From the NCBI GenBank assembly GCA_018710985.1, contig DVIV01000055.1:1-61054 (forward strand): a DNA stretch of 61,054 nt, read 5' to 3'. The stretch comes from Candidatus Limiplasma pullicola (GTDB lineage: Bacteria; Bacillota; Clostridia; Christensenellales; Aristaeellaceae). The translations under genes and the position numbers were made by a program. Every line of letters begins with the position of its first letter. The first letter of the stretch is position 1. The notes under the pieces are model-generated. The model had not been told where the DNA came from. It ran no database searches and worked only from the letters and a program-made list of their open reading frames with translations. This document shows, piece by piece, positions 1 to 61,054 of the stretch.

Positions 1-174
1 AATGAAGCAATAAATACAATTTGCATCACAACGGACCATAAAAAAGGCCATCCCAACCAAGACTTGAAATATGTTTTTTTAGCAAATACAGACGAGGTGT
101 TTTTTCTCATAAGCTGTCACCTTTTTGATATACAAATTATTAGTTAATTATAGTATATATAACAATAAACAACA
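1..174. other. AT-rich intergenic flank, no gene seen
   Basis: This stretch is clearly poorer in G and C than the rest of the window and contains several A/T runs. I see no start codon with a ribosome binding site leading into a frame of convincing composition on either strand. It lies immediately before the structured RNA candidate at 175-391 and on the 3' side of the tRNA-Pro gene, so it may belong to a transferred element whose other end lies left of the window. A 7-bp match to the tRNA-Pro end (CGAGGTG, 93-99) is too short to call an attachment site. Confidence 0.4.
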
Positions 175-391
175 AGTCTGGAGCCGATGCTAGAACGGCA
201 ATGTGATAAAGAATATTAAGGGTAGGCACCCCCAAGCCCGGAATGGCGGAACGTGTAATAACCAATCTTCCGGTGCCTGAGGTGGAGGCCCATATAGTAG
301 AGGGGCATCCAAGGCGATAATCCCGCCCTACGGTGGAGCAGTCGGCTCCTGATGGCAAGAAGGCCTCAAGCGCAAGGAGGAAAAGCTGACT
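175..391 (+). ncRNA. Structured RNA candidate, HEARO/omega-RNA-like
   Basis: The segment folds into several nested stems: GCCG/CGGC (183-186 with 196-199), GGCA/TGCC (225-228 with 274-277) stacked on CCGGAA/TTCCGG (238-243 with 268-273), GGAGC/GCTCC (335-339 with 345-349) and CCTC/GAGG (364-367 with 377-380). The loop AGTC (340-343) of the fourth stem can pair with GACT (388-391), giving an H-type pseudoknot. The 3' part, with a GGAGG inside a hairpin just before an ATG at 392, resembles HEARO RNAs, the guide RNAs of IsrB/IscB-type transposon proteins, which sit directly upstream of that protein gene. No such protein gene follows here. Family assignment rests on memory of the consensus, not a covariance search; another large ncRNA class is possible. 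Confidence 0.38.
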
Positions 392-508
392 ATGCTCCAC
401 AGTTGTGGGAGATCATATCTTTGCAGGAGAGGGGGCGGGTTTTATCGCTTTTCGGAATGGCGTACCTTCTGGAAAACCTGTTGGATGAAGCAGCTGGACT
501 TCTGGTGA
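392..508 (+). CDS. Short frame after the structured RNA, possible remnant
   Basis: An ATG lies 11 bases after the GGAGG of the upstream hairpin and opens a frame of 38 codons ending in TGA. The peptide (MLHSCGRSYLCRRGGG...) is rich in Arg, Trp and Phe and shows none of the N-terminal features of IsrB or IscB proteins. If the upstream RNA is a HEARO-type RNA, this is the place where the nuclease gene would begin, so the frame could be a deletion remnant; equally it may be noncoding. Confidence 0.15.
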   Translation: MLHSCGRSYLCRRGGGFYRFSEWRTFWKTCWMKQLDFW

Positions 509-801
509 TGGAGCAAAGCTGCATGTGGATATGTCGGAAGCGAATGTAAGTAAAGACTGACCCTCCGTGTACCTTTATGATAAGCACACCTTTTTTCTCA
601 TCCCGCCCGCCCTTTTCCACCCGCTTCTGCCAATGAACACCCCTGACCGAAAAGCTCCCCCAAAACCAGACACGCAATTCCACACATCCCCCTTTATCAG
701 TTGTCATCCGATTGAAGCCGAAAAGGGGCATGTCCGCTGGAATCCTGATTTGCTCAGGGAATAGGGGATTTTGGAGAAAAAATCTAGCAAAACCAAACAA
801 C
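509..801. other. Intergenic, nothing recognised
   Basis: Between the structured RNA region and the tRNA terminator I see short open frames only, without ribosome binding sites or recognisable motifs. The composition is intermediate between the AT-rich left flank and the GC-rich chromosome. Confidence 0.4.
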
Positions 802-831
802 AAAAAAGTCTGAAGATTGTAATCTTCAGAC
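802..831 (-). terminator. Terminator of the tRNA operon
   Basis: On the minus strand an 11-bp perfect stem (808-818 with 821-831) is followed by a run of six T (the A run 802-807 on the plus strand). It lies eight bases past the CCA end of tRNA-Pro, so it ends the tRNA-Thr/tRNA-Pro transcript. Confidence 0.9.
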
Positions 832-838
832 AAATTTT

Positions 839-915
839 TGGTCGAGGTGACAGGATTTGAACCTGCGACCTTTTGGTCCCGAACCAAACGCGCTACCAAA
901 CTGCGCTACACCTCG
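839..915 (-). tRNA. tRNA-Pro (CGG)
   Basis: The minus strand reads a full cloverleaf: acceptor arms CGAGGTG/CACCTCG, D arm, anticodon stem TTTGG/CCAAA with loop TTCGGGA (anticodon CGG), T arm with GTTCAAATC, discriminator A and an encoded CCA at 839-841. It is the second gene of a two-tRNA transcript, 12 bases after tRNA-Thr, and ends at a strong terminator. Confidence 0.95.
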
Positions 916-927
916 ATAGAAAAAAGC

Positions 928-1003
928 TGGAGCCAATAAAGGGACTCGAACCCTTGACCTGCTGATTACGAATCAGCTGCTCTACCAACTGAGCTATATT
1001 GGC
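928..1003 (-). tRNA. tRNA-Thr (CGT)
   Basis: The minus strand shows acceptor arms GCCAATA/TATTGGC, D arm with AGCTCAGTTGGTAGAGC, anticodon stem GCTGA/TCAGC with loop TTCGTAA (anticodon CGT), T arm with GTTCGAGTC, discriminator T and an encoded CCA (928-930). It leads the tRNA-Thr/tRNA-Pro operon. Confidence 0.95.
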
Positions 1004-1018
1004 GCATCAGCATTGACC

Positions 1019-1047
1019 ATTATAGCAAAGCACCGGGCATTTGTCCA
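1019..1047 (-). promoter_or_regulatory. Promoter of the tRNA operon
   Basis: On the minus strand TGGACA (1042-1047) and a perfect TATAAT (1019-1024) are separated by 17 bases. The start point would fall a few bases before the 5' end of tRNA-Thr, as expected for a stable-RNA promoter. Confidence 0.85.
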
Positions 1048-1107
1048 GCCTTTTTTTGAAAAACCCGCCAATCCCCCTGAAAACCGCGCCGCACGCCGTT
1101 TCCGCAC

Positions 1108-1136
1108 TTGACGTGCCGTCCGGCGGCGGATATAAT
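1108..1136 (+). promoter_or_regulatory. Promoter of the secDF operon
   Basis: TTGACG (1108-1113) and TATAAT (1131-1136) are separated by 17 bases. It is the only strong promoter before the small membrane protein gene and secD-secF, and it points away from the divergent tRNA promoter. Confidence 0.8.
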
Positions 1137-1184
1137 ACGCATATGTGTCATCAAAATTGCGCGTAGGACGGGGAGGGCTTGGCT

Positions 1185-1535
1185 GTGCGAAAGGCGCTTG
1201 GGATAGCGGCGATGGCCGGGCTGTTTCTGCTCTTGCTCAGCGCGCTGGTGGTGGCTTCGCCTCAGGAGGGCGTGCCCGCACGGCGGATGGAGCCGCCCAC
1301 GGTGCCGCCGGATGCGACGGTGGCCGCCCTGGCTTCGGCCGAAGGCACGCTGGCCGCACAGGCAAATGCCGGGGTGCAGGGAACCCGCATGGATGCCCGG
1401 CTGGATGCGCCGCCCACGGACGGGCTCAGGCGCCAGCCGGAGGGCCGGCACGACGCCAACGGCCGCGTCCTGACCGCGCCGCGGTATGCGCAGAGTGTCT
1501 ATCAGGTGTTCCGGACGGAGCTGGCGGGCGGATGA
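1185..1535 (+). CDS. Small membrane-anchored protein leading the secDF operon
   Basis: The predicted 116-residue protein starts at a GTG eight bases after GGAGG; an upstream TTG in frame (1179) is too close to that site. Residues 1-22 form a short basic start (MRKALG) and a hydrophobic segment rich in Leu and Val ending near VVASP, which fits a signal anchor or signal peptide. The remainder is Pro/Ala/Arg/Gln-rich with no fold that I recognise. In many bacteria the small membrane protein YajC precedes secD, but the sequence does not look like YajC. Position suggests a link to protein export; that is inference. Composition and codon use match its neighbours. Confidence 0.6.
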   Translation: MRKALGIAAMAGLFLLLLSALVVASPQEGVPARRMEPPTVPPDATVAALASAEGTLAAQANAGVQGTRMDARLDAPPTDGLRRQPEGRHDANGRVLTAPRYAQSVYQVFRTELAGG

Positions 1536-1602
1536 AGCCCGCGCTGCCGCACTTTCCTATGAAAATCCCCAAATTTGAAAACGGAAGGATGGTTGACATA
1601 CC

Positions 1603-2964
1603 ATGAAGGTCAACAATCGCCGCCGCGTCAAGATGAGCAAGCGGACCTCCGCGATCATCGTGCTGTGCGTGGCGCTGGTGCTTACGCTGGCCGTGGGCTA
1701 TCTGGGGCTCAACGGCACCTGGCTGGACAGCCGGGGACTCTATAAACTGCTGCCCTGGCTGCCCACCTCCGATGTGGACAACTGGCCGCAGTCCATCGCC
1801 CTGGGCCTGGACCTCAAGGGCGGCGTATATGTGGAATATGAAGCGACCATGAGCGATGAGATGCGCGAAGAGGGCTATGATTTCGGCACGCTGCTGGACT
1901 CCACCATGAGCATCATCGCCAACCGCCTCACCGAAAAGGGATATCCGGAAGCCACCGTCAGCCAGCTGGGCCAGACCGGCATCCGCGTGGAGATCCCCGA
2001 CGTGACCGACCCCGCCGCCGTGCTGGACCTGATCGGTTCGCCGGCAAAGCTGGAGTTCCTTGATCCTGACGGCAACGTGTTCATGGAGGGCCGCCACCTG
2101 CAGTCCGCCACCCCCATCACCAATACCGAGACCGGCCAGCCCGCCATCAGCTTCCGCCTGACCAGCGAGGGCGCGGAGATCTTCGGCGATATGACCGCCC
2201 AGTCCATCGGCAAGACCATCACCATCCAGCTGGACGGCGTCGTGCTTATGAGCCCCACTGTCAATGAAGCCATCTATGGCGGCGACGTGATGGTGACCGG
2301 CAGCTTCACCGAGGAGCAGACGCAGGACATCTGCCTCAAGCTGCAAAGCGGCGCGCTGCCCCTGGACCTGCGCCAGGACAAGCTGGACACCATCTCCGCC
2401 ACGCTGGGCATCGACGCGCTGTCCACCAGCATCACGGCGGCCATCATCGGCACCGTGATCGTCATGCTCATCATGCTGGTGCGCTATCGCATGTGCGGTC
2501 TGGTGGCTGACTGGGCGCTGTGCGTGTACATCATCCTGCTGTTCCTGTTCATCGCTGTCGTTCCCGGCATCCAGCTCACGCTGCCCGGCATCGCGGGTAT
2601 CATCCTGGGCATCGGCATGGCGGTGGACGCCAACGTGGTGATCTTCGAGCGCGTGAAGGAGGAGGTCCGCCTGGGCCGCCCGATGATTCACGCCGTGCGT
2701 ATCGGCTTCAAAAACGCCATGAGCGCCGTGCTCGACGCCAACGTGACCACCATCATCGCCGCCGTGGTGCTTCTGTTCTACGGCACCGGTTCGGTGCAGG
2801 GCTTTGCCACCACGCTGCTCTTGGGCGTGATCACCAGCATGATTTCGGCCATCGTGGTCACGCGGTTCCTGCTCACGCGCTTTGTGCGCATTTTCCATGA
2901 GCCCAGGCTGTTTGTGGCGGTCAAGCCCGCCGCGGACGCCGCTGTTGAAGGGGAGGCGAAGTAA
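1603..2964 (+). CDS. secD: Protein translocase subunit SecD
   Basis: SecD forms with SecF a membrane complex that uses the proton gradient to help pull secreted proteins through SecYEG. The 453-residue protein has a first membrane helix near residues 12-33, the N-terminal SecD motif LGLDLKGGVYV near residue 66, an external domain with the DxxG-type ISFRLTSEGA region, and five C-terminal membrane helices carrying the RND-family motif VDANVVIFERVKEE near residue 343. The length is at the short end for SecD and similar to other clostridial forms. The ATG start lies about ten bases after GGAAGG. secF begins two bases past its stop, so the two are co-translated. Confidence 0.97.
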   Translation: MKVNNRRRVKMSKRTSAIIVLCVALVLTLAVGYLGLNGTWLDSRGLYKLLPWLPTSDVDNWPQSIALGLDLKGGVYVEYEATMSDEMREEGYDFGTLLDSTMSIIANRLTEKGYPEATVSQLGQTGIRVEIPDVTDPAAVLDLIGSPAKLEFLDPDGNVFMEGRHLQSATPITNTETGQPAISFRLTSEGAEIFGDMTAQSIGKTITIQLDGVVLMSPTVNEAIYGGDVMVTGSFTEEQTQDICLKLQSGALPLDLRQDKLDTISATLGIDALSTSITAAIIGTVIVMLIMLVRYRMCGLVADWALCVYIILLFLFIAVVPGIQLTLPGIAGIILGIGMAVDANVVIFERVKEEVRLGRPMIHAVRIGFKNAMSAVLDANVTTIIAAVVLLFYGTGSVQGFATTLLLGVITSMISAIVVTRFLLTRFVRIFHEPRLFVAVKPAADAAVEGEAK

Positions 2965-2965
2965 T

Positions 2966-3892
2966 ATGAAAATTCAGAAGCGCGCCCGCATCTGCCTGTG
3001 CGTTTCCGCCGCCATCCTGGTGATCGCACTGGTGATGTCTCTGATGGGCTACGGCATCAACTACGGCATCGACTTCGCGGGCGGCCTCAATATCCAGTAC
3101 GACATGGGCGCCGCCTTTAGCCAGGCCGATGTGGAAACCGCCCTGCGCGACCAGGGCGTCACCCAGTTCACCATTTCCTCCTCCGGCGCCGAGGGTCATG
3201 TGCTGCAGATCCGCGTGCCCACCCTCAGCGGCGACGAGGAGATCCAGAACCTGCAAAACGGCCTGGAGGCGGAGCTGTCCCAGATTTATCCCGATATGGA
3301 CACCGAAACCGCCACCGCCAGCTATGTCGGCCCCGTGGCGGGCGCCACGCTGGTGCGCAACGCGGTGATCAGCGTGCTACTGGCCTCCGCGCTGATGCTG
3401 GTCTACATCGCCCTGCGCTTTGACTTTGCATCCGGCCTGGCGGCGGTTATCGGCCTGTTGCACGACGTGCTGATCATGATCGCCTTCATGGTGCTGCTGC
3501 GCAGCGTGATTCAGATGAACTCGTCCTTCATCGCGGCCATGCTGACCATCGTGGGCTATTCCATCAACAACACCATCGTCATTTTCGACCGCATCCGCGA
3601 GAACAACAAAAAGCCCGCGTATGCCGGCATGAAGCGCGAAGAGGTGGTATCCATCTCCGTGCGCGAGAGCCTGGGCCGCACCATCAACACCACGCTGACC
3701 ACGCTGGTGACGATCGTGACGCTCTACATCCTGGGCGTGGACACCATCCGCGAGTTCAGCCTGCCCATCATCGTGGGCATCCTGGCGGGCGCCTACAGCG
3801 CCAACATGATCAACGGCTACGTGTGGGCCGCTCTGGAGGAGATGCGCCTCGCCCGCAAGGGTCAGAAGAAGCTCAAGGCCAAGAAGGCGTAA
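2966..3892 (+). CDS. secF: Protein translocase subunit SecF
   Basis: SecF is the partner of SecD in the SecDF export-assisting complex. The 308-residue product has one N-terminal membrane helix, the conserved GIDFAGGLNIQY segment near residue 35, an external domain, and five membrane helices in the second half with the SecF signatures DVLIMIAFMVLL and SINNTIVIFDRIREN (about residues 195-215). The ATG at 2966 follows GGGGAGGCGAA inside the end of secD. It ends in a short Lys-rich tail. Two terminator hairpins follow, so the operon stops here. Confidence 0.97.
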   Translation: MKIQKRARICLCVSAAILVIALVMSLMGYGINYGIDFAGGLNIQYDMGAAFSQADVETALRDQGVTQFTISSSGAEGHVLQIRVPTLSGDEEIQNLQNGLEAELSQIYPDMDTETATASYVGPVAGATLVRNAVISVLLASALMLVYIALRFDFASGLAAVIGLLHDVLIMIAFMVLLRSVIQMNSSFIAAMLTIVGYSINNTIVIFDRIRENNKKPAYAGMKREEVVSISVRESLGRTINTTLTTLVTIVTLYILGVDTIREFSLPIIVGILAGAYSANMINGYVWAALEEMRLARKGQKKLKAKKA

Positions 3893-3920
3893 GCGCTTTC
3901 CCCGAAATTTCATTTCCGCG

Positions 3921-3957
3921 CCCCTTCGGACATGCCCTGTCCGAAGGGGCCCTTTTG
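3921..3957 (+). terminator. Terminator after secF
   Basis: A 12-bp perfect stem (3921-3932 with 3938-3949) around a 5-base loop is followed by CCCTTTTG, a modest T tract. It ends the secDF transcript. Confidence 0.75.
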
Positions 3958-3972
3958 CATGCGCTTCGGGCG

Positions 3973-4009
3973 AAAAAGGGGGCGTTCCCGAAGCATCCGG
4001 GAACGCCCC
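3973..4009 (-). terminator. Terminator of the alcohol dehydrogenase gene
   Basis: Read on the minus strand, a 12-bp stem (3979-3990 with 3998-4009) is followed by a T run (A run 3973-3977). It lies just past the stop codon of the convergent dehydrogenase gene. Confidence 0.8.
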
Positions 4010-4028
4010 GCCCTGAGAGCGGACAGGC

Positions 4029-5192
4029 TTACAGCGCCAGCCGGTAGATGGCCTCGCAGTCCGCGGCCTTCAGGGGCACGAACTGGCCCAGGACACCGCC
4101 CGCCATGGCGGCGGCGCGCTCGGCCATGCGGCCAAAGTCCGTATCGCCGATGCCGTTTTCCGTGAGCGTGGTAGTCAGACCCAGGCTGCGGTAGAAGGCC
4201 TCCAGCCGGCGGATGCCCTCGGCGGCATCCGCGGCGTCATCGCCGCTGTCGGGCACGTCAAAGACGCGGCGTCCAAACTGCGCCAGCTTGGCCTCGCCGC
4301 CGTGGGCCAGGGCGTACTTCATCCACGCCGGGAACACGATGGCCAGCCCCGCGCCATGGGCGATGTCGTAGAGCGCGCTGAGCTCGTGCTCCAGCTTGTG
4401 GCTGGCCCAGTCGCCCACACGCCCGGTCTGCAGCAGCGTGTTGTGCGACAGGCAGCCCGCCCACATGATCTCGGCTCGCGCGTCGTAGTTTTCCGGGTCC
4501 TGCATCACGATGGGGGCGTTGTTTACCACGGTCTTGAGCGCACCCTCGGTCATGCGGTCGATGAGCTCCACATGTGTCACCCGGGTGAAGTAGCGCTCCA
4601 TCATGTGCGCCATGATGTCCACCACGCCGCAGGCCGTCTGGAAGGGCGGAAGCGTGTAGGTGAATTCGGGGTTCAGGATGGAGAACTTGGGGAAGTTCAG
4701 CGGCGTGTTGCGCCCGCGCTTGCACAGGTCCTCCTCGCGGGTGATGACGCAGGAATCGCTCATCTCGCTGCCCGCCGCGGGAATGGTCACCACCGTGCCC
4801 AGCGGCAGCACCTCGGTGTTCTTGCCCTTGCCGTCAAACAAATCCCACACGTCGCCGTCATAGCACACGCCGTTGGCGATGCCCTTGGCGGTGTCGATGG
4901 CGCTGCCGCCTCCGACCGCCAGCACCAGCTGAATGCCCTGCTCGCGGCACAGGGCGATGCCCTCGCGCACCAGCGAAAGGCGCGGATTGGGCTGAACGCC
5001 GCCCAGTTCCCACACCTGCAAGCCTGCGAGCTGGGCCATCACCTGGTCATAGACGCCGGTACGCTTGATGCTGCCGCCGCCATAGACCAGCAGCACCCGC
5101 TCGCCCCAACGGGCGGCCTCGTCGTGCAGGCTGCTCAGCGCGTTTTTGCCAAAGAGGATTTTAGTCGGATTCTGAAACACAAAATCAATCAT
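4029..5192 (-). CDS. Iron-containing alcohol dehydrogenase, YqhD type
   Basis: The 387-residue protein belongs to the group III metal-dependent dehydrogenases, most like YqhD/butanol dehydrogenases, which reduce aldehydes with NADPH. Visible features are the N-terminal NPTKILFGKNAL, the nucleotide-binding GGGSIKRTGVYDQV and VGGGSAIDTAKGIA segments (residues 37-110), TIPAAGSEMS near 140, the PPFQTACGVVDIMAH helix, and the metal-site region with WASHKLEHELSALYD and AHGAGLAI near 265-285. The length equals that of E. coli YqhD. I chose the ATG at 5192, nine bases after AAGGAG, over a GTG two codons upstream. It is a single gene with its own promoter and terminator. Substrate cannot be read from the sequence; fermentative butanal/acetaldehyde reduction or aldehyde detoxification are both possible. 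Confidence 0.92.
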   Translation of the reverse strand: MIDFVFQNPTKILFGKNALSSLHDEAARWGERVLLVYGGGSIKRTGVYDQVMAQLAGLQVWELGGVQPNPRLSLVREGIALCREQGIQLVLAVGGGSAIDTAKGIANGVCYDGDVWDLFDGKGKNTEVLPLGTVVTIPAAGSEMSDSCVITREEDLCKRGRNTPLNFPKFSILNPEFTYTLPPFQTACGVVDIMAHMMERYFTRVTHVELIDRMTEGALKTVVNNAPIVMQDPENYDARAEIMWAGCLSHNTLLQTGRVGDWASHKLEHELSALYDIAHGAGLAIVFPAWMKYALAHGGEAKLAQFGRRVFDVPDSGDDAADAAEGIRRLEAFYRSLGLTTTLTENGIGDTDFGRMAERAAAMAGGVLGQFVPLKAADCEAIYRLAL

Positions 5193-5237
5193 GACCACAG
5201 GCTCCTTTTCTAATATTGGTGAAAAAGGGTTTGCATC

Positions 5238-5265
5238 ATTGTACCACGCCGGGCGGTGTTTGCAA
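5238..5265 (-). promoter_or_regulatory. Promoter of the alcohol dehydrogenase gene
   Basis: On the minus strand TTGCAA (5260-5265) and TACAAT (5238-5243) are 16 bases apart, about 45 bases before the start codon. It is back to back with the promoter of the MATE gene. Confidence 0.7.
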
Positions 5266-5275
5266 AGCCCCAGGA

Positions 5276-5304
5276 TTGACAGCGGGCCGCCGGCGGGCTA
5301 TGAT
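5276..5304 (+). promoter_or_regulatory. Promoter of the first MATE exporter gene
   Basis: TTGACA (5276-5281) and TATGAT (5299-5304) are separated by 17 bases. The -35 is 10 bases from the -35 of the divergent dehydrogenase promoter, so the two could compete or share a regulator. Confidence 0.75.
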
Positions 5305-5375
5305 GAAATGGCGCGCGGTTTTCTGCCCTGCGCCTGCCGGTGATTCGGACGATACATACATGGAGACAACCGCCT

Positions 5376-6773
5376 ATGCAGACCCTGCTTCAAAAAGCGC
5401 GTCCCTTTGTGGGCAGCCGCCGCTTCTATGCCGGCGCGCTGGGGGTGATGGCCCCCGTCGCGGTTCAGCAGCTGATCAACAACCTCTTCAACATGATCGA
5501 CAATTTGATGGTGGGCAGCCTGGACGCCAGCGGCCTGGCCATGAGCGCCGTGACGGTGGCCAACCGTCCCTACACCATCTTTTTCGGTGTGTTTTTCGGC
5601 ATGACGGGCGCGGCGGGACTGCTCATCAGCCAGTACTACGGCGCGCGCGACTTCAAGACCTGCCGCGCCCTGTTTGCCCTGCAGGTGGTGATCGGGCTGG
5701 CAGCCTCGCTGTGCGTGGGGCTGTGGCTGGCGCTGTGGCCCGAAAGCGTGATGCGCATCTTCGTCAGCGACCCGCGCACCATCTCGCTGGGCATGGAATA
5801 CCTCAGCATCATCTGGCTGAGCTACCTGCCCCTGGCGGTGAGCAACGTGTGCATCTTCTCGCTGCGCTCCATCGGCGAAAACCGCATGAGCATGCTGGTC
5901 AGCCTGGCCGCCATGGGAGTGAACGCGCTTTGCAACTACGCGCTCATCTTCGGGCATTTCGGCCTGCCGGCCATGGGCGTTGCCGGCGCGGCGCTGGGTA
6001 CGCTCATCGCCCGCACGGTGGAGATGCTGTTCTACCTGCGCATGCTCCTGGGCGGGCGTTCGCTGTTCACGCTGGACCTTCGCGCCGCCTTCCGCCTGCC
6101 GCGCGCGGTGGTGCGCGCCTTTGCGGTCAAGGCCGTGCCCCTGATCCTCAACGAGATCCTCTGGAACGTGGGCATGAACGTCTACTTCTGGAGCTACGCG
6201 CGTCTGGACGAAAACGCTTTGCCCGCCGTGACCATCGGCGAGCAGATTTCCACCATCGCGGCGGTGCTGGCCACGGGCACGTCCTCGGCGGTGTCGGTGC
6301 TCATCGGGGCAGAGCTGGGCGCCGGACGGCTTTCGCAGGCGAGGGCCAACTGCAAAAAGCTTCTCACGCTGGTGACGGCCATCGGGCTGGTATGCGTGGC
6401 GCTGTGCCTGGGGCTGGGCGCGATTCTGCCCAACGCCTTCGGGGTGGAGCCGCGGCTGCGCGAGCTGGCCGTGCGCATTGCAACGGTGATGGGCGTGTTC
6501 TCGCCGTTCAACTTTCTCTACGGCTTCTGCTTTTACTGCATGCGCGCCGGGGGCGACACGCGCAGCGCCATGCTGCTGGACAGCGGGTATATGTGGCTGG
6601 TGCCTGTGCCCGCAAGCTTGCTGATGGCGCTGCTTCTGCCGGGCCGCATCGACATCGCCGCGGCGGTCCTGGTGGTGCAGGTGCTGATGAACCTGAAGGT
6701 GATCCCGGCCCTGTGGGTGCTCAAAAGGGGAAGGTGGGTGCGCAATATCACCGCGGAGGGCTCACAGGTGTAA
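5376..6773 (+). CDS. MATE family efflux transporter
   Basis: This 465-residue integral membrane protein is a multidrug and toxin extrusion (MATE) carrier that exports cationic or flavin-like compounds against a Na+ or proton gradient. The pattern of twelve membrane helices in two related halves is visible; MAPVAVQQLINNLFNMIDNL and the following ASGLAMSAVTVANRP are the classic first-half signature, and ATGTSSAVSVLIGAELGAGR marks the second half. The ATG at 5376 follows GGAGA; an in-frame ATG at 5340 has no binding site. A second, only distantly similar MATE gene lies at 20841. It is transcribed from its own promoter; no regulator gene adjoins it. Substrate unknown. Confidence 0.93.
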   Translation: MQTLLQKARPFVGSRRFYAGALGVMAPVAVQQLINNLFNMIDNLMVGSLDASGLAMSAVTVANRPYTIFFGVFFGMTGAAGLLISQYYGARDFKTCRALFALQVVIGLAASLCVGLWLALWPESVMRIFVSDPRTISLGMEYLSIIWLSYLPLAVSNVCIFSLRSIGENRMSMLVSLAAMGVNALCNYALIFGHFGLPAMGVAGAALGTLIARTVEMLFYLRMLLGGRSLFTLDLRAAFRLPRAVVRAFAVKAVPLILNEILWNVGMNVYFWSYARLDENALPAVTIGEQISTIAAVLATGTSSAVSVLIGAELGAGRLSQARANCKKLLTLVTAIGLVCVALCLGLGAILPNAFGVEPRLRELAVRIATVMGVFSPFNFLYGFCFYCMRAGGDTRSAMLLDSGYMWLVPVPASLLMALLLPGRIDIAAAVLVVQVLMNLKVIPALWVLKRGRWVRNITAEGSQV

Positions 6774-6787
6774 AAAGGGGCCCCGGC

Positions 6788-6817
6788 TTGTGCATTTTCC
6801 CGCTTTGGTGGTATAAT
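6788..6817 (+). promoter_or_regulatory. Promoter of the carboxypeptidase-priA run
   Basis: TTGTGC (6788-6793) and TATAAT (6812-6817) are 18 bases apart, 57 bases before the carboxypeptidase start. No terminator or strong promoter is evident between here and rpe, so this may be the main promoter of the run to 18987. Confidence 0.6.
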
Positions 6818-6873
6818 AAACTGTTGTGGTATGGCCATGCATGCCTTGCCCGCACGGAAGGAGGGACCCGCCT

Positions 6874-8355
6874 ATGCACAGCCGCCGGTTGGGCGCGCTT
6901 TTCTGCCTGCTGCTTTCCATGCTGATCGCGCTGTGCCCCGCGGCGCTCCCGCTCCATGCCGCCGCCGAGGAAGAAACCATCTACTTTATCGCGCCGGAGC
7001 TGCCCAGCGATGTGGAGCCCTACGACCCGGAACACCCGGAGGATCTCTATGAGGATCAGCTCTATGCCAAGTCCGCCATCCTCATTGAGGCGTCCTCCGG
7101 CGAGGTCATTTTTGAAAAGAACGCGGACGCTACCATGTATCCCGCCTCCACCACCAAGATCATGACCGTGCTTTTGGGCATCATGATGGGCGACATGAAC
7201 CAGACCGTCTACCTGTCGCAGACCGCCGCCGACATCGGCGACGACAGCTCCGATATGGGCCTGGACGTGGGGGAGAGCATCAACTTCAAGGACCTGCTCT
7301 ACGGCACCATGGTGCGCTCCGCCAACGAGGGCGCCAACCTCATCGCCGAAACGCTCTACGGCAGCGTGCCGGCCTTTGCCGAGGTCATGAACGAGGCGGC
7401 CGCCATGTACGGCTGCACCAGTACGCACTTTGCCAACGCCAACGGCCTGCACGACCCCAACCACTATACCACCGCGCGCGACATGGCCAAGATCGCCCAG
7501 GCCGCCATGCAGAACGAAACCTTCCGCGACATCGCCAAAACCTATACCTATTCCCTGCCGCGCAGCAACCTGCACAGCGCGCGCATCCTCACTTCCAGCT
7601 CCCGTGCGTTCTTCAACCCCAACCTGGAGGATAACGACGCCTACTATCCCTATGCCATCGGCATCAAGACCGGCTTTACCAACGCGGCGGGCCACTGCTT
7701 TGTGGGCGCAGCGGAGCGCGACGGAGTGGAGCTGATTTCGGTGGTGTTCTATAGCACCGAAAACGGACGCTGGACCGATACGGTCAAGCTGATGGAGTAC
7801 GGATTCTCCCAGTTTGTGAGCATGACGCCTGCGGAGCTTTACGCCGAAAACCCCATCATGGTGGAAACCTCCGGCTTCTCTTTGGATGACGAGGGCTACG
7901 GCCGCCTGGAGCTCAACGTGCAGGCCCGCAGCGGGTCGCGCGAGGTGAGCATCGTGGCTACCAAGGCCGAGATGGAAAGCATGGCCCGAAACCTGCGCCA
8001 GACCGTGCTGATCGAGTACACCCGCGATTTTGCCGCGCCCATTCAGGCGGGCGAGGTCATGGGCACCATGACCTATTACCCCACCGACGGCGGCAGCCCC
8101 GTCACCTATGATCTGGTGGCCTCGCGCACGATCGCGCGCCGCGAAAACGCGCCCCTTTCGCTGGAGGAGATCGTAGAGCAGGTCTATGCCGATCCCAATC
8201 CCTTCCCGCCGCTGTCGGTCGAGCTGGTGGTCATGATTTTCCTGCCGGTGGGCGGCGTGTTTGTGGCCATCCGGATTCTGATGCGCGTGTTCCGCCGCAC
8301 GGGCCGCCACCGCAAGGGCCGCGTGCCCCGGCCGCGCAATCGCTTCTACCGCTGA
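6874..8355 (+). CDS. Serine-type D-Ala-D-Ala carboxypeptidase
   Basis: A peptidase S11 family low-molecular-mass penicillin-binding protein that trims the terminal D-alanine of peptidoglycan stem peptides outside the membrane. The 493-residue protein shows a signal peptide (residues 1-30), the catalytic STTK (92-95), SAN (149-151) and KTG (265-267) triad, a PBP5-type C-terminal beta domain, and a final membrane helix (VELVVMIFLPVGGVFVAIRI) followed by a basic cytosolic tail instead of the usual amphipathic helix. This fits the DacF/DacB type of sporulating Firmicutes, though nothing here proves a sporulation role. The ATG follows GGAAGGAGGG. priA starts 29 bases downstream. Confidence 0.94.
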   Translation: MHSRRLGALFCLLLSMLIALCPAALPLHAAAEEETIYFIAPELPSDVEPYDPEHPEDLYEDQLYAKSAILIEASSGEVIFEKNADATMYPASTTKIMTVLLGIMMGDMNQTVYLSQTAADIGDDSSDMGLDVGESINFKDLLYGTMVRSANEGANLIAETLYGSVPAFAEVMNEAAAMYGCTSTHFANANGLHDPNHYTTARDMAKIAQAAMQNETFRDIAKTYTYSLPRSNLHSARILTSSSRAFFNPNLEDNDAYYPYAIGIKTGFTNAAGHCFVGAAERDGVELISVVFYSTENGRWTDTVKLMEYGFSQFVSMTPAELYAENPIMVETSGFSLDDEGYGRLELNVQARSGSREVSIVATKAEMESMARNLRQTVLIEYTRDFAAPIQAGEVMGTMTYYPTDGGSPVTYDLVASRTIARRENAPLSLEEIVEQVYADPNPFPPLSVELVVMIFLPVGGVFVAIRILMRVFRRTGRHRKGRVPRPRNRFYR

Positions 8356-8384
8356 CAGGCATCCATACGAAAGGAGGCGGGGCC

Positions 8385-10634
8385 GTGGTCGCGCAGGTGA
8401 TTGTGGACGTGGTTCACACAAACGTGGCCCACCCCTTTTCCTACCTGGTGCCGGAGGGTGAAAGCGTGCCGGTGGGCGCGCGGGTGAGCGTGCCGCTGGG
8501 CCGGCGGCGGGTGGACGGCATCGTCGTGGAGCTGCTGGAAGCCCCGCCCGACGGCCTGCCGCCCGAAAAGCTGCGCTCCATCGGCGCCATGCTGGACGAC
8601 TGCCCGGCGCTGCTGCCGCCCCTGCTGGATCTGGCGCGCGAGCTGGCCGCGCAGGCGCACTGCCCTCTGGCCGAGACGCTGCGGCTGATGCTGCCTGCGG
8701 CGATGCGCACCGGTCGCGTGAAACGCAAAAAGGCGCTCTATGCCCGCCTCATGCCCGGCGTGGATGCCGAGGCAGCCGCGCAGGCCCAGCGCCGCGCCCC
8801 GAAGCGGGCCACGCTGCTTCGCCTGCTGGCCGGCGGCGCGCCGCGCGCCGTCAAGGAGCTGGAACCGCTGGTGCACCAGCCGCGCGAGGCGCTGAACGCG
8901 CTGGAGGCGGCGGGGCTGATTGCCCTGGAGGAGCGCGAGGTGTTCCGTGCGCCCGAAGGCGAGGTGGACGCGGCGCTCACGCAGCCCCCGGAATGGACTC
9001 CGGACCAGCGCGAGGCGCTGGATGCGATGCTTCCGGCCCTCCGGCGGGGCGAGGGCGCGTTTCTTCTGCACGGCGTCACCGGCAGCGGCAAGACCGAGGT
9101 GTACCTGGCCATGGTGGCCGAGGCGCTCAGGGCGGGCAGGGGCGCGATCATCCTCGTTCCGGAGATCGCCCTCACGCCGCAGATGGTGCGCTGGTTCCGC
9201 GCGCGCTTTGGGCCGGAGACGGCGGTCTTGCACAGCCGTCTCACAGACGGCCAGCGATGCGATGAGTGGCGGCGCATCCGCCTGGGTTATGCGCGGGTGG
9301 TGGTGGGCGCGCGCAGCGCGGTCTTTGCCCCCGTGGAGAACCTGGGCCTGATCGTAATTGACGAGGAGCATGAGCAGACCTACCTCAGCGACAAGCACCC
9401 CCGCTATGATGCGCGCCGCGTGGCCATGAGCCGCTGCGCGCGAGAGGGGGCCACGCTGGTGCTCAGCAGCGCCACGCCCAGCATCCTGTCCTTCGCCATG
9501 GCCCGCCGGGGCGACTATACGCTGGTGGAGATGCCCCGCCGCGTGCGCGGATTGCCCCTGCCCGAGGTCACCGTGGTGGACATGCGGCGCGAGCTGGAGG
9601 CGGGCAACCGTTCCATCTTCAGCCAGCTGCTGATCGAGCGGCTGGGCGAGTGCCTGCGCGAGGGGCGGCAGGCCATGCTGTTCCTCAACCGGCGGGGATA
9701 CAACACCTTCGTCAGCTGCCGCAGCTGCGGCTACGTGGTCAAGTGCGAGCGCTGTGACCTGAGCATGACGCTCCACCGCGAGCCGGGCGGCGAAGAGCCC
9801 GGGAAGCTCCGCTGTCACATGTGCGGCGCGGAGCGCACCCCGCCCACGACCTGCCCCGAATGCGGCAGCCGCTACATCCGTTATTTCGGCAGCGGCACCC
9901 AGCGCGTGGAGGAGGAGGTGCGCCGCCTGTTTCCCGGCGTGGAAACCGTGCGCATGGACATCGACACCACCCGCGGCCGCGACGCGCACGCAAAGCTGCT
10001 CGACCGCTTCGGCCGGGGCGAGGCGCAGGTGCTCATCGGCACGCAGATGATCGCCAAGGGGCTGGATTTTCCGCGCGTGACGCTGGTGGGCGTGGTCGCG
10101 GCGGATATGACGCTCAACCTGCCGGATTACCGCGCGCCGGAGCGCACGTTTCAGCTCATCACCCAGGTGGCGGGCCGCGCGGGCCGTGCCGGGCTTCCCG
10201 GTGAGGTGATCGTGCAGACCTACAAGCCGGAGGACCCCTGCATCCGTGCCGCCGCCGCGCAGGATTATCGCGCGTTTTTCGAGCGGGAATTCAGCCGCCG
10301 CCGCGCGGGGCTGTATCCGCCCTTTACGCTGCTTGCGCGCCTGCTGGTGGAGAGCCCCGAGGAGGAGACGGCCCGCCAGACCGCCGAACGCCTCTACGAC
10401 GTGGTGCGTACCTACCTTTTGTCGCACCCGGCGCAGAAGAAGCGCACCCTCATGCTGCGCGCCGACGAGGCCCCGGTCAAGCGCATCCGCGGGCAGTTCC
10501 GCTATCATGTGCTGATGAAGCTGTTCGATCACCCGGACGCATCGCCCCTGTTGGCCCTGCTGGCCGAGCTGGCGGGCGTCGAGGACGGCGCGTGCACCAT
10601 TTACTGTGAAGTGAACCCCGCTACCATGATGTAG
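8385..10634 (+). CDS. priA: Primosomal protein N' (replication restart helicase)
   Basis: PriA recognises stalled replication forks and reloads the replicative helicase. The 749-residue protein has the N-terminal 3'-DNA-binding domain, Walker [13 protein letters not shown] near residue 229, DEEH near 325, the zinc-binding Cys series [13 protein letters not shown]...[20 protein letters not shown] (about 445-500), and helicase motifs V/VI ([25 protein letters not shown]). The GTG start at 8385 follows AAGGAGGCGG. It leads into def and fmt, the standard clostridial order priA-def-fmt. Confidence 0.97.
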
Positions 10635-10657
10635 GGGAACAAGGAGTTTGGTCTGAA

Positions 10658-11167
10658 ATGGCAACCAGAAGGATTGTGGAAATCGGAGACGAAAAGCTGC
10701 GCAAGCATGCCAAAAAGGTTGAGAAATTCGACCTGCGCCTGCGCATTTTGCTCAAGGACATGGCCGACACCATGTACAAGGCCGACGGCGTGGGTCTGGC
10801 CGCGCCGCAGGTGGGTATCCTCAAGCGGGCGGTTGTGGTGGATGTGGGGGAGGGGCTGATCGAGCTGGTCAACCCCGAAATCGTAGCCGCCGAGGGCGAG
10901 CAGACCGGCCCCGAAGGGTGCCTGAGCGTGCCCGGCCGCTCCGGCATCGTGGTGCGTCCGGAGCGCGTGACCGTGCGCGCGCAGAATGCGCAGGGCGAAC
11001 CCATCGAGGTGACGGGCGAGGGCTTCCTCGCGCGCGCCTTCTGCCACGAGATCGACCATCTGGACGGCGTGCTTTACGTGGACAAGATGGTGCGGGAGAT
11101 CTTCCCCGACGAAGAGGCGGAGGAGGACGGCGAAGCGGAGACGGACGGGGAGGAGGAAGGCCAGTGA
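10658..11167 (+). CDS. def: Peptide deformylase
   Basis: Removes the formyl group from the N-terminus of new proteins, using a bound metal (Fe2+). The 169-residue protein has the three family motifs [11 protein letters not shown] (residues 46-56), EGCLSVPG (about 86-93; Cys is a metal ligand) and CHEIDHLDG (about 129-137; the two His are ligands, Glu is catalytic). The last 20 residues are an acidic tail ([18 protein letters not shown]) absent from most deformylases. fmt overlaps the stop codon by four bases (GTGA), coupling removal and addition of formyl groups. Confidence 0.97.
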
Positions 11168-12102
11168 AGGTCGTGTTCATGGGCACGCCGGACTTTTCCG
11201 TGCCCACGCTTGAGGCGCTGGTGGACGCGGGCTACGAGGTGGCCGGCGTCTTTACCCAGCCGGACCGGCCCAGGGGACGCGGCGGCAAGGTGCAGATGAG
11301 CCCCGTGAAGGAGCTGGCCCTGCGCCTGGGCATCCCCGTGTTTCAGCCGCTCAAGATCCGCGCCGACGGGCTGGAGCCCCTGCGAGCGCTCGCGCCGGAT
11401 ATATGCGTGACCGCCGCCTTCGGACAGATTCTTTCCCAGGAGGTGCTGGACGTGCCGCGCCTGGGCACCGTGAACGTGCACGCCTCGCTCCTGCCCCGGC
11501 ACCGGGGCGCGGCCCCCGTGCAGTGGGCGATCTTAAGCGGCGATGAAGTGACGGGCGTCACCACCATGTTCACCGACCGGGGCATCGACACGGGCGATAT
11601 GCTGCTGCGCGCCGAAACCCCCGTTTTGCCTGACGATACCGCGGGCACGCTCACCGACCGGCTTTCCAGGATGGGCGCGGAGCTGCTCATCGAGACGCTT
11701 CGCCGTCTGGAGGCGGGCGACTGCCCCCGCGAGAAGCAGGACGAGGCCCTCGCCACCTACGACCCCAAGGTAGATAAGGAGATGGGCCGCCTGGATTTCT
11801 CACAGACCACGCGGGAATGCGTCAACCGCGTGCGCGCCATGTCGCCGTGGCCCTGTGCCTTCGTGCCGCTGGCGGGGGGCGCGCTCAAGGTGTGGGGCGC
11901 CGCCGCGTTTGAAGGGGCTTCGGGCGCGCCGGGCACGGTGCTGCGGGCCAACAAGCGCGACGGGCTGGTGGTGGCGACCGCCGACGGGGCGCTCTCGCTC
12001 CTGGAGGTGCAGGCGCCCAATGCCCGCCGCATGGATGCGAAGGCCTTTTTACTGGGACATCCCATCCCCGAGGGAACGATGCTTGACGAGGTGCGCCTAT
12101 GA
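11164..12102 (+). CDS. fmt: Methionyl-tRNA formyltransferase
   Basis: Transfers a formyl group from 10-formyl-THF to Met-tRNAfMet. The 312-residue protein begins [19 protein letters not shown] (GTG start overlapping the def stop), carries the folate-site motif [18 protein letters not shown] (about residues 107-124) with catalytic Asn/His/Asp region ([16 protein letters not shown]) and a C-terminal OB-like domain. The length is typical. It overlaps rsmB by four bases (ATGA). Confidence 0.97.
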
Positions 12103-13778
12103 GCGAAGAACGCAGAACGAAGGACCGCGCGCGCGGCGAACGCACAGGTGCGCCGCGCGCGTCCCGGCCCGGCCCCCGCGCCGCGCATGCGGACGAGGGT
12201 GCGCAGGCGCGAGCGGATAAGCGCCCGGAACGCCGCTCCGGCGGATTTTCTGCCCGTTCCGGCGGGGAAGCCCGCCCGGACCGTGCGCAGAACGCCCGCT
12301 CCGCGGGAACGCGCTGCCCGGCGGCGGCCGGCGCGCAGGACCGTCCCCGCGGGGCGCGTCCGTCGGTCGCGCCCCATGCGCCGCGCACGCAGGCCCGCCC
12401 CGGCAACCGCGCACCGCGTCCCCGCACGGCCCCTGCGCAAAGCGGCCTGAATGCCCGCCGCCTGGCGCTGGAGGTGCTCACCGACGTGCGCGAAAAAGGC
12501 GCCTACGCCTCGCTGGCTTTGGGCGAGCGGCTGCGCGCTGCGCGCCTGTCGCCGGAGGACCGACGGCTGGCCACGGGGCTGGTGTACGGCACGCTGGAGA
12601 ACCAGCTGCTAATCGACTATGCGCTGGACCGCCTGATGGACCATCCCACCCGCGAGCCCGTGCAGCGCGACATCCTGCGCATGGGCGCGTATCAGATTCT
12701 GTTTCTGGACCGCGTGCCCGACAGCGCCGCCGTGGACGAGGCGGTGAAGCTCACCCGCGCCATGGGCATGGAGGCGGCCTGCGGCTTTATCAACGCGGTG
12801 CTGCGCAACCTCTCGCGCGGCAAGGACGAGATCGCATGGCCCGACCGGGAGGCCGATCCCATGGCCTATCTCAGCGTGATGGGCAGCATGCCCCTGTGGC
12901 TGGTGGAAAAGCTGGTGGCGGCCTACGGCCACGACGAGGCCGAACGCGTCATTCTCTACCGCGAAGAGGAGCATCCCGTATGCGTCCGGCCCAACCTCAC
13001 GCGCCTGTCCGATGCTGAATTTGTGACCCTGCTTCATGAAAAGGGCTGGCGCGCCGAGCGCGGCCTTGCGCCGCATGCGTGGCTGATCTACGGCGCGGGC
13101 GACCTGGCCGCCGACGCGGACTACCGCGCCGGACGCTTCTCCATTCAGGGCCAGAGCAGCATGCTGGCGGCGGAGGCGCTGGAGGTCCGCCCCGGCATGA
13201 AGGTGCTGGACGCGTGCGCCGCGCCGGGCGGCAAGTCCGCCTACCTGTGCGAGCAGATGCAGCTGACCGGGCGCGTCTATGCCTGGGAACTGCACGAAAA
13301 GCGCGCCCAGCTGCTGGAGGGCGTGCGCAGGCGGCTGGGGCTGGACAACCTGCGCATCTCCGTGCGCGACGCGCTGGACTTCCGGCCCGATTTGGAGGGC
13401 ACGCTGGACGGCGTTCTGCTCGACGCGCCCTGCGCGGGGCTGGGCGTTCTGAGCCAGAAGCCGGACATCAAGCTGCGTTTGAAGCAGGAGGACATCCCTG
13501 CCATCGTCGATACGCAGGGGCGGCTGCTTGATACGGTCTGCCGCTATGTGCGTCCCGGCGGCGCGCTGGTGTACAGCACCTGCTCGCTCCTGCCGGAGGA
13601 AAACGGGGACCGGGTGCGCGCCTTTTTGGCATCGCATCCGAACTTTGCCCTGGAGCCCCTGCCCACGAGCTTCCCGGAGGGGCTGCGCGAGCGGCAGACG
13701 CCCTTTGGCTTGCAGCTTTTGGGCTGCCGCGACGGCGTGGAGGGCTTCTTCATCGCCCGGATGCGGAGGGTGCGCTGA
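12099..13778 (+). CDS. rsmB: 16S rRNA m5C967 methyltransferase with long basic N-terminus
   Basis: RsmB/Sun methylates cytosine 967 of 16S rRNA. Residues about 117-245 form the NusB-like RNA-binding domain; the methyltransferase domain holds LDACAAPGGKSA (about 369), DAPCAGLGVLS (about 441) and the catalytic YSTCSLLPEENG (about 490). The first 115 residues are an added low-complexity region of Arg, Ala, Pro and Gly, with almost no hydrophobic residues, making the protein about 110 residues longer than usual. The ATG overlaps the fmt stop; the extension is not an annotation artefact in an obvious way because the frame stays open from the coupled start, but an internal start near residue 115 cannot be excluded. 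Confidence 0.95.
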   Translation: MSEERRTKDRARGERTGAPRASRPGPRAAHADEGAQARADKRPERRSGGFSARSGGEARPDRAQNARSAGTRCPAAAGAQDRPRGARPSVAPHAPRTQARPGNRAPRPRTAPAQSGLNARRLALEVLTDVREKGAYASLALGERLRAARLSPEDRRLATGLVYGTLENQLLIDYALDRLMDHPTREPVQRDILRMGAYQILFLDRVPDSAAVDEAVKLTRAMGMEAACGFINAVLRNLSRGKDEIAWPDREADPMAYLSVMGSMPLWLVEKLVAAYGHDEAERVILYREEEHPVCVRPNLTRLSDAEFVTLLHEKGWRAERGLAPHAWLIYGAGDLAADADYRAGRFSIQGQSSMLAAEALEVRPGMKVLDACAAPGGKSAYLCEQMQLTGRVYAWELHEKRAQLLEGVRRRLGLDNLRISVRDALDFRPDLEGTLDGVLLDAPCAGLGVLSQKPDIKLRLKQEDIPAIVDTQGRLLDTVCRYVRPGGALVYSTCSLLPEENGDRVRAFLASHPNFALEPLPTSFPEGLRERQTPFGLQLLGCRDGVEGFFIARMRRVR

Positions 13779-14821
13779 TGGACGACAAGCGCGTACTGAT
13801 CGACCTGACGCCCGAGGAGCTGGGGGATTTTCTCAAATCCCTGGGCCAGCCCGCCTTCCGCGCCGGCCAGCTGTTTACCTGGCTGCACAAGGGCGTGGCC
13901 TTTGCGGATATGGGCAACCTGCCCGCTTCCCTGCGGGCGCAGCTTGAAGAAACCTGCGTGGATCTGCCCATGGCCATCCAGGAGGTCCATCCCTCCAAGC
14001 GGGATGATACGGTGAAATTCCTCTTCGCCTGCCGGGACGGCAACATCATCGAGGGCGTGCTCATGCGTTACCGCTACGGCTATTCGCTGTGCATCTCCAC
14101 GCAGGTGGGGTGCCGGATGGGCTGCGCCTTCTGCGCGAGCACGCTGGAGGGGTGCGTGAGGAACCTTTCGGCGGGCGAGATGCTCTCCGAGGTGCTCCTG
14201 GTCAACCGCTTCCTGGGCGACAGAGGCAAGGTGGGACATGTGGTGCTCATGGGCAGCGGCGAACCTCTCGACAACTACGATCAGGTGGTGCGCTTTTTGC
14301 GCCTGCTCAATGAGCCAAAGGGCCTGAATATTAGCCTGCGGAACGTGTCCCTGTCCACCTGCGGGCTGGTGGAGGGCATCCGGCGTCTGGAGGGGGAGCA
14401 TCTGCCCGTAACATTGAGCATCTCCCTGCATGCGCCCAATGACGAGATCCGCCGGCAGATCATGCCCGTGGCCCGCGCCTGGCCCATCGCGCAGCTGATG
14501 GAGGCCGTGCGCGCCTATGTGGCCGGCACGGGGAGGCGCGTGGTGTTTGAATATGCGCTCATCGACGGGCTCAACAGCCGGCCCACGCATGCGCATGAGC
14601 TGGCCCGGCTGCTTCGTGGCCTGCAGTGCCATGTCAACCTGATTCCCCTCAACTATGTGGACGAGCGCCGGCTGCGCCCCGCTGCGCCCGAGGCGGTGCG
14701 CGCCTTCCAGCAGACGCTGGAGGCGGAGCACATCTCCGCCACGGTGCGCCGCGAAATGGGCGCCGATATCGGCGGCGCGTGCGGCCAGCTGCGCCGCAGC
14801 CGCCTGCATGCCCAAACCTGA
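13778..14821 (+). CDS. rlmN: Dual-specificity 23S rRNA/tRNA adenine-C2 methyltransferase
   Basis: RlmN is a radical-SAM enzyme that makes 2-methyladenosine at A2503 of 23S rRNA and A37 of some tRNAs. The 347-residue product has the cluster motif CRMGCAFCAST (CX3CX2C, about residues 112-122), the GSGEPLDNYD segment, SLHAPNDEIR, and the C-terminal region with the second catalytic Cys (GGACGQLR). The start codon ATG shares its A with the rsmB stop codon (TGATG). Confidence 0.96.
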   Translation: MDDKRVLIDLTPEELGDFLKSLGQPAFRAGQLFTWLHKGVAFADMGNLPASLRAQLEETCVDLPMAIQEVHPSKRDDTVKFLFACRDGNIIEGVLMRYRYGYSLCISTQVGCRMGCAFCASTLEGCVRNLSAGEMLSEVLLVNRFLGDRGKVGHVVLMGSGEPLDNYDQVVRFLRLLNEPKGLNISLRNVSLSTCGLVEGIRRLEGEHLPVTLSISLHAPNDEIRRQIMPVARAWPIAQLMEAVRAYVAGTGRRVVFEYALIDGLNSRPTHAHELARLLRGLQCHVNLIPLNYVDERRLRPAAPEAVRAFQQTLEAEHISATVRREMGADIGGACGQLRRSRLHAQT

Positions 14822-14854
14822 TTTTCATCTCCCCAGCGGGAAGGAGCGATAGCG

Positions 14855-15568
14855 ATGCGCGTATGTCAGCGTACCCATCAGGGCCGGGTGCGGTCCAGCA
14901 ACCAGGACTGCCTCCTCGTGGACGACCGCGTCTACGGCGTGGCCGACGGCATGGGCGGCCATCAGGGCGGCGAAACCGCCAGCCGGGTGGCTGTGCAGGT
15001 GCTCAAGAACGCGCTGCGCGGCAAGCTGCCCGACCGCCGCGCGCTGGAGGTGGGCGTGGAAGCCGCCAACCGCCGCGTGTACGACATGGCGCGGCATGAC
15101 AGCAGCCTGAGCGGCATGGGCACGACCGTCACATTGCTCTGGGAGGACGGAAAGCGCGTGCTGGTGGGCCATGTGGGCGACAGCCGCGCCTACCGCCTGC
15201 GCGGGGGCGAGCTTGAGCAGATCACGCAGGACCACAGCATCGTGGCCGAATTGCTGCGCAACAACGTGATCACCACCGAGATGGCGCGCAACCACCCCTA
15301 CCGCAACGTCATCACCCGCGCCGTGGGTGTGGACCCGGCCGTCGTCCCCGATGTCACCGAGCAGGACAAGCAGCCCGGCGACGTGTGGCTGGTGTGCTCC
15401 GACGGACTGTACAACATGGTGTCCGACGATGTGATCCGCGACACCCTCGCCGGCAGCGAAACCGACGAGCAGGCTGCCGACCGCCTACTTTCGCTGGCGC
15501 TGGAAAACGGCGGTACCGACAACATCACCTTCGTCATCTGCCGCGTCACGGAGGTGGACGGGCAATGA
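14855..15568 (+). CDS. stp: PP2C-type protein Ser/Thr phosphatase
   Basis: A metal-dependent phosphatase that reverses phosphorylation by the neighbouring PASTA kinase (PrpC/Stp family). The 237-residue protein shows RSSNQDCLL (residues 14-22), VADGMGGHQGGE (the metal-binding DGMGG), GMGTTVTLL, VGHVGDSRAYRL, and LVCSDGLYNMV with GGTDNITFVI at the end. It follows GGAAGGAG by a normal spacing and overlaps the kinase gene by four bases. Confidence 0.96.
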   Translation: MRVCQRTHQGRVRSSNQDCLLVDDRVYGVADGMGGHQGGETASRVAVQVLKNALRGKLPDRRALEVGVEAANRRVYDMARHDSSLSGMGTTVTLLWEDGKRVLVGHVGDSRAYRLRGGELEQITQDHSIVAELLRNNVITTEMARNHPYRNVITRAVGVDPAVVPDVTEQDKQPGDVWLVCSDGLYNMVSDDVIRDTLAGSETDEQAADRLLSLALENGGTDNITFVICRVTEVDGQ

Positions 15569-17457
15569 TGAAGGGAATGGTTTTTGCCGAAAGGTACAAG
15601 CTGGAGGACTTCATCGGCCAGGGCGGTATGTCGCTGGTGTACCGCGCGGTGGATATCCGCACGGGCCACAGCGTTGCGGTAAAGATCCTCAAAAGCGAAT
15701 ACAACGGCGACAAGGAGTTTCTGGAGCGCTTCCAGCGCGAGGCGCAGGCCGCCAGCCTCATGTCTCACCACAACCTGGTCAACCTTCTTGACGTGGGCGT
15801 GGAGGGAGAATACCGCTACCTGGTGCTGGAATACGTCAACGGCAACACCCTCAAGGACATCATCCGCCAGAAGGGCCGTCTCAACTACCAGACCGCTATC
15901 CAGATCACCGTGCGCATCCTGAGCGCCCTTCAGCATGCGCATGACAACGGCATCATCCACCGCGACATCAAGCCGCAGAACGTGCTCATTCACGCCGACG
16001 GCCATGTGAAGGTGTCGGATTTCGGCATCGCGCGCATGACCAACGCCTTCACCATCAGCAAGGGTGACACGGTGGTGGGCTCGGTACACTATTCCTCGCC
16101 CGAGCAGGCCACGGGCAGCGTGGTGGAGGCCACCAGCGACATCTATTCCACCGGCGTGGTCATGTATGAAATGCTCACCGGCCGCGTGCCCTTTGTGGGC
16201 GATACGCCGGTGGCCGTGGCCATGCAGCACGTGCAGGACCCGCCTCCGCCCATCACCGATTTCGCGCCCGAAACGCCGCCCGCCGTGGTAGCCGTGGTGA
16301 TGAAGGCGCTGGAAAAGAACCCGAAAAACCGTTTCCAGAGCGCCCGCGAAATGGCCGACGCCCTCATGAAGGCCAAGGACGGCAAGCTCGATCCTGTCTC
16401 GGTCACGCTGGAGTCCTCCGGACCCCGCCCGGCGGTCAAGCCCCCGCAGCAGCCCGCGCGCATGCGTGAGCTCAGCCCCCATGGCGCAACGGCCCGCCGC
16501 GCGCCCGTGCGCAGGCGGCGCAGCAGACGCCGCATCGCCGAGCTGGTGCTGTCCGGCCTGGCGGCGGCATGCGTGCTGGCTGCGCTGGCCTTCGGCGTGG
16601 TGCAGGTGTATACCCGCGTCAGCCGCAGCGCCGTCGCGCCCGACGTGGTGGGCCTGAGCGTGGGCGACGCGCAGACGCTGGCCCGCCGCGAGGGGCTCAA
16701 CTGGCAGCAGACCGACATCAACCACGATACCATCCCGGCAGGCACCGTCATCTCGCAGATTCCCGAACCCGACACCGCCATGGAAAAGGGCGACAGCCTG
16801 CTGGTGGCGGTCAGCCTGGGTCCGGTGAGCACCGCCATGCCCGATTTGAGCGGTATGAACTACGAGGATGCCACCGCGCGGCTCAAGGACCGCGGCTTTG
16901 GCAATATCGTGCTGATCAAAACCGTATCCTCCTCGCCGGTGGGCACGGTGCTGGGGCAGAGCCCCAAGGAGGGCGACAGCTTCATCTCCGGCCAAAGCGC
17001 GGAACTGACCATCTCCGGCGGCAGCACCATGGTGCCGGACCTCACGGGCCGGTCCCACGAGGAAGCCACCGCCATGCTCAGGGAAAACAGCCTGACGGAA
17101 GGTACGCCCGTGTATGTGGAGGTATCGGAGGAATCCCAGGTGGGCCAGGTGCTGGCACAGATGCCGGCGGTGGGCACCATGGCGGTGCTGGACGCGCCCG
17201 TGACGCTGACCGTGGGCATCGAAAGCGAGCCGTATCAGGGAGAATTGAGCCTCGACCTGCCGGCGGCGGATCACGACCGCGTCCTGCGCGTCACCCTTGA
17301 GTTGGACGGCGAGGAACGCGTGGAGTACGAGGGCACTGCCGCCGCGACCGGCGGCAACGTGCTGGTGCCGCTCAGCGCCACCGTGGAGGGCGAGGTGCCC
17401 TGCCGCGTGTATCTGGACGGCGCGCTGTACCTGGAACAGACCGTAACCCTTAAATGA
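15565..17457 (+). CDS. prkC: PASTA-domain Ser/Thr protein kinase
   Basis: A membrane sensor kinase of the PrkC/PknB/Stk family that detects muropeptides or lipid II and phosphorylates cell-wall and translation proteins. The 630-residue protein has a cytosolic kinase domain (GQGGMSLVY near 18, VAVKIL with the ATP Lys, HRDIKPQNVL near 132, DFGIA near 152), an Arg-rich juxtamembrane segment, one membrane helix about 321-345, three external PASTA repeats (starting near 357, 424 and 489) and a C-terminal beta-rich tail of about 75 residues. ATG at 15565 is nine bases after GGAGG and overlaps the phosphatase stop. rsgA follows, the usual order in Clostridia. Confidence 0.96.
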   Translation: MMKGMVFAERYKLEDFIGQGGMSLVYRAVDIRTGHSVAVKILKSEYNGDKEFLERFQREAQAASLMSHHNLVNLLDVGVEGEYRYLVLEYVNGNTLKDIIRQKGRLNYQTAIQITVRILSALQHAHDNGIIHRDIKPQNVLIHADGHVKVSDFGIARMTNAFTISKGDTVVGSVHYSSPEQATGSVVEATSDIYSTGVVMYEMLTGRVPFVGDTPVAVAMQHVQDPPPPITDFAPETPPAVVAVVMKALEKNPKNRFQSAREMADALMKAKDGKLDPVSVTLESSGPRPAVKPPQQPARMRELSPHGATARRAPVRRRRSRRRIAELVLSGLAAACVLAALAFGVVQVYTRVSRSAVAPDVVGLSVGDAQTLARREGLNWQQTDINHDTIPAGTVISQIPEPDTAMEKGDSLLVAVSLGPVSTAMPDLSGMNYEDATARLKDRGFGNIVLIKTVSSSPVGTVLGQSPKEGDSFISGQSAELTISGGSTMVPDLTGRSHEEATAMLRENSLTEGTPVYVEVSEESQVGQVLAQMPAVGTMAVLDAPVTLTVGIESEPYQGELSLDLPAADHDRVLRVTLELDGEERVEYEGTAAATGGNVLVPLSATVEGEVPCRVYLDGALYLEQTVTLK

Positions 17458-17474
17458 CAGGGAGGGAGAAGGGC

Positions 17475-18359
17475 TTGCAAAGCGCCGAGGGCGTGATCGT
17501 CAAGGGCGTGGGAGGGCTGTACTATGCGCGCGGGGAGGACGGCGGCATGCATGTGCTGCGCGCCCGCGGCATCTTCCGCCGCCAGCATGTGACCCCCATG
17601 GTGGGTGACCGCATCCGCTTTACGCCCGGACAGGGCGAGGAGCACGGATGGGTGGAGGAGATCCTGCCCCGCGAAAGTCAGCTGGTGCGCCCGCCGGTGG
17701 CCAACGTGCGCTACCTGCTCATCGTGCTGGCCCCGGCGCCCGCGCCGGATTTCCTGCTCATCGACACGCTGATCGCCATGGCGCTCAGGCAGGGCATCCG
17801 GCCCGCGCTGGTGGTGAACAAGTGCGACCTGGACGAGGGCACCTGCGAGGCCGTGCGGCGCGATTACGCGGGGCTGGGCGCGCCCGTTCTGGCGGTGAGC
17901 GCGCTGAGCGGACAGGGGATGGACGGCCTGCGCGCGTTGCTTGCGTCGGGCGTGTGCTGCCTGGCGGGACAGAGCGGCGTGGGCAAGAGCACGCTTTTGT
18001 GCGCCGCCACGGGCCTGAAGCTGCAAACCGGCGAGATCAGCCAGAAGATTCACCGCGGCAGGCATACCACCCGCCACGCGGAGCTGCTCTACAGCGGCGA
18101 GTACCGCGTGCTGGATACGCCGGGATTCAGCCTGCTGGAGCTGTGGGATGGGCTGGAGCCCATCCGCCTCAAGGAATACTACCCCGAATTTGCCCCCTAT
18201 GAGGGGCAGTGCCGCTTCTCGCCCTGCTATCACCTCAGCGAGCCCGGCTGCGCGGTGCTGGAAGCCGCGCGCGCAGGCGAGGTCAGCCAGGCGCGGCTGG
18301 AGCGCTATCACCTGCTGCTGAAAAAGGCGCAGGAGGCATGGAGGAATCGCTATGACTAA
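17475..18359 (+). CDS. rsgA: Small ribosomal subunit maturation GTPase RsgA
   Basis: RsgA (YloQ/YjeQ) is a circularly permuted GTPase that checks late 30S subunit assembly. It has an OB-fold start (GVIVKGVGGLYYARGED), G4 NKCDLDE, the G1 loop GQSGVGKST near residue 168, G3 DTPG, and a C-terminal zinc knuckle with Cys and His (CRFSPCYHLSEPGC). The TTG start at 17475, seven bases after GGAGGGA, gives the usual N-terminus; an ATG at 17454 overlapping the kinase stop is the alternative and adds seven residues. The 3' end overlaps rpe by eight bases. Confidence 0.95.
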   Translation: MQSAEGVIVKGVGGLYYARGEDGGMHVLRARGIFRRQHVTPMVGDRIRFTPGQGEEHGWVEEILPRESQLVRPPVANVRYLLIVLAPAPAPDFLLIDTLIAMALRQGIRPALVVNKCDLDEGTCEAVRRDYAGLGAPVLAVSALSGQGMDGLRALLASGVCCLAGQSGVGKSTLLCAATGLKLQTGEISQKIHRGRHTTRHAELLYSGEYRVLDTPGFSLLELWDGLEPIRLKEYYPEFAPYEGQCRFSPCYHLSEPGCAVLEAARAGEVSQARLERYHLLLKKAQEAWRNRYD

Positions 18360-18987
18360 ACTGTCTCCCTCAATCCTGGCGGCAGACCCCCTCCGGCTGG
18401 GCCAGGCCGCGCGCATGGCCATCGAGGCGGGCTGCGACGAACTGCACTTTGACGTGATGGACGGGCATTTCGTGCCCAACCTCACCTTTGGTCCCCACAT
18501 CCTCAAGGCCATGAAGCAGGAGTTGCCCGGCATCGTCTACGATGTGCACCTCATGCTGGATAATCCGGCGGACTTTGTGGACCCCTTCTGCGACGCTGGA
18601 GCGGATATTCTGACCGTGCATGCCGAGGCCGAGGGCTTTGACCGCGCCCTTGCCCGCATCCGCGAGCGCGGGGTGCAGGCGGGCGCGTCGGTGCGGCCCG
18701 CCACGCCCGTCGAATGCCTGCGGGCCGTTGTCGGACAGCTGGACCGCGTGCTGCTGATGACCGTAAATCCCGGCTTTGGCGGGCAGAAGCTGATTCCGGA
18801 GGTGCTGGAGAAGGCCGGGCAGCTGCGCGAGATGGGCTTTGCGGGCGAAATCGAGGCCGACGGAGGCATCTCCGAGAATAACGCGGCCATGCTCAGGGAG
18901 GCGGGCATCGGCGTGCTGGTGATGGGCACGGGCTTTTTCCGCGCCAACGACCCTTCGGAAGTGGTGCGCCGGGTGCATGCTCTCTGA
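18352..18987 (+). CDS. rpe: Ribulose-phosphate 3-epimerase
   Basis: Interconverts ribulose 5-phosphate and xylulose 5-phosphate in the pentose phosphate pathway. The 211-residue TIM-barrel protein shows LSPSILAADPLRL (Ser near residue 6), HFDVMDGHFVPNLTFGP (metal His and catalytic Asp), YDVHLML, MTVNPGFGGQK and EADGGIS (catalytic Asp). It is the last gene of the priA-rsgA run and starts eight bases inside rsgA. Confidence 0.96.
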   Translation: MTKLSPSILAADPLRLGQAARMAIEAGCDELHFDVMDGHFVPNLTFGPHILKAMKQELPGIVYDVHLMLDNPADFVDPFCDAGADILTVHAEAEGFDRALARIRERGVQAGASVRPATPVECLRAVVGQLDRVLLMTVNPGFGGQKLIPEVLEKAGQLREMGFAGEIEADGGISENNAAMLREAGIGVLVMGTGFFRANDPSEVVRRVHAL

Positions 18988-19045
18988 GCCCGTCCGGGCA
19001 TGCTAAGCGTGGGAGCCGTCCGCTCCCGGCAAGGAGGCATGCCAG

Positions 19046-19129
19046 ATGAAACGAACCAAATCCCCTGCGCGGCTTCTGACGCCGCCCCCCAAGCGCAGGC
19101 GCATGGCGCGCGCGCCTGTGCGGCATTGA
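19046..19129 (+). CDS. Possible 27-residue basic peptide
   Basis: An ATG eight bases after a strong AAGGAGG opens a 27-codon frame ([20 protein letters not shown]...), with ten Arg or Lys and five Pro. It lies between rpe and the DEAD-box helicase gene, whose own binding site is 20 bases downstream, and just after a small GGGAGC/GCTCCC hairpin (19012-19028). The good ribosome binding site is the only positive evidence; it could be a leader peptide of the helicase gene or a chance frame. Confidence 0.3.
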
Positions 19130-19166
19130 GCGCGCTTTCAAACACATACCGCAAGAAAGGAACCGC

Positions 19167-20807
19167 ATGCATTTTGACGATTTGAACCTGATCCCCGACC
19201 TTTTGTCCGCCGTGCGCGACATGGGCTATGACGAGCCCACGCCCATCCAGCGCGAGACCATCCCGGCCGTGCTCAGCGGGCGCGACGTGCTGGGCTGCGC
19301 CCAGACGGGAACCGGCAAGACCGCTGCGTTCGCTTTGCCCATTTTGCAACGCCTGCATCTGGAGCGCAAGCAGCACGCGGGCAGGCGCACCATCCGCGCC
19401 CTGATTCTCACCCCCACGCGCGAATTGGCGCTGCAGATCTTTGAAAACTTTGAAAGCTACGGCAAAAACCTGCCACTGCGCTCCTGCGTGATTTTCGGCG
19501 GCATGGGGCAGCAGCCGCAGGTGGAGGCCCTCGCGCGGGGCGTGGACATTCTGGTGGCCACCCCCGGCCGGCTCAACGACCTGATCGGCCAGGGCCATAT
19601 CACGCTGGACCATATCGAGATCTTCGTTTTGGACGAGGCCGACCGCATGCTGGACATGGGTTTCATCCACGACGTGCGCAAGGTCATCGCCCTTTTGCCG
19701 CGCAAGCGGCAGACGCTGCTGTTTTCCGCCACCATGCCTGCCGAGGTGGAAAAGCTGGCCCTGAGCATCCTCACGGACCCCGCCAGCGTAAAGGTGGACC
19801 CCGTGTCCAGCACGGTGGACCGCATCGAGCAGCGGCTCTACCTGGTGGACAAGGCCAACAAAAAGCTGCTGCTGGCCAAGCTGCTCAGGGAGCCGGAGGT
19901 GGAAAGCGCGCTGGTGTTCACCCGCACCAAGCACGGGGCCGACCGGGTGGTGCGCGAGCTTTCGCGCGCGGGCATCCCGGCGCGCGCCATCCACGGCGAC
20001 AAGAGCCAGAACGCGCGCCAGCAGGCTCTTTCGGACTTCAAGAGCGGCAAGTCGCGCGTGCTGGTGGCCACGGATATCGCCGCGCGCGGCATCGATATCG
20101 CGGGCCTGTCCCATGTATTCAACTACGACCTGCCCAACGAGCCGGAGGCCTATGTGCACCGCATCGGGCGCACGGGCCGCGCGGGCCTGGACGGCAAGGC
20201 CGTGAGCTTTTGCTGCATCGACGAGATGAAGGAGCTGCAGCAGATCGAAAAGCTGCTGGGCCGCAAGCTGGAGCGCGCGGAAAGCGAGTGGCCCATGCAG
20301 GTGTTCACCGAAACCGTCAAGCAGCCCCGTCCGCCCCGTCCTTCCCGGCAGGAACGGCAGAACCCCGCGCCCAGGCCGCCCGCGAAGCCGCAGGAGGCCG
20401 CGCCCCCGGCGGCGCGCACGCAGGCGCGCAAGGCGTCCCGCGCGGCGGAGGAGCCGGTCGGCGAGGCGCTCCGCCAAAAGCCGCCCAAGGCGTCGGGCGG
20501 GCCCGCCAGAGAACCGGCCCGCGCCGCGCTCGGCAAGGCGGAAAAGCCGGCGCAGCTCCCGCGCGAAAAGGCGCGCGGCGCTGTGCAGCGAACCGCCGAA
20601 CCGACCCGCATGCCCGCCATGCGCGCCACGCCGCTGGAGCGGCCCACGCACGCGCTGCCGTCTCAGGCGGCCGCGCCGCAGCTGACGCAGGAGGCCGCGC
20701 CGCCGCGCGTCACGCTTCATCAGGACCACCGTGCCTATGAGGAACTCATCCGGCGCCAGCGGCCCCAGCGCCGCCGCACCCTGTCCACCGGCAACGACCG
20801 CCGGTGA
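19167..20807 (+). CDS. DEAD-box ATP-dependent RNA helicase
   Basis: Unwinds RNA during ribosome assembly, cold adaptation or mRNA turnover (RhlE/CshA-like). The 546-residue protein has the Q motif (GYDEPTPIQ), Walker A AQTGTGKT near residue 46, PTRELA, TPGRL, DEAD (VLDEADRML near 155), [12 protein letters not shown] and HRIGRTGR (to about 350). Residues about 385-546 form a Pro/Ala/Arg/Lys/Gln-rich tail without predicted structure, typical for RNA-tethering tails but long here. It starts at ATG after AAAGGA and is followed closely by a MATE gene. Confidence 0.95.
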
Positions 20808-20840
20808 CCCCCTCCCTCTACGCAAAAGGAGACGCATACC

Positions 20841-22223
20841 ATGCCAAAGCAGATGACCGCCGAACAAAAGCTGACGTACATGACCGAAACACCCCTGCCC
20901 AGGCTGGTGCTCTCGCTTTCCGTGCCCACGATCGTCAGCATGCTCATCACCTCGTTTTACAACATGGCCGATACCTACTTCGTGGGCCTGATCGGTTCGG
21001 CCAGCGCATCCGGCGCCGTGGGCGTCGCCTTCCCGCTGATGGCCATCATGCAGGCAGTGGGCTTCATGTTCGGCCACGGGTCGGGCAACCATATGGCGCG
21101 CGTGCTGGGTGCAGGCGACGCGGAGGACGCGCGCAAAATGGCCTCCACCGGCTTTTTCAGCGCGTTTTTTGTGGGCCTGGCCATCATGGCCTTCGGCCTC
21201 CTGGGCGCGGACCCGCTGGCCTATGCCCTTGGGTCCACGCCCACCATCGCGCCCTATGCCAAGGCGTATCTGGGCTACCTCATGCCCGGTGCGCCGTTCC
21301 TGATCGCCAGCCTGGTGCTCAACAACCAGCTGCGCTTCCAGGGCAGCGCCTTTTACGCCATGATCGGCATCACCTCCGGCGCGGTGCTCAACATCATCCT
21401 GGACCCGCTGTTCATCTTCACCTTCGGCATGGGGGTAGGAGGCGCCGCACTGGCCACCAGCCTCAGCCAGGTGGTCAGCTTCTTCCTGCTGCTGCTCGGT
21501 ACGCGCCGCGGCGGCAACATCAGCATCCGCTGGCGCGATTTTACCCCCACCCTGGCCAATTTCCGCGAGATCCTGCGCGGCGGCGTACCCTCTCTGGCCC
21601 GCCAGGGCCTCAACAGCCTGGCGACCGTGTGCCTGAACCTGGCTTCCGGCGGCTACGGGGATGCAGCCATCGCAGCCATGAGCATCGTCACCCGCGTGAT
21701 GATGATGGCCGTCAGCGCCATCATCGGTTTTGGGCAGGGTTTTCAGCCCATCTGCGGCTTCAACTACGGCGCGGGCCTCTATGAGCGCGTGCGCAAGGCC
21801 TTCTGGTTCTGCGTCAAGCTGTGCTTTTGCGTGCTGGTGGTGGTGAGCGCAGCGGCCATCGCCCTGGCGCCGCAGATCATCAGCCTGTTTCTGGCGGGAG
21901 ATCCGCAGGTCCAGGAGATCGGCACGCTGGCGCTGCGCCTGCAATGTGCCCTCATCCCCCTGTTCGCCTTCACCTGCCTGGCCAACATGATGCTGCAGAC
22001 GATGGGCATCGCCGGGCGCGCCACGCTGCTGGCCATGGCGCGGCAGGGCCTGTGTTTCATCCCGGCGGTGTGGCTGCTGGAGCACGCCTTCGGCCTGTTG
22101 GGCGTGCAGCTGGCGCAGCCCGTAGCTGACTTCCTGTCCTTCCTGCTGGCTATTCCGCTGACGCTGCCGGTCCTGCGCGGCCTGCGCGACAGTGAGGCCG
22201 CAAAAAAAGTTTCAAAACCGTGA
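20841..22223 (+). CDS. MATE family efflux transporter
   Basis: A 460-residue, twelve-helix MATE carrier of the NorM/DinF-like Firmicutes subgroup. Features include LVLSLSVPTIVSMLITSFYN in helix 1, NMADTYFVGLIG, HGSGNHMARVLGAGD after helix 2, and FGQGFQPICGFNYGA near 295 in the second half. It begins 33 bases after the helicase stop with AAAAGGAGA before ATG, so probable co-transcription. It differs strongly from the MATE protein at 5376. Substrate unknown. Confidence 0.93.
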   Translation: MPKQMTAEQKLTYMTETPLPRLVLSLSVPTIVSMLITSFYNMADTYFVGLIGSASASGAVGVAFPLMAIMQAVGFMFGHGSGNHMARVLGAGDAEDARKMASTGFFSAFFVGLAIMAFGLLGADPLAYALGSTPTIAPYAKAYLGYLMPGAPFLIASLVLNNQLRFQGSAFYAMIGITSGAVLNIILDPLFIFTFGMGVGGAALATSLSQVVSFFLLLLGTRRGGNISIRWRDFTPTLANFREILRGGVPSLARQGLNSLATVCLNLASGGYGDAAIAAMSIVTRVMMMAVSAIIGFGQGFQPICGFNYGAGLYERVRKAFWFCVKLCFCVLVVVSAAAIALAPQIISLFLAGDPQVQEIGTLALRLQCALIPLFAFTCLANMMLQTMGIAGRATLLAMARQGLCFIPAVWLLEHAFGLLGVQLAQPVADFLSFLLAIPLTLPVLRGLRDSEAAKKVSKP

Positions 22224-22452
22224 ACTTTTTGCCACGCTTTTCCGTCTTATCTGTCGGAGACGCTGTGAGCGATGCCGCGCGCAGGCGGGGAGGGAGGAAC
22301 AACGGCCGCAATTCGGTCTGAATTGGCAAACGTTTCATATATTACACAAGTATTACGTTGACAGCTGCTTTCCAAAGATGGTATAATCAAAAATGGTTGC
22401 GGCGCGCCCTGTGTGCCGTACATATGACAGAAATACGCGAGGAGGTCCGACT
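22224..22452 (+). promoter_or_regulatory. Intergenic region with promoter of the DUF3048 gene
   Basis: A gap of about 230 bases. TTGACA (22358-22363) and TATAAT (22382-22387) are 18 bases apart and lie about 65 bases before the GTG start of the DUF3048 gene. No clear terminator follows the MATE gene. The part before the promoter is locally AT-richer; I see no gene in it. Confidence 0.75.
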
Positions 22453-23646
22453 GTGAAAAGAATCCTTTCCATGCTGCTCATCGCTGTGATGGCGCTGACC
22501 GCCGTGCCCGCGCTGGCCGCGAACGACGCCGGCACCAACTATACCCTTTCGACCGAGGGCGTGGTCGTGCTGCAGGATGTCGCCGACCGCAACATCACAC
22601 CTGCTGACGGCGCTCTGGACGTGAACCCCGTCATCGAGGGACAAAGCCCCACCACCGGCATGCCCGTGAGCGGCGATTCGCTCTATATGCCCATGCTGGT
22701 GCAGATCAGCAACCCTGAGGGCTCCGAGAAGATCGACGGCAAGAACGTGACCGCCGCCGGCATCGGCGAGCGCGCGCCCTGGGGCGGCCAGTATGCGGAT
22801 ATCGTGTATGAGGGCATCCTCTACCGTTCCGGCCAGACCCGTATCACCTTCCTGTTCAACGACAGCTTCGCCGAGGGTCAGCCCCTGAGCGTCGGCCCCG
22901 TGCGTTCGGCCCGTATCGGCCACGTGCTCCTGCGCGAGGAGTGGCAGGGCGGCATCGTCTATGCCGGCGGCCCGCGCCGTGAGGAGAACAACATCGCGGC
23001 CATGTTCGCCGAGCTGGGCGCCAGCGAGAAGGGCGTCACCTTCAACCTGCTGGACGGTAAGTACCAGGAGTACAAAAACCGCGTGAGCGGCGTCAAGTCC
23101 CCCGACAACTACAACGTCAACCTCGTGGGCATCCGCTCCCTGGTTCCCGCCACCACCGTGGCCGTGGAGCATCCCTTCCTGTTCGCCGAGGCCAGCCCCT
23201 ATGTGGACGGCTATGAGGTCGCCTACACCATCAACCTCGACTGGGGCCACAAGCGCTACATCTCCCACTTCTACTATGACGAGGCCAACAACCTCTACCT
23301 GCGCTACTCCGGGAATGCGCCCTACATGACCTTTGCCGAGGCCGAGGACCGCAGCGAGGAGAACGAGGAGCAGATGTCCTTCAGCAACGTGATCATCCAG
23401 CGCGTGGGCTACGAGTACACCAACAACTCCAAGATCATGCCCGTAATGCAGAGCGTCGGCCAGGGCAATGCGGATATCTTCATCGGCGGTCGCTACATCC
23501 CCGGCTACTGGGTGCGTGAATCCATCGAAAGCCCCACCATTTTCCTGGACGATAAGGGCAACGAGATTCAGCTCACCCCCGGCAAGACCTTCATTGCTCA
23601 CTTCCCGCCCGAGAGTCTGCTGACCTACTCCGGCGCCGCGCAGTAA
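22453..23646 (+). CDS. Secreted DUF3048 (YerB-like) protein
   Basis: The 397-residue protein starts at GTG eight bases after GAGGAGG and begins with a signal peptide (MKRILSMLLIAVMALTAVPALAA). It contains the DUF3048 core: GERAPWGGQYADIVYEG, TRITFLFND and SVGPVRSARIGHVLL (about residues 105-160), then a second domain with FSNVIIQRVGY and the C-terminal YW-containing region. In Bacillus the relative YerB is a lipoprotein; no lipobox Cys is present here, so it should be released or retained another way. Biochemical function is unknown. Monocistronic, with own promoter and terminator. Confidence 0.88.
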   Translation: MKRILSMLLIAVMALTAVPALAANDAGTNYTLSTEGVVVLQDVADRNITPADGALDVNPVIEGQSPTTGMPVSGDSLYMPMLVQISNPEGSEKIDGKNVTAAGIGERAPWGGQYADIVYEGILYRSGQTRITFLFNDSFAEGQPLSVGPVRSARIGHVLLREEWQGGIVYAGGPRREENNIAAMFAELGASEKGVTFNLLDGKYQEYKNRVSGVKSPDNYNVNLVGIRSLVPATTVAVEHPFLFAEASPYVDGYEVAYTINLDWGHKRYISHFYYDEANNLYLRYSGNAPYMTFAEAEDRSEENEEQMSFSNVIIQRVGYEYTNNSKIMPVMQSVGQGNADIFIGGRYIPGYWVRESIESPTIFLDDKGNEIQLTPGKTFIAHFPPESLLTYSGAAQ

Positions 23647-23673
23647 TCGGCTTGTCAGACAATATGCGTTCTA

Positions 23674-23707
23674 GGACCGGATGGCTTCTGCCGTCCGGCC
23701 CTTTTTT
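23674..23707 (+). terminator. Terminator after the DUF3048 gene
   Basis: A 9-bp stem CCGGATGGC/GCCGTCCGG with loop TTCT is followed by CCCTTTTTTCG, a good T run. Confidence 0.85.
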
Positions 23708-23722
23708 CGTCCTTTCCGGACG

Positions 23723-23751
23723 TTGCGCAGGCGTCCGCGATGGGGTACAAT
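23723..23751 (+). promoter_or_regulatory. Promoter of the alarmone synthetase gene
   Basis: TTGCGC (23723-23728) and TACAAT (23746-23751) are separated by 17 bases, right after the preceding terminator. Confidence 0.65.
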
Positions 23752-23803
23752 AAGATATAGAAACGACGCGAAACGCAGACGCGTCCCATGCAAGGAGGTA
23801 CCC

Positions 23804-24472
23804 ATGGCGCTGCCCGTTATGCCCGAGATTTCACAGGCCCTGCGCGATATCGCGGAGGACTACGTCATCATGAAATGCCGCTACCAGTCTGCGCTGCGCG
23901 AGGTGCGCACCAAGCTGGAGATTCTGGACGATGAGTTCCAGATGCGTCATAGCCGCAACCCCATCCATCATATGGAAAGCCGGATCAAAAGTCCGCAGAG
24001 CATCGCCCAGAAGCTCAAGCGCAAGGGGCTGCCCCTTACGCCTCAGGCGGCGATGGAGAATCTCAACGATATTGCGGGCATTCGCGTGGTGTGCGCCTAT
24101 CTCAACGACACCTATGCCATCGGCGAGATGCTGACCGGGCAGGATGACATCCAGCTGGTACAGACACGTGACTACATCGCCTCACCCAAACCCAATGGCT
24201 ACCGCAGCCTGCATCTGATTGTGCGGGTGCCGGTGTTTTTGAGCGAGGGCAAGCTGCTTTTGCCCGTGGAAGTGCAGATTCGCACCATTGCCATGGACTT
24301 CTGGGCCAGCCTGGAACACCAGCTGCGCTACAAGGAAGTGACGCATGTGCCCGAAGAGCTCAACCGCCAGCTTCTGGACGCGGCCAACCGCATCGCCGCC
24401 CTGGACGGGGACATGCAGCACATTCACGACCAGATGGCCGTGCTGGCCAACCGCATCGGCGATTTGAAATAG
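23804..24472 (+). CDS. Small alarmone (p)ppGpp synthetase, RelQ type
   Basis: A stand-alone RelA/SpoT-type synthetase domain of 222 residues that transfers pyrophosphate from ATP to GDP or GTP. It shows YQSALREVRTKLEILDDEF at the start, SRIKSPQSIAQKLKRKG (ATP-binding basic loop), DIAGIRVVC (catalytic Asp-region), YIASPKPNGYRSLH (the G-loop Tyr) and VEVQIRTIAMDFWASLEH (catalytic Glu), with a C-terminal helix. No hydrolase, TGS or ACT domain, so degradation of the alarmone must be done elsewhere. ATG follows AAGGAGG. Its last codons run into the first copy of the terminator duplicated around the repeat element. Confidence 0.94.
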   Translation: MALPVMPEISQALRDIAEDYVIMKCRYQSALREVRTKLEILDDEFQMRHSRNPIHHMESRIKSPQSIAQKLKRKGLPLTPQAAMENLNDIAGIRVVCAYLNDTYAIGEMLTGQDDIQLVQTRDYIASPKPNGYRSLHLIVRVPVFLSEGKLLLPVEVQIRTIAMDFWASLEHQLRYKEVTHVPEELNRQLLDAANRIAALDGDMQHIHDQMAVLANRIGDLK

Positions 24473-24476
24473 ATAG

Positions 24477-24716
24477 AAACCGCCTCCCCTGCGCATACTG
24501 GCAAGGGGAGGCGGCTGTCGCTGCATTGGCTGTGGGAGGTTCGGAGGGCGGGGCCCTCCGAATGGAATCGTATCGCCCGGCTTTGCCGGGCGGGCGGGGA
24601 GTTTGCGCCATCAGGCGCAAACATATCCGACAATTCCCGTTTCAAAAGAACGCCGCAGGCGGACTTTTGAAATCGCGTAAACCGCCTTCCCTGCGCATAC
24701 TGGCAAGGGGAGGCGG
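24477..24716 (+). repeat. Four-hairpin repeat element, copy A, between duplicated terminators
   Basis: A 38-base terminator-like hairpin unit occurs twice in direct orientation, 24477-24514 and 24679-24716 (37 of 38 identical, one C/T difference). Between them lie four hairpins: TTCGGAGGG/CCCTCCGAA (24540-24548 with 24554-24562), CGCCCGGC/GCCGGGCG with a TTT loop (24574-24592), GTTTGCGCC/GGCGCAAAC (24601-24622) and TTTCAAAAG/CTTTTGAAA (24640-24648 with 24664-24672) enclosing CGCC/GGCG. The same series recurs at 52216-52450 between a different duplicated hairpin. No protein frame of its own is credible. The right terminator copy also supplies the ribosome binding site of the next gene. Confidence 0.85.
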
Positions 24717-24721
24717 TTTTG

Positions 24722-25150
24722 TTGATCGGGTTTCTTTTCAGCGTGATTGCGGGTGCGGCCATGAGCATCCAGGGCGTGATGAACACGCGCCTGCAGGAGC
24801 GCGTGGGTCTGTGGGAGGCCAACGCCTATGTGCAGGGCACGGCCTTTGCGCTGTCGCTGGTGGTGATGTGGCTGTTCGGTACGGGCAATCTGGGCGCCCT
24901 GGCAAGCGCGCCCCGCGGCTACCTGCTGGGCGGCGCGCTGGGGCTGGTGATCACCGTTACGGTCATGCTGGCCATCAAGGGTCTGGATGTCACGGTGGCG
25001 GTGTCGGTCATCCTGATCGCGCAGCTGCTGGTGGCAGCGCTCATCGACGCCTTTGGCTGGATGGGTCAGGAAAAGGTGCCCATGGGGGTGCGGCAGTATG
25101 TGGGCCTTGCGCTGATGCTGGGGGGCGTGGCGCTGTTCAAGTTTCGCTGA
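24722..25150 (+). CDS. DUF606/YdcZ-type small membrane transporter
   Basis: A 142-residue membrane protein with five hydrophobic segments of the DMT superfamily branch DUF606 (YdcZ). It begins MIGFLFSVIAGAAMSIQGVMNTRLQERVG, the family's typical first helix with N and R, and ends MLGGVALFKFR. The TTG start at 24722 lies eight bases after AGGGGAGG, which is itself the 3' arm of the second terminator-like hairpin; a TTG at 24719 is the alternative. Its 3' end overlaps the convergent gene at 25137 by 14 bases. Substrate unknown. Confidence 0.85.
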   Translation: MIGFLFSVIAGAAMSIQGVMNTRLQERVGLWEANAYVQGTAFALSLVVMWLFGTGNLGALASAPRGYLLGGALGLVITVTVMLAIKGLDVTVAVSVILIAQLLVAALIDAFGWMGQEKVPMGVRQYVGLALMLGGVALFKFR

Positions 25151-25643
25151 CGGTGGCGTCGGCGCCGTCCAGCATGGCGGTGGTCATGTCGCTGAGCTGG
25201 TTGACCGCTTCGCTCAGGGAGGTCAGGGTATCGCTTACCTGCTGGCCGCTGGCCAGCTTGGCGTCATAGGCCTCGATGATGGAATAGATGTTGTCGAATA
25301 CGCTCTGGTCGTACAGCCGGCCAATCTCTCCGTACATGCCCACGTTGAGGTCGTTGAGCACCTCTACGCCATGCACGTACTGCCGGATGCGGCCCAGCAT
25401 GGCCGATGTGGAGCTGGCGCCCAGGCGGCTGAGGGAGTTGACGTTGCTGACGGCGTGCTGCACCTCGCTGCGAAGGCGGGTGTTGCGCTGCGCCTCAAAG
25501 TTGCCCTCATTGATGCCGCCCACGCCCGCGACCTTGAAAATGAGGAACGCGGCCAGCAGCACCAGCAGAATGATGAGAATGGGCCGGTAGCGATGAGAGC
25601 GCATCACGCTGTGATAGCCATGGGAGCGCATATATCTCGTCAT
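25137..25643 (-). CDS. Membrane-anchored helical protein, unknown function
   Basis: The 168-residue protein has a Tyr/His/Arg-rich start (MTRYMRSHGYHSVMRSHRYR), one membrane helix (about residues 22-42, PILIILLVLLAAFLIFKVAG) and an external, mostly helical part without Cys. I do not recognise a family. ATG follows AAAGGAGG. The stop codon lies inside the 3' end of the convergent transporter gene. It is conserved-looking in codon use and has its own promoter. Confidence 0.7.
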   Translation of the reverse strand: MTRYMRSHGYHSVMRSHRYRPILIILLVLLAAFLIFKVAGVGGINEGNFEAQRNTRLRSEVQHAVSNVNSLSRLGASSTSAMLGRIRQYVHGVEVLNDLNVGMYGEIGRLYDQSVFDNIYSIIEAYDAKLASGQQVSDTLTSLSEAVNQLSDMTTAMLDGADATVSET

Positions 25644-25684
25644 ACCGTCGGCCTCCTTTCAGAAACGGTGTGGGAATCATCCCC

Positions 25685-25713
25685 ATTATACCACACTTTG
25701 TCCAAGTGGTAAA
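25685..25713 (-). promoter_or_regulatory. Promoter of the helical membrane protein gene
   Basis: On the minus strand TATAAT (25685-25690) preceded by TG at the extended -10 position, with TTTACC 17 bases upstream. It lies about 40 bases before the start codon. Confidence 0.6.
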
Positions 25714-25811
25714 GAGGATGCAAAATGGGGCACTTTTTGTCCTGCCTGTGGTGGAGAATGCCATTCTTTCTCCCTAAATGAGGCGAATTTTGGCATAAGG
25801 AGGCGAAAACC

Positions 25812-26462
25812 ATGGCGTGGCTGCTGCTGGCGCTGTGGGGCGGCGCGGTGGCCTGGGGCGGCGGGCGGCCCGGCCGGGAGGGCGCCGTGCGCGCGGCCAT
25901 GGCCATCGGGCTGGCGGTCTCGATGACCGTGCAGATGGCGCTGCTTCGGCTGGACGGACAGCTCACGCTGCAGACGGGGCTGCCGCTTCACCTGTGCGGA
26001 CTGTTCGGGGTCTTGTCCATTCCCATGCTTCTGTGGCGCGCACCGCAGCCGCTCTACGAGCTGTCCGCCTTTCTGGCGGCCCCGGCCGCGGGAATCACGC
26101 TGCTGTTTCCGGCGGTGATCGACTCCTCCCATCCGGCGCTGATGCGGCTGGCCTTTCTGCAGCTGCACGTGCTGGTGGCGCTTACGCCCGTGCTGCTTTG
26201 GCGCGCGGGAAAGCCGCTTCCCGCGGACCCGCGGCGCGCGCTGGTCCTGGCAAGCGGCTATCTGCTGGGGGTGGCTGCGTTCAACCGCGCACTGGGCACC
26301 AATTATCTGTTTCTGAGCGCCGCGCCGGCCGGCACGCCGCTGAGGTGGCTGGCGGCAAGGGGCGGCGCGTACTACCTATGCGCGCTGGCCATGCTGTGCA
26401 TGACGGTGCTGCGCCTGCTGGCGGACGCGTACCGGCGCGCGGCTATTTCAGGAAATAGGTGA
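25812..26462 (+). CDS. YwaF-like integral membrane protein (TIGR02206 type)
   Basis: A 216-residue protein with about six membrane helices. It contains the family features LPLHLCGLFG near residue 58 and FNRALGTNYLFLSAAPAGTP near 160, typical of the YwaF/TIGR02206 group, whose function is unknown. ATG at 25812 follows AAGGAGG. Its last 20 bases overlap the convergent SH3-repeat gene. Confidence 0.82.
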   Translation: MAWLLLALWGGAVAWGGGRPGREGAVRAAMAIGLAVSMTVQMALLRLDGQLTLQTGLPLHLCGLFGVLSIPMLLWRAPQPLYELSAFLAAPAAGITLLFPAVIDSSHPALMRLAFLQLHVLVALTPVLLWRAGKPLPADPRRALVLASGYLLGVAAFNRALGTNYLFLSAAPAGTPLRWLAARGGAYYLCALAMLCMTVLRLLADAYRRAAISGNR

Positions 26463-27615
26463 GCATATAGCCCGTCGTGCCGCCGTAGGATACCTTGGTC
26501 CATTCCGAGCCGGGGATGAGCACCTGTACCGACGCGCCGCTGGGCATGCGGGAAAGCACGTTGTTGATGGACATATTGGCCGAGGAACGCAGGTTCACAT
26601 AGCTTCCGCTGGGATGGCTGACCGTGCGCCAGGGGGTGGAGGGCAGATTGTGCAGCTGGATGTAGGCGGTCATGACGTAGCCAGTCATGCCGTTGGTCTG
26701 ATTGGTCACGTGACACCATTCGCTGCCCTGGGCGTTGACCCACAGGCGCGTACCGTTGTAGAGCTTGCCCAGTACCTTGGAGCCGGTAGAGGCATACTGG
26801 CGCAGGTTGAGCGCCTGGGTGCTCTTGGGATTGGCCACGACGGCGTAGGCCGTGCTGGACGTGCCGCCGCCCTGGGCGGCCTGGTCCCGTGCCGCGCACA
26901 GACCGTCCTTAAGAAAGTCGCTGCTCATAAAGCCCCAGTACCCGCCGATGCTGACGCACCACCAGCCGTTGCCCTTGGCGATGACGCTCACGTAGCTGTC
27001 GCCGGGAAACTGGCGGGTTACGGGATAGTTCATGCCGGGACCGGAGCGCAGGTTCATGGCGGTGTTGTTGGGCGTTTTGATGGTGGCCACGGTGCCGTTG
27101 CTGCTGCCGGGGTTTTTACGCTGCCAGTCGGCGACATATTCCCCGCGCACATAGCCCGTCTGGCCGTTGATCTGCACGCAGTACCAGCCGTTGGAGGCGC
27201 TGAGCACGTGCAGCGGCACGCCGTTGTAGAAGATGCCCAGCACCTGCGCGCTGTAGCTGGGCTGCGCGCGGAAGTTGAGGAAAGCGCCGCCGTTGCTGTT
27301 GGTGACCAGCGCCGTCCAGACGAAGTCGCTGCTGTCAATGACGCTGTCGATGTAGTTCTTGCTCATGTAGCCGGTCTTGCCGTCGGGCGTGCGCACGTAA
27401 TAGAAGTTGTTCTGGCTGCCGTTGATCTCCACCCAGGTGCCGCGGCTATAGCTGCCCAGCCACTGGCTGGAGGAGCTTCCCTGCGCGCGCAGGTTCAGGG
27501 TATCGGTGCCGTAAATCACACCGAAGGTGCCGGTCTCCGCCATGGCGCAGCCGGCCACGAGCACACACAGAAGAAACACGGTCAGAGCACAGAGGCATAG
27601 CTTGCGGTTCATCAT
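26443..27615 (-). CDS. Secreted protein with five bacterial SH3 repeats
   Basis: The 390-residue protein starts with a signal peptide (MMNRKLCLCALTVFLLCVLV..., cleavage near AMA-ET) and consists almost wholly of SH3b-type repeats. Each has the pattern LNLR or VNLRS, a hydrophobic W/F, G-x-x-v and a final TGYM, WGFM or TGYV: near residues 40-90, 110-160, 185-235, 265-320 and 340-388. Such domains bind peptidoglycan or peptides outside the cell. There is no enzyme domain, so it is a binding or structural protein. A lipobox-like LVAGC at residues 19-23 could instead make it a lipoprotein. ATG follows GGAGGG. Confidence 0.85.
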   Translation of the reverse strand: MMNRKLCLCALTVFLLCVLVAGCAMAETGTFGVIYGTDTLNLRAQGSSSSQWLGSYSRGTWVEINGSQNNFYYVRTPDGKTGYMSKNYIDSVIDSSDFVWTALVTNSNGGAFLNFRAQPSYSAQVLGIFYNGVPLHVLSASNGWYCVQINGQTGYVRGEYVADWQRKNPGSSNGTVATIKTPNNTAMNLRSGPGMNYPVTRQFPGDSYVSVIAKGNGWWCVSIGGYWGFMSSDFLKDGLCAARDQAAQGGGTSSTAYAVVANPKSTQALNLRQYASTGSKVLGKLYNGTRLWVNAQGSEWCHVTNQTNGMTGYVMTAYIQLHNLPSTPWRTVSHPSGSYVNLRSSANMSINNVLSRMPSGASVQVLIPGSEWTKVSYGGTTGYMLTYFLK

Positions 27616-27693
27616 GGGTCAAACCCTCCTCGGAATTCCTTGCCTACCATGTAAACGGGACGCCAAAAGCAAATCTTCCCGCATGAGGAGACA

Positions 27694-28512
27694 TTATTTT
27701 CGGTATTTCGGCAGGGCGAGCGCGCGCTCCACCGCGGCGCGGATGGCCGCGTCCTCCACGGGCGCGAAGCAGCCCTCGCCGAAGCGGACATGCAGGAAAA
27801 ATTCGTGCGTGCCGTGGTTGCCGGTGACGGGGCTGTGGGTGACGCCTACGGCGTGGGTGCCGGGCTGGGCGTCCAGCGCGTCGCACAGATCGCGCAGAAG
27901 CGGCGCGTAGCGGTCCGGCGAAAGCTCGCCCGTGCGGCGCGCGGCGGGGTCATCGATCTCAAAGAGAGGCTTGACCAGACACATCAATTCCCCCTGCCCG
28001 TGCATCACGGCACGGAACTGCGGCACCGCTTTGACCAGCGACAGGTAGCTCAGATCCACGCTGCCCAGCGTGGGCATGGGATCGAGCGAGAGCAGCTTTT
28101 CATCGCCCAGGTTGGTCTGCTCCAGATTGACCACCCGCGCGTCCTGCGAAAGGGACCCCGCCAGCTGGCCAAAGCCCACCTCCACCGCGTACACCAGCGC
28201 CGCCCCGTGCTGGATGAGGCAGTCGGTGAAGCCGCCGGTGCAGGCGCCCGCATCCACGCATACGCGGCCTTCCACCGCAATGCCGAAATCGCGGATGGCG
28301 CCTTCCAGCTTGTAGCCGCCCTTGCCCACATAGCGGTCGTAGAGGCCGCGCACGGTCATGGGCTGATCGAGCGGCACCCGCTGGCCGCCGTTGGATACGG
28401 GCTGCGCGCCGCAGTACACCGCACCGCTCATCAGGTAGGGCAGGGCGGCTTCGCGGCTGTCAAAGAAGCCCTCCTCCAGCAGGCGGTCCATGGCGGTGCG
28501 CTTTTTCACCAT
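27694..28512 (-). CDS. TlyA-family rRNA 2'-O-methyltransferase / S4-domain protein
   Basis: A 272-residue protein with an N-terminal S4 RNA-binding domain (KKRTAMDRLLEEGFFDSREA) and a C-terminal Rossmann methyltransferase domain. YVGKGGYKLEGAI gives the first Lys, DAGACTGGFTDCLIQHGA the SAM site, DLSYLSL the Asp, LVKPLFE the second Lys and HEFFLH a Glu, which together match the K-D-K-E tetrad of TlyA. The sequence is divergent from the usual clostridial TlyA (DVGSSTGGFTD...), so a paralogue with another substrate is possible. It overlaps the upstream esterase gene by seven bases. Confidence 0.85.
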   Translation of the reverse strand: MVKKRTAMDRLLEEGFFDSREAALPYLMSGAVYCGAQPVSNGGQRVPLDQPMTVRGLYDRYVGKGGYKLEGAIRDFGIAVEGRVCVDAGACTGGFTDCLIQHGAALVYAVEVGFGQLAGSLSQDARVVNLEQTNLGDEKLLSLDPMPTLGSVDLSYLSLVKAVPQFRAVMHGQGELMCLVKPLFEIDDPAARRTGELSPDRYAPLLRDLCDALDAQPGTHAVGVTHSPVTGNHGTHEFFLHVRFGEGCFAPVEDAAIRAAVERALALPKYRK

Positions 28513-29291
28513 ACGCCCTCCGCCTTTTCCAGGGGCAGCCAGGCCAGGACGCGCTCAATATAGCGGTCCCAGAAATCCCAGGTGTGGTCGCCCGGCTCGG
28601 TGTGATATTCGATGGGCAGCTCCTTGCCGAAACGGGCAAAGAAATGCTCGTTCGCCTCGAAGAGATGATCCTCCGTGCCGCAGGCCATATACATGCGCGG
28701 CGCGCGGTCCGGCTCCTTGAGGAAGCGGTCGGCCAGACCGAACAGGCTGCCCGGCCCGCGCAGCAGCTCCCGCTCGCTGCCGTAGACGTCATCCAGCTCC
28801 TTAAGCATGAAGGGGCCGCGGTTGGCGAAGGTTTCATAGCCCTTTTCCATCTCGACACACCCCGAAAGGCTGGCCGCCGCCGCATAGCGCCCCGGATAGC
28901 GCAACGCCAGCCGCAGCGCGCCGTAGCCGCCCATAGAAAGGCCGGCGATGAACCGTCCGCTCCGCTTGCGGCACACGGGGAAGTAGCGCTCGATCACGGA
29001 GGGGAGCTCCCGGACGATGAAGGTTTCATACTTTGCGCCATGCGCCATATCCATGTAGAAGGAACGATTGGCGGCGGGCATCACCACGGCCAGGCGGTAG
29101 CGCCGTGCGAACAGCTCCACGCGTGTCTGACGCAGCCACATGGTGTGGTCATCGCTTAATCCGTGCAGCAGGTAGAGAACCGGTACGGGCGAAGCGGACT
29201 GCGCCATCACCTCCGGCTGGGGCAAGAGGACGTAAGCGGCCGTCTGGATGCCGAGAACCTCGCTGTAAAAATGAAAATCAGAAAAGACCAT
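28506..29291 (-). CDS. Esterase D-like alpha/beta hydrolase
   Basis: A 261-residue hydrolase of the esterase/tributyrin esterase (EstA, esterase D) family. It shows the oxyanion region LYLLHGLSDDHTMWL, the nucleophile GLSMGGYGALRLA (Ser near residue 122), an acid in ACGTEDHLFE and a final His in PGDHTWDFWD. No signal peptide, so it acts in the cytosol. The ATG at 29291 is seven bases after GGGAGGGG; an ATG seven codons upstream precedes that binding site. It forms a two-gene unit with the TlyA-like gene. Confidence 0.88.
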   Translation of the reverse strand: MVFSDFHFYSEVLGIQTAAYVLLPQPEVMAQSASPVPVLYLLHGLSDDHTMWLRQTRVELFARRYRLAVVMPAANRSFYMDMAHGAKYETFIVRELPSVIERYFPVCRKRSGRFIAGLSMGGYGALRLALRYPGRYAAAASLSGCVEMEKGYETFANRGPFMLKELDDVYGSERELLRGPGSLFGLADRFLKEPDRAPRMYMACGTEDHLFEANEHFFARFGKELPIEYHTEPGDHTWDFWDRYIERVLAWLPLEKAEGVW

Positions 29292-29443
29292 CAAGGAACC
29301 CCTCCCGCACAATGAAACTGTGGAATGCTTTTTGTATCATAACATAAAATGCGCCGTTTTCCAATATCCCGCGTGCGTTCGGCCGCCTGCGACCGGGTGG
29401 GGAAGGCCGGCACGGGACGTGGGAAACGCAGGCCGCGCAAGGC

Positions 29444-29472
29444 TTGACTTCCGGCCGGATTCGGGGCATAAT
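29444..29472 (+). promoter_or_regulatory. Promoter of the DUF512-der operon
   Basis: TTGACT (29444-29449) and CATAAT (29467-29472) are separated by 17 bases, about 40 bases before the GTG start of the DUF512 gene. Confidence 0.7.
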
Positions 29473-29512
29473 ACAAACTGCCGGATTTTGGGCAGCAAAG
29501 GGGGAGCGGCGC

Positions 29513-30829
29513 GTGCGGCATGTGATTGAATCGGTGGAGCGCGGTTCGGTGGCGTACCGGCACGGCCTGCGCGCGGGCGATGTGCTGGTCTCCCTTGACG
29601 GCGAGCCGGTCGTGGACGAAATCGACTACCAGGCGCTGATCGCGGGCAGCCGCGTGCGCGCCGTGGTGGAGCGCGGCGGAGAGGAGCGCACCGTGGACAT
29701 CCGCAAGCAGGAGGGCGAGCCGCTGGGCCTGCACTTCGGGGAGGAAATGGCGCTTTCGCCCCGCACCTGCCGAAACAACTGCGTGTTCTGCTTCATCCGC
29801 CAGATGCCGCCGGGCCTGCGCAAAACGCTTTACGTGCGCGACGACGACTGGCGTTTTTCCCTGATGATGGGTAATTTCGTGACCCTGACCAACGTGGACG
29901 ACGCCGAGTTTGACCGCATCATCCGCCGCCATGCCTCGCCGCTGTATGTGAGCGTGCATGCCACCGACCCTGCGCTGCGCTGCCGGATGATGAACAACCG
30001 CTTCGCGGGGGACATCCTCCAGCGCCTGACGCGGCTCAAGGACGCGGGCATCCGCTTCCACTGCCAGATCGTCGTCTGCCCCGGCTGGAACGACGGCGAG
30101 CAGCTGCTCAGAACACTTTCCGACCTGCGCGCCCTGGCGCCCGCGGCGCAGACGGCGGCCATGGTGCCCGTGGGCCTCACGCGCTTCCGCGAGGGGCTGG
30201 AGCCGCTCCGCCCGTTTACGAAGGCCGAGGCGGAGGCGCTTTTGGACGCCATCGCCCCCTTTCAGGAACAATGCCGCCGCGAGCTGGGCACCACCTTCGC
30301 CTTTCCCAGCGACGAGTTTTTCTGCATCGCCGGGCGGCCCATCCCGCCGGAAAGCTGGTACGAGGACTTCCCCCAGATCGAAAACGGCGTGGGGCTGCTG
30401 CGCCGCTTTGAATGCGAGCTGGAGGAGGCCGAACGCTTCGACCTGCCCGGCGATACGCCTCCCGCCAAACGCTACCTCATCCCCACGGGCGTGAGCGCCG
30501 CGCCGCACCTCATGCGCCTGGCGGAGCGCTTCGCGCCGCCGGGGGTGAGCGTGCGGGTGCTGCCGGTCAAAAACCGCTTCTTTGGCGAGACGGTCACGGT
30601 GACGGGCCTGCTCACCGGGGGCGACGTGCTTTCCGCCCTCACGCCCGATCAGGTGGCGGACGCGGACGAGCTGCTTCTGTGCTCGGTGATGCTGCGCCAC
30701 GAGGGCGATCTGTTTCTGGACGACATGCACATCGACGAGTTCCGCAGGCGCGCGCCGCTGCCCCTGCATGTGACCGGCTGCGACGGTCAGGCGTTTTACG
30801 ACGCGCTGCGCGGCCGCTTCGACGACTGA
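29513..30829 (+). CDS. DUF512 family protein: PDZ domain plus radical-SAM-like Fe-S domain
   Basis: The 438-residue protein begins with a PDZ-like domain (SVAYRHGLRAGDVLVSLDG...) and continues with a radical-SAM type motif CRNNCVFCF (CX3CX2C, near residue 88), IRQMPPGLRKTLYVRDDDWR and MMGNFVTLTN, then the DUF512 C-terminal domain. This is the standard clostridial arrangement (YqxK-neighbour/TIGR03279 type), and its position directly before der is common. The reaction is unknown. GTG start after GGGGGAG. der begins 13 bases downstream. Confidence 0.9.
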   Translation: MRHVIESVERGSVAYRHGLRAGDVLVSLDGEPVVDEIDYQALIAGSRVRAVVERGGEERTVDIRKQEGEPLGLHFGEEMALSPRTCRNNCVFCFIRQMPPGLRKTLYVRDDDWRFSLMMGNFVTLTNVDDAEFDRIIRRHASPLYVSVHATDPALRCRMMNNRFAGDILQRLTRLKDAGIRFHCQIVVCPGWNDGEQLLRTLSDLRALAPAAQTAAMVPVGLTRFREGLEPLRPFTKAEAEALLDAIAPFQEQCRRELGTTFAFPSDEFFCIAGRPIPPESWYEDFPQIENGVGLLRRFECELEEAERFDLPGDTPPAKRYLIPTGVSAAPHLMRLAERFAPPGVSVRVLPVKNRFFGETVTVTGLLTGGDVLSALTPDQVADADELLLCSVMLRHEGDLFLDDMHIDEFRRRAPLPLHVTGCDGQAFYDALRGRFDD

Positions 30830-30842
30830 AGGAGGGAACCCC

Positions 30843-32174
30843 ATGGCCAAGCCGCTGGTGGCTATCGTAGGCCGCCCGAACGTGGGCAAATCGACGTTTT
30901 TCAACAAAATCGCAGGCCGGCGCATCTCCATTGTGGAGGATGTGCCGGGCGTGACGCGTGACCGCGTCTATGCCGATGTGGAATGGATGGGGCGCCGCTT
31001 CAGCATGGTGGATACCGGCGGCCTGGACATGCGCAGCGAGGACGTGCTCCTCTCCCAGATGCGCCGGCAGGCGGAAATCGCCATGGACACCGCCGACGTG
31101 ATCTGCTTTTTCTGCGACGGCCGCACGGGCCTGACCTCCGAGGACGAGGACGTGGCCAACTACCTGCGCCGCACGCACAAGCCGCTTTTGCTGGTGGTCA
31201 ACAAGATGGACTATCAGGGCCTGAACGACCAGCTTTACGAGTATTACAACCTGGGCCTGGGCGATCCCATCGCCATCAGCAGCACCAACATGCTGGGCCT
31301 GGGCGACCTGCTGGAGGAGATTGTCAAGCGCCTGCCCCCGCCCGCGCCCGACGAGGCCGAGGAGGAGGGGCATGTCATCCAGCTGGCGCTGGTGGGCCGG
31401 CCCAACGTGGGCAAGAGCTCGCTGTGCAACCGCCTGCTGGGCCAGGAGCGCACCATGGTCAGCGACATCCCCGGCACCACGCGCGACGCCATCGACACCA
31501 CCTTTACCGACGCGGACGGCACGCGCTACAACATCATCGATACCGCCGGCATGCGCAAGAAGAAGGCCGTGGAGGACGAAACCCTGGAGCGCTACAGCGT
31601 GCTTCGCTCCATCGCCGCCATCGACCGCTGCGACGTGGCGCTTTTGCTCATCGACGCGCAGACCGGCGTGACCGAGCAGGATACCAAGATCGCCGGACTC
31701 ATCCTCAGCGCCGGCAAGGCGGTGCTGGTGGCCGTCAACAAGTGGGACGCCGTGGAAAAGGACACCAACACCATGGAGCAGTTCCGCAAAAAAATCCTCA
31801 GCGACCTCAAGTTCATGAGCTACGCGCCGGTGCTGTTTCTCTCCGCGCTCACCGGCCAGCGGGTCAATACCGTGCTCGCCGCCGTGAAGGCCGCCTATGA
31901 GCAGTACAGCCGCCGCATCCCCACGGGCGTGCTCAACGAGGCCCTGGCCGACGCGCAGGCCAGCCTCCAGCCGCCCGTTTCCGGCGGGCGCCGCCTCAAG
32001 ATCTACTATGCGACCCAGCAGAGCGCGTGCCCGCCGACGTTTGTGTTTTTCGTCAACAGCGAGGAGCTGATGCACTTCGCCTACGAGCGCTATCTGGAGA
32101 ATCACCTGCGCAAGAGCTTTGGCTTCGCAGGCACGCCCATCCGCTTCATTCTCCGGGAAAAGACCAAGGACTGA
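30843..32174 (+). CDS. der: Ribosome biogenesis GTPase Der (EngA)
   Basis: Der has two GTPase domains in tandem and a C-terminal KH-like domain, and is needed to mature the 50S subunit. In the 443-residue product, G1 motifs GRPNVGKSTFF (about 9) and GRPNVGKSSLCN (about 185), DTGG and DTAGMRKK, and G4 NKMD and NKWD are all intact; the KH-like domain ends KSFGFAGTPIRFILREK. ATG after AAGGAGG. A strong terminator follows. Confidence 0.97.
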   Translation: MAKPLVAIVGRPNVGKSTFFNKIAGRRISIVEDVPGVTRDRVYADVEWMGRRFSMVDTGGLDMRSEDVLLSQMRRQAEIAMDTADVICFFCDGRTGLTSEDEDVANYLRRTHKPLLLVVNKMDYQGLNDQLYEYYNLGLGDPIAISSTNMLGLGDLLEEIVKRLPPPAPDEAEEEGHVIQLALVGRPNVGKSSLCNRLLGQERTMVSDIPGTTRDAIDTTFTDADGTRYNIIDTAGMRKKKAVEDETLERYSVLRSIAAIDRCDVALLLIDAQTGVTEQDTKIAGLILSAGKAVLVAVNKWDAVEKDTNTMEQFRKKILSDLKFMSYAPVLFLSALTGQRVNTVLAAVKAAYEQYSRRIPTGVLNEALADAQASLQPPVSGGRRLKIYYATQQSACPPTFVFFVNSEELMHFAYERYLENHLRKSFGFAGTPIRFILREKTKD

Positions 32175-32187
32175 TCCCTGAAAACAG

Positions 32188-32226
32188 GCGCCGCGCCGGA
32201 TGCGTTTCCGGCGCGGCGCTTTTGTA
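32188..32226 (+). terminator. Terminator after der
   Basis: A 13-bp perfect GC-rich stem (32188-32200 with 32207-32219) and 6-base loop, followed by TTTTGT. It may also serve the convergent thioesterase gene. Confidence 0.88.
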
Positions 32227-32228
32227 CG

Positions 32229-32714
32229 TCAGTCCCTCTTTTCGCGCCGGCGCTGGGCGCGGCGCTCTTTACCGGCCTCAAAATCGGCGCGCTCGGCGCT
32301 GGTTTCAGGCACAAGGCCCGGCACGCGGGCAGGACGGCCATCCTTGCCGATGGCCACCATGGTCAGGTAGGCGCGGTTGACGCGGCTGCGGTCATGCGGG
32401 CACTCCAGATGCTCCACGTAGGTGTCCACGCACACCTCCATGCTGGTATTGCCCACGTAGGTCACGCGCCCCTGCAAGGTCACGGTGTCATTGATGTGGG
32501 CCGGGGCCAGAAATTCCAGATGGTCCACGGCGGCGGTGCGAGTCTCCATACCGCTGTGCCGGCGCGATACCACGCCTGCGACCACGTCAATCCATTGCAT
32601 CAGGATGCCGCCAAAGAGCGTGTAGCTTCCGTTTACGTCCGCGGGCATGACGATGTGCACCTGCTCGGTGCGGCTGGCGGATACGGGCTTGGAGGGGCGA
32701 AGCGCTTCACTCAT
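32229..32714 (-). CDS. Hotdog-fold acyl-CoA thioesterase
   Basis: A 161-residue single-hotdog acyl-CoA hydrolase of the YciA/cytosolic acyl-CoA thioesterase group. It shows NGSYTLFGGILMQWIDVVAGVVSRRHSG (the helix with catalytic Asp), FLAPAHINDTVTLQGRVTYVGNTSMEV and a basic C-terminal tail (RRAQRRREKR). ATG at 32714 is preceded by AAAGGAGG and overlaps the stop of the upstream gene by eight bases (ATGAGTGA), so they form an operon. Confidence 0.9.
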   Translation of the reverse strand: MSEALRPSKPVSASRTEQVHIVMPADVNGSYTLFGGILMQWIDVVAGVVSRRHSGMETRTAAVDHLEFLAPAHINDTVTLQGRVTYVGNTSMEVCVDTYVEHLECPHDRSRVNRAYLTMVAIGKDGRPARVPGLVPETSAERADFEAGKERRAQRRREKRD

Positions 32715-34347
32715 GGGTGGGATTTCCTCCTTTGACAGATGCGGGCTTTTGGGGCGCCGGAAGCACAACCGGCTCGGGCAGGGAGGCAAGCAGCGCACGC
32801 AGGCGCGCGCCCAGCAGCTGCGGATCAAAGACGGTCAGAAACAACAACCGCCGCCGGGGCATGGGGTGAAGCACAAACAGGTCCGGCGCCTCCTCGATCA
32901 GGCGGGTCCAGAGCAGCTCCTCGCTCCATCCGCGCTTGAGCTCCGCGTCCAGCTGGGTCAGGGCCTTGGTGCGGCTGCACAGGCGCCTGAGCAGGTCCAC
33001 CGGGACCACCGCAAAGCTGGGGTCCGGCACCCCGTCCACCGTGGCCAGGTGGATGCGGTCGTCCATCAGCCTGCTGAAGGACGGCACCGCCTCGGCGCAC
33101 ACCGGATGGGGCAGGATGTCCATGTCCACCCAGGCGGCGTGCGTAAATTCCGGGCGTCGGCTGGCGGCGCGGAGCATCAGCAGGGGCTTGCTGCGCCGGA
33201 AATGGTCCGTGGGGCTCATGCCCATGCGCAAGAGGGCGCGGGGCAGCACAGCGTTGTCCGGGTAGCTCTGTGTGTTGGGAAAGCCCGCGCGCAGAAGCCG
33301 CTCCTGCGCGCCGCCGGTATAGAGGAGCAGCGGCAGGCTCTCCACCGCCTTGAGAAAGCCAAAGCGCAGGATGTAGGCCGCCACGGGCCGCCGGGGCGAT
33401 GGCAGGTCCACAAAGGCGGTCACCAGCAGCGGCATGTAGCGTTCGCTCAGGCGCATGCGGGTGGCGCGGGCATGCTGCGCGAGACGAAGTCCCCGCGGCA
33501 GGCGCTGGGGATAGACGTCCTCCGCGCCGAACAGCCCCCAGGTGGTGCGCACGCCCGCCCGCTGCCGGTCATAGCGGAATCCCGCCAGCTGCTCGAAGCG
33601 GCTGAGCGTGGTGCCGGGCAGCGCGTCGGGCACGGGGCGGCGCAGCCAACGCCGGGGCGGCTCTGCAAGGGGCCACAGCGGCGCATCCGGCAGGGCGTAG
33701 ACCGAAAAGCCCGCCACGTAGGCCGCGATGGACAGCGTGGCCAGCGCGGGCTCCGCCCTGCGCAAAAAATCCACCGTGCCGAACAGCAGCGCCGGGTCCG
33801 CAACCAGCGTGCGGACCGGCCCGGCGGCGCATACCAGCGGAAGCCCCCGCACGATCTGCACGGCGTTGTCCTCGAAGCGGTCGGCCAGGGCCGGCAGGTA
33901 CGCCTCCGCCTCCACCGCGGGGTGCGGAAGCGGGGCTGCCCCCAGCGCCGCGCGGTCGTATACGCGGGTATCGGCATCGTCGTCCGCAACGGGCGCGGGC
34001 ACGCCACCTACCGGCGGGCTGACGGAGGCCGAAACCAGCGCCGGCCCGGAAACGCGGCGCAGCGCGTCATAGAGGCGCGCGTCCCATTTGGGGGCGAAGC
34101 CATGCTCGCCCATCAGATGCAGGAAATATGTTTCGTCGGTCAGAAGGGGGAGCACGGCTTCGAGGGGCTCCTCGCCGGAATAGAACAGCACGTCCTCCCG
34201 GTCAAACGCCTCCCGGTACGCCTCCGGCACGGCAAAGCGCAGGCCCGTGGGCCGCGCTGCCGCCGCCAGAGCCCGCTGCGCCGTCTGCGCGGCCTCCGCC
34301 GCCCCGGGCAGCGAGGACAGGACCACCAGCATGCGCGGAGCCAGCAC
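32707..34347 (-). CDS. Large protein of unknown family, possibly glycosyltransferase-like
   Basis: About 546 residues with no membrane helix or signal peptide. The N-terminal part has alternating strands and helices (MLVVLSSLPGAAEAAQTAQRA, a Rossmann-like start; ETYFLHLMGEHGFAP), and the second half has HAAWVDMDILPHPVC, reminiscent of the metal-binding D-x-D loops of GT-A glycosyltransferases; I cannot assign a family. I chose the GTG at 34347, eight bases after AAAGGGGG; a TTG at 34371 and an ATG at 34332 are alternatives. Its promoter is back to back with that of the capF-capG sugar-nucleotide genes, which would fit a role in surface polysaccharide, but that is inference. Confidence 0.6.
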   Translation of the reverse strand: MLAPRMLVVLSSLPGAAEAAQTAQRALAAAARPTGLRFAVPEAYREAFDREDVLFYSGEEPLEAVLPLLTDETYFLHLMGEHGFAPKWDARLYDALRRVSGPALVSASVSPPVGGVPAPVADDDADTRVYDRAALGAAPLPHPAVEAEAYLPALADRFEDNAVQIVRGLPLVCAAGPVRTLVADPALLFGTVDFLRRAEPALATLSIAAYVAGFSVYALPDAPLWPLAEPPRRWLRRPVPDALPGTTLSRFEQLAGFRYDRQRAGVRTTWGLFGAEDVYPQRLPRGLRLAQHARATRMRLSERYMPLLVTAFVDLPSPRRPVAAYILRFGFLKAVESLPLLLYTGGAQERLLRAGFPNTQSYPDNAVLPRALLRMGMSPTDHFRRSKPLLMLRAASRRPEFTHAAWVDMDILPHPVCAEAVPSFSRLMDDRIHLATVDGVPDPSFAVVPVDLLRRLCSRTKALTQLDAELKRGWSEELLWTRLIEEAPDLFVLHPMPRRRLLFLTVFDPQLLGARLRALLASLPEPVVLPAPQKPASVKGGNPTHE

Positions 34348-34382
34348 CGCGCGCACCCCCTTTGCAGGCAATGAATGGTATC

Positions 34383-34411
34383 ATTATAGGCCATGGCCGC
34401 GCGCCCGTCAA
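34383..34411 (-). promoter_or_regulatory. Promoter of the glycosyltransferase-like gene
   Basis: On the minus strand TTGACG (34406-34411) and TATAAT (34383-34388) with a 17-base spacer. Its -35 is seven bases from the divergent capF -35. Confidence 0.85.
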
Positions 34412-34418
34412 CAACTCG

Positions 34419-34447
34419 TTGACAGCCGGGGCCGGGCCTGATAAGAT
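34419..34447 (+). promoter_or_regulatory. Promoter of capF-capG
   Basis: TTGACA (34419-34424) and TAAGAT (34442-34447) with a 17-base spacer. The two divergent promoters are so close that RNA polymerase could probably occupy only one at a time. Confidence 0.8.
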
Positions 34448-34494
34448 GGACGCGGAAGGCCCCGCGCGGGCCTGACGCAAGGAGGCGGATACAC

Positions 34495-35631
34495 ATGCGC
34501 ATCATGATCACCGGGGCGGGCGGCTTTATGGGCCGCAACCTGTGCGAAACCCTGCGGGAGCGTCGCCCGGAGGATATGCTGGACCTGATGGATCTCGCCA
34601 CGCCGCGAAAGGCGCTGGAAGCCGCGGCCGCGGAGGCGGATTTTGTGTTTCACCTGGCGGGGGTAAACCGGCCGGAGAACCCGGACGATTTCATGCGGGG
34701 CAACGGCGATTTCACCCTGGAATTGACGGCCCTGCTGGAGCGGGGCAAAAGGCCGCCTGTGGTGCTGGCCAGCTCGATTCAGGCCGTACTGGACAACCCA
34801 TACGGGGCCAGCAAGCGCGCCGCCGAGGACGCGGTGGCCGCCTATGCGCGCCGCTGCGGAACGCGGGCGTACCTCTACCGCCTGCCCAACGTGTTTGGCA
34901 AGTGGAGCCGCCCCAACTACAACAGCGTGGTGGCTACCTTCTGCCACAACATCGCGCGCGGCCTGCCCATCACGGTCAACGATCCGGCGGCACAGGTGCC
35001 GCTGGTCTACATTGACGACGTGGAGGCGGAGTTTGTGCGCGCGCTGGAGGGCGTATCGTTGCCGGAGGCGGAGGGATGGTATGCGGTCAAGCCCGAATAC
35101 CGCATCACCGTGGGCGAGCTGGCGGCGACGCTGGGCCGTTTCCGCGACATGCGCGACCGCCTGGAGTGCCCCGACCAGTCCGACCCGCTGACGGCCAAGC
35201 TGTACGCCACGTATCTGAGCTTCCTGCCGCCGGAGGATTTCGCGCGCCCCACGGTCACCCATGCCGACGCGCGGGGGTCGTTCACGGAGCTCTTGCACCT
35301 GGGCGGCCACGGGCAGGTGAGCGTGAACGTATCCCGCCCGCACATCACCAAGGGCGAGCACTGGCACCATACCAAGCATGAAAAATTCGTGGTGCTCAGC
35401 GGCGAGGGCATCATCCGGTTCCGAAAGCCCGGCGACGCGACGGTGATCTCCTACCGGGTATCGGGCAGCGCGCCGCAGGTGGTGGACATTCCGCCCGGAT
35501 ATACCCACAACATCGAAAACACCGGCGATACCGACATGATTACCCTGATGTGGGCCAACGAGTGCTTTGACCCCGCCCGGCCCGACACCATCCGCCTGCC
35601 CGTTCAGCCGCCAAAGGAGGAAGCGAAATGA
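34495..35631 (+). CDS. capF: CapF-type bifunctional sugar-nucleotide reductase (SDR + cupin)
   Basis: In staphylococcal capsule synthesis CapF makes UDP-2-acetamido-2,6-dideoxy-L-talose from the CapE product, using an NADPH-dependent N-terminal SDR domain and a metal-binding C-terminal cupin domain. The 378-residue protein has MRIMITGAGGFMGRN (GxxGxxG), VFHLAGVNRPEN, YGASKRAAEDAV (YxxxK) and, from about residue 260, the cupin part GSFTELLH, KGEHWHHTKHEKFVVLSGEG and PPGYTHNIEN. Its length equals that of known CapF. ATG follows AAGGAGG. It overlaps capG by four bases. The first-step dehydratase (CapE) gene is not in the window. Confidence 0.92.
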   Translation: MRIMITGAGGFMGRNLCETLRERRPEDMLDLMDLATPRKALEAAAAEADFVFHLAGVNRPENPDDFMRGNGDFTLELTALLERGKRPPVVLASSIQAVLDNPYGASKRAAEDAVAAYARRCGTRAYLYRLPNVFGKWSRPNYNSVVATFCHNIARGLPITVNDPAAQVPLVYIDDVEAEFVRALEGVSLPEAEGWYAVKPEYRITVGELAATLGRFRDMRDRLECPDQSDPLTAKLYATYLSFLPPEDFARPTVTHADARGSFTELLHLGGHGQVSVNVSRPHITKGEHWHHTKHEKFVVLSGEGIIRFRKPGDATVISYRVSGSAPQVVDIPPGYTHNIENTGDTDMITLMWANECFDPARPDTIRLPVQPPKEEAK

Positions 35632-36758
35632 CCCGCAAGCTCAAGCTCATGACCGTGCTGGGCACGCGGCCGGAAATCATCCGCCTGTCCGCTGTGATGC
35701 GCTGCGCCGACCGCTACTTCGACCATGTGGTGGTGCATACCGGCCAGAACTACGACCCCGCTCTCAACGAGGTGTTTTTCCGCGAGCTGGGCCTGAGAAA
35801 CCCCGACTTCTACCTGGATGCCGTGGGCGCGGACCTGGGCGAAACCATGGGCAACATCATTGCCAAGAGCTACAAGGTGATGGCGCGCGAGCAGCCCGAC
35901 GCCGTGCTCATCCTGGGCGATACCAACTCCGCCCTCTCGGCCATCTCCGCCAAGCGGCTGAAAATCCCCATTTTCCATATGGAAGCGGGCAACCGCTGCT
36001 GGGACTGGAACGTGAGCGAGATGATCAACCGCAAGATCGTCGATCACATCAGCGACATCAACCTGCCCTATACCGAAAACAGCCGCCGCTATCTGCTGAG
36101 CGAGGGCATCGACGGCAAAACCATCTTCGTGACCGGCTCGCCCATGCGCGAGGTGCTGGAGCGCCACCGCGAGCAGATCGCCAAGAGCGATGTGCTCAGC
36201 CGCCTGGGGCTGGAAAAGGGGCGCTACATCCTCGTCAGCGCCCATCGGGAGGAAAACATCGACCTGGAGGAAAATTTCCTTTCCCTGATGCAGGCCATCA
36301 ATCACATGGCCGAGGTCTATCAGGTGCCGGTGATCTATTCCACCCATCCGCGCAGCATGAAGTTTATCCAGCAGCGGCATTTCCAATTCCATCCGCTGGT
36401 CAGAAACCTCACGCCCTTCGGCTTCTTCGACTACAACTGCCTGCAGATGAACAGCCTGGTGGTGCTCAGCGACAGCGGTACCCTCAGCGAGGAAAGCGCC
36501 ATGCTGGGCTTCTGCGGCGTTTTGATCCGCACCTCCACCGAGCGGCCCGAGGTGCTGGACAAGGGCACGGTGGTCATCGGCGGCATCACGCAAACGAGCG
36601 TGGAGCAGGCGGCGGAGCTGGCCATTGCCATGCAGCGCGCCGGCGAGCCCCGCGCCATGCCCGCCGACTACCAGGATACCAACGTGAGCGTCAAGGTGGT
36701 CAAGCTCATCCAGAGCTATACGCCCATCGTGAATGAGACCGTGTGGCTGAAGCGTTGA
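35628..36758 (+). CDS. capG: UDP-sugar C2-epimerase, CapG/WecB type
   Basis: A 376-residue non-hydrolysing UDP-N-acetylhexosamine 2-epimerase. Motifs are VLGTRPEIIRLSAVM, VHTGQNYDPALNEVFF, LGDTNSALSA, HMEAGNRCWD, VSAHREENID and SDSGTLSEESAMLG. Coupled to capF, its likely reaction is conversion of UDP-2-acetamido-2,6-dideoxy-L-talose to UDP-L-FucNAc (CapG/FnlC), a building block of capsules and O-polysaccharides. ATG overlaps the capF stop. On its own the sequence would also fit WecB; the neighbour decides. Confidence 0.9.
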   Translation: MTRKLKLMTVLGTRPEIIRLSAVMRCADRYFDHVVVHTGQNYDPALNEVFFRELGLRNPDFYLDAVGADLGETMGNIIAKSYKVMAREQPDAVLILGDTNSALSAISAKRLKIPIFHMEAGNRCWDWNVSEMINRKIVDHISDINLPYTENSRRYLLSEGIDGKTIFVTGSPMREVLERHREQIAKSDVLSRLGLEKGRYILVSAHREENIDLEENFLSLMQAINHMAEVYQVPVIYSTHPRSMKFIQQRHFQFHPLVRNLTPFGFFDYNCLQMNSLVVLSDSGTLSEESAMLGFCGVLIRTSTERPEVLDKGTVVIGGITQTSVEQAAELAIAMQRAGEPRAMPADYQDTNVSVKVVKLIQSYTPIVNETVWLKR

Positions 36759-36806
36759 GACATGATTTCGGACACTTCACGCGCATGACCATGGCTTTTG
36801 CTGGCA

Positions 36807-36840
36807 TGGGGATGACAACCATCCCCACCTGCGTTATACT
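36807..36840 (+). promoter_or_regulatory. Promoter with inverted repeat over the -35
   Basis: ATGACA (36812-36817) and TATACT (36835-36840), 17 bases apart, lead the secreted protein gene at 36893. An 8-bp inverted repeat TGGGGATG/CATCCCCA (36807-36814 with 36820-36827, 5-base centre) covers the -35, a plausible repressor operator. Confidence 0.55.
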
Positions 36841-36892
36841 GTATATGCCAACCAAGGAAGGCACCCCATAGAAAAACAAGGAGGATTTGTTT

Positions 36893-38344
36893 ATGACCCG
36901 CAAGCTGATTACCACCCTGCTATGCCTGATACTGGCTGTGGCACTTCCGCTGGCGGCGCTGGCCGATACCCGGCACACGCTTACCATCCTCCCCGGTGAT
37001 GACCTGGCGGCCATTCCGGCCTTCGAGGACTTTTGCGAAGCGCTGTCCGTGACCCTCACCACAGGCGAAAAATCCGGCGGACTGACGATCGGCATCGGCG
37101 GCGAGGAGATTGCCACCGTTGCCCTGGGGGCGGACAGCACCGGCCTGTATGTGCATTCCGACCTGCTGAGCGACGATGTGCTCTACCTCACCTGGGATGA
37201 CGGCTTTGCCTTTGTGGCCGACCAGATGAAGGAAGCGGTGAAGCGGGAGGCCGAGGCACGCGGTACCGAGGTGGATCAGGGCGCGCTGGATACCATTGAT
37301 ACGGTTTTGTCCCTTTACAAAAACCAGATCGTGACGGCGCTGGGCGCGGGCGGCCTGGCGGCGAAGCCCAGCGTCACCACCGACCTGGACGAGGCCAGGG
37401 CCATGATCGAGGAGGCGTTCCAGGAAAGCCCGGATCTGGTTGAATTCTACGGCAATCTGTTCGACAAGATGGTGGTGGAGGAAGGCGAATTCACCGATCC
37501 CGAACGCGACACGGCCACCATGCACATGGCCCTGACCCTCACGGGCGAGGACATTGCTCAGATCTGCGACACGCAGTACATGCGCGGCATACTCGAGATG
37601 GCCCTGAAGACGGAGAAGCCGGATCTTGAGGGCGAGGCGCTGGTAAGCGCGGTGGACGAGGCCGTGGAAATGGCGCGCGATATCTATGAAAACAGCGGCC
37701 TCAACATGGTGTATAACATCTATGCCGCCGATGAGGGCAATACCCTTGTGGCCATGGACATGGGCATGGAGATGAGCGTGGCCGAAGGGGAGGAGACGCA
37801 GAACGTCGCCTTCAACTTCAACTACGACCGCCTGACCGGAAACAGCGGCGTGAACCACTGCGCGGATATGACCATCCTTGCCGACAATGTGGAAATGGGC
37901 CTGATGTCGTTCCAGCTCAAGCAGGGCAGGGACGGCGTGAGCGACGGCTATCTGGGGATGCTGGCGGCTCAGCAGCAGATCACCCTGGCCTACCATGCGG
38001 AAAACCAGGGCAACGACCGGGTCCGCACCCTGAACCTGTACAACCGTGGAAACGCCACCGCCATTATCGAGCCCGCCGCGTCCGACCGGCCCATCATCGG
38101 CTTCCAGCTGGTTTCCGGCCCTGCCGACAGCGGCGTGCTGGATGAAATCGACGACGCCAACGGCGATACGGCTGTGAACGTGATGAAGCTGTCTGCCGAG
38201 GAGCTTTCGTCCCTGGCGGTTGGTATTCAGACCCGCACGGCCCAGGCGCTCTTCACGGCCATGGGCAAGATGCCCGCCAGCGTGATCCAGCTCCTGATCG
38301 GCGGCATCGGTTCCCTTACCATCGGGGGCGTAACCCTGCAATAA
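36893..38344 (+). CDS. Secreted protein of unknown function
   Basis: The 483-residue protein has a signal peptide (MTRKLITTLLCLILAVALPLAALA), no lipobox, no later membrane helix and a single Cys pair. The body is acidic, rich in Asp, Glu, Gly and Thr, with repeated segments of alternating hydrophobic residues, suggesting a beta-rich extracellular domain (a long stretch TGLYVHSDLLSDDVLYLTWD; TATMHMALTLTGEDIAQICD). I do not recognise a family. The ATG at 36893 is eight bases after AAGGAGG; a TTG two codons upstream is not needed. It is a single gene with its own promoter and a palindromic terminator. Confidence 0.8.
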   Translation: MTRKLITTLLCLILAVALPLAALADTRHTLTILPGDDLAAIPAFEDFCEALSVTLTTGEKSGGLTIGIGGEEIATVALGADSTGLYVHSDLLSDDVLYLTWDDGFAFVADQMKEAVKREAEARGTEVDQGALDTIDTVLSLYKNQIVTALGAGGLAAKPSVTTDLDEARAMIEEAFQESPDLVEFYGNLFDKMVVEEGEFTDPERDTATMHMALTLTGEDIAQICDTQYMRGILEMALKTEKPDLEGEALVSAVDEAVEMARDIYENSGLNMVYNIYAADEGNTLVAMDMGMEMSVAEGEETQNVAFNFNYDRLTGNSGVNHCADMTILADNVEMGLMSFQLKQGRDGVSDGYLGMLAAQQQITLAYHAENQGNDRVRTLNLYNRGNATAIIEPAASDRPIIGFQLVSGPADSGVLDEIDDANGDTAVNVMKLSAEELSSLAVGIQTRTAQALFTAMGKMPASVIQLLIGGIGSLTIGGVTLQ

Positions 38345-38358
38345 CGGGAAACGCATTT

Positions 38359-38386
38359 GCGCAGGAGGCATGCATGCCTCCTGCGC
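38359..38386 (+). terminator. Perfect 28-base palindrome after the secreted protein gene
   Basis: Bases 38359-38372 are the exact reverse complement of 38373-38386, with no loop (centre GCATGC). It is followed by TTTGCTTTG, so it may act as a weak terminator with a small tetraloop formed from its centre. Confidence 0.65.
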
Positions 38387-38404
38387 TTTGCTTTGCCCCA
38401 ATGC

Positions 38405-38450
38405 GAAAAACAAAAGCCGGAGACGCGCCTCCCCGGGCGCCTCTCCGGCT
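38405..38450 (-). terminator. Terminator of plsY
   Basis: On the minus strand GCCGGAGA/TCTCCGGC (38416-38423 with 38442-38449) encloses a second GC stem and is followed by TTTTGTTTTT (38405-38415). Confidence 0.8.
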
Positions 38451-38464
38451 TGTGGCATTCAGCG

Positions 38465-39088
38465 TCATTTCGCCTTCTGGCCGATGCGGTTCTCGGTGCC
38501 GCTGAGCAGACGCTGGATGTTGGTGCGGTGACGCCACACGCACATGGCGAACAAAAGCACCACAAACACGCATGTGGCCCACTCGCCCCAGTGGGCGATG
38601 AGCATCAGCACCATGTAGGAAAACAGCATCGTCATGCTGCCCAGGCTGATGAAGCGCGTCAGCGCGATCACCGCCAGGCAGGCGACAATGGCGATCGCGC
38701 CCCACAGCGGGTCCACAAAAAAGACCACCGCCGCCGAGCAGGCCACGCCCTTTCCGCCCTTGAAGCCATAGAATACGGGCCAGTTATGGCCGATGATGGC
38801 AAACAGTCCGGCCAGCATCATCCCATATCGTGATACGCCGAAGGTGGTTCCCGGCAGAATCAGGCTTCCGATCCAGCAGGCCAGCGCGGCCTTGAGAAAG
38901 TCGCCCGCAAAGGTGATCAGGCCGCTTTTAAGCCCCATCACGCGCAGCACGTTGCTCGCACCCGTGTTTTTGCTGCCGCGGTTACGGATATCCACGCCCT
39001 TTGCGCCGGACACCGTGAGTCCCGTCGAAAAGCATCCCAGCAGATAGGCAATGGTGGCGACCAGCGCCGAAAGCAAAATGTCCCGCAT
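38465..39088 (-). CDS. plsY: Acyl-phosphate glycerol-3-phosphate acyltransferase
   Basis: PlsY transfers the acyl group from acyl-phosphate to glycerol 3-phosphate, the first committed step of phospholipid synthesis in Gram-positive bacteria. The 207-residue membrane protein has five hydrophobic helices and the three family motifs: RNRGSKNTGASNVLRVMG (about 36-53), FKGGKGVA (about 110) and LTRFISLGSM (about 143; usually SxxS). ATG at 39088 after GGAGGG gives the usual N-terminus. Confidence 0.94.
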   Translation of the reverse strand: MRDILLSALVATIAYLLGCFSTGLTVSGAKGVDIRNRGSKNTGASNVLRVMGLKSGLITFAGDFLKAALACWIGSLILPGTTFGVSRYGMMLAGLFAIIGHNWPVFYGFKGGKGVACSAAVVFFVDPLWGAIAIVACLAVIALTRFISLGSMTMLFSYMVLMLIAHWGEWATCVFVVLLFAMCVWRHRTNIQRLLSGTENRIGQKAK

Positions 39089-39150
39089 ATGTCCCTCCGT
39101 CTGCGGCCCATGCCGCCCGTGTTTCATTCTTTCCGGTGCAAACCGCGATT

Positions 39151-39178
39151 ATTATAGCATAGCCGGCCCAAAATGCAA
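39151..39178 (-). promoter_or_regulatory. Promoter of plsY
   Basis: On the minus strand TTGCAT (39173-39178) and TATAAT (39151-39156), 16-base spacer. Confidence 0.7.
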
Positions 39179-39219
39179 ACCTGTCAATTTCTTTCGCCCG
39201 GGCAAATGCGCTCCGGCGC

Positions 39220-39248
39220 TTGCAACGCAGGCCTGAATCGTCTATAAT
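39220..39248 (+). promoter_or_regulatory. Promoter of the membrane protein-rsuA run
   Basis: TTGCAA (39220-39225) and TATAAT (39243-39248), 17-base spacer, about 40 bases before the start of the membrane protein gene. Confidence 0.75.
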
Positions 39249-39288
39249 AAAATATGTATGTCCAAGTACAGGAAGGATGGTTACCGAT

Positions 39289-40320
39289 ATGCAATACACG
39301 GCCGTCAAGCACAATCCGCTCACCTTTTATCTGCGGATGCTGCTGTATATGTTCGTGGCCCTGCTCCTGCGCCTGATGGCGCTGGCGCCGCTGGCCTGCC
39401 TGTTCGTTTTCCCCGCCGGCTCGCCCATGAAGCTTTTGGCGCTGCTGTGCCCGGTGCTGCTGGTGCTGCTGGTCTTGCCGCTGCGCTATTCCTTTGCCGA
39501 AGCGGCGGTGCAGCGGGACGGGCGCCGCTACTTCAGCTTTGACACGGCGCTCAATCTGGGCAACTATGGCGAAAAGCTGGCGGAATCCCTCCTGCATGCC
39601 GTGCATGTGCTCAAATGGGGCCTGCCCTTTTTCGCCATGCTGATCTATGGCTACTACTGGTACAAAGAGGTGGACGCCCTCACACTGCTGAGCACCCTGA
39701 GCCAGTTGGGGCGCAGCTGGACCGGCATCTGGTGCTCCGTGGCCAACTTCTTCCTGGGGCTGGTCGGCGCGGCGCAGCTCACGCCGCCCCAGAACACGCT
39801 GATGGACGGCGTCGTGGCGGTGCTGGCGGTGCTGGGCCTGGGCGTGGCCGTATGGCTCTACGGCGCGGTGCGCAACAGCGCGGCCCGCTATATCTGGGCC
39901 TTTGCCAACCGCAATGACCATTCTCCCCGCAAGGAGCTGCGCCGCCGCCTGCGCGGCCGCCGGATGGCTCAGCTGGGTGTGGGGCTGATCAATCTGGTTC
40001 TTTGGGTTCCCTTTATCATCGCCGCGGTGGCGGCGGTCAAGGGCGCGCTGACCGGCGCGGCGATGGCGCTGCTGGAGACCTTTACCCAGCAGAATTCTGC
40101 CGGCTTGGACATGGCGGCGGCCGTGATGCCGCTGCTGGCTGCGTTTGTGTTCCTCTATATGCCGCTTTTGCCCATTCGGCGGATTCTGACCGCCGCCTTT
40201 GCGCTGTGGGACCATCATTCCAAGGCCCAGAGCGGCGCGGCTGTGAAGCAGGCGCCTTCCGCGCCCGCCGGCGAAGCGGCGCCCGCCTTTACCCCGGGCG
40301 AGAACGGGCCCCGCGCGTGA
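39289..40320 (+). CDS. Polytopic membrane protein of unknown function
   Basis: A 343-residue protein with about six to seven membrane helices in three blocks (residues 12-75, 100-190 and 225-300), separated by a basic cytosolic loop (NRNDHSPRKELRRRLRGRRM). The last 40 residues are a soluble Ala/Pro-rich tail. I do not recognise a family; it is not a typical transporter. It overlaps the next gene by four bases (GTGA), so translation is coupled with the pseudouridine synthase. Confidence 0.75.
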   Translation: MQYTAVKHNPLTFYLRMLLYMFVALLLRLMALAPLACLFVFPAGSPMKLLALLCPVLLVLLVLPLRYSFAEAAVQRDGRRYFSFDTALNLGNYGEKLAESLLHAVHVLKWGLPFFAMLIYGYYWYKEVDALTLLSTLSQLGRSWTGIWCSVANFFLGLVGAAQLTPPQNTLMDGVVAVLAVLGLGVAVWLYGAVRNSAARYIWAFANRNDHSPRKELRRRLRGRRMAQLGVGLINLVLWVPFIIAAVAAVKGALTGAAMALLETFTQQNSAGLDMAAAVMPLLAAFVFLYMPLLPIRRILTAAFALWDHHSKAQSGAAVKQAPSAPAGEAAPAFTPGENGPRA

Positions 40321-41060
40321 GCGGCGTCCGGCTGGATAAATACCTGGCCCAGAGCGGCGAGCGAACGCGCAGTCAGGCCGTGCGCGCCGTGCGGGACGGG
40401 CTTGCGCAGATTAACGGCACCACCGTCCGTGACCCTGCCGCCAAGGTGGGGGAGGGGGACGAGGTCACCCTCGCGGGGGCGCCCGTGTATGACGAAGCCC
40501 TGCAATACTACATGCTTCACAAGCCCGCGGGCGTGCTCACCGCCGCCCGCGACGGACGCGCGCAGACGGTGATGGACCTGGTACCGCCGGCGCTTCTCAG
40601 GCGCCGGGTGCTGCCCGTGGGCCGCCTGGACAAGGACACCACGGGGCTGTTGCTCCTCACCAACGACGGCGCGCTGGCGCATGCCCTGCTGGCTCCCGGC
40701 CGGCACGTGTGGAAGCGCTATGTGGCCCGCGTGAACGGACGGCTGGACGAGGCGGATGCGGCGGCCTTTGCCGCGGGCGTGCCGCTGAGCGATTTCACGG
40801 CCTTGCCCGCCGCCCTCACCATCCTGCGCGTGGACGAAACCGAAAGCCTGGCCGCCGTGGAGGTGCGCGAGGGCAAGTACCATCAGATCAAACGCATGTT
40901 TTCGGCCCGGGGACATGAGGTCGTGGCCCTGCACCGCGCCTCCTTCGGCCCGCTTGCGCTGCCGGAGGACCTGCCGCCCGGCGGCCTGCGCCGGCTTGCG
41001 CCCGCCGAGGTGGCGGCGCTGCGGGCCGCCGTCCTCAAAGCGAACGATAAGGAAGGGTAA
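40317..41060 (+). CDS. RsuA-family 16S rRNA pseudouridine synthase
   Basis: The 247-residue enzyme turns a uridine of 16S rRNA into pseudouridine. It has an N-terminal S4 domain (RLDKYLAQSGERTRSQAVRA), the catalytic GRLDKDTTGLLLLTNDG (Asp) near residue 101 and EGKYHQIKRMFSARGHEVVALHR near 185, the pattern of the RsuA branch, not RluB. GTG start overlapping the upstream stop. rsmC-like gene follows in four bases. Confidence 0.9.
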   Translation: MSGVRLDKYLAQSGERTRSQAVRAVRDGLAQINGTTVRDPAAKVGEGDEVTLAGAPVYDEALQYYMLHKPAGVLTAARDGRAQTVMDLVPPALLRRRVLPVGRLDKDTTGLLLLTNDGALAHALLAPGRHVWKRYVARVNGRLDEADAAAFAAGVPLSDFTALPAALTILRVDETESLAAVEVREGKYHQIKRMFSARGHEVVALHRASFGPLALPEDLPPGGLRRLAPAEVAALRAAVLKANDKEG

Positions 41061-41063
41061 GCC

Positions 41064-41666
41064 ATGCCGCCTGTCAACGATCATTACTACACCGCAGAGC
41101 CCTCCAGCGAGCATCGCCCTGCCGAGGTGCGCTTTTGCTATGGCGGACGCGAGCTGGTTTTTGCCACCGACAGCGGCGTGTTTTCCCGCCGGGAGCTGGA
41201 CCGGGGCACCGAGGTGCTCCTGGCCGCCCTGCCCGAGGACCTCATCGGACCCGTGCTGGACATGGGCTGCGGCTATGGAGCCATCGGCGTGGCCGTGGGC
41301 GCTCGCTGGCCGGGGCTGGCCGTCACCATGGCGGATGTGAACCGCCGCGCCTGTGAGCTGGCGCGCGGGAATGCCCGCCGCAACGGCGTACAAGCCGAGG
41401 TGTTGGAAAGCGACGGATACGCCGCCCTGGAGGGGCGCCGGTTCGCCGCCATTTTGCAAAACCCGCCCATTCGCGCGGGAAAGGCTGTTATTTATCGCAT
41501 GTTTGCCGACGGAGCGAAAAGCCTGCTTCCGGGAGGCCAGCTGTGGCTGGTCATCCGCAAGCAGCAGGGCGCGCCCTCGGCGATGAGCTATCTGGCCACG
41601 CTGTTTGCCGAGGTGGCCGCGGTGGAAAAGAAAAGCGGCTACTGGGTGCTGCGCTGCGCCCCTTGA
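41064..41666 (+). CDS. RsmC/YbxB-like SAM-dependent methyltransferase
   Basis: A 200-residue class I methyltransferase. DMGCGYGAIGVAVG (about 69-82) binds SAM and NPPIRAGK (about 138) matches the NPPF-type catalytic motif of guanine-N2 RNA methyltransferases. It lacks the N-terminal duplicated domain of E. coli RsmC, like Bacillus YbxB. Probably methylates a guanosine of 16S rRNA; exact target unproven. ATG three bases after rsuA. Confidence 0.9.
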   Translation: MPPVNDHYYTAEPSSEHRPAEVRFCYGGRELVFATDSGVFSRRELDRGTEVLLAALPEDLIGPVLDMGCGYGAIGVAVGARWPGLAVTMADVNRRACELARGNARRNGVQAEVLESDGYAALEGRRFAAILQNPPIRAGKAVIYRMFADGAKSLLPGGQLWLVIRKQQGAPSAMSYLATLFAEVAAVEKKSGYWVLRCAP

Positions 41667-41689
41667 GGCCGCGGGGGAGGATACCAAGG

Positions 41690-42877
41690 ATGTATGACCG
41701 GGCTTTTTTTGACCATCCCATCGAACGGCGGGGCACGGCCTGTGAAAAATGGGATTCAGCCATGGCGCGCGACCCGCGCGTAACCAACCCCATGTGGGTG
41801 GCGGACATGGATTTCCGTTGCCCGGACGAGGTGGTCAGCGCTCTGTGCGAGCGCGCGGCGCATCCCGTCTACGGGTACACCGAGCAGACGGAGCGGGCGG
41901 TTGCCGCCATGCTGGGCTTCATGGAGCGCCGCCACGGGCTGAAGCTCAGGCCCTCGGAGCAGATCATGCTACCCTGCGTGGTGTCCGGGCTGAAGGCGGC
42001 GGTACAGGCCTTTACGCAGCCCGGCGACCGCATCATCGTGCAGCCGCCGGTGTATGGTCCCTTTTATGCCTCTGTGCGCGACAACGGCCGTGAGGCGGCG
42101 GAATGTCCTCTCAAACGGGATGAGGCGGGCCGCTACACCATGGACCTCAACAGCGTGGAGGACGCCTGCCGCGCGGGTGCGCGCGCGATGTTCCTGTGCA
42201 GCCCGCACAACCCCGTGGGGCGCGTGTGGAGCAGGGAGGAGCTCAAGGCGCTGTTTGCCGTACTCGCCCGCTATGACGTGCTGCTTCTCTCCGATGAGAT
42301 CCACGAGGATTTCGTCTATCGGCCCGCCGCCTTTGTCCCGGCGCTGGACCTGGCCGCAGAAGCGGGCGTTAGCGCCATCTCCATGACCAGCGCCAGCAAG
42401 ACGTTCAATCTGGCGGGCCTGCAGCAGGCGGCCGCCTTCTGCCGCGACCGGGCGCTGCTGGAACGGCTGGAAAAAACCCTGCGCGATGCGGGCGTCGTGT
42501 CCGGCAACATCTTCGGCATGGTCGCTACCGAGGCAGCCTTTGCCCACGGCGACGCATGGCTGGACGCGATGCTGGATTATGTGGCCGAAGGCTATGCGAT
42601 CCTGCGCGAAGAGGTGGAAAAGCGCCTGCCCGGCACGGTGCTGACCCCGCTGGAGGCCACGTACCTGGGCTGGCTGGACCTGCGCGCCTGGGGCCTGACC
42701 ACCGCGCAGCTGATGGAGCGCACACGGGCCGCGGGCGTGGAATTTACGCCCGGAACCTTCTTTGGCGAAGCGGCGGGCGAGGGATTCCTGCGCATAAACC
42801 TGGCCTGCCCGCATGAGCGCGTGCGCCTGGCCGTCGAGCAGATCGAGCGGGCGCTGAAACCGGAAAACGAAAAATAA
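41690..42877 (+). CDS. PatB/MalY-type C-S lyase (cystathionine beta-lyase)
   Basis: A PLP-dependent fold-type I enzyme of 395 residues that cleaves cystathionine or related S-conjugates to homocysteine or H2S, pyruvate and ammonia. NPMWVADMDF (the PatB signature near 34), PHNPVGRVW, LSDEIHEDFVY and SASKTFNLAGLQ (PLP Lys near 235) are intact, with FLRINLACP at the end (Arg binding carboxylate). ATG at 41690 follows GGGGGAGG. Starts 24 bases after the methyltransferase gene. Confidence 0.92.
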   Translation: MYDRAFFDHPIERRGTACEKWDSAMARDPRVTNPMWVADMDFRCPDEVVSALCERAAHPVYGYTEQTERAVAAMLGFMERRHGLKLRPSEQIMLPCVVSGLKAAVQAFTQPGDRIIVQPPVYGPFYASVRDNGREAAECPLKRDEAGRYTMDLNSVEDACRAGARAMFLCSPHNPVGRVWSREELKALFAVLARYDVLLLSDEIHEDFVYRPAAFVPALDLAAEAGVSAISMTSASKTFNLAGLQQAAAFCRDRALLERLEKTLRDAGVVSGNIFGMVATEAAFAHGDAWLDAMLDYVAEGYAILREEVEKRLPGTVLTPLEATYLGWLDLRAWGLTTAQLMERTRAAGVEFTPGTFFGEAAGEGFLRINLACPHERVRLAVEQIERALKPENEK

Positions 42878-42900
42878 CTATAGATGGAGGGAACACAAAC

Positions 42901-44265
42901 GTGCAAGACCTGAGCATCATCATCGACGAGCTGCGGGACGAAATGATCCGCACCCTGAAGGGCTGGATTCAGGTGCCCAGCGTGAAGGCGGCCCCCGAAC
43001 CCGGCGCGCCCTTTGGCCGCGAGGTGCGGCGGGCGCTGGACCTGGTGCTTTCGGACGCGGCGGCCATGGGCTTTGAAACCCGCAATTTCGACGGCTATGC
43101 GGGCGACGTGCGCATGGGCCCGCTGGGCGTGGACCCGCTGGCCATCCTGGTGCACCTGGACGTGGTGCCGGCCGGCGACGGCTGGACCATGGACCCCTTC
43201 GGCGCGGAGATCGAGGGCGGGCGCATGTACGGCCGCGGCATGTCCGACGACAAGGGCCCCGCGGCGGCGGCACTGTACGCCATGTACGCCATGAAAAAGG
43301 CGGGATTGCCGCTCAGGCGCGAAGTGCGCCTCATCTTCGGCTGCGACGAGGAAAGCGGCTGGGAGTGCATGAAGTACTACATGGCGCATTGCGATATGCC
43401 GCGCACCGGCTTCAGCCCCGACGCCAGCTACCCTGTCATCAACACGGAAAAGGGCCTGCTGCATCTGAGCCTTCGGGCGGGCTATGCCTCCGACGGGCTG
43501 CGCGTGAAGGAAATCAGCGTGGGCGAGCGCTGCAACGTGATTCCCGGCATTGCCACCGCGCTGGTGGAGGGCGACGAGGCCCTGTGCAGCAAGATCAATC
43601 ACCTGGCGGGCGATATGCACATTCAGGTGGAGGCGCAGATGCAGGGCGGCCTGGTGCTGCTTACCTCCACGGGCGTGCCCGGACACGCGGCCTATCCCGA
43701 GGCGGCCCGCAACGCCATCGGCCAGCTGCTCATCATGCTGCGCGCGCTGGGCGTGACCGGTCCGCTGCGCACGCTGGCCGATCAGGTGGGCATGGAGTAT
43801 GACGGGCTGGGCCTGGGCATCCGCTGCATGGACGAAACCAGCGGCGGCCTTACCTGCAACCTGGGCATCCTGCGCTACAGCGAGAAGGACGGGTTGTACG
43901 CCACGCTGGATATCCGCTATCCCATCCTGTGCGACCATGCGGCGCTGACCGCCTGTGTGCGCGCGGCGCTGGAGGGCGTCGAGGTCACGGTGGACGAGCA
44001 GAAAAACCCGCATCATGTGGCGCCCAACAGCAAGCTGGTCATGGCGCTGCTGGATGCGTACCATGAGGCCACCGACCGCCCGCGCGAGTGCGTGGCCACC
44101 GGCGGCGGCACCTATGCCCGCGTGCTGGAGGAGGGCGTGGCCTTTGGCAGCGTGTTCCCCGGCGAGGAGGAGCTGGCGCATCAGGCCGACGAATACATGG
44201 CGCTGGACAGCCTGGTGCTCAACATGCGCATCTTCGCCCGCGCGATTGAAAAGCTGCAGGACTAA
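42901..44265 (+). CDS. M20-family dipeptidase, PepV type
   Basis: A 454-residue zinc aminopeptidase that hydrolyses dipeptides in the cytosol. Visible are HLDVVPAGDGW (metal His and Asp near 81), GRGMSDDKGP (bridging Asp near 114), CDEESG (catalytic and metal Glu near 149), the lid domain, and GGGTYAR with the final metal-binding His (GEEELAHQADE). GTG start after GGAGGG. It follows the C-S lyase gene and ends at a terminator, which suits a peptide/amino-acid scavenging operon. Confidence 0.92.
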   Translation: MQDLSIIIDELRDEMIRTLKGWIQVPSVKAAPEPGAPFGREVRRALDLVLSDAAAMGFETRNFDGYAGDVRMGPLGVDPLAILVHLDVVPAGDGWTMDPFGAEIEGGRMYGRGMSDDKGPAAAALYAMYAMKKAGLPLRREVRLIFGCDEESGWECMKYYMAHCDMPRTGFSPDASYPVINTEKGLLHLSLRAGYASDGLRVKEISVGERCNVIPGIATALVEGDEALCSKINHLAGDMHIQVEAQMQGGLVLLTSTGVPGHAAYPEAARNAIGQLLIMLRALGVTGPLRTLADQVGMEYDGLGLGIRCMDETSGGLTCNLGILRYSEKDGLYATLDIRYPILCDHAALTACVRAALEGVEVTVDEQKNPHHVAPNSKLVMALLDAYHEATDRPRECVATGGGTYARVLEEGVAFGSVFPGEEELAHQADEYMALDSLVLNMRIFARAIEKLQD

Positions 44266-44282
44266 ACCGCAGAAACAAAGAA

Positions 44283-44324
44283 GGCGCCTGCCGGGCCGTT
44301 ACGGCCACGGGCAGGCGCCTTTTC
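44283..44324 (+). terminator. Terminator after the dipeptidase gene
   Basis: Stem GGCGCCTGCC/GGCAGGCGCC with a long GC loop, then TTTTCTT. It ends the plus-strand run that began at 39289. Confidence 0.88.
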
Positions 44325-44336
44325 TTGTGGAAAGCA

Positions 44337-44368
44337 AACGCGAGGGCCCTTTCGGAACCCTCGCGTTG
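44337..44368 (-). terminator. Hairpin downstream of the rubredoxin gene
   Basis: AACGCGAGGG/CCCTCGCGTT (44337-44346 with 44358-44367), a 10-bp stem 13 bases past the rubredoxin stop codon. The T tract on the minus strand is weak (TTTGCTTTCC). Confidence 0.6.
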
Positions 44369-44379
44369 CTTGCCGTTTC

Positions 44380-44532
44380 TTACGCCTCGGTGAAAGCGTC
44401 CTTGCCCAGGCCGCACACGGGGCACACCCAATCCTCGGGCAGGTCTTCCCAGGCGGTGCCGGGGGCGATGCCGTTGTCAGGATCGCCGACCGCGGGATCG
44501 TACACATAGCCGCAGGGGCACTCATACTTCAT
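44380..44532 (-). CDS. Rubredoxin with a CxC first knuckle
   Basis: A 50-residue electron carrier for oxygen/peroxide detoxification. It begins [13 protein letters not shown] and ends with [14 protein letters not shown], with [13 protein letters not shown] between. The second knuckle is the normal CxxC, but the first reads C5-P6-C7, one residue shorter than the usual CxxC. ATG eight bases after AGGAGG. It follows the reverse rubrerythrin gene on the same strand, its likely electron acceptor. Confidence 0.93.
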
Positions 44533-44570
44533 GGCTTTATCCTCCTGATATCTGATTTGCGAACTTCTTA

Positions 44571-45110
44571 TCAGCCGAAATACCGCTTGAGCAGGCCGTC
44601 AAAGCCCTTGCCGTGACGGGCTTCGTCCTTGCACATCTCGTGCACGGTGTCATGGATGGCGTCCAGGTTGAGCTCCTTGGCCAGGGTAGCCAGTTCCTTC
44701 TTGCCGGCGGTGGCGCCCCATTCGGCCTCGGCGCGCAGCTCAAGGTTCTTCTTGGTGGAGGGGGTCACGACCTCGCCCAGCAGCTCGGCAAACTTGGCGG
44801 CATGCTCCGCTTCTTCCCAGGCATAGCGCTTGAAGGCTTCGGCCACTTCGGGATAGCCATCGCGGTCGGCCTGACGGCTCATGGCCAGGTACATGCCCAC
44901 CTCGGTGCACTCGCCGTTGAAATTCATGCGCAGGCCCTCAATGATGCGGGGATCAACGCCCTCGGCAACGCCCACGCGATGCTCGTCGGCATAGGACTTT
45001 TCGCCGCCCATGGGCTGGAACTTGCTCTTGGGAGCCTTGCACTGGGGGCAGAATTCGGGAGCTTCGGGACCTTCATAAACATAGCCGCAAACCTTGCAAA
45101 TCCATTTCAT
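44571..45110 (-). CDS. Reverse rubrerythrin (NADH peroxidase)
   Basis: The 179-residue protein has an N-terminal rubredoxin domain ([13 protein letters not shown]...[12 protein letters not shown]) followed by a ferritin-like diiron domain ([26 protein letters not shown] and DEARHGKGF with the Glu and His ligands). This reversed order of domains marks the oxygen- and peroxide-inducible reverse rubrerythrins of clostridia, which reduce H2O2 and O2 to water. ATG is ten bases after AAGGAGG. The rubredoxin gene follows, a sensible redox pair. Confidence 0.94.
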
Positions 45111-45195
45111 GATCAAATGACCTCCTTGGAATTGAAATCCTCATTCGTGGGGCTTTCTTCACCCCGCGCATCTAGTATACCCCACCTGCGGGGAA

Positions 45196-45225
45196 AGTGA
45201 AACATAAATCCATGTGAAAATTTCT
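45196..45225 (-). promoter_or_regulatory. Possible promoter of the reverse rubrerythrin gene
   Basis: On the minus strand TATACT lies near 45175-45180 with TTTCAC 17 bases upstream, about 65 bases before the start codon. I see no clear PerR-type operator. Confidence 0.4.
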
Positions 45226-45229
45226 TTTT

Positions 45230-46726
45230 TTAGCCAGAATAGGCGGCAAGCAGCGCCTCTTCCATGCCGTCGGGATCACACACGGCGGTGTGGCGCACGG
45301 GCAGCCCGGCCAGACCGCGCACCTGGGCGGGAATGGGCACGCCGCTGAGCTGCTCCAGCTTCTCCGCACAGGCCAGGAAGTCCAGCCCCGCCACGGCCGG
45401 AGCGCCCAGCAGGCTGGATGCCACATCGGGCGCAAACTTGTAGGGGCTGGCCGTGGAAACCAGCACGACGGGCGTCTGGTCGCGGGTCTGGTCGCGGTAC
45501 TGCCGCAGCACGCAGGAGCCCACGGCGGTGTGGGGGTCCATGACATAATGCTTGCGCTCATAGACGAGGCGGATTTCGTCGGCGGTCATGTTGTCGTCGG
45601 CATATCCGGCCCAGAATACCTTCTGCAGGTCGCCCAGTCGCTGCCCGCCGATGGAGAAGCTGCCGCAGGAGGCGAGCTGATCCATCCAGGTGCGTACCAG
45701 CGCGCCGTCGCGGCCCGCGCATTCATAGAGCAGCCGCTCCAGGTTGGAGCTGACCAGAATGTCCATGCTGGGAGACATGGTTTTGAAGAACGTGCGGTGC
45801 GTGTAGTAGGTGCCCTCGCAGAAGAAATCGGTCAGAACGTTGTTGCGGTTGCTGGCGCAGATCAGACGGCGGATGGGCAAACCCATGCGCATGGCGTAGT
45901 AGCCGGCCAGGATGTCGCCGAAGTTTCCGGTAGGCACCACGAAGTTGACGCCCTGTCCCATGCGGATGGCCCCGCGCTGGACCAGGTCGGTGTAGGCGGT
46001 GAAGTAGTACACAACCTGCGGAGCCAGGCGGCCGAAATTGATGGAATTGGCCGAGGAGGGCAGCTTGCCCAGACGGTCCATGCGCTCATGGAAGGCCGGG
46101 TCGCCAAAGAGGCGCTTGACGCCGGTCTGCGCCTGGTCGAAATTGCCCCTGACGCCGATGACATGGGTGTTGCTTCCGGCGGTGGTGGTCATCTGCAGTT
46201 CCTGCACGCGGCTGACCCCGCCATAGGGGTAGAACACCGAGCAGCTGGTGCCCGGCACGTCGCGGAAGCCCTCCAGCGCGGCCTTGCCGGTGTCGCCGCT
46301 GGTGGCCACGATGATGCTGATCTCGCGCGTTTCGCCGTTCTTTTCCGCGGCCAGGCGCACCAGATGCGGCAGAAGCTTGAGAGCGATGTCCTTGAAGGCC
46401 AGGGTGGGGCCGTGGAACAATTCCAGCACATGGACGCCCTCGCTGAGCGTGCGCACCGGCGCCACGTCGGGATGATCCCATGCGTCGGCGGCATAGGCCG
46501 CATCCACTGCCTGCTCGATTTCGGCGATGGAGTAGTCCTCCAGGAAATCACGCAGAATGCGCGCGGCGCTCTGACGGTAGCTTTGGCCGCACAGGGCGGC
46601 CAGCCGCTCGCTGGAAATCTGCGGAAACAGGCTGGGCACATACAGGCCGCCGTCGCGGGCAAGGCCCCACAGAATGGATTGCGACGCAGTTACGCAGGCG
46701 CCGCCCCGCGTGGAAAAAAAGGACAT
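45230..46726 (-). CDS. thrC: Threonine synthase
   Basis: A PLP enzyme converting O-phosphohomoserine to threonine. The 498-residue form belongs to the long bacterial/fungal type: MSFFSTRGG at the start, ELFHGPTLAFKDIALKLLP with the PLP Lys near residue 112, TSGDTGKAALEG (phosphate-binding), and NFGDILAGYYA (about 265). ATG at 46726 after GGAGGGA. Transcribed alone from its own promoter. Confidence 0.95.
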   Translation of the reverse strand: MSFFSTRGGACVTASQSILWGLARDGGLYVPSLFPQISSERLAALCGQSYRQSAARILRDFLEDYSIAEIEQAVDAAYAADAWDHPDVAPVRTLSEGVHVLELFHGPTLAFKDIALKLLPHLVRLAAEKNGETREISIIVATSGDTGKAALEGFRDVPGTSCSVFYPYGGVSRVQELQMTTTAGSNTHVIGVRGNFDQAQTGVKRLFGDPAFHERMDRLGKLPSSANSINFGRLAPQVVYYFTAYTDLVQRGAIRMGQGVNFVVPTGNFGDILAGYYAMRMGLPIRRLICASNRNNVLTDFFCEGTYYTHRTFFKTMSPSMDILVSSNLERLLYECAGRDGALVRTWMDQLASCGSFSIGGQRLGDLQKVFWAGYADDNMTADEIRLVYERKHYVMDPHTAVGSCVLRQYRDQTRDQTPVVLVSTASPYKFAPDVASSLLGAPAVAGLDFLACAEKLEQLSGVPIPAQVRGLAGLPVRHTAVCDPDGMEEALLAAYSG

Positions 46727-46777
46727 GCAATCTCCCTCCAGACAGGTTCTGAATGCTTCATCATTGGAAGTGATTCC

Positions 46778-46806
46778 ATCATACACGGTTTTGGGGCGCG
46801 TGTAAA
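46778..46806 (-). promoter_or_regulatory. Promoter of thrC
   Basis: On the minus strand TTTACA (46801-46806) and TATGAT (46778-46783), 17-base spacer, directly after the terminator of the P-loop gene. Confidence 0.75.
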
Positions 46807-46824
46807 GCCGGAAATGCATGAAAA

Positions 46825-46855
46825 AGAGGGACGGCCTGTGCGGCCGCCCCTCTTT
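46825..46855 (-). terminator. Terminator of the addB/P-loop gene unit
   Basis: GAGGG-CGGCC paired with GGCCG-CCCTC around loop TGTGC; followed on the minus strand by CTTTTTC. It lies past the stop of the P-loop gene. Confidence 0.8.
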
Positions 46856-46869
46856 GATTGCGCGAAGGT

Positions 46870-47280
46870 TCAGATCACGTAGGGCTTGATAAAGTCCGGC
46901 AGCTCTTCGGGGCCGGCGCTGACGGAGATCACGAAATCCACGCTGTGGTTCGTACTGATGGTCTCCAGACGCTTGAACACCCATTCGCTGGTCGCCAGTT
47001 CGTTGTGAATCAGCTTTTTGAACGCGTCGATGAAGATGAGCCCCACATCGAAGTTCTGCGCTACGACGCCGCAGAGAAAGCCCATGAACATGTGGTCGCT
47101 GAGCAATTCGTATTCGCTGGCGTTGATAAAGCGCACCTCGTGGCGAAGGTCAAACATATAGCGATTGTCATCGTCGATGAAGACGATGTCGTGCTTGCTT
47201 TCCTGGCTAGCCTGGTTGGCCATGTCGATGATGCGCTTGGTTTTACCCGAGCCCTTTTTGCCGGCAATCACCTGAATCAA
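46870..47280 (-). CDS. Conserved clostridial P-loop protein, unknown function
   Basis: A 136-residue protein starting MIQVIAGKKGSGKTKRIIDM, where GKKGSGKTK is a Walker A loop. It then has DIVFIDDDNRYMFDLRHEVRFI and GLIFIDAFKKLI, a compact ATPase-like fold. Related short proteins in clostridia are sometimes labelled ATP-binding or twitching-motility proteins without evidence. The TTG start at 47280, eight bases after AAGGAGG, is better than upstream codons. It follows addB by 104 bases on the same strand. Confidence 0.8.
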   Translation of the reverse strand: MIQVIAGKKGSGKTKRIIDMANQASQESKHDIVFIDDDNRYMFDLRHEVRFINASEYELLSDHMFMGFLCGVVAQNFDVGLIFIDAFKKLIHNELATSEWVFKRLETISTNHSVDFVISVSAGPEELPDFIKPYVI

Positions 47281-47383
47281 TGGTAACGCCTCCTTACACT
47301 GTTTTGTTATCTCCTGGCGGCGCCGCGCGCCGCCGTGCTTACACACCCATTATACATGAACCGGGGGAGAATAGCAACGCCCC

Positions 47384-50300
47384 TCATTGTTTTTCTTCCG
47401 GCGAGGGAGCAAGAGCCTCCCGCAGCTCCTCCATGCCCATTTCCGGCAGGTCGCGGAAGGGGGCGTCCGGCGATGTGGGGTCGAAGCGGCATACGGCCCG
47501 GAAATCGCACCGGTCGCAGGCGCAGCGGTCCGGATCGCGCGCGGGCGAGATAGCGGTTTCCCCGCCGAAAAGCCGGTCCGCCAGCGCCACCGCCACCTCG
47601 CGCGCGTGCGCAAGCAGCGCCGTAAGCTGGGGCATGCTCAGGGCGCGCGCCGTTTTTTTGAGCTCGCCGCTTTTGAGATACATGGGCGGCAGCACCCAGG
47701 GCTTGTCTCCGCTGTCCATGGCGGAGAGAATTTCCACGTCGCTCAGGGCTACGCCGCGCAGCTGGAAGATTTCGCGCAGCTTGCCCTCCACCGCTTCGGC
47801 GGCGTCGCTGGCGCTTTCCACCAAGGGGTCGGCCACATAGAAGTAGAAGGCGCCGGCGGGCTTGGCGCCGGGGATGGCGCCGGTGCACACGTCCAGGTAC
47901 AGAAGCAGCTGAAGCTGCAGCCCCCACCAGGCGCGCGCGGCCTCCAGGCTCTGCCGGGCGGACTTGTAGTCAATCACGCGCAGATATACGCCGTCGGGCG
48001 CGTCGTAGCGGTCGATGCGGTCAATGCGGCCGCGCAGGGCTACCTGCCGCCCGTCGCTCAAAAGCAGCACGATGGGGGGCATGCCGCCCTCGTAGCCGAA
48101 GGCGGCTTCCGTGCGGTAGAGGGTAAAGCGCCCTGCCGCCAGCTGCCGGGTGATGGCCACCGCCGCCCGCCGGATGGCGCTGCGCGCGGCCTCGAAACGG
48201 GCCAGGCTGCGGTCGCCGTCGCCCATGGGACCGGCGAGCACCTCGTCCACAAGCGGTTCCACGGCCTCGTCCGCCAGGCGCGAGACGGCCTCGTCCGGCA
48301 GGTTGGGGTAGGCTGCCTCGCGCCGGGTCAGCCGCGCAAAGCCGTTGAGCGCCGCATGGTAGAAGGTGCCCGTTTCGATGGGGTCCACCTTCCATTCCCG
48401 AAGCACCTGCGGGCGCAGGCCATAGGTGACGAAATGCTTGAAGGGACAGTCCGCAAACTGCTCAAGCCGGCTTACGGACAGGGTTTCATCGCCGTAGAGG
48501 GCACGGGCCGCGCCGGGCGCGATGGGCTGGGCCTGCCCGTCAAAGCCCAGAGAGCGCAGCAGCCGCATGGCGGCGGGCGCGGTATCCGGGGAGGAGAGGA
48601 GCTTTTCCATGCGCTCGCGCCAGCGGGGCGCGAGGGGAGCGGCGCCGTCGGCATGGGCGCGCAGCAGAATGCCCAGCGCGCCCAGCGCCTGCGCGGAGGA
48701 CAGGGGCAGCTCATCCTCCGGGATGGGCGTGCGCGCAAGCCCCGGCATCAGCCGGTCGCGCAGCTGGCTGAGCAGCGACAGCGGCCGCAGGGCCGTGCCG
48801 TCGGGCGCGGTTTTGGCCGAGCTGAGAAACAGCCAGCGCGTGGGAAGCGTCATGGCGCGCTTTACGTCCAGACGGGCCATGAGGGCGCGGCTTTCGTCCG
48901 TCAGGCCCAAAAAGGCGCCCGTGCCCTGCTGCGTCTGCGCGCGCTCCTCCGGGGTGAGCAGGCTGTCGGTGGCGCGGGAGAGCAGGCCGTCGTTGAGGCC
49001 CAGCAGGAACACCGCGTCCGCCTCCTCGGCCAGCAGGTGGCCCAGCGCACCCGCGTGTACCATGCCCGCGGCGGGCGGCAGCGACTTGAGCGAAATGGCG
49101 GACAGGCCGCATTCCAGCCGCGAGGCAATGTGCCTGAGGGGAATGCGCGCGCCGCCGCTGAGCTTGACCAGCTGGTCCATCAGCCTCAGTACCGCCTGCC
49201 ATACCTGGCTGTTCTGCCCCGCGCGGGTCAGGAACCCGTTTTCCAGCAGGCGGTCCTCCTCGCGCTTGAGCGCCTCGTAGGCCCCTACCTCCTGAAACAG
49301 CCCAAAAGCCGCCGTCAAGGAGGCCGTGGCATCGCGCGCGGACACCAGGGCAGCCCGCGTCCGCACGAGCGGGTCCATCAGCCGCTGCCGGAGCGCCTCC
49401 ATGCGCTCGGCCTCCGGGCCGCGGGTGAAGGGGCGCGTCCAGCGCACGCGGTCCACACCGTAGCAGTAGGCGTAGTTTTCCAGCTCGCACGCCTCCTCAA
49501 AGGTCAGGGGCGCATAGCCGCTTTTGAGAAGGCTGAGCATATCGCGGTTGCGCCAGCCGCCGGCCATGGCGCGCAGGGCCGCCAGCCAGAACTGCGCCAG
49601 CCCGTGCGAGGCGGCAGAGAGCTGCTGGTCGGTATAGAAGGGGATGCCGCTGTCCTCCAGGGCGGCGGTGACGGCAAAGGCGTAGCCGCCGCTGTCGGGA
49701 TAGAGCACGGTCACCCGCTCCGGGTCCACGCCCTGGGCCAGCAGCCAGCGCACTTCGCGGGTCATCAGCGCGGCTTCCTCGTAGGGCGAGAGCCCGTCGG
49801 ACAGATATACGCCCTCAGGCCGGCCGGTAAAGGCGGGCGCGGGATGGGCAAACAGCGCCCGGTCCAGATAGGCGATCGCCTCCGGACGCCGGGGCAGCTG
49901 CGGCGACAGGACGCGTATCTCCGCACTGAACCCACTCAGGAAAAGCAGCCTCTCAAACCGTTCGATGCCCTGGCGCACGGGGGCGTAGAGCTCGCCGTCC
50001 GCAGCGGCATCGTCGTCGCAGATCAGCGCGATGGTGAGGCTTTCGCACAGCGGCGCCGCGGCGCACAGCAGCCGCATCAGCTGCTCCGGCAGGGTGTCAA
50101 AGCCGTAGACAAACAGGTGCTTGCCCCGCAAAAAACCGCTGTCCGCAAGCCGTCCCGCCACATAGGCCAGCTGGTCCTCGCCGTCGCTGAAGCGTCCGCG
50201 AAGCACCTCGCGGTACTGGGCATAGACCGTGGCCAGGTCGATCAGCTTGTCGCGCACCGCCCCCGCTGGCAGGGATTCAGCGTAATCCCTGAGCGCTTCT

Positions 50301-50698
50301 GGGTCCAATCCGCCGCGCTTCATGTCCGTGATCAGCGCGTCCAGCTTTTCCACAAAGCCCCGGCGCTGGGCGATGCTGCCGTAGTAAGGAAGCTTGTCCT
50401 CCAGCCGCTCCAGCGCCTGGCTGAGCGCCATGCGGCGGCCCGCGGCGTCCAGCGGTTCGCGCCCGTCGCGCCCGGCGGCGGCCAGCACCTGCTCGGAAAG
50501 CCGCGAGGGGCTGAGCACGTCGATCAAAAACATGCCGGTGAGGGAAAGCCGCTCCATCACCCCGCGCTCGGCAGCCAGGGTGAACTGCTCCGGCACCAGC
50601 AAAAGCGCGTCCTCGCCCCTTTTGGCGCACTGGCCCAGCGCCTCGACCACAGGGGCGAACAGCCGGTGTGCGCGTGCGGTCAGAATGGTAACGGACAC
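47384..50698 (-). CDS. addB: Helicase-exonuclease AddAB subunit AddB
   Basis: AddB works with AddA to process DNA ends for RecA-mediated repair. The 1104-residue protein has the inactive-helicase N-terminal half (VPEQFTLAAERGVMERL in place of Walker A), central inserts, and a C-terminal RecB-like nuclease: LRGRIDRIDRYD, VIDYKSA near residue 920, and an Fe-S cluster formed by a Cys of FADCPFKHF near 766 and CACDRCDFRAVC near 1065. Normally addA follows immediately; here the next minus-strand gene is the small P-loop protein, so addA must be elsewhere or missing. The start is ATG after a GC-rich leader. Confidence 0.93.
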   Translation of the reverse strand: MSVTILTARAHRLFAPVVEALGQCAKRGEDALLLVPEQFTLAAERGVMERLSLTGMFLIDVLSPSRLSEQVLAAAGRDGREPLDAAGRRMALSQALERLEDKLPYYGSIAQRRGFVEKLDALITDMKRGGLDPEALRDYAESLPAGAVRDKLIDLATVYAQYREVLRGRFSDGEDQLAYVAGRLADSGFLRGKHLFVYGFDTLPEQLMRLLCAAAPLCESLTIALICDDDAAADGELYAPVRQGIERFERLLFLSGFSAEIRVLSPQLPRRPEAIAYLDRALFAHPAPAFTGRPEGVYLSDGLSPYEEAALMTREVRWLLAQGVDPERVTVLYPDSGGYAFAVTAALEDSGIPFYTDQQLSAASHGLAQFWLAALRAMAGGWRNRDMLSLLKSGYAPLTFEEACELENYAYCYGVDRVRWTRPFTRGPEAERMEALRQRLMDPLVRTRAALVSARDATASLTAAFGLFQEVGAYEALKREEDRLLENGFLTRAGQNSQVWQAVLRLMDQLVKLSGGARIPLRHIASRLECGLSAISLKSLPPAAGMVHAGALGHLLAEEADAVFLLGLNDGLLSRATDSLLTPEERAQTQQGTGAFLGLTDESRALMARLDVKRAMTLPTRWLFLSSAKTAPDGTALRPLSLLSQLRDRLMPGLARTPIPEDELPLSSAQALGALGILLRAHADGAAPLAPRWRERMEKLLSSPDTAPAAMRLLRSLGFDGQAQPIAPGAARALYGDETLSVSRLEQFADCPFKHFVTYGLRPQVLREWKVDPIETGTFYHAALNGFARLTRREAAYPNLPDEAVSRLADEAVEPLVDEVLAGPMGDGDRSLARFEAARSAIRRAAVAITRQLAAGRFTLYRTEAAFGYEGGMPPIVLLLSDGRQVALRGRIDRIDRYDAPDGVYLRVIDYKSARQSLEAARAWWGLQLQLLLYLDVCTGAIPGAKPAGAFYFYVADPLVESASDAAEAVEGKLREIFQLRGVALSDVEILSAMDSGDKPWVLPPMYLKSGELKKTARALSMPQLTALLAHAREVAVALADRLFGGETAISPARDPDRCACDRCDFRAVCRFDPTSPDAPFRDLPEMGMEELREALAPSPEEKQ

Positions 50699-50845
50699 GG
50701 TGAAAACGCCCCCCTGCGGCCTGTCAATTTTGCCTTTTCGGCTGGAAAAGGCCGCGTGAACATGATATCATAAACGCGGGCGGCGCGCAAAGCCCGCCTG
50801 TGATTTTACCGGCCGCTTTCGGGGGCCGGGAGAGGGTGAAAGGCA

Positions 50846-52195
50846 ATGGAGGACACCATCGTAGGCGTAGCCACGGCGGCGGGCGAAGGCGGCGTGGCCA
50901 TCGTGCGCGTGAGCGGGCCGGAGGCGGTGCGGCTGTTTGAGCAGGCGTTTCAGCCGCGGGGGGCAAAGCCGCCCTATGAAAGCCACCGCCTGATGGTGGG
51001 CCATGCGGTGGATGAAACCGGCCCCATTGACGAGGCCATGGGCGTGGTGATGTACGCGCCCCGGTCCTATACGCGCGAGGATGTGTGCGAAATCCACACC
51101 CACGGCGGATCGGCGGCGGCCTCGCTGGTGATGCGGCGGCTGATCCGGCTGGGCGCGCGCCCGGCCGAGGCGGGCGAATTCACGCGCCGCGCGTTCATGA
51201 ACGGCCGCATCGACCTGATGCAGGCCGAAGCGGTGATGGGCGTGATTTCCGCGCGGTCGGCGGCGGCGCTGCGGGCGGGGGAGCGCCAGCTGGAAGGCGG
51301 GCAGAGCCGCTTTATCCGCAGGGCGCAGGAGGACCTGACCGCGCTGCTGTCCGGGCTGGAGGCACATATCGACTATCCCGACGAGATCGGCGAGGACGAG
51401 GCGCTCGCCGGCCTGTGCGAAGGGCTGGACAAGCTGATTGGGCAGCTGGACGGGGCGATTGACGAGCGGGGCGCGCGCATCGTGCGCGAGGGGCTGCGCG
51501 TGGCGCTGTGCGGGCGGCCCAACGCGGGCAAGAGCACGCTTTTCAACGCCCTGCTGGGTGAGGATCGCGCCATCGTGACCGACGTGCCCGGCACCACGCG
51601 CGACGTGCTGGAGGGCTCCTTTACGCTGGACGGCACCAACGTGCTTTTGCAGGACACCGCCGGCCTGCGCGACAGCGGAGACGCGGTGGAACGCATCGGC
51701 GTGGAGCGGGCCCGCGCGGCGCTGAGCCGGGCGGATGTGGCGCTTTTGGTAGTGGATGCCTCTGAGGAACCGGACGGGGAGGCGCTGGAGCTGCTGCGCA
51801 TGGAAGCGCCCTGCCCCTGCGCCGTGCTGCTCAACAAGGAGGACGCGGGCGAGCGCTTCACCGTTTCCCAGGCGGAGGCGCTTACGGACAAGCGCCCCGT
51901 GCTGCGCGTGTCCGCGCGCGAGGGCGAGGGGCTGGACGCGGTGCGGGATTTTCTGCGCGGCTTCCTTCGCAACCCCGACGAGCTGGCGCTCACGCACGAG
52001 CGGCACATGGCCGTGGCGCGGCAGGCGCTTGCCAAGCTGCGCGACGCGCAGGCGGGCCTGGCTTCGGGCGGGCTGATCGACCTGGCCGCCGTGGACCTGC
52101 ACGAGGCGCTCTACCTGCTGGGCCGCATCACCGGCGACAGCGTGGACGAAAAGCTGCTGGATGATATCTTTTCGCGCTTCTGCGTGGGGAAATAG
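50846..52195 (+). CDS. mnmE: tRNA uridine-5-carboxymethylaminomethyl synthase GTPase MnmE
   Basis: MnmE (TrmE) with MnmG modifies U34 of tRNAs reading split codons. The 449-residue protein has the folate-binding N-domain (EDTIVGVATAAGEGGVAIVRVSG), the helical domain with VREGLRVALCGRPNAGKSTLFN (G1 near 217), DTAGLRDSGDAVE (G3), and the C-terminal FCVGK whose Cys is invariant. ATG follows AAAGG. In many genomes mnmG, jag or rnpA adjoin; here it is alone and precedes repeat copy B. Confidence 0.96.
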   Translation: MEDTIVGVATAAGEGGVAIVRVSGPEAVRLFEQAFQPRGAKPPYESHRLMVGHAVDETGPIDEAMGVVMYAPRSYTREDVCEIHTHGGSAAASLVMRRLIRLGARPAEAGEFTRRAFMNGRIDLMQAEAVMGVISARSAAALRAGERQLEGGQSRFIRRAQEDLTALLSGLEAHIDYPDEIGEDEALAGLCEGLDKLIGQLDGAIDERGARIVREGLRVALCGRPNAGKSTLFNALLGEDRAIVTDVPGTTRDVLEGSFTLDGTNVLLQDTAGLRDSGDAVERIGVERARAALSRADVALLVVDASEEPDGEALELLRMEAPCPCAVLLNKEDAGERFTVSQAEALTDKRPVLRVSAREGEGLDAVRDFLRGFLRNPDELALTHERHMAVARQALAKLRDAQAGLASGGLIDLAAVDLHEALYLLGRITGDSVDEKLLDDIFSRFCVGK

Positions 52196-52215
52196 GGCGG
52201 AAGGACGCAAAAAGG

Positions 52216-52450
52216 CCCCCGGAGGGATGCTTCCCTCCGGGGACCTTCAGATCGTTGACAAATCTTTTTCGGGAGGTTTGGAGGGCCCGCAGGCCCTCCA
52301 AAGTGGATTCGTATCGCCCGGCTTTGCCGGGCGGGCGGGGAGTTTGCGCCCTTGGGCGCAAACATTTCTTAAGCTTCTGGCGGGAAAGGCCGCCGCAGGC
52401 GGACTTTTTCGACAAGCTGAAGACCCCCGGAGGGATGCTTCCCTCCGGGG
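52216..52450 (+). repeat. Four-hairpin repeat element, copy B, between duplicated terminators
   Basis: A 27-base terminator hairpin (CCCCCGGAGGGATGC...) occurs identically at 52216-52242 and 52424-52450 in direct orientation. Between them are the same four hairpins as in copy A: TTTGGAGGG/CCCTCCAAA (52277-52285 with 52294-52302), CGCCCGGC/GCCGGGCG with TTT loop (52315-52333), GTTTGCGCC/GGCGCAAAC (52342-52363) and CTTAAGCTT/AAGCTGAAG (52368-52376 with 52414-52422) enclosing CGCC/GGCG. The first hairpin carries a C-G to T-A compensatory change relative to copy A. The left edge CTTCAG...GACAAA (52245-52262) also resembles the sequence at the end of the IS-type transposase gene (60884-60901). Confidence 0.85.
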
Positions 52451-52477
52451 GCCCGCTATGCCAGGAAGAAGGGAAAA

Positions 52478-54262
52478 TTACTCCGCAAGAGCCTCCGTGG
52501 CGGCGGCGGCGCCGGCGCGGCGGCCCATGGTGGAATACAGGCCCAGCGAGGCGGCCAGGATGTAGTTCTCGTTATAGAAATAACGGTTGCTCATCTCGCC
52601 CGCGGCGTAGAGGCCCGGGATGACCTCGCCGTCCTGCGTGGTCACGGCACCCTGATCGGTGGTGGTCACGCCGCCAGCCGAACCGAAGGTGGTGGGGTAG
52701 ACCTTCACGGCGTAGAAGGGCGCCTTCTCGATGGGCAGCAGGTAGGCGGCGTCCTTGCCGAAGGCTTCGTCCTCACCAGCGGCTACGGCCGCGCTGTATT
52801 CCTCATAGGTGGCGACCAGACGGTCGGTATAGACATGCATGCCCAGCGCAAGGTCCTCGATGGTATCGGCCTTGACGACCACGCCGCTTTCCACGCCGGC
52901 TTCCAGCGCGGCCACGGCGGCCTCGTCGGTGGAGTCATAGATGTACCAGAAGGGCGCGTTGCCATCCTGAATCATGTCGGAGGCAGTGCAGTCCATGGAA
53001 TCCCAGCCCATGCTGATGGCCTCGTTGCCGAAGCGGTCGCCGTTGGCGTTCACGCCCAGCTGGCCGTAGATGGTCAGGGCGGAGGTATCGGTCAGGGCAC
53101 TGAGATCGGGATCAACCACGGTGCTGAACAGCGGGGTGGCGAACACGTCAAAGGTGCCGGCGCCCACTTCCAGCGCCATCAGGAAGCCGTCGCCGGTATG
53201 GCTCACGGCGCTGGTGGGAATCAGGCCCGCGCGGGTCAGCTTGGGGCTGTACTTCTCCACCAGTTCTTCGTTCTGGGAAATGCCGCCCGTGGCCAGAATC
53301 ACGCTTCCCGCATGGAAGGTGATGATGGAATCCTCGGTCTCGGCCACCGCGCCCACCACGGCGCCGGTGTCGTCAGTGATCAGCGAGGTGCCCTTGGTGT
53401 TGAGCATCAGCTCGATGCCCTTTTCTTCGCAGGCATCCACCAGCATGTTGATCAGGCCCGAGCCGCCGCCGTTGGCCAGCGCCATCGGATAGCGGGAAGA
53501 AGCGGCGTAGGGGGTGGAGTCAAACTCGATGCCGTTGGAAACCATCCAGTCGACGGTCTTGCCAGTTTCGGCCAGCACGCTTTCCAGACGCTCCTCGTCC
53601 GGGTAGCCGCTGTCCACACCGCTGTAGGCCATTCGCTCGTCCCAGTACGCCTTGACGGCCTCCAGGCTGTCGGACTCCAGACGGTTGTCCGCGAACAGTT
53701 CGGAATCCACGCACACCAGAATGCCGCCGGCCAGGTTGGTGGTGCCGCCGGGAGCGGACATCTTGTCGATGATCACCACATCCGCGCCGTTTTCCCTGGC
53801 GGACATGGCGGCGGACAGGCCGGCGATGCCGGCGCCGATCACGAGCACGTCAGTGGTCTCTTCCACGGCGGCCTTTTCCACCTCGGTGGTCTCGGCGGCG
53901 GTCTTGTAGGCGGACACGTCCACGCCCGCAGAGGTCAGGGCCGCTTCCACGGCCTCCAGAATGCCGTTGCTGGTCAGCGTCGCGCCGGCCACGGCATCCA
54001 CCGCCAGGCTGTTGGCGGCTACGATGGCGGCGGGCACGCCCTCCACCGCGGGATCGCTGATGCCGGCGTCGTCGCCGTTGCTGGTCACTTCCACGGCGGT
54101 GATCACGCCCGCGTCATCCAGCGTCACGGACACCTCGATCGAGCCTTCGCCGTTCTTGCCCGTGCCGGTGCCGGTATAGGTGCCGGCCTCAGCGAAGGCC
54201 GGCACGACGGCCATGGTGGCCAGCAGGCACACGGTCAGCAGCAGGGAAATACTTTTTTTCAT
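52478..54262 (-). CDS. Secreted FMN- and FAD-containing flavoprotein reductase
   Basis: The 594-residue protein has a signal peptide (residues 1-24, ...VVPAFA-EAG), an FMN_bind domain with the covalent FMN motif DAVAGATLTS (Thr near 95), and an FAD-binding fumarate-reductase-type domain starting VLVIGAGIAGLSAA (about 139). This is the architecture of extracytosolic reductases such as urocanate and fumarate reductases of gut bacteria and Listeria, which take electrons from flavin-based extracellular electron transfer. FMN is attached by a flavin transferase (ApbE), not seen in the window. The acceptor substrate is unknown. It has its own strong promoter and no partner gene. Confidence 0.9.
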   Translation of the reverse strand: MKKSISLLLTVCLLATMAVVPAFAEAGTYTGTGTGKNGEGSIEVSVTLDDAGVITAVEVTSNGDDAGISDPAVEGVPAAIVAANSLAVDAVAGATLTSNGILEAVEAALTSAGVDVSAYKTAAETTEVEKAAVEETTDVLVIGAGIAGLSAAMSARENGADVVIIDKMSAPGGTTNLAGGILVCVDSELFADNRLESDSLEAVKAYWDERMAYSGVDSGYPDEERLESVLAETGKTVDWMVSNGIEFDSTPYAASSRYPMALANGGGSGLINMLVDACEEKGIELMLNTKGTSLITDDTGAVVGAVAETEDSIITFHAGSVILATGGISQNEELVEKYSPKLTRAGLIPTSAVSHTGDGFLMALEVGAGTFDVFATPLFSTVVDPDLSALTDTSALTIYGQLGVNANGDRFGNEAISMGWDSMDCTASDMIQDGNAPFWYIYDSTDEAAVAALEAGVESGVVVKADTIEDLALGMHVYTDRLVATYEEYSAAVAAGEDEAFGKDAAYLLPIEKAPFYAVKVYPTTFGSAGGVTTTDQGAVTTQDGEVIPGLYAAGEMSNRYFYNENYILAASLGLYSTMGRRAGAAAATEALAE

Positions 54263-54308
54263 GGTTGCTATCTCCTTTCATTAAGGTAAATCGGGAAAAC
54301 CATAGGGT

Positions 54309-54337
54309 ATTATAGCACGTTGTTTGTGATGTATCAA
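54309..54337 (-). promoter_or_regulatory. Promoter of the flavoprotein gene
   Basis: On the minus strand TTGATA (54332-54337) and TATAAT (54309-54314) with a 17-base spacer, about 45 bases before the start codon. The leader contains AAAGGAGA before ATG. Confidence 0.85.
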
Positions 54338-54365
54338 TCTTTTTCCCTGCCGCAAAAGGCTGACG

Positions 54366-55103
54366 CTATGCGTGCGTCGCCACGTCCCGCCGCCCAAGCC
54401 ACAGGGTGGCCAGCGCCCAGGGCACGGCGGTGTACGCCGCGCAGGAGGCGAAGAAGGCGGCGTATTGCTCCGAGGCGAGCGCGCCCATGCCGTTGGCGTC
54501 CATGCCCAGCGCCAGGAGCGCGTAGGGCTGGATGAGCCCCAGACCTGCCGAAGTAAACGCCAGCCCCGCCACGCCGCCCGCCAGCGCCACGGCCACCGGC
54601 GGCGCGAAGCTGCGCACCGCCATGGAGAGGAAAAGCTGCACCGAGCAGACCGCCACCCCGCCGCACGCGCCCATCAAGAGCCAGCGCGGCAGCTCCGGGG
54701 GCAGGGGCGCGTCAAAGCCGGCATACAGCCCGCTCAGCAGGAAAAACACGCCCGTGGCGGCCTGCGTCAGAAACGAAAGCGCCGCCGCCACCGCCAGCTT
54801 GCCGCCGAAGATCATCCAAAGGGGCACGGGACGGCTCATGAGCGCGTTCCAGTTGTTTTCCAGGTGTTCCAGCCGCCACAGGTAGGCGCACAGCACGCCA
54901 AGGAGCGAGGGCACGAAGAAAAACCCCGCAAACAGCGTGTGCTGCGTCCAAAGGCTGTACCATTGTTTCGTGAGAATGGCGGTGTTGCTTAGGTAGTTGA
55001 AGGTGCCCATGACCGCCGAAAGCGCGGTGAGCGCGAAAAACGCGATCCATATCGGGGCGCGGCGCAGCTTGATGAGCTCCGTGCGCACGACCTGAACAAA
55101 CAT
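54366..55103 (-). CDS. ABC exporter permease, lantibiotic-immunity type (second)
   Basis: A 245-residue permease with six membrane helices of the ABC-2 family as found in NisG/NisE- and CprC-like proteins. It starts MFVQVVRTELIKLRRAPIWI, the typical short basic start, and ends TLWLGRRDVATHA. ATG at 55103 is seven bases after GGGAGG; the ATG at 55109 is too close. It is the last gene of the ATPase-permease-permease unit, two bases after the previous gene. Confidence 0.88.
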   Translation of the reverse strand: MFVQVVRTELIKLRRAPIWIAFFALTALSAVMGTFNYLSNTAILTKQWYSLWTQHTLFAGFFFVPSLLGVLCAYLWRLEHLENNWNALMSRPVPLWMIFGGKLAVAAALSFLTQAATGVFFLLSGLYAGFDAPLPPELPRWLLMGACGGVAVCSVQLFLSMAVRSFAPPVAVALAGGVAGLAFTSAGLGLIQPYALLALGMDANGMGALASEQYAAFFASCAAYTAVPWALATLWLGRRDVATHA

Positions 55104-55105
55104 GC

Positions 55106-55858
55106 TCATACCTCCCTGTTGACAAAGTCCCGGCGGCCCCACAGGTACAGGGCGGCCATCGCTGCCGCCAGCAGCCCAAGGTCGTCCCAGGGGAACGGCC
55201 GGCGGAAATACGTGACCACCCGCGTATCCCGGTCCCAGACCATGCGCACGTTGGAGAGCAGCCCGTAATAGGCGGCGGGGGAGAGGCGCATGACCGCTGG
55301 CGGAAAAAACATGCTCATCAGCCCCAGAAAGCCCAGAATCAGCCCCGCGGCCAGGGGAATGAACTGATTTTTGTACCTGAGGGAAAGCGCCTGCAAAAGC
55401 AGCGCCAGAAACAGGCTGACCAGGAACTGCCCGCCCAGATAGCACAGCACATCGCCCATGGTGAGGGCGTCAGAGAAGCCCTTCCACGCGCCCACCAGGC
55501 GGATGGCCGCCAGCTGACCCGCCACCGCCGCCAACAGCCACGCGCCGCCCAGCACGAGCTTTGCGTCAAACAGGCCGTATGCGGGCTGCATCGTAAAGAG
55601 CTGCTTGAAGGTATCGCCCCGGTGCTCCATGTCGCACAGGCGGCTGACGAGCACCGCCGCCGCCACGGGCATTACGATGGCGTTCATCATGGGCAGCTGG
55701 TACAGGCATCCCAGATACCCCTGCGCCGCCTCCTGCATATCCATGCCGCGCACGGCCCAGGCCAGCCACAGCCCCTGCATCGCCACCAGCGCCGCCACCG
55801 GCAGCCACAGCCGCCTGCGCCGCGCCTTTTTCCATTCCACGGAAAGCCACAGCCTCAT
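55106..55858 (-). CDS. ABC exporter permease, lantibiotic-immunity type (first)
   Basis: A 250-residue, six-helix ABC-2 permease beginning MRLWLSVEWKKARRRRLWLP. Pairs with the second permease to form the membrane channel of an exporter that removes antimicrobial peptides from the membrane. ATG at 55858 follows GGAGGAGA and overlaps the ATPase gene stop by four bases. Confidence 0.88.
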   Translation of the reverse strand: MRLWLSVEWKKARRRRLWLPVAALVAMQGLWLAWAVRGMDMQEAAQGYLGCLYQLPMMNAIVMPVAAAVLVSRLCDMEHRGDTFKQLFTMQPAYGLFDAKLVLGGAWLLAAVAGQLAAIRLVGAWKGFSDALTMGDVLCYLGGQFLVSLFLALLLQALSLRYKNQFIPLAAGLILGFLGLMSMFFPPAVMRLSPAAYYGLLSNVRMVWDRDTRVVTYFRRPFPWDDLGLLAAAMAALYLWGRRDFVNREV

Positions 55859-56757
55859 AGCGTCTCCTCCGTTCCCGTAAGCCTGAGGAAGATGTCCTCC
55901 AGGCTCGTTTCGCGCTGCTCCATGCGCACAAGCCCGATGCCCGCGCCGGCCAGCTTGAGGCTGATGCGCGCCGCCTCGCCGTCGCTCATGGCATCCAGCA
56001 TGAGCCACTCGCCGTCGCTTCGGGCTGATGGCAGCAGCGAACGGGCGCGCGCGTTGTCCTGCGTGCGCAGGGCCAGCCGCGCCGCGCTCATGCCGTGCAG
56101 GCCGCTCATCGTGCCCTGATACACCAGCCTGCCCCGGCGGATTACGCCCACATGGTCCGCCATCTGGTCGATCTCGCCCAGCAGGTGGCTGGAGACGATC
56201 ACCGTCATGCCAAAGCGCGACGGCAGCGAGCGGATGAGCTCGCGCATCTCCTGAATGCCGGACGGGTCCAGCCCGTTGGTCGGCTCGTCCAGCAACAGAA
56301 GGCGCGGGCGGCCCATCAGCGCCGCCGCAATGCCAAGCCGCTGCTTCATGCCCAGCGAAAAGTGGCTCACCGGCTTTTTGACCTGCCCGTCCAGCCGCAC
56401 GGTGCGAAGCGCCTCGTCAATTTCCTCCCCGGGCAGGCCGCGCAAGCGCCGGACGATCTCCAGATTCTCCCGCGCGGTCAGGTGGCCGTAGTAGCTGGGC
56501 GATTCAATTAAGGAACCGACCTCCTTGAGAACCGCAAGCTGGGTGCGGGGCGTGAGCTCATGCCCCATCAGGCGCACGCTGCCCTTGCTTGGATGCACCA
56601 GCCCCAGCAGCATCTTCAGCGTGGTCGTCTTGCCCGCGCCGTTGGGCCCCAGAAAGCCGTACACGGCCCCTTCCGGCACCTTCAGCGACAGGTGGTCCAC
56701 GCAGGTTTCGCTTCCGTACCGTTTGCAAAGGCCGACGGTGACGACACATTCATCCAT
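55855..56757 (-). CDS. ABC exporter ATPase, BcrA/CprA type
   Basis: A 300-residue ATP-binding subunit. GPNGAGKTTTLKMLLG (Walker A), SLGMKQRLGIAAAL (signature), LLLLDEPTNGLDP (Walker B) and SSHLLGE are intact, followed by a C-terminal domain of about 80 residues. The set ATPase plus two small permeases, divergent from a two-component system, matches the CprABC/NisFEG type that protects against lantibiotics and cationic peptides. ATG at 56757 after AAAGGAGGG. Likely controlled by the adjoining regulator through the repeats at 56807-56846. Confidence 0.92.
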   Translation of the reverse strand: MDECVVTVGLCKRYGSETCVDHLSLKVPEGAVYGFLGPNGAGKTTTLKMLLGLVHPSKGSVRLMGHELTPRTQLAVLKEVGSLIESPSYYGHLTARENLEIVRRLRGLPGEEIDEALRTVRLDGQVKKPVSHFSLGMKQRLGIAAALMGRPRLLLLDEPTNGLDPSGIQEMRELIRSLPSRFGMTVIVSSHLLGEIDQMADHVGVIRRGRLVYQGTMSGLHGMSAARLALRTQDNARARSLLPSARSDGEWLMLDAMSDGEAARISLKLAGAGIGLVRMEQRETSLEDIFLRLTGTEETL

Positions 56758-56806
56758 CCTTGATACCCTCCTTTGGTTGATTGGCAGGGCCATTCTACCG
56801 CCGCTC

Positions 56807-56846
56807 CCTTACGCGGGCGTGAAAGCAGCCTTACGTTTGCCTTACG
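56807..56846. promoter_or_regulatory. Three phased CCTTACG direct repeats between divergent operons
   Basis: CCTTACG occurs at 56807-56813, 56829-56835 and 56840-56846, start-to-start distances 22 and 11 bases, i.e. two and one helical turns. This spacing is typical of OmpR-family response-regulator sites. On the regulator side an extended -10 (TGGTATAAT, 56881-56889) has no good -35; on the ABC side TAGAAT (minus, 56792-56797) also lacks a -35. Both promoters thus look activator-dependent. Confidence 0.6.
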
Positions 56847-56904
56847 ATTTGCTCTGCCCCCTGTTCTGCACCGGCCGGTGTGGTATAATGACGGGGAGGA
56901 GGGG

Positions 56905-57618
56905 ATGGGCGTGCGCGAGGTGCATCAGGCGCGGCTTTTGATCGTGGACGACGAGCCGGAGCTTCGGCGGATGCTTCTGTCCATTTTGCGCGGCGACGGC
57001 TATGCCGACATCCATGAGGCGGCCACGGCGGCGGAAGCGATGGAGAAGGCGCTGCGCCTCAGGCCCGACGCCGTGATTCTGGACGTGATGCTGCCCGACG
57101 GGGACGGCTTTTCGCTCCTGAAGGAACTGCGGACCTTTACGCAGGCGCCGGTTTTGTTCCTTTCGGCGCGCGACGAGGACGAGGCGCGCCTGCGCGGGCT
57201 GGGCCTTGGCGCGGACGACTATATCACCAAGCCCTTTTTGCCAAGGGAGCTGACGCTGCGGCTGGGCGCGGTGCTGCGCCGCACCTACGGCGCGGCGGGG
57301 GAGGGCGGCATGATCCGCCTGGGGCCGGTGACGGTGGACATGGAAACCGGCGTGGTCAGCGGCAACGGCCCGGAGCGCACCCTCACGGCCAAGGAATACG
57401 CGCTGCTTTCGGCGCTCAACGAAAACCGGGGCCGCATCGTGACCGTGGACGCGCTGTGCATGGCCGCCTGGCGGGGCGAAAATCTGGGGTATGAGAACAC
57501 GCTGATGGTGCACATGCGCCGCCTGCGCGAGAAGATCGAGCCGGACCCCTCGCACCCCCGGTATCTGATCACCGTGCGGGGCCTGGGGTACCGGTTGCTT
57601 AAGGAGGACGGGCGGTGA
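56905..57618 (+). CDS. OmpR-family response regulator
   Basis: A 237-residue regulator with receiver domain (LLIVDDEPELRRML, phospho-acceptor Asp in VILDVMLPDGDGF, conserved Thr/Ser in LFLSARDE, Lys in YITKPF) and a winged-helix DNA-binding domain (VTVDMETGVVS..., NTLMVHMRRLREKIEPDP). ATG at 56905 lies right after GGGGAGGAGGGG; the GTG at 56911 has the better spacing and may be the true start. The gene is divergent from the ABC exporter and overlaps the kinase gene. Confidence 0.93.
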   Translation: MGVREVHQARLLIVDDEPELRRMLLSILRGDGYADIHEAATAAEAMEKALRLRPDAVILDVMLPDGDGFSLLKELRTFTQAPVLFLSARDEDEARLRGLGLGADDYITKPFLPRELTLRLGAVLRRTYGAAGEGGMIRLGPVTVDMETGVVSGNGPERTLTAKEYALLSALNENRGRIVTVDALCMAAWRGENLGYENTLMVHMRRLREKIEPDPSHPRYLITVRGLGYRLLKEDGR

Positions 57619-58862
57619 AGGGAAACTTCTTGCGCGCGGCGGGCGGACTTGCCGCAGGGCTGGCGGGGGTAGTGGCGGCGGTCATCGCCGTAAATCTGGT
57701 TTTGTTTGGCTTTGCGGTGAGCTACCTGAGCAGAACCGACGGCGGGCGCGTGCGGGTGAGCGAATATGCGGAGGCGCTTTCGCAGGACGGGAGCGGCGCG
57801 TGGACGATGGCGGCGGAGGCGGCGGAGGCGCTGCGCCAGCAGGGCTGCTGGGCCATGCTGCTGGATGCGGGAGGCGAGGTGGTCTGGTCGCAGGACCTGC
57901 CGGACGACCTGCCCCGTGCCTACGGGCCGGCGCAGGTGGCCGCCTTTTCGCGCTGGTACCTTGCCGACTGGCCCGTGAAGGTGTGGGCGGTGGGGGACGG
58001 CCTTTTTGTGCTGGCCCAGCCCAGGGGGTCGGAGTGGAAGTATCAGGTGGAAATGCCCACCGAGCAGGTGGGCTTCTGGCCCGTGTGGGGCGCCGTGATG
58101 CTGGCGGCGAACGCAGGGCTTCTGCTGGGGGCGGCGGCATTTATCACGCATAGGGCGGCGAAGCGGCGTGACGCGGCCCGCAGCGAGTGGATCGCGGCCA
58201 TCTCTCATGATGTGCGCACGCCCCTTTCGATGGTGCTGGGCTATGCCGCCGCGCTGGAGGAGGCGCCGGAGCTGAGCGGGGAGCAGCGCCGTCAGGCGGG
58301 GCTCATCCGCGAAAAGGGCGAGCAGCTGCGCGGCCTGATCGCCGATCTGAACCTGACCAACCGCCTGGAGTACGCCATGCAGCCCCTCAAGCGCGAATGG
58401 CTTTCGCCCGCCGCGCTGGTGCGCGAGGCGGCGGCGAACTTTCTCAACGAGGACCTGGACGGCCTGCATCCGCTGGAGGTGAGCATATCGCCCGCGGCGG
58501 AGGAAACGCGATTGCTTTGCGACCGCCAGCTGCTTGGCCGCATGCTGGAAAACCTGATCCGAAACAGCGTGCGCCACAACCCCCAGGGCTGTGCGGTGCG
58601 GGTGTCGCTCACGCGGCGGGGCCGCCGTCTGCACCTGTCCGTGAGCGATACGGGGCGGGGATTTTCCCGGGAGCAGCTGCTTAACCGGGGCGAGGGCGCG
58701 CAGGACGAAGGCGGGCACGGGCTGGGGCTTCGCATCGTGCGGGACGTGGCGCGGGCACACGGCGGCCGCGCGCGCTTTGACAATACGCCCGAAGGGGGCG
58801 GCCGCTGCGTGATCGACGGCCTTCACCCCACGCGCCGGGCAGGCCGGAAAATTTCCTCTTGA
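57615..58862 (+). CDS. Sensor histidine kinase
   Basis: A 415-residue membrane kinase. Helix 1 is about residues 12-38, an external sensor domain of about 110 residues follows, helix 2 is about 155-178, then AISHDVRTPLSMVLGYA holds the phospho-His (near 196), and the ATPase domain shows LENLIRNSVRHNPQG, SDTGRGFSREQL and GGHGLGLRIVRDVARAHGG. GTG start overlapping the regulator stop. With the regulator it probably senses an antimicrobial peptide or cell-envelope stress and controls the ABC exporter. Confidence 0.93.
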   Translation: MKGNFLRAAGGLAAGLAGVVAAVIAVNLVLFGFAVSYLSRTDGGRVRVSEYAEALSQDGSGAWTMAAEAAEALRQQGCWAMLLDAGGEVVWSQDLPDDLPRAYGPAQVAAFSRWYLADWPVKVWAVGDGLFVLAQPRGSEWKYQVEMPTEQVGFWPVWGAVMLAANAGLLLGAAAFITHRAAKRRDAARSEWIAAISHDVRTPLSMVLGYAAALEEAPELSGEQRRQAGLIREKGEQLRGLIADLNLTNRLEYAMQPLKREWLSPAALVREAAANFLNEDLDGLHPLEVSISPAAEETRLLCDRQLLGRMLENLIRNSVRHNPQGCAVRVSLTRRGRRLHLSVSDTGRGFSREQLLNRGEGAQDEGGHGLGLRIVRDVARAHGGRARFDNTPEGGGRCVIDGLHPTRRAGRKISS

Positions 58863-58887
58863 CAAACCGGCCCGCCTTGGCTATGAT
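58859..58887 (+). promoter_or_regulatory. Promoter of the T-box/acyl-CoA synthetase unit
   Basis: TTGACA (58859-58864) and TATGAT (58882-58887) with a 17-base spacer. The -35 overlaps the kinase stop codon, so the synthetase gene is a separate unit. Confidence 0.85.
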
Positions 58888-58929
58888 ATTTTGCAAACGC
58901 GATGACCGGGCATGGCCGCCCCACGCGCA

Positions 58930-59127
58930 CCCCAAGAGAGACGCCGGCTGGTGAAAAGGCGTCGGGCGCAAAGCGGCTTCTCTCCCGCGAGCGGCCGGCG
59001 TGAAACCGCTCAGTAGCGCCGGACGGGCGGCCCGTAACAGCCCAGAGCGGGAACGGAATTCCGTTCCAAGAGAAGTGGTACCGCGGAAGCAGCGCTTTCG
59101 TCTTCATGGGAGGACGAAGGCTTTTTT
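58930..59127 (+). promoter_or_regulatory. T-box leader (tRNA-sensing riboswitch)
   Basis: The leader has all T-box landmarks: AGAGA at the foot of stem I (58935-58939), a 10-bp stem I helix (58941-58950 with 58992-59001) ending in TGAA, the AGTAG linker, stem III ACGGG/CCCGT (59023-59035), the T-box core AGTGGTACCGCGG (59074-59086) that forms the antiterminator and pairs with the tRNA acceptor end, and a terminator (stem 59094-59103 with 59112-59121, T run 59122-59127). The specifier region CTCCCGCGAG (58982-58991) allows CTC, CCG, CGC or GCG; CGC (Arg) or GCG (Ala), followed by a purine, fit best. High charging of that tRNA should stop transcription before the synthetase gene. Confidence 0.92.
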
Positions 59128-59163
59128 ATTGCTCCGCCAAAAACGAAGGAGGAGGAAGAACGC

Positions 59164-60849
<1,686 letters not shown>

Positions 60850-60852
60850 GCA

Positions 60853-60886
60853 AAAAGCGCCGGACGGAATTTTCCGTCCGGCGCTT
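60853..60886. terminator. Bidirectional terminator after the acyl-CoA synthetase gene
   Basis: A 15-bp perfect stem AAGCGCCGGACGGAA/TTCCGTCCGGCGCTT with a 2-base centre. The A run before it (60851-60855) would give a T run on the minus strand. It also overlaps the last codon of the transposase gene that arrives from the right. Confidence 0.85.
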
Positions 60887-61054
60887 CAGACCGCCGACAA
60901 AGGAGCTGCTTTCTTTGGGAAGTAGCCCCTTAACGCATAGAGCAAGACGAAAAAAAGAGAACGAAACGCCCTGGCGATGCGTTTCATGTTCTGCACGGCG
61001 GCGGTGAGGAAGGACTGCTCGTACATGTTGCGTCTTCCAAGCATGCGGGCATAG
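60886..61054 (-). CDS. IS1182-type transposase, C-terminal end (cut by window)
   Basis: The minus strand encodes the last 55 residues of a transposase. RRNMYEQSFLTAAVQNMKRI is typical of the C-terminus of IS1182-family (DDE) transposases, followed by a hydrophobic/basic tail ending LSAV. The stop codon lies at the outer edge of the acyl-CoA synthetase terminator. The catalytic part, the other end of the element and its terminal repeats lie right of the window, so activity cannot be judged. Confidence 0.8.
   Translation of the reverse strand, partial: YARMLGRRNMYEQSFLTAAVQNMKRIARAFRSLFFVLLYALRGYFPKKAAPLSAV

Follow-up and report, generated by a model that had tools for sequence, protein, structure and literature searches.

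The window, a 61,054-nucleotide stretch of DNA analysed here in full, is one entire contig of the draft genome of Ca. Limiplasma pullicola (2.78 Mb, 66 contigs). It contains two copies, A and B, of a non-coding element of ~165-172 bp, each lying between two copies of a hairpin that belongs to its own locus. The neighbours of site A are a gene for a RelA/SpoT-domain protein on the left and one for a YdcZ-type exporter on the right, and site B lies after mnmE. The two hairpins around copy A (24477-24514 and 24679-24716) are identical at 37 of 38 positions and those around copy B (52212-52245 and 52420-52453) at 32 of 34 (94%). The two pairs are unrelated to each other, while the core between them is common to both copies (85% identity over 80 nt), with four local hairpins in each. 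A first-pass annotation of this DNA had described a four-hairpin module of ~165 bases between near-identical 38-base units, with a shared core and a flanking duplicate specific to the locus, and this description is confirmed. Its further statement that the module recurs at 52216-52450 was right as to the recurrence but not as to the bounds, the second element occupying 52248-52419. The features are as follows.

24477..24514, unstranded: left copy of the duplicated terminator-like hairpin, copy A; stem 24480-24490/24504-24514; single in 11/12 relatives read
24515..24678, + strand: inserted element copy A, ends decayed; bounds by comparison with the empty site in L065/G007
24540..24562, + strand: core hairpin 1, copy A (this and the other core hairpins from local hairpin and 26-core alignment)
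24574..24592, + strand: core hairpin 2, copy A
24601..24622, + strand: core hairpin 3, copy A
24640..24672, + strand: core hairpin 4, copy A
24679..24716, unstranded: right hairpin copy, copy A; then T-tract 24717-24720
52212..52245, unstranded: left copy of its own (different) hairpin, copy B; A-run at left edge; single in G007 (L092)
52248..52419, + strand: inserted element copy B, CAGATCGTTGACAAA ... TTTTTCGACAAGCTG
52277..52302, + strand: core hairpin 1, copy B
52315..52333, + strand: core hairpin 2, copy B
52342..52363, + strand: core hairpin 3, copy B
52381..52411, + strand: core hairpin 4, copy B, overlaps the right element end
52420..52453, unstranded: right hairpin copy, copy B, by direct-repeat comparison

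The terminal sequences of copy A have decayed although its flanking hairpins are almost identical, perhaps because the hairpins are under selection, and the end motif is therefore visible in copy B and in other copies instead.

Empty sites and distribution among relatives

Comparison with related genomes, made by eye, revealed that in 11 of the 12 relatives read at site A a lone hairpin, without the element, separates the gene from the same right-hand sequence (G010 has no match, and the low-identity loci L077-L079 lie outside the twelve). The twelfth, G015 (L066, ~2180-2600), carries a longer insertion with the ends CAGACCGTC...CAGTCTG; this is a separate insertion beside the same gene, at a smaller hairpin upstream of an intact single hairpin. 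At site B the sole comparable relative is G007, a close one (96% protein identity), where again a single hairpin is present and the element absent; the other 10 of the 11 relatives compared have a different and uninformative downstream sequence (L103-L107 stand outside this count). One other insertion is common to G007 and Ca. L. pullicola (L049 and L015), so that insertions of different ages appear to be present side by side.

Of 60 genomes from the genus, family and order, 14 contain matches to the element. The duplicated-hairpin layout was recognized in 16 of 40 further regions of relatives (eight in G012, three each in G001 and G007, one each in G008 and G009), as judged from the best-scoring candidate pair of ends in each region, with the cross-locus flank scores of the Ca. 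L. pullicola genome as yardstick; 15 regions had no recognizable pair of ends and nine were low-scoring. In the Ca. L. pullicola genome, G007 and G012, the core is found together with the ends and the hairpin duplicates. There are also seven core homologues in G004, G013 and G008 (L036, L037, L040, L050, L051, L061 and L062) at which neither hairpin duplicates nor CAG/CTG ends were seen by eye, and six of these have TTTTTCGACG at the right edge.

Copies in the Ca. L. pullicola genome

The draft genome yielded 45 core matches, many of them at contig ends; these are alignment pieces, some of which come from one copy, and the number of copies is thus lower than 45. The sequence of a full copy runs TCAGACTGTCAAA...GGGAGG...four hairpins...GGACTTTTTCGACAAGCTGA, and the hairpins around it vary with the locus. 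The element is generally about 160-300 bp in size and has no transposase, the ~165-172 bp of copies A and B being too short for a protein of ~488 aa, the length of the transposase profile. Composite versions with extra repeat sequence beside or inside the core are seen at L009, L026, L028, L029 and L030, and at L029 ~430 bp separate the matching hairpins.

A scan of the window and of L001-L137 for repeats with exact boundaries returned only nine structures, together with two non-palindromic repeats with CAG..CTG, because many of the duplicates contain mismatches or start 1-2 nt off the element end. Its place was taken by a gapped comparison of flanks, for which 15 of the 45 core-match rows had no locus. 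Among 13 both-ended copies picked by eye (L009 and L026, with unrecognizable ends, were omitted), the left and right flanks of 10 are a duplicated hairpin, with local scores of 21-36, as against a mean of 7.1 for cross-locus flank pairs (n=156), where a score of at least 15 was reached only by L005-left/L006-right (27). The three copies without a matching duplicate are L005, L006 and L002. The flanks of L005 and L006 match other places of the assembly, pointing to recombination or to an assembly that is chimeric across the repeat, and the flank of L002 has no match. Loose flanks, mostly at contig ends, have a partner elsewhere in seven of eight cases on the right and seven of 17 on the left, giving seven flank pairs across the assembly (L010-L012, L021-L016, L122-L017, L014-L018, L127-L030, L023-L005 and L005-L006). 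On the strength of these locus-specific hairpins, contig ends can be tentatively paired across the repeat (e.g. L010/L012, L021/L016 and L014/L018), and duplicates of this kind can help in practice to match contig ends that it has broken.

A mobile element that hits intrinsic terminators and duplicates them had been proposed from the two copies in the window, with genome-wide copies, flank duplicates specific to each locus and empty sites in relatives named as the places to look. For terminator-like hairpins this proposal now has support from all three: core matches go well past two copies, 10 of the 13 both-ended copies have their own flank duplicates, and single hairpins stand in place of the element in 11 of the 12 relatives read at site A and in the one that is comparable at site B.

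Ends shared with an IS1182-family transposon

The ends of the element are of the type TCAG-CTGTCAAA / TTTTTCGACA-CTGA. The end pattern TCAGNCNGTCAAA has 30 matches, as against none for the pattern read backwards, and 16 of these were taken as MITE ends and two as IS ends on the basis of interior sequence. Stem scores were calculated as the number of pairs minus two for each mismatch. All 16 MITE left ends and both IS ends adjoin a hairpin scoring at least 6, whereas the score beside the remaining 12 matches is in every case 5 or lower. The same score of at least 6 was reached at 73 of 1500 random positions drawn from the loci of this genome, elements included.

Three fragments of IS1182-family transposases are present in Ca. 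L. pullicola, matching NF033551 with E values of 1.3e-69 to 1.9e-20; all three are below the 270-bit cut-off and cut at contig ends, and no intact IS1182 transposase gene was seen in this genome. Next to each fragment are a hairpin and then an end (CAGACCGCCGACAAA, CAGACCGTTGACAAA and TCAGCCTGTCAAA) of type CAGACCGYYGACAAA or TCAGCCTGTCAAA. The TCAGCCTGTCAAA end, which adjoins fragment L033, is of the same type as the MITE end TCAG.CTGTCAAA, and L113 is a second end of this type, assigned to the IS because it resembles the inner end of the IS in L082. The genome that harbours the short element therefore contains both an IS1182-family transposase and IS ends that the MITE shares. L082 (G002:C51, 1369-4051) is itself a 2.6 kb composite in which a MITE-type left end is followed by cargo, an IS1182 gene and an IS right end, the whole lying between two exact copies of a 40-nt hairpin; the IS1182 gene is broken, with an internal stop, and the one cargo ORF that was checked has no Pfam family. 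Two loci with NF033551 matches above cut-off, L080 (G012) and L081 (G013), were considered as partner transposases and discarded, since they have other ends and no such hairpin repeat was found at them.

Hairpin duplication by IS1182-family members in named genomes

A transposase scan of named genomes was used to see how IS of this family sit in their targets. It covered the best 80 of 209 loci, of which 73 were examined and seven not entered; 63 of the 73 had flank for both ends, and 10 too little. These IS, with an NF033551/DDE transposase, mostly have 1.5-1.7 kb between repeats. Among the best 80 of 209, a direct repeat 19-35 nt long is present at 41 of the 63 loci. Each of the 41 is hairpin-forming by a script requiring at least six pairs and leaving the edges free by up to 5 nt, all 41 sequences are distinct, and the end motif lies beside both repeat copies in 37. 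By coarse labels the 41 loci represent 22 of 34 organisms, including Nitrospirillum, Thermoanaerobacter, Enterococcus, Anaerostipes, Peptoniphilus and Claveliimonas. One of the loci, L138 of Candidatus Limiplasma stercoravium (Clostridia), is identical to the G003 protein over its 357 aa. The short element and the IS thus duplicate alike, a whole hairpin being repeated in 10 of 13 MITE copies and in 41 of 63 IS loci.

An A-tract (at least five A in 8) precedes the left copy in 73% of these 41 repeats, as against 7% in background, and a T-tract (at least five T in 8) follows the right copy in 61%, as against 8%; one or the other is present in 36 of the 41 loci and both in 19, so that the usual target looks like a terminator. 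The 22 of 63 loci without a repeat, again among the best 80 of 209, include 13 that have a different hairpin on each side (L152, L155, L166, L170, L174, L179, L201, L202, L206, L207, L208, L213 and L216), which may result from recombination between copies or from chimeric assembly. The other nine consist of one with a short imperfect pair, three with a clear hairpin on one side only and five with a weak hairpin or none.

In the window, the hairpins that flank copies A and B would be terminators judging from their GC-rich stems, their place after a gene and their A/T tracts. A consensus scan flagged neither pair: the loop of the copy A hairpin, at 13 nt, exceeds the limit of the scan, and the right hairpin of copy B has no + strand T-tract, an A-run preceding the left one. 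In pattern scans the copy A region lacked terminator-like sites (0.3 expected), the copy B region had two (0.8 expected), both inside the element, and neither region had a promoter-like site.

A covarying core

The interior was studied in an alignment of 26 cores from six genomes (nine from Ca. L. pullicola, nine from G012, three from G004, two each from G007 and G013 and one from G008); four of the 29 sources (L116, L062, L219 and L227) gave no core and are outside the alignment. In the four helices 97.6% of cells are standard pairs. Both sides have changed in 15 of 37 pairs, as against 3-7 when partners were slid, and in 81 cells, as against 8-14, and none of 500 shuffles reached any of these measures, the structure having been derived from the same alignment, which favours it, and the aligned sequences being related rather than independent. 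Wobble cells are more often G-U (44) than A-C (10), which leans to an RNA of the + strand. Single-stranded blocks are conserved as well (ATTCGTATC, GGGCGGG and AAACAT), and the core has no match in Rfam. Since the four hairpins covary across species, the interior looks selected as a structure, perhaps as an RNA.

Proposed mechanism and alternatives

Taken together, the hairpin duplicates, the IS1182-type ends and the IS1182 loci lead us to regard the element as a MITE (a transposon lacking an enzyme of its own) of the IS1182 lineage for which a whole hairpin, usually a terminator-like one, serves as target-site duplication. We consider it very probable that its movement depends in trans on an IS1182-family DDE transposase encoded by the same genome, which would target the shape of a hairpin. 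The comparisons establish, at the level of sequence, that ends are shared, that hairpins are the sites of insertion and are duplicated whole, that sites without the element exist and that it has spread to many copies. Counting against this reading are the three of 13 copies without a matching duplicate, the 22 of 63 IS loci that lack a repeat, the seven core homologues without such ends, the decayed ends of copy A between near-identical hairpins, and the flanking hairpins that the consensus scan passed over.

DDE transposition joins the 3' ends of an element to the target and produces the duplication by filling in the staggered gap. Here, the IS1182 transposase would recognize the TCAG-CTGTCAAA/TTTTTCGACA-CTGA ends and choose its target by shape, i.e. 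an inverted repeat that is usually a terminator-like hairpin. Most likely this target would be extruded as a cruciform, the 3' ends of the element being joined at the 5' foot of each stem-loop. The staggered joint would then span the whole palindrome and gap repair would copy it, making the hairpin the target-site duplication. Duplication by 3'-end joining and fill-in of a staggered gap is stated in the available text of Wan et al. 2017 (PMC5678879). Usually an A-tract would remain beyond the left copy, a T-tract beyond the right one, or both, so that a terminator is halved around the element, which would be transcribed within a 3' UTR with the neighbouring genes still insulated. Where the A-tract is retained on the left and the T-tract on the right, transcripts from both directions should still terminate. 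That the halves often keep their own tract suggests a way in which an element can enter terminators at little cost to the host. Trans action, cruciform extrusion and 5'-foot joining, like terminator function and its preservation, are proposed steps. If correct, the hairpin duplicates would cleanly document how cruciforms are recognized in living genomes, since the exact target structure is written twice at every insertion.

The alternative that stays closest to this scheme keeps the same IS1182 MITE and has the hairpin duplicated by replication slippage or template switching, rather than by cruciform-dependent staggered joining. Replication can stall at hairpins, and sequence data display the product of insertion and not its intermediate. 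However, all 41 IS repeats among the best 80 of 209 loci are hairpins to within 5 nt at each edge, and their lengths of 19-35 nt follow the stem, as a structure-guided joint predicts most simply, which makes slippage a rather unlikely, if reasonable, explanation. The two near-identical hairpins around each copy could instead be ancestral tandem pairs between which the core was inserted by recombination. A single hairpin occupies the site in the relatives that can be compared (11 of 12 read at A, one at B) and the hairpin sequence is each locus's own, and we therefore give this idea hardly any credence. Scarcely better placed is a retroelement-like insertion after terminators, by kin of group IIC introns or by target-primed reverse transcription. 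Such introns do insert beside or after terminator stems and target-primed events can give long duplications, but the element ends match the IS1182 ends of the same genome, and a scan of the window against Rfam at gathering scores matched only two tRNAs and no intron family, on which ground a group II (IIC) intron was set aside. Replacement of a stem-loop in the manner of IS1272 was likewise discarded, the stem-loop being kept and duplicated here.

A different question is what the mobile ends carry. The four-hairpin core might be a host RNA module captured by several types of mobile end, of which the IS1182 ends would be one vehicle. The seven core homologues without CAG/CTG ends in G004, G013 and G008 speak for such a capture, as do the strong covariation and the preponderance of G-U over A-C cells (44 to 10). 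Nevertheless, the core is accompanied by the ends and hairpin duplicates in the Ca. L. pullicola genome, G007 and G012, and the end-less copies may be decayed relatives, so that capture seems to us unlikely. It is also doubtful, although conceivable, that the mobile ends serve to deliver a structured four-hairpin RNA by splitting the terminators of many genes, whose 3' UTRs would then contain it; were this true, the genes of one genome would share the same 3' RNA module under structural selection. A MITE of the IS1182 lineage that duplicates its hairpin target is the reading retained below.

Relation to known systems

The IS1182 family is listed with direct repeats of 0-60 bp, a range that may already include cases of hairpin duplication. 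Other IS of this family resemble the element in their inverted terminal repeats and have an NF033551/DDE transposase, the element differing in its size of ~160-300 bp, its lack of a transposase and its covarying hairpins. Group IIC introns, which are ribozyme and reverse transcriptase elements without target-site duplication, have in common with it insertion beside terminator stems, but the window contains no intron match.

The BOX, RUP, SPRITE and ERIC MITEs are, like the present element, short, multi-copy, non-autonomous, structured and mostly intergenic, but no MITE with a target-site duplication of a terminator hairpin is described in the accessible part of a review of these elements (PMC10969869), the main text of which has no occurrence of IS1182. 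More generally, in the literature searched, outside which most subscription papers lie, no description was found of a MITE or IS1182 element that duplicates a terminator hairpin. For IS1182 itself, a survey reports, in its accessible part, an over-representation between convergent genes (PMC9208149), which fits a targeting of terminator hairpins, and palindromic targets of some members are attributed to a review by Siguier et al., as cited in PMC5678879 and PMC4923244.

The closest kin are IS1272 and TnSha1, staphylococcal members of the IS1182 family, which have the same type of transposase and, according to the available text of both papers, target hairpins without sequence specificity (PMC4923244, PMC5678879). 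Newly inserted IS1272 copies were found to have replaced stem-loops (Wan et al. 2017, PMC5678879), and, according to Furi et al. 2016 (PMC4923244), TnSha1 inserts at hairpins, several of which are confirmed terminators, deleting part of them without creating a duplication. The first-pass annotation knew of no described family with this layout. As far as these sources go, that holds for the mode of insertion, the published one being hairpin removal, and not for kinship: with IS1182 genes and matching ends beside hairpins in the same genome, the element has described relatives in the hairpin-targeting IS1182/IS1272 group, a parentage that lay beyond the view of that annotation. In the accessible literature, duplication of a whole hairpin was found only as a hypothetical pathway, pathway b of PMC5678879, in which the entire stem-loop would become duplicated if the element were joined to the 5' feet of a cruciform. 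The elements described here look like this pathway realised, and they would provide many natural examples, from many genera, for what was otherwise found, in the sources accessible, only as a hypothetical drawing (PMC5678879). With IS1272 and TnSha1 the stem-loop is lost in whole or in part and not duplicated, whereas the present elements duplicate the whole of it. This contrast allows a direct comparison with IS1272, the hairpin-removing member of the family, and makes testable how a transposase reads the shape of DNA rather than its sequence.
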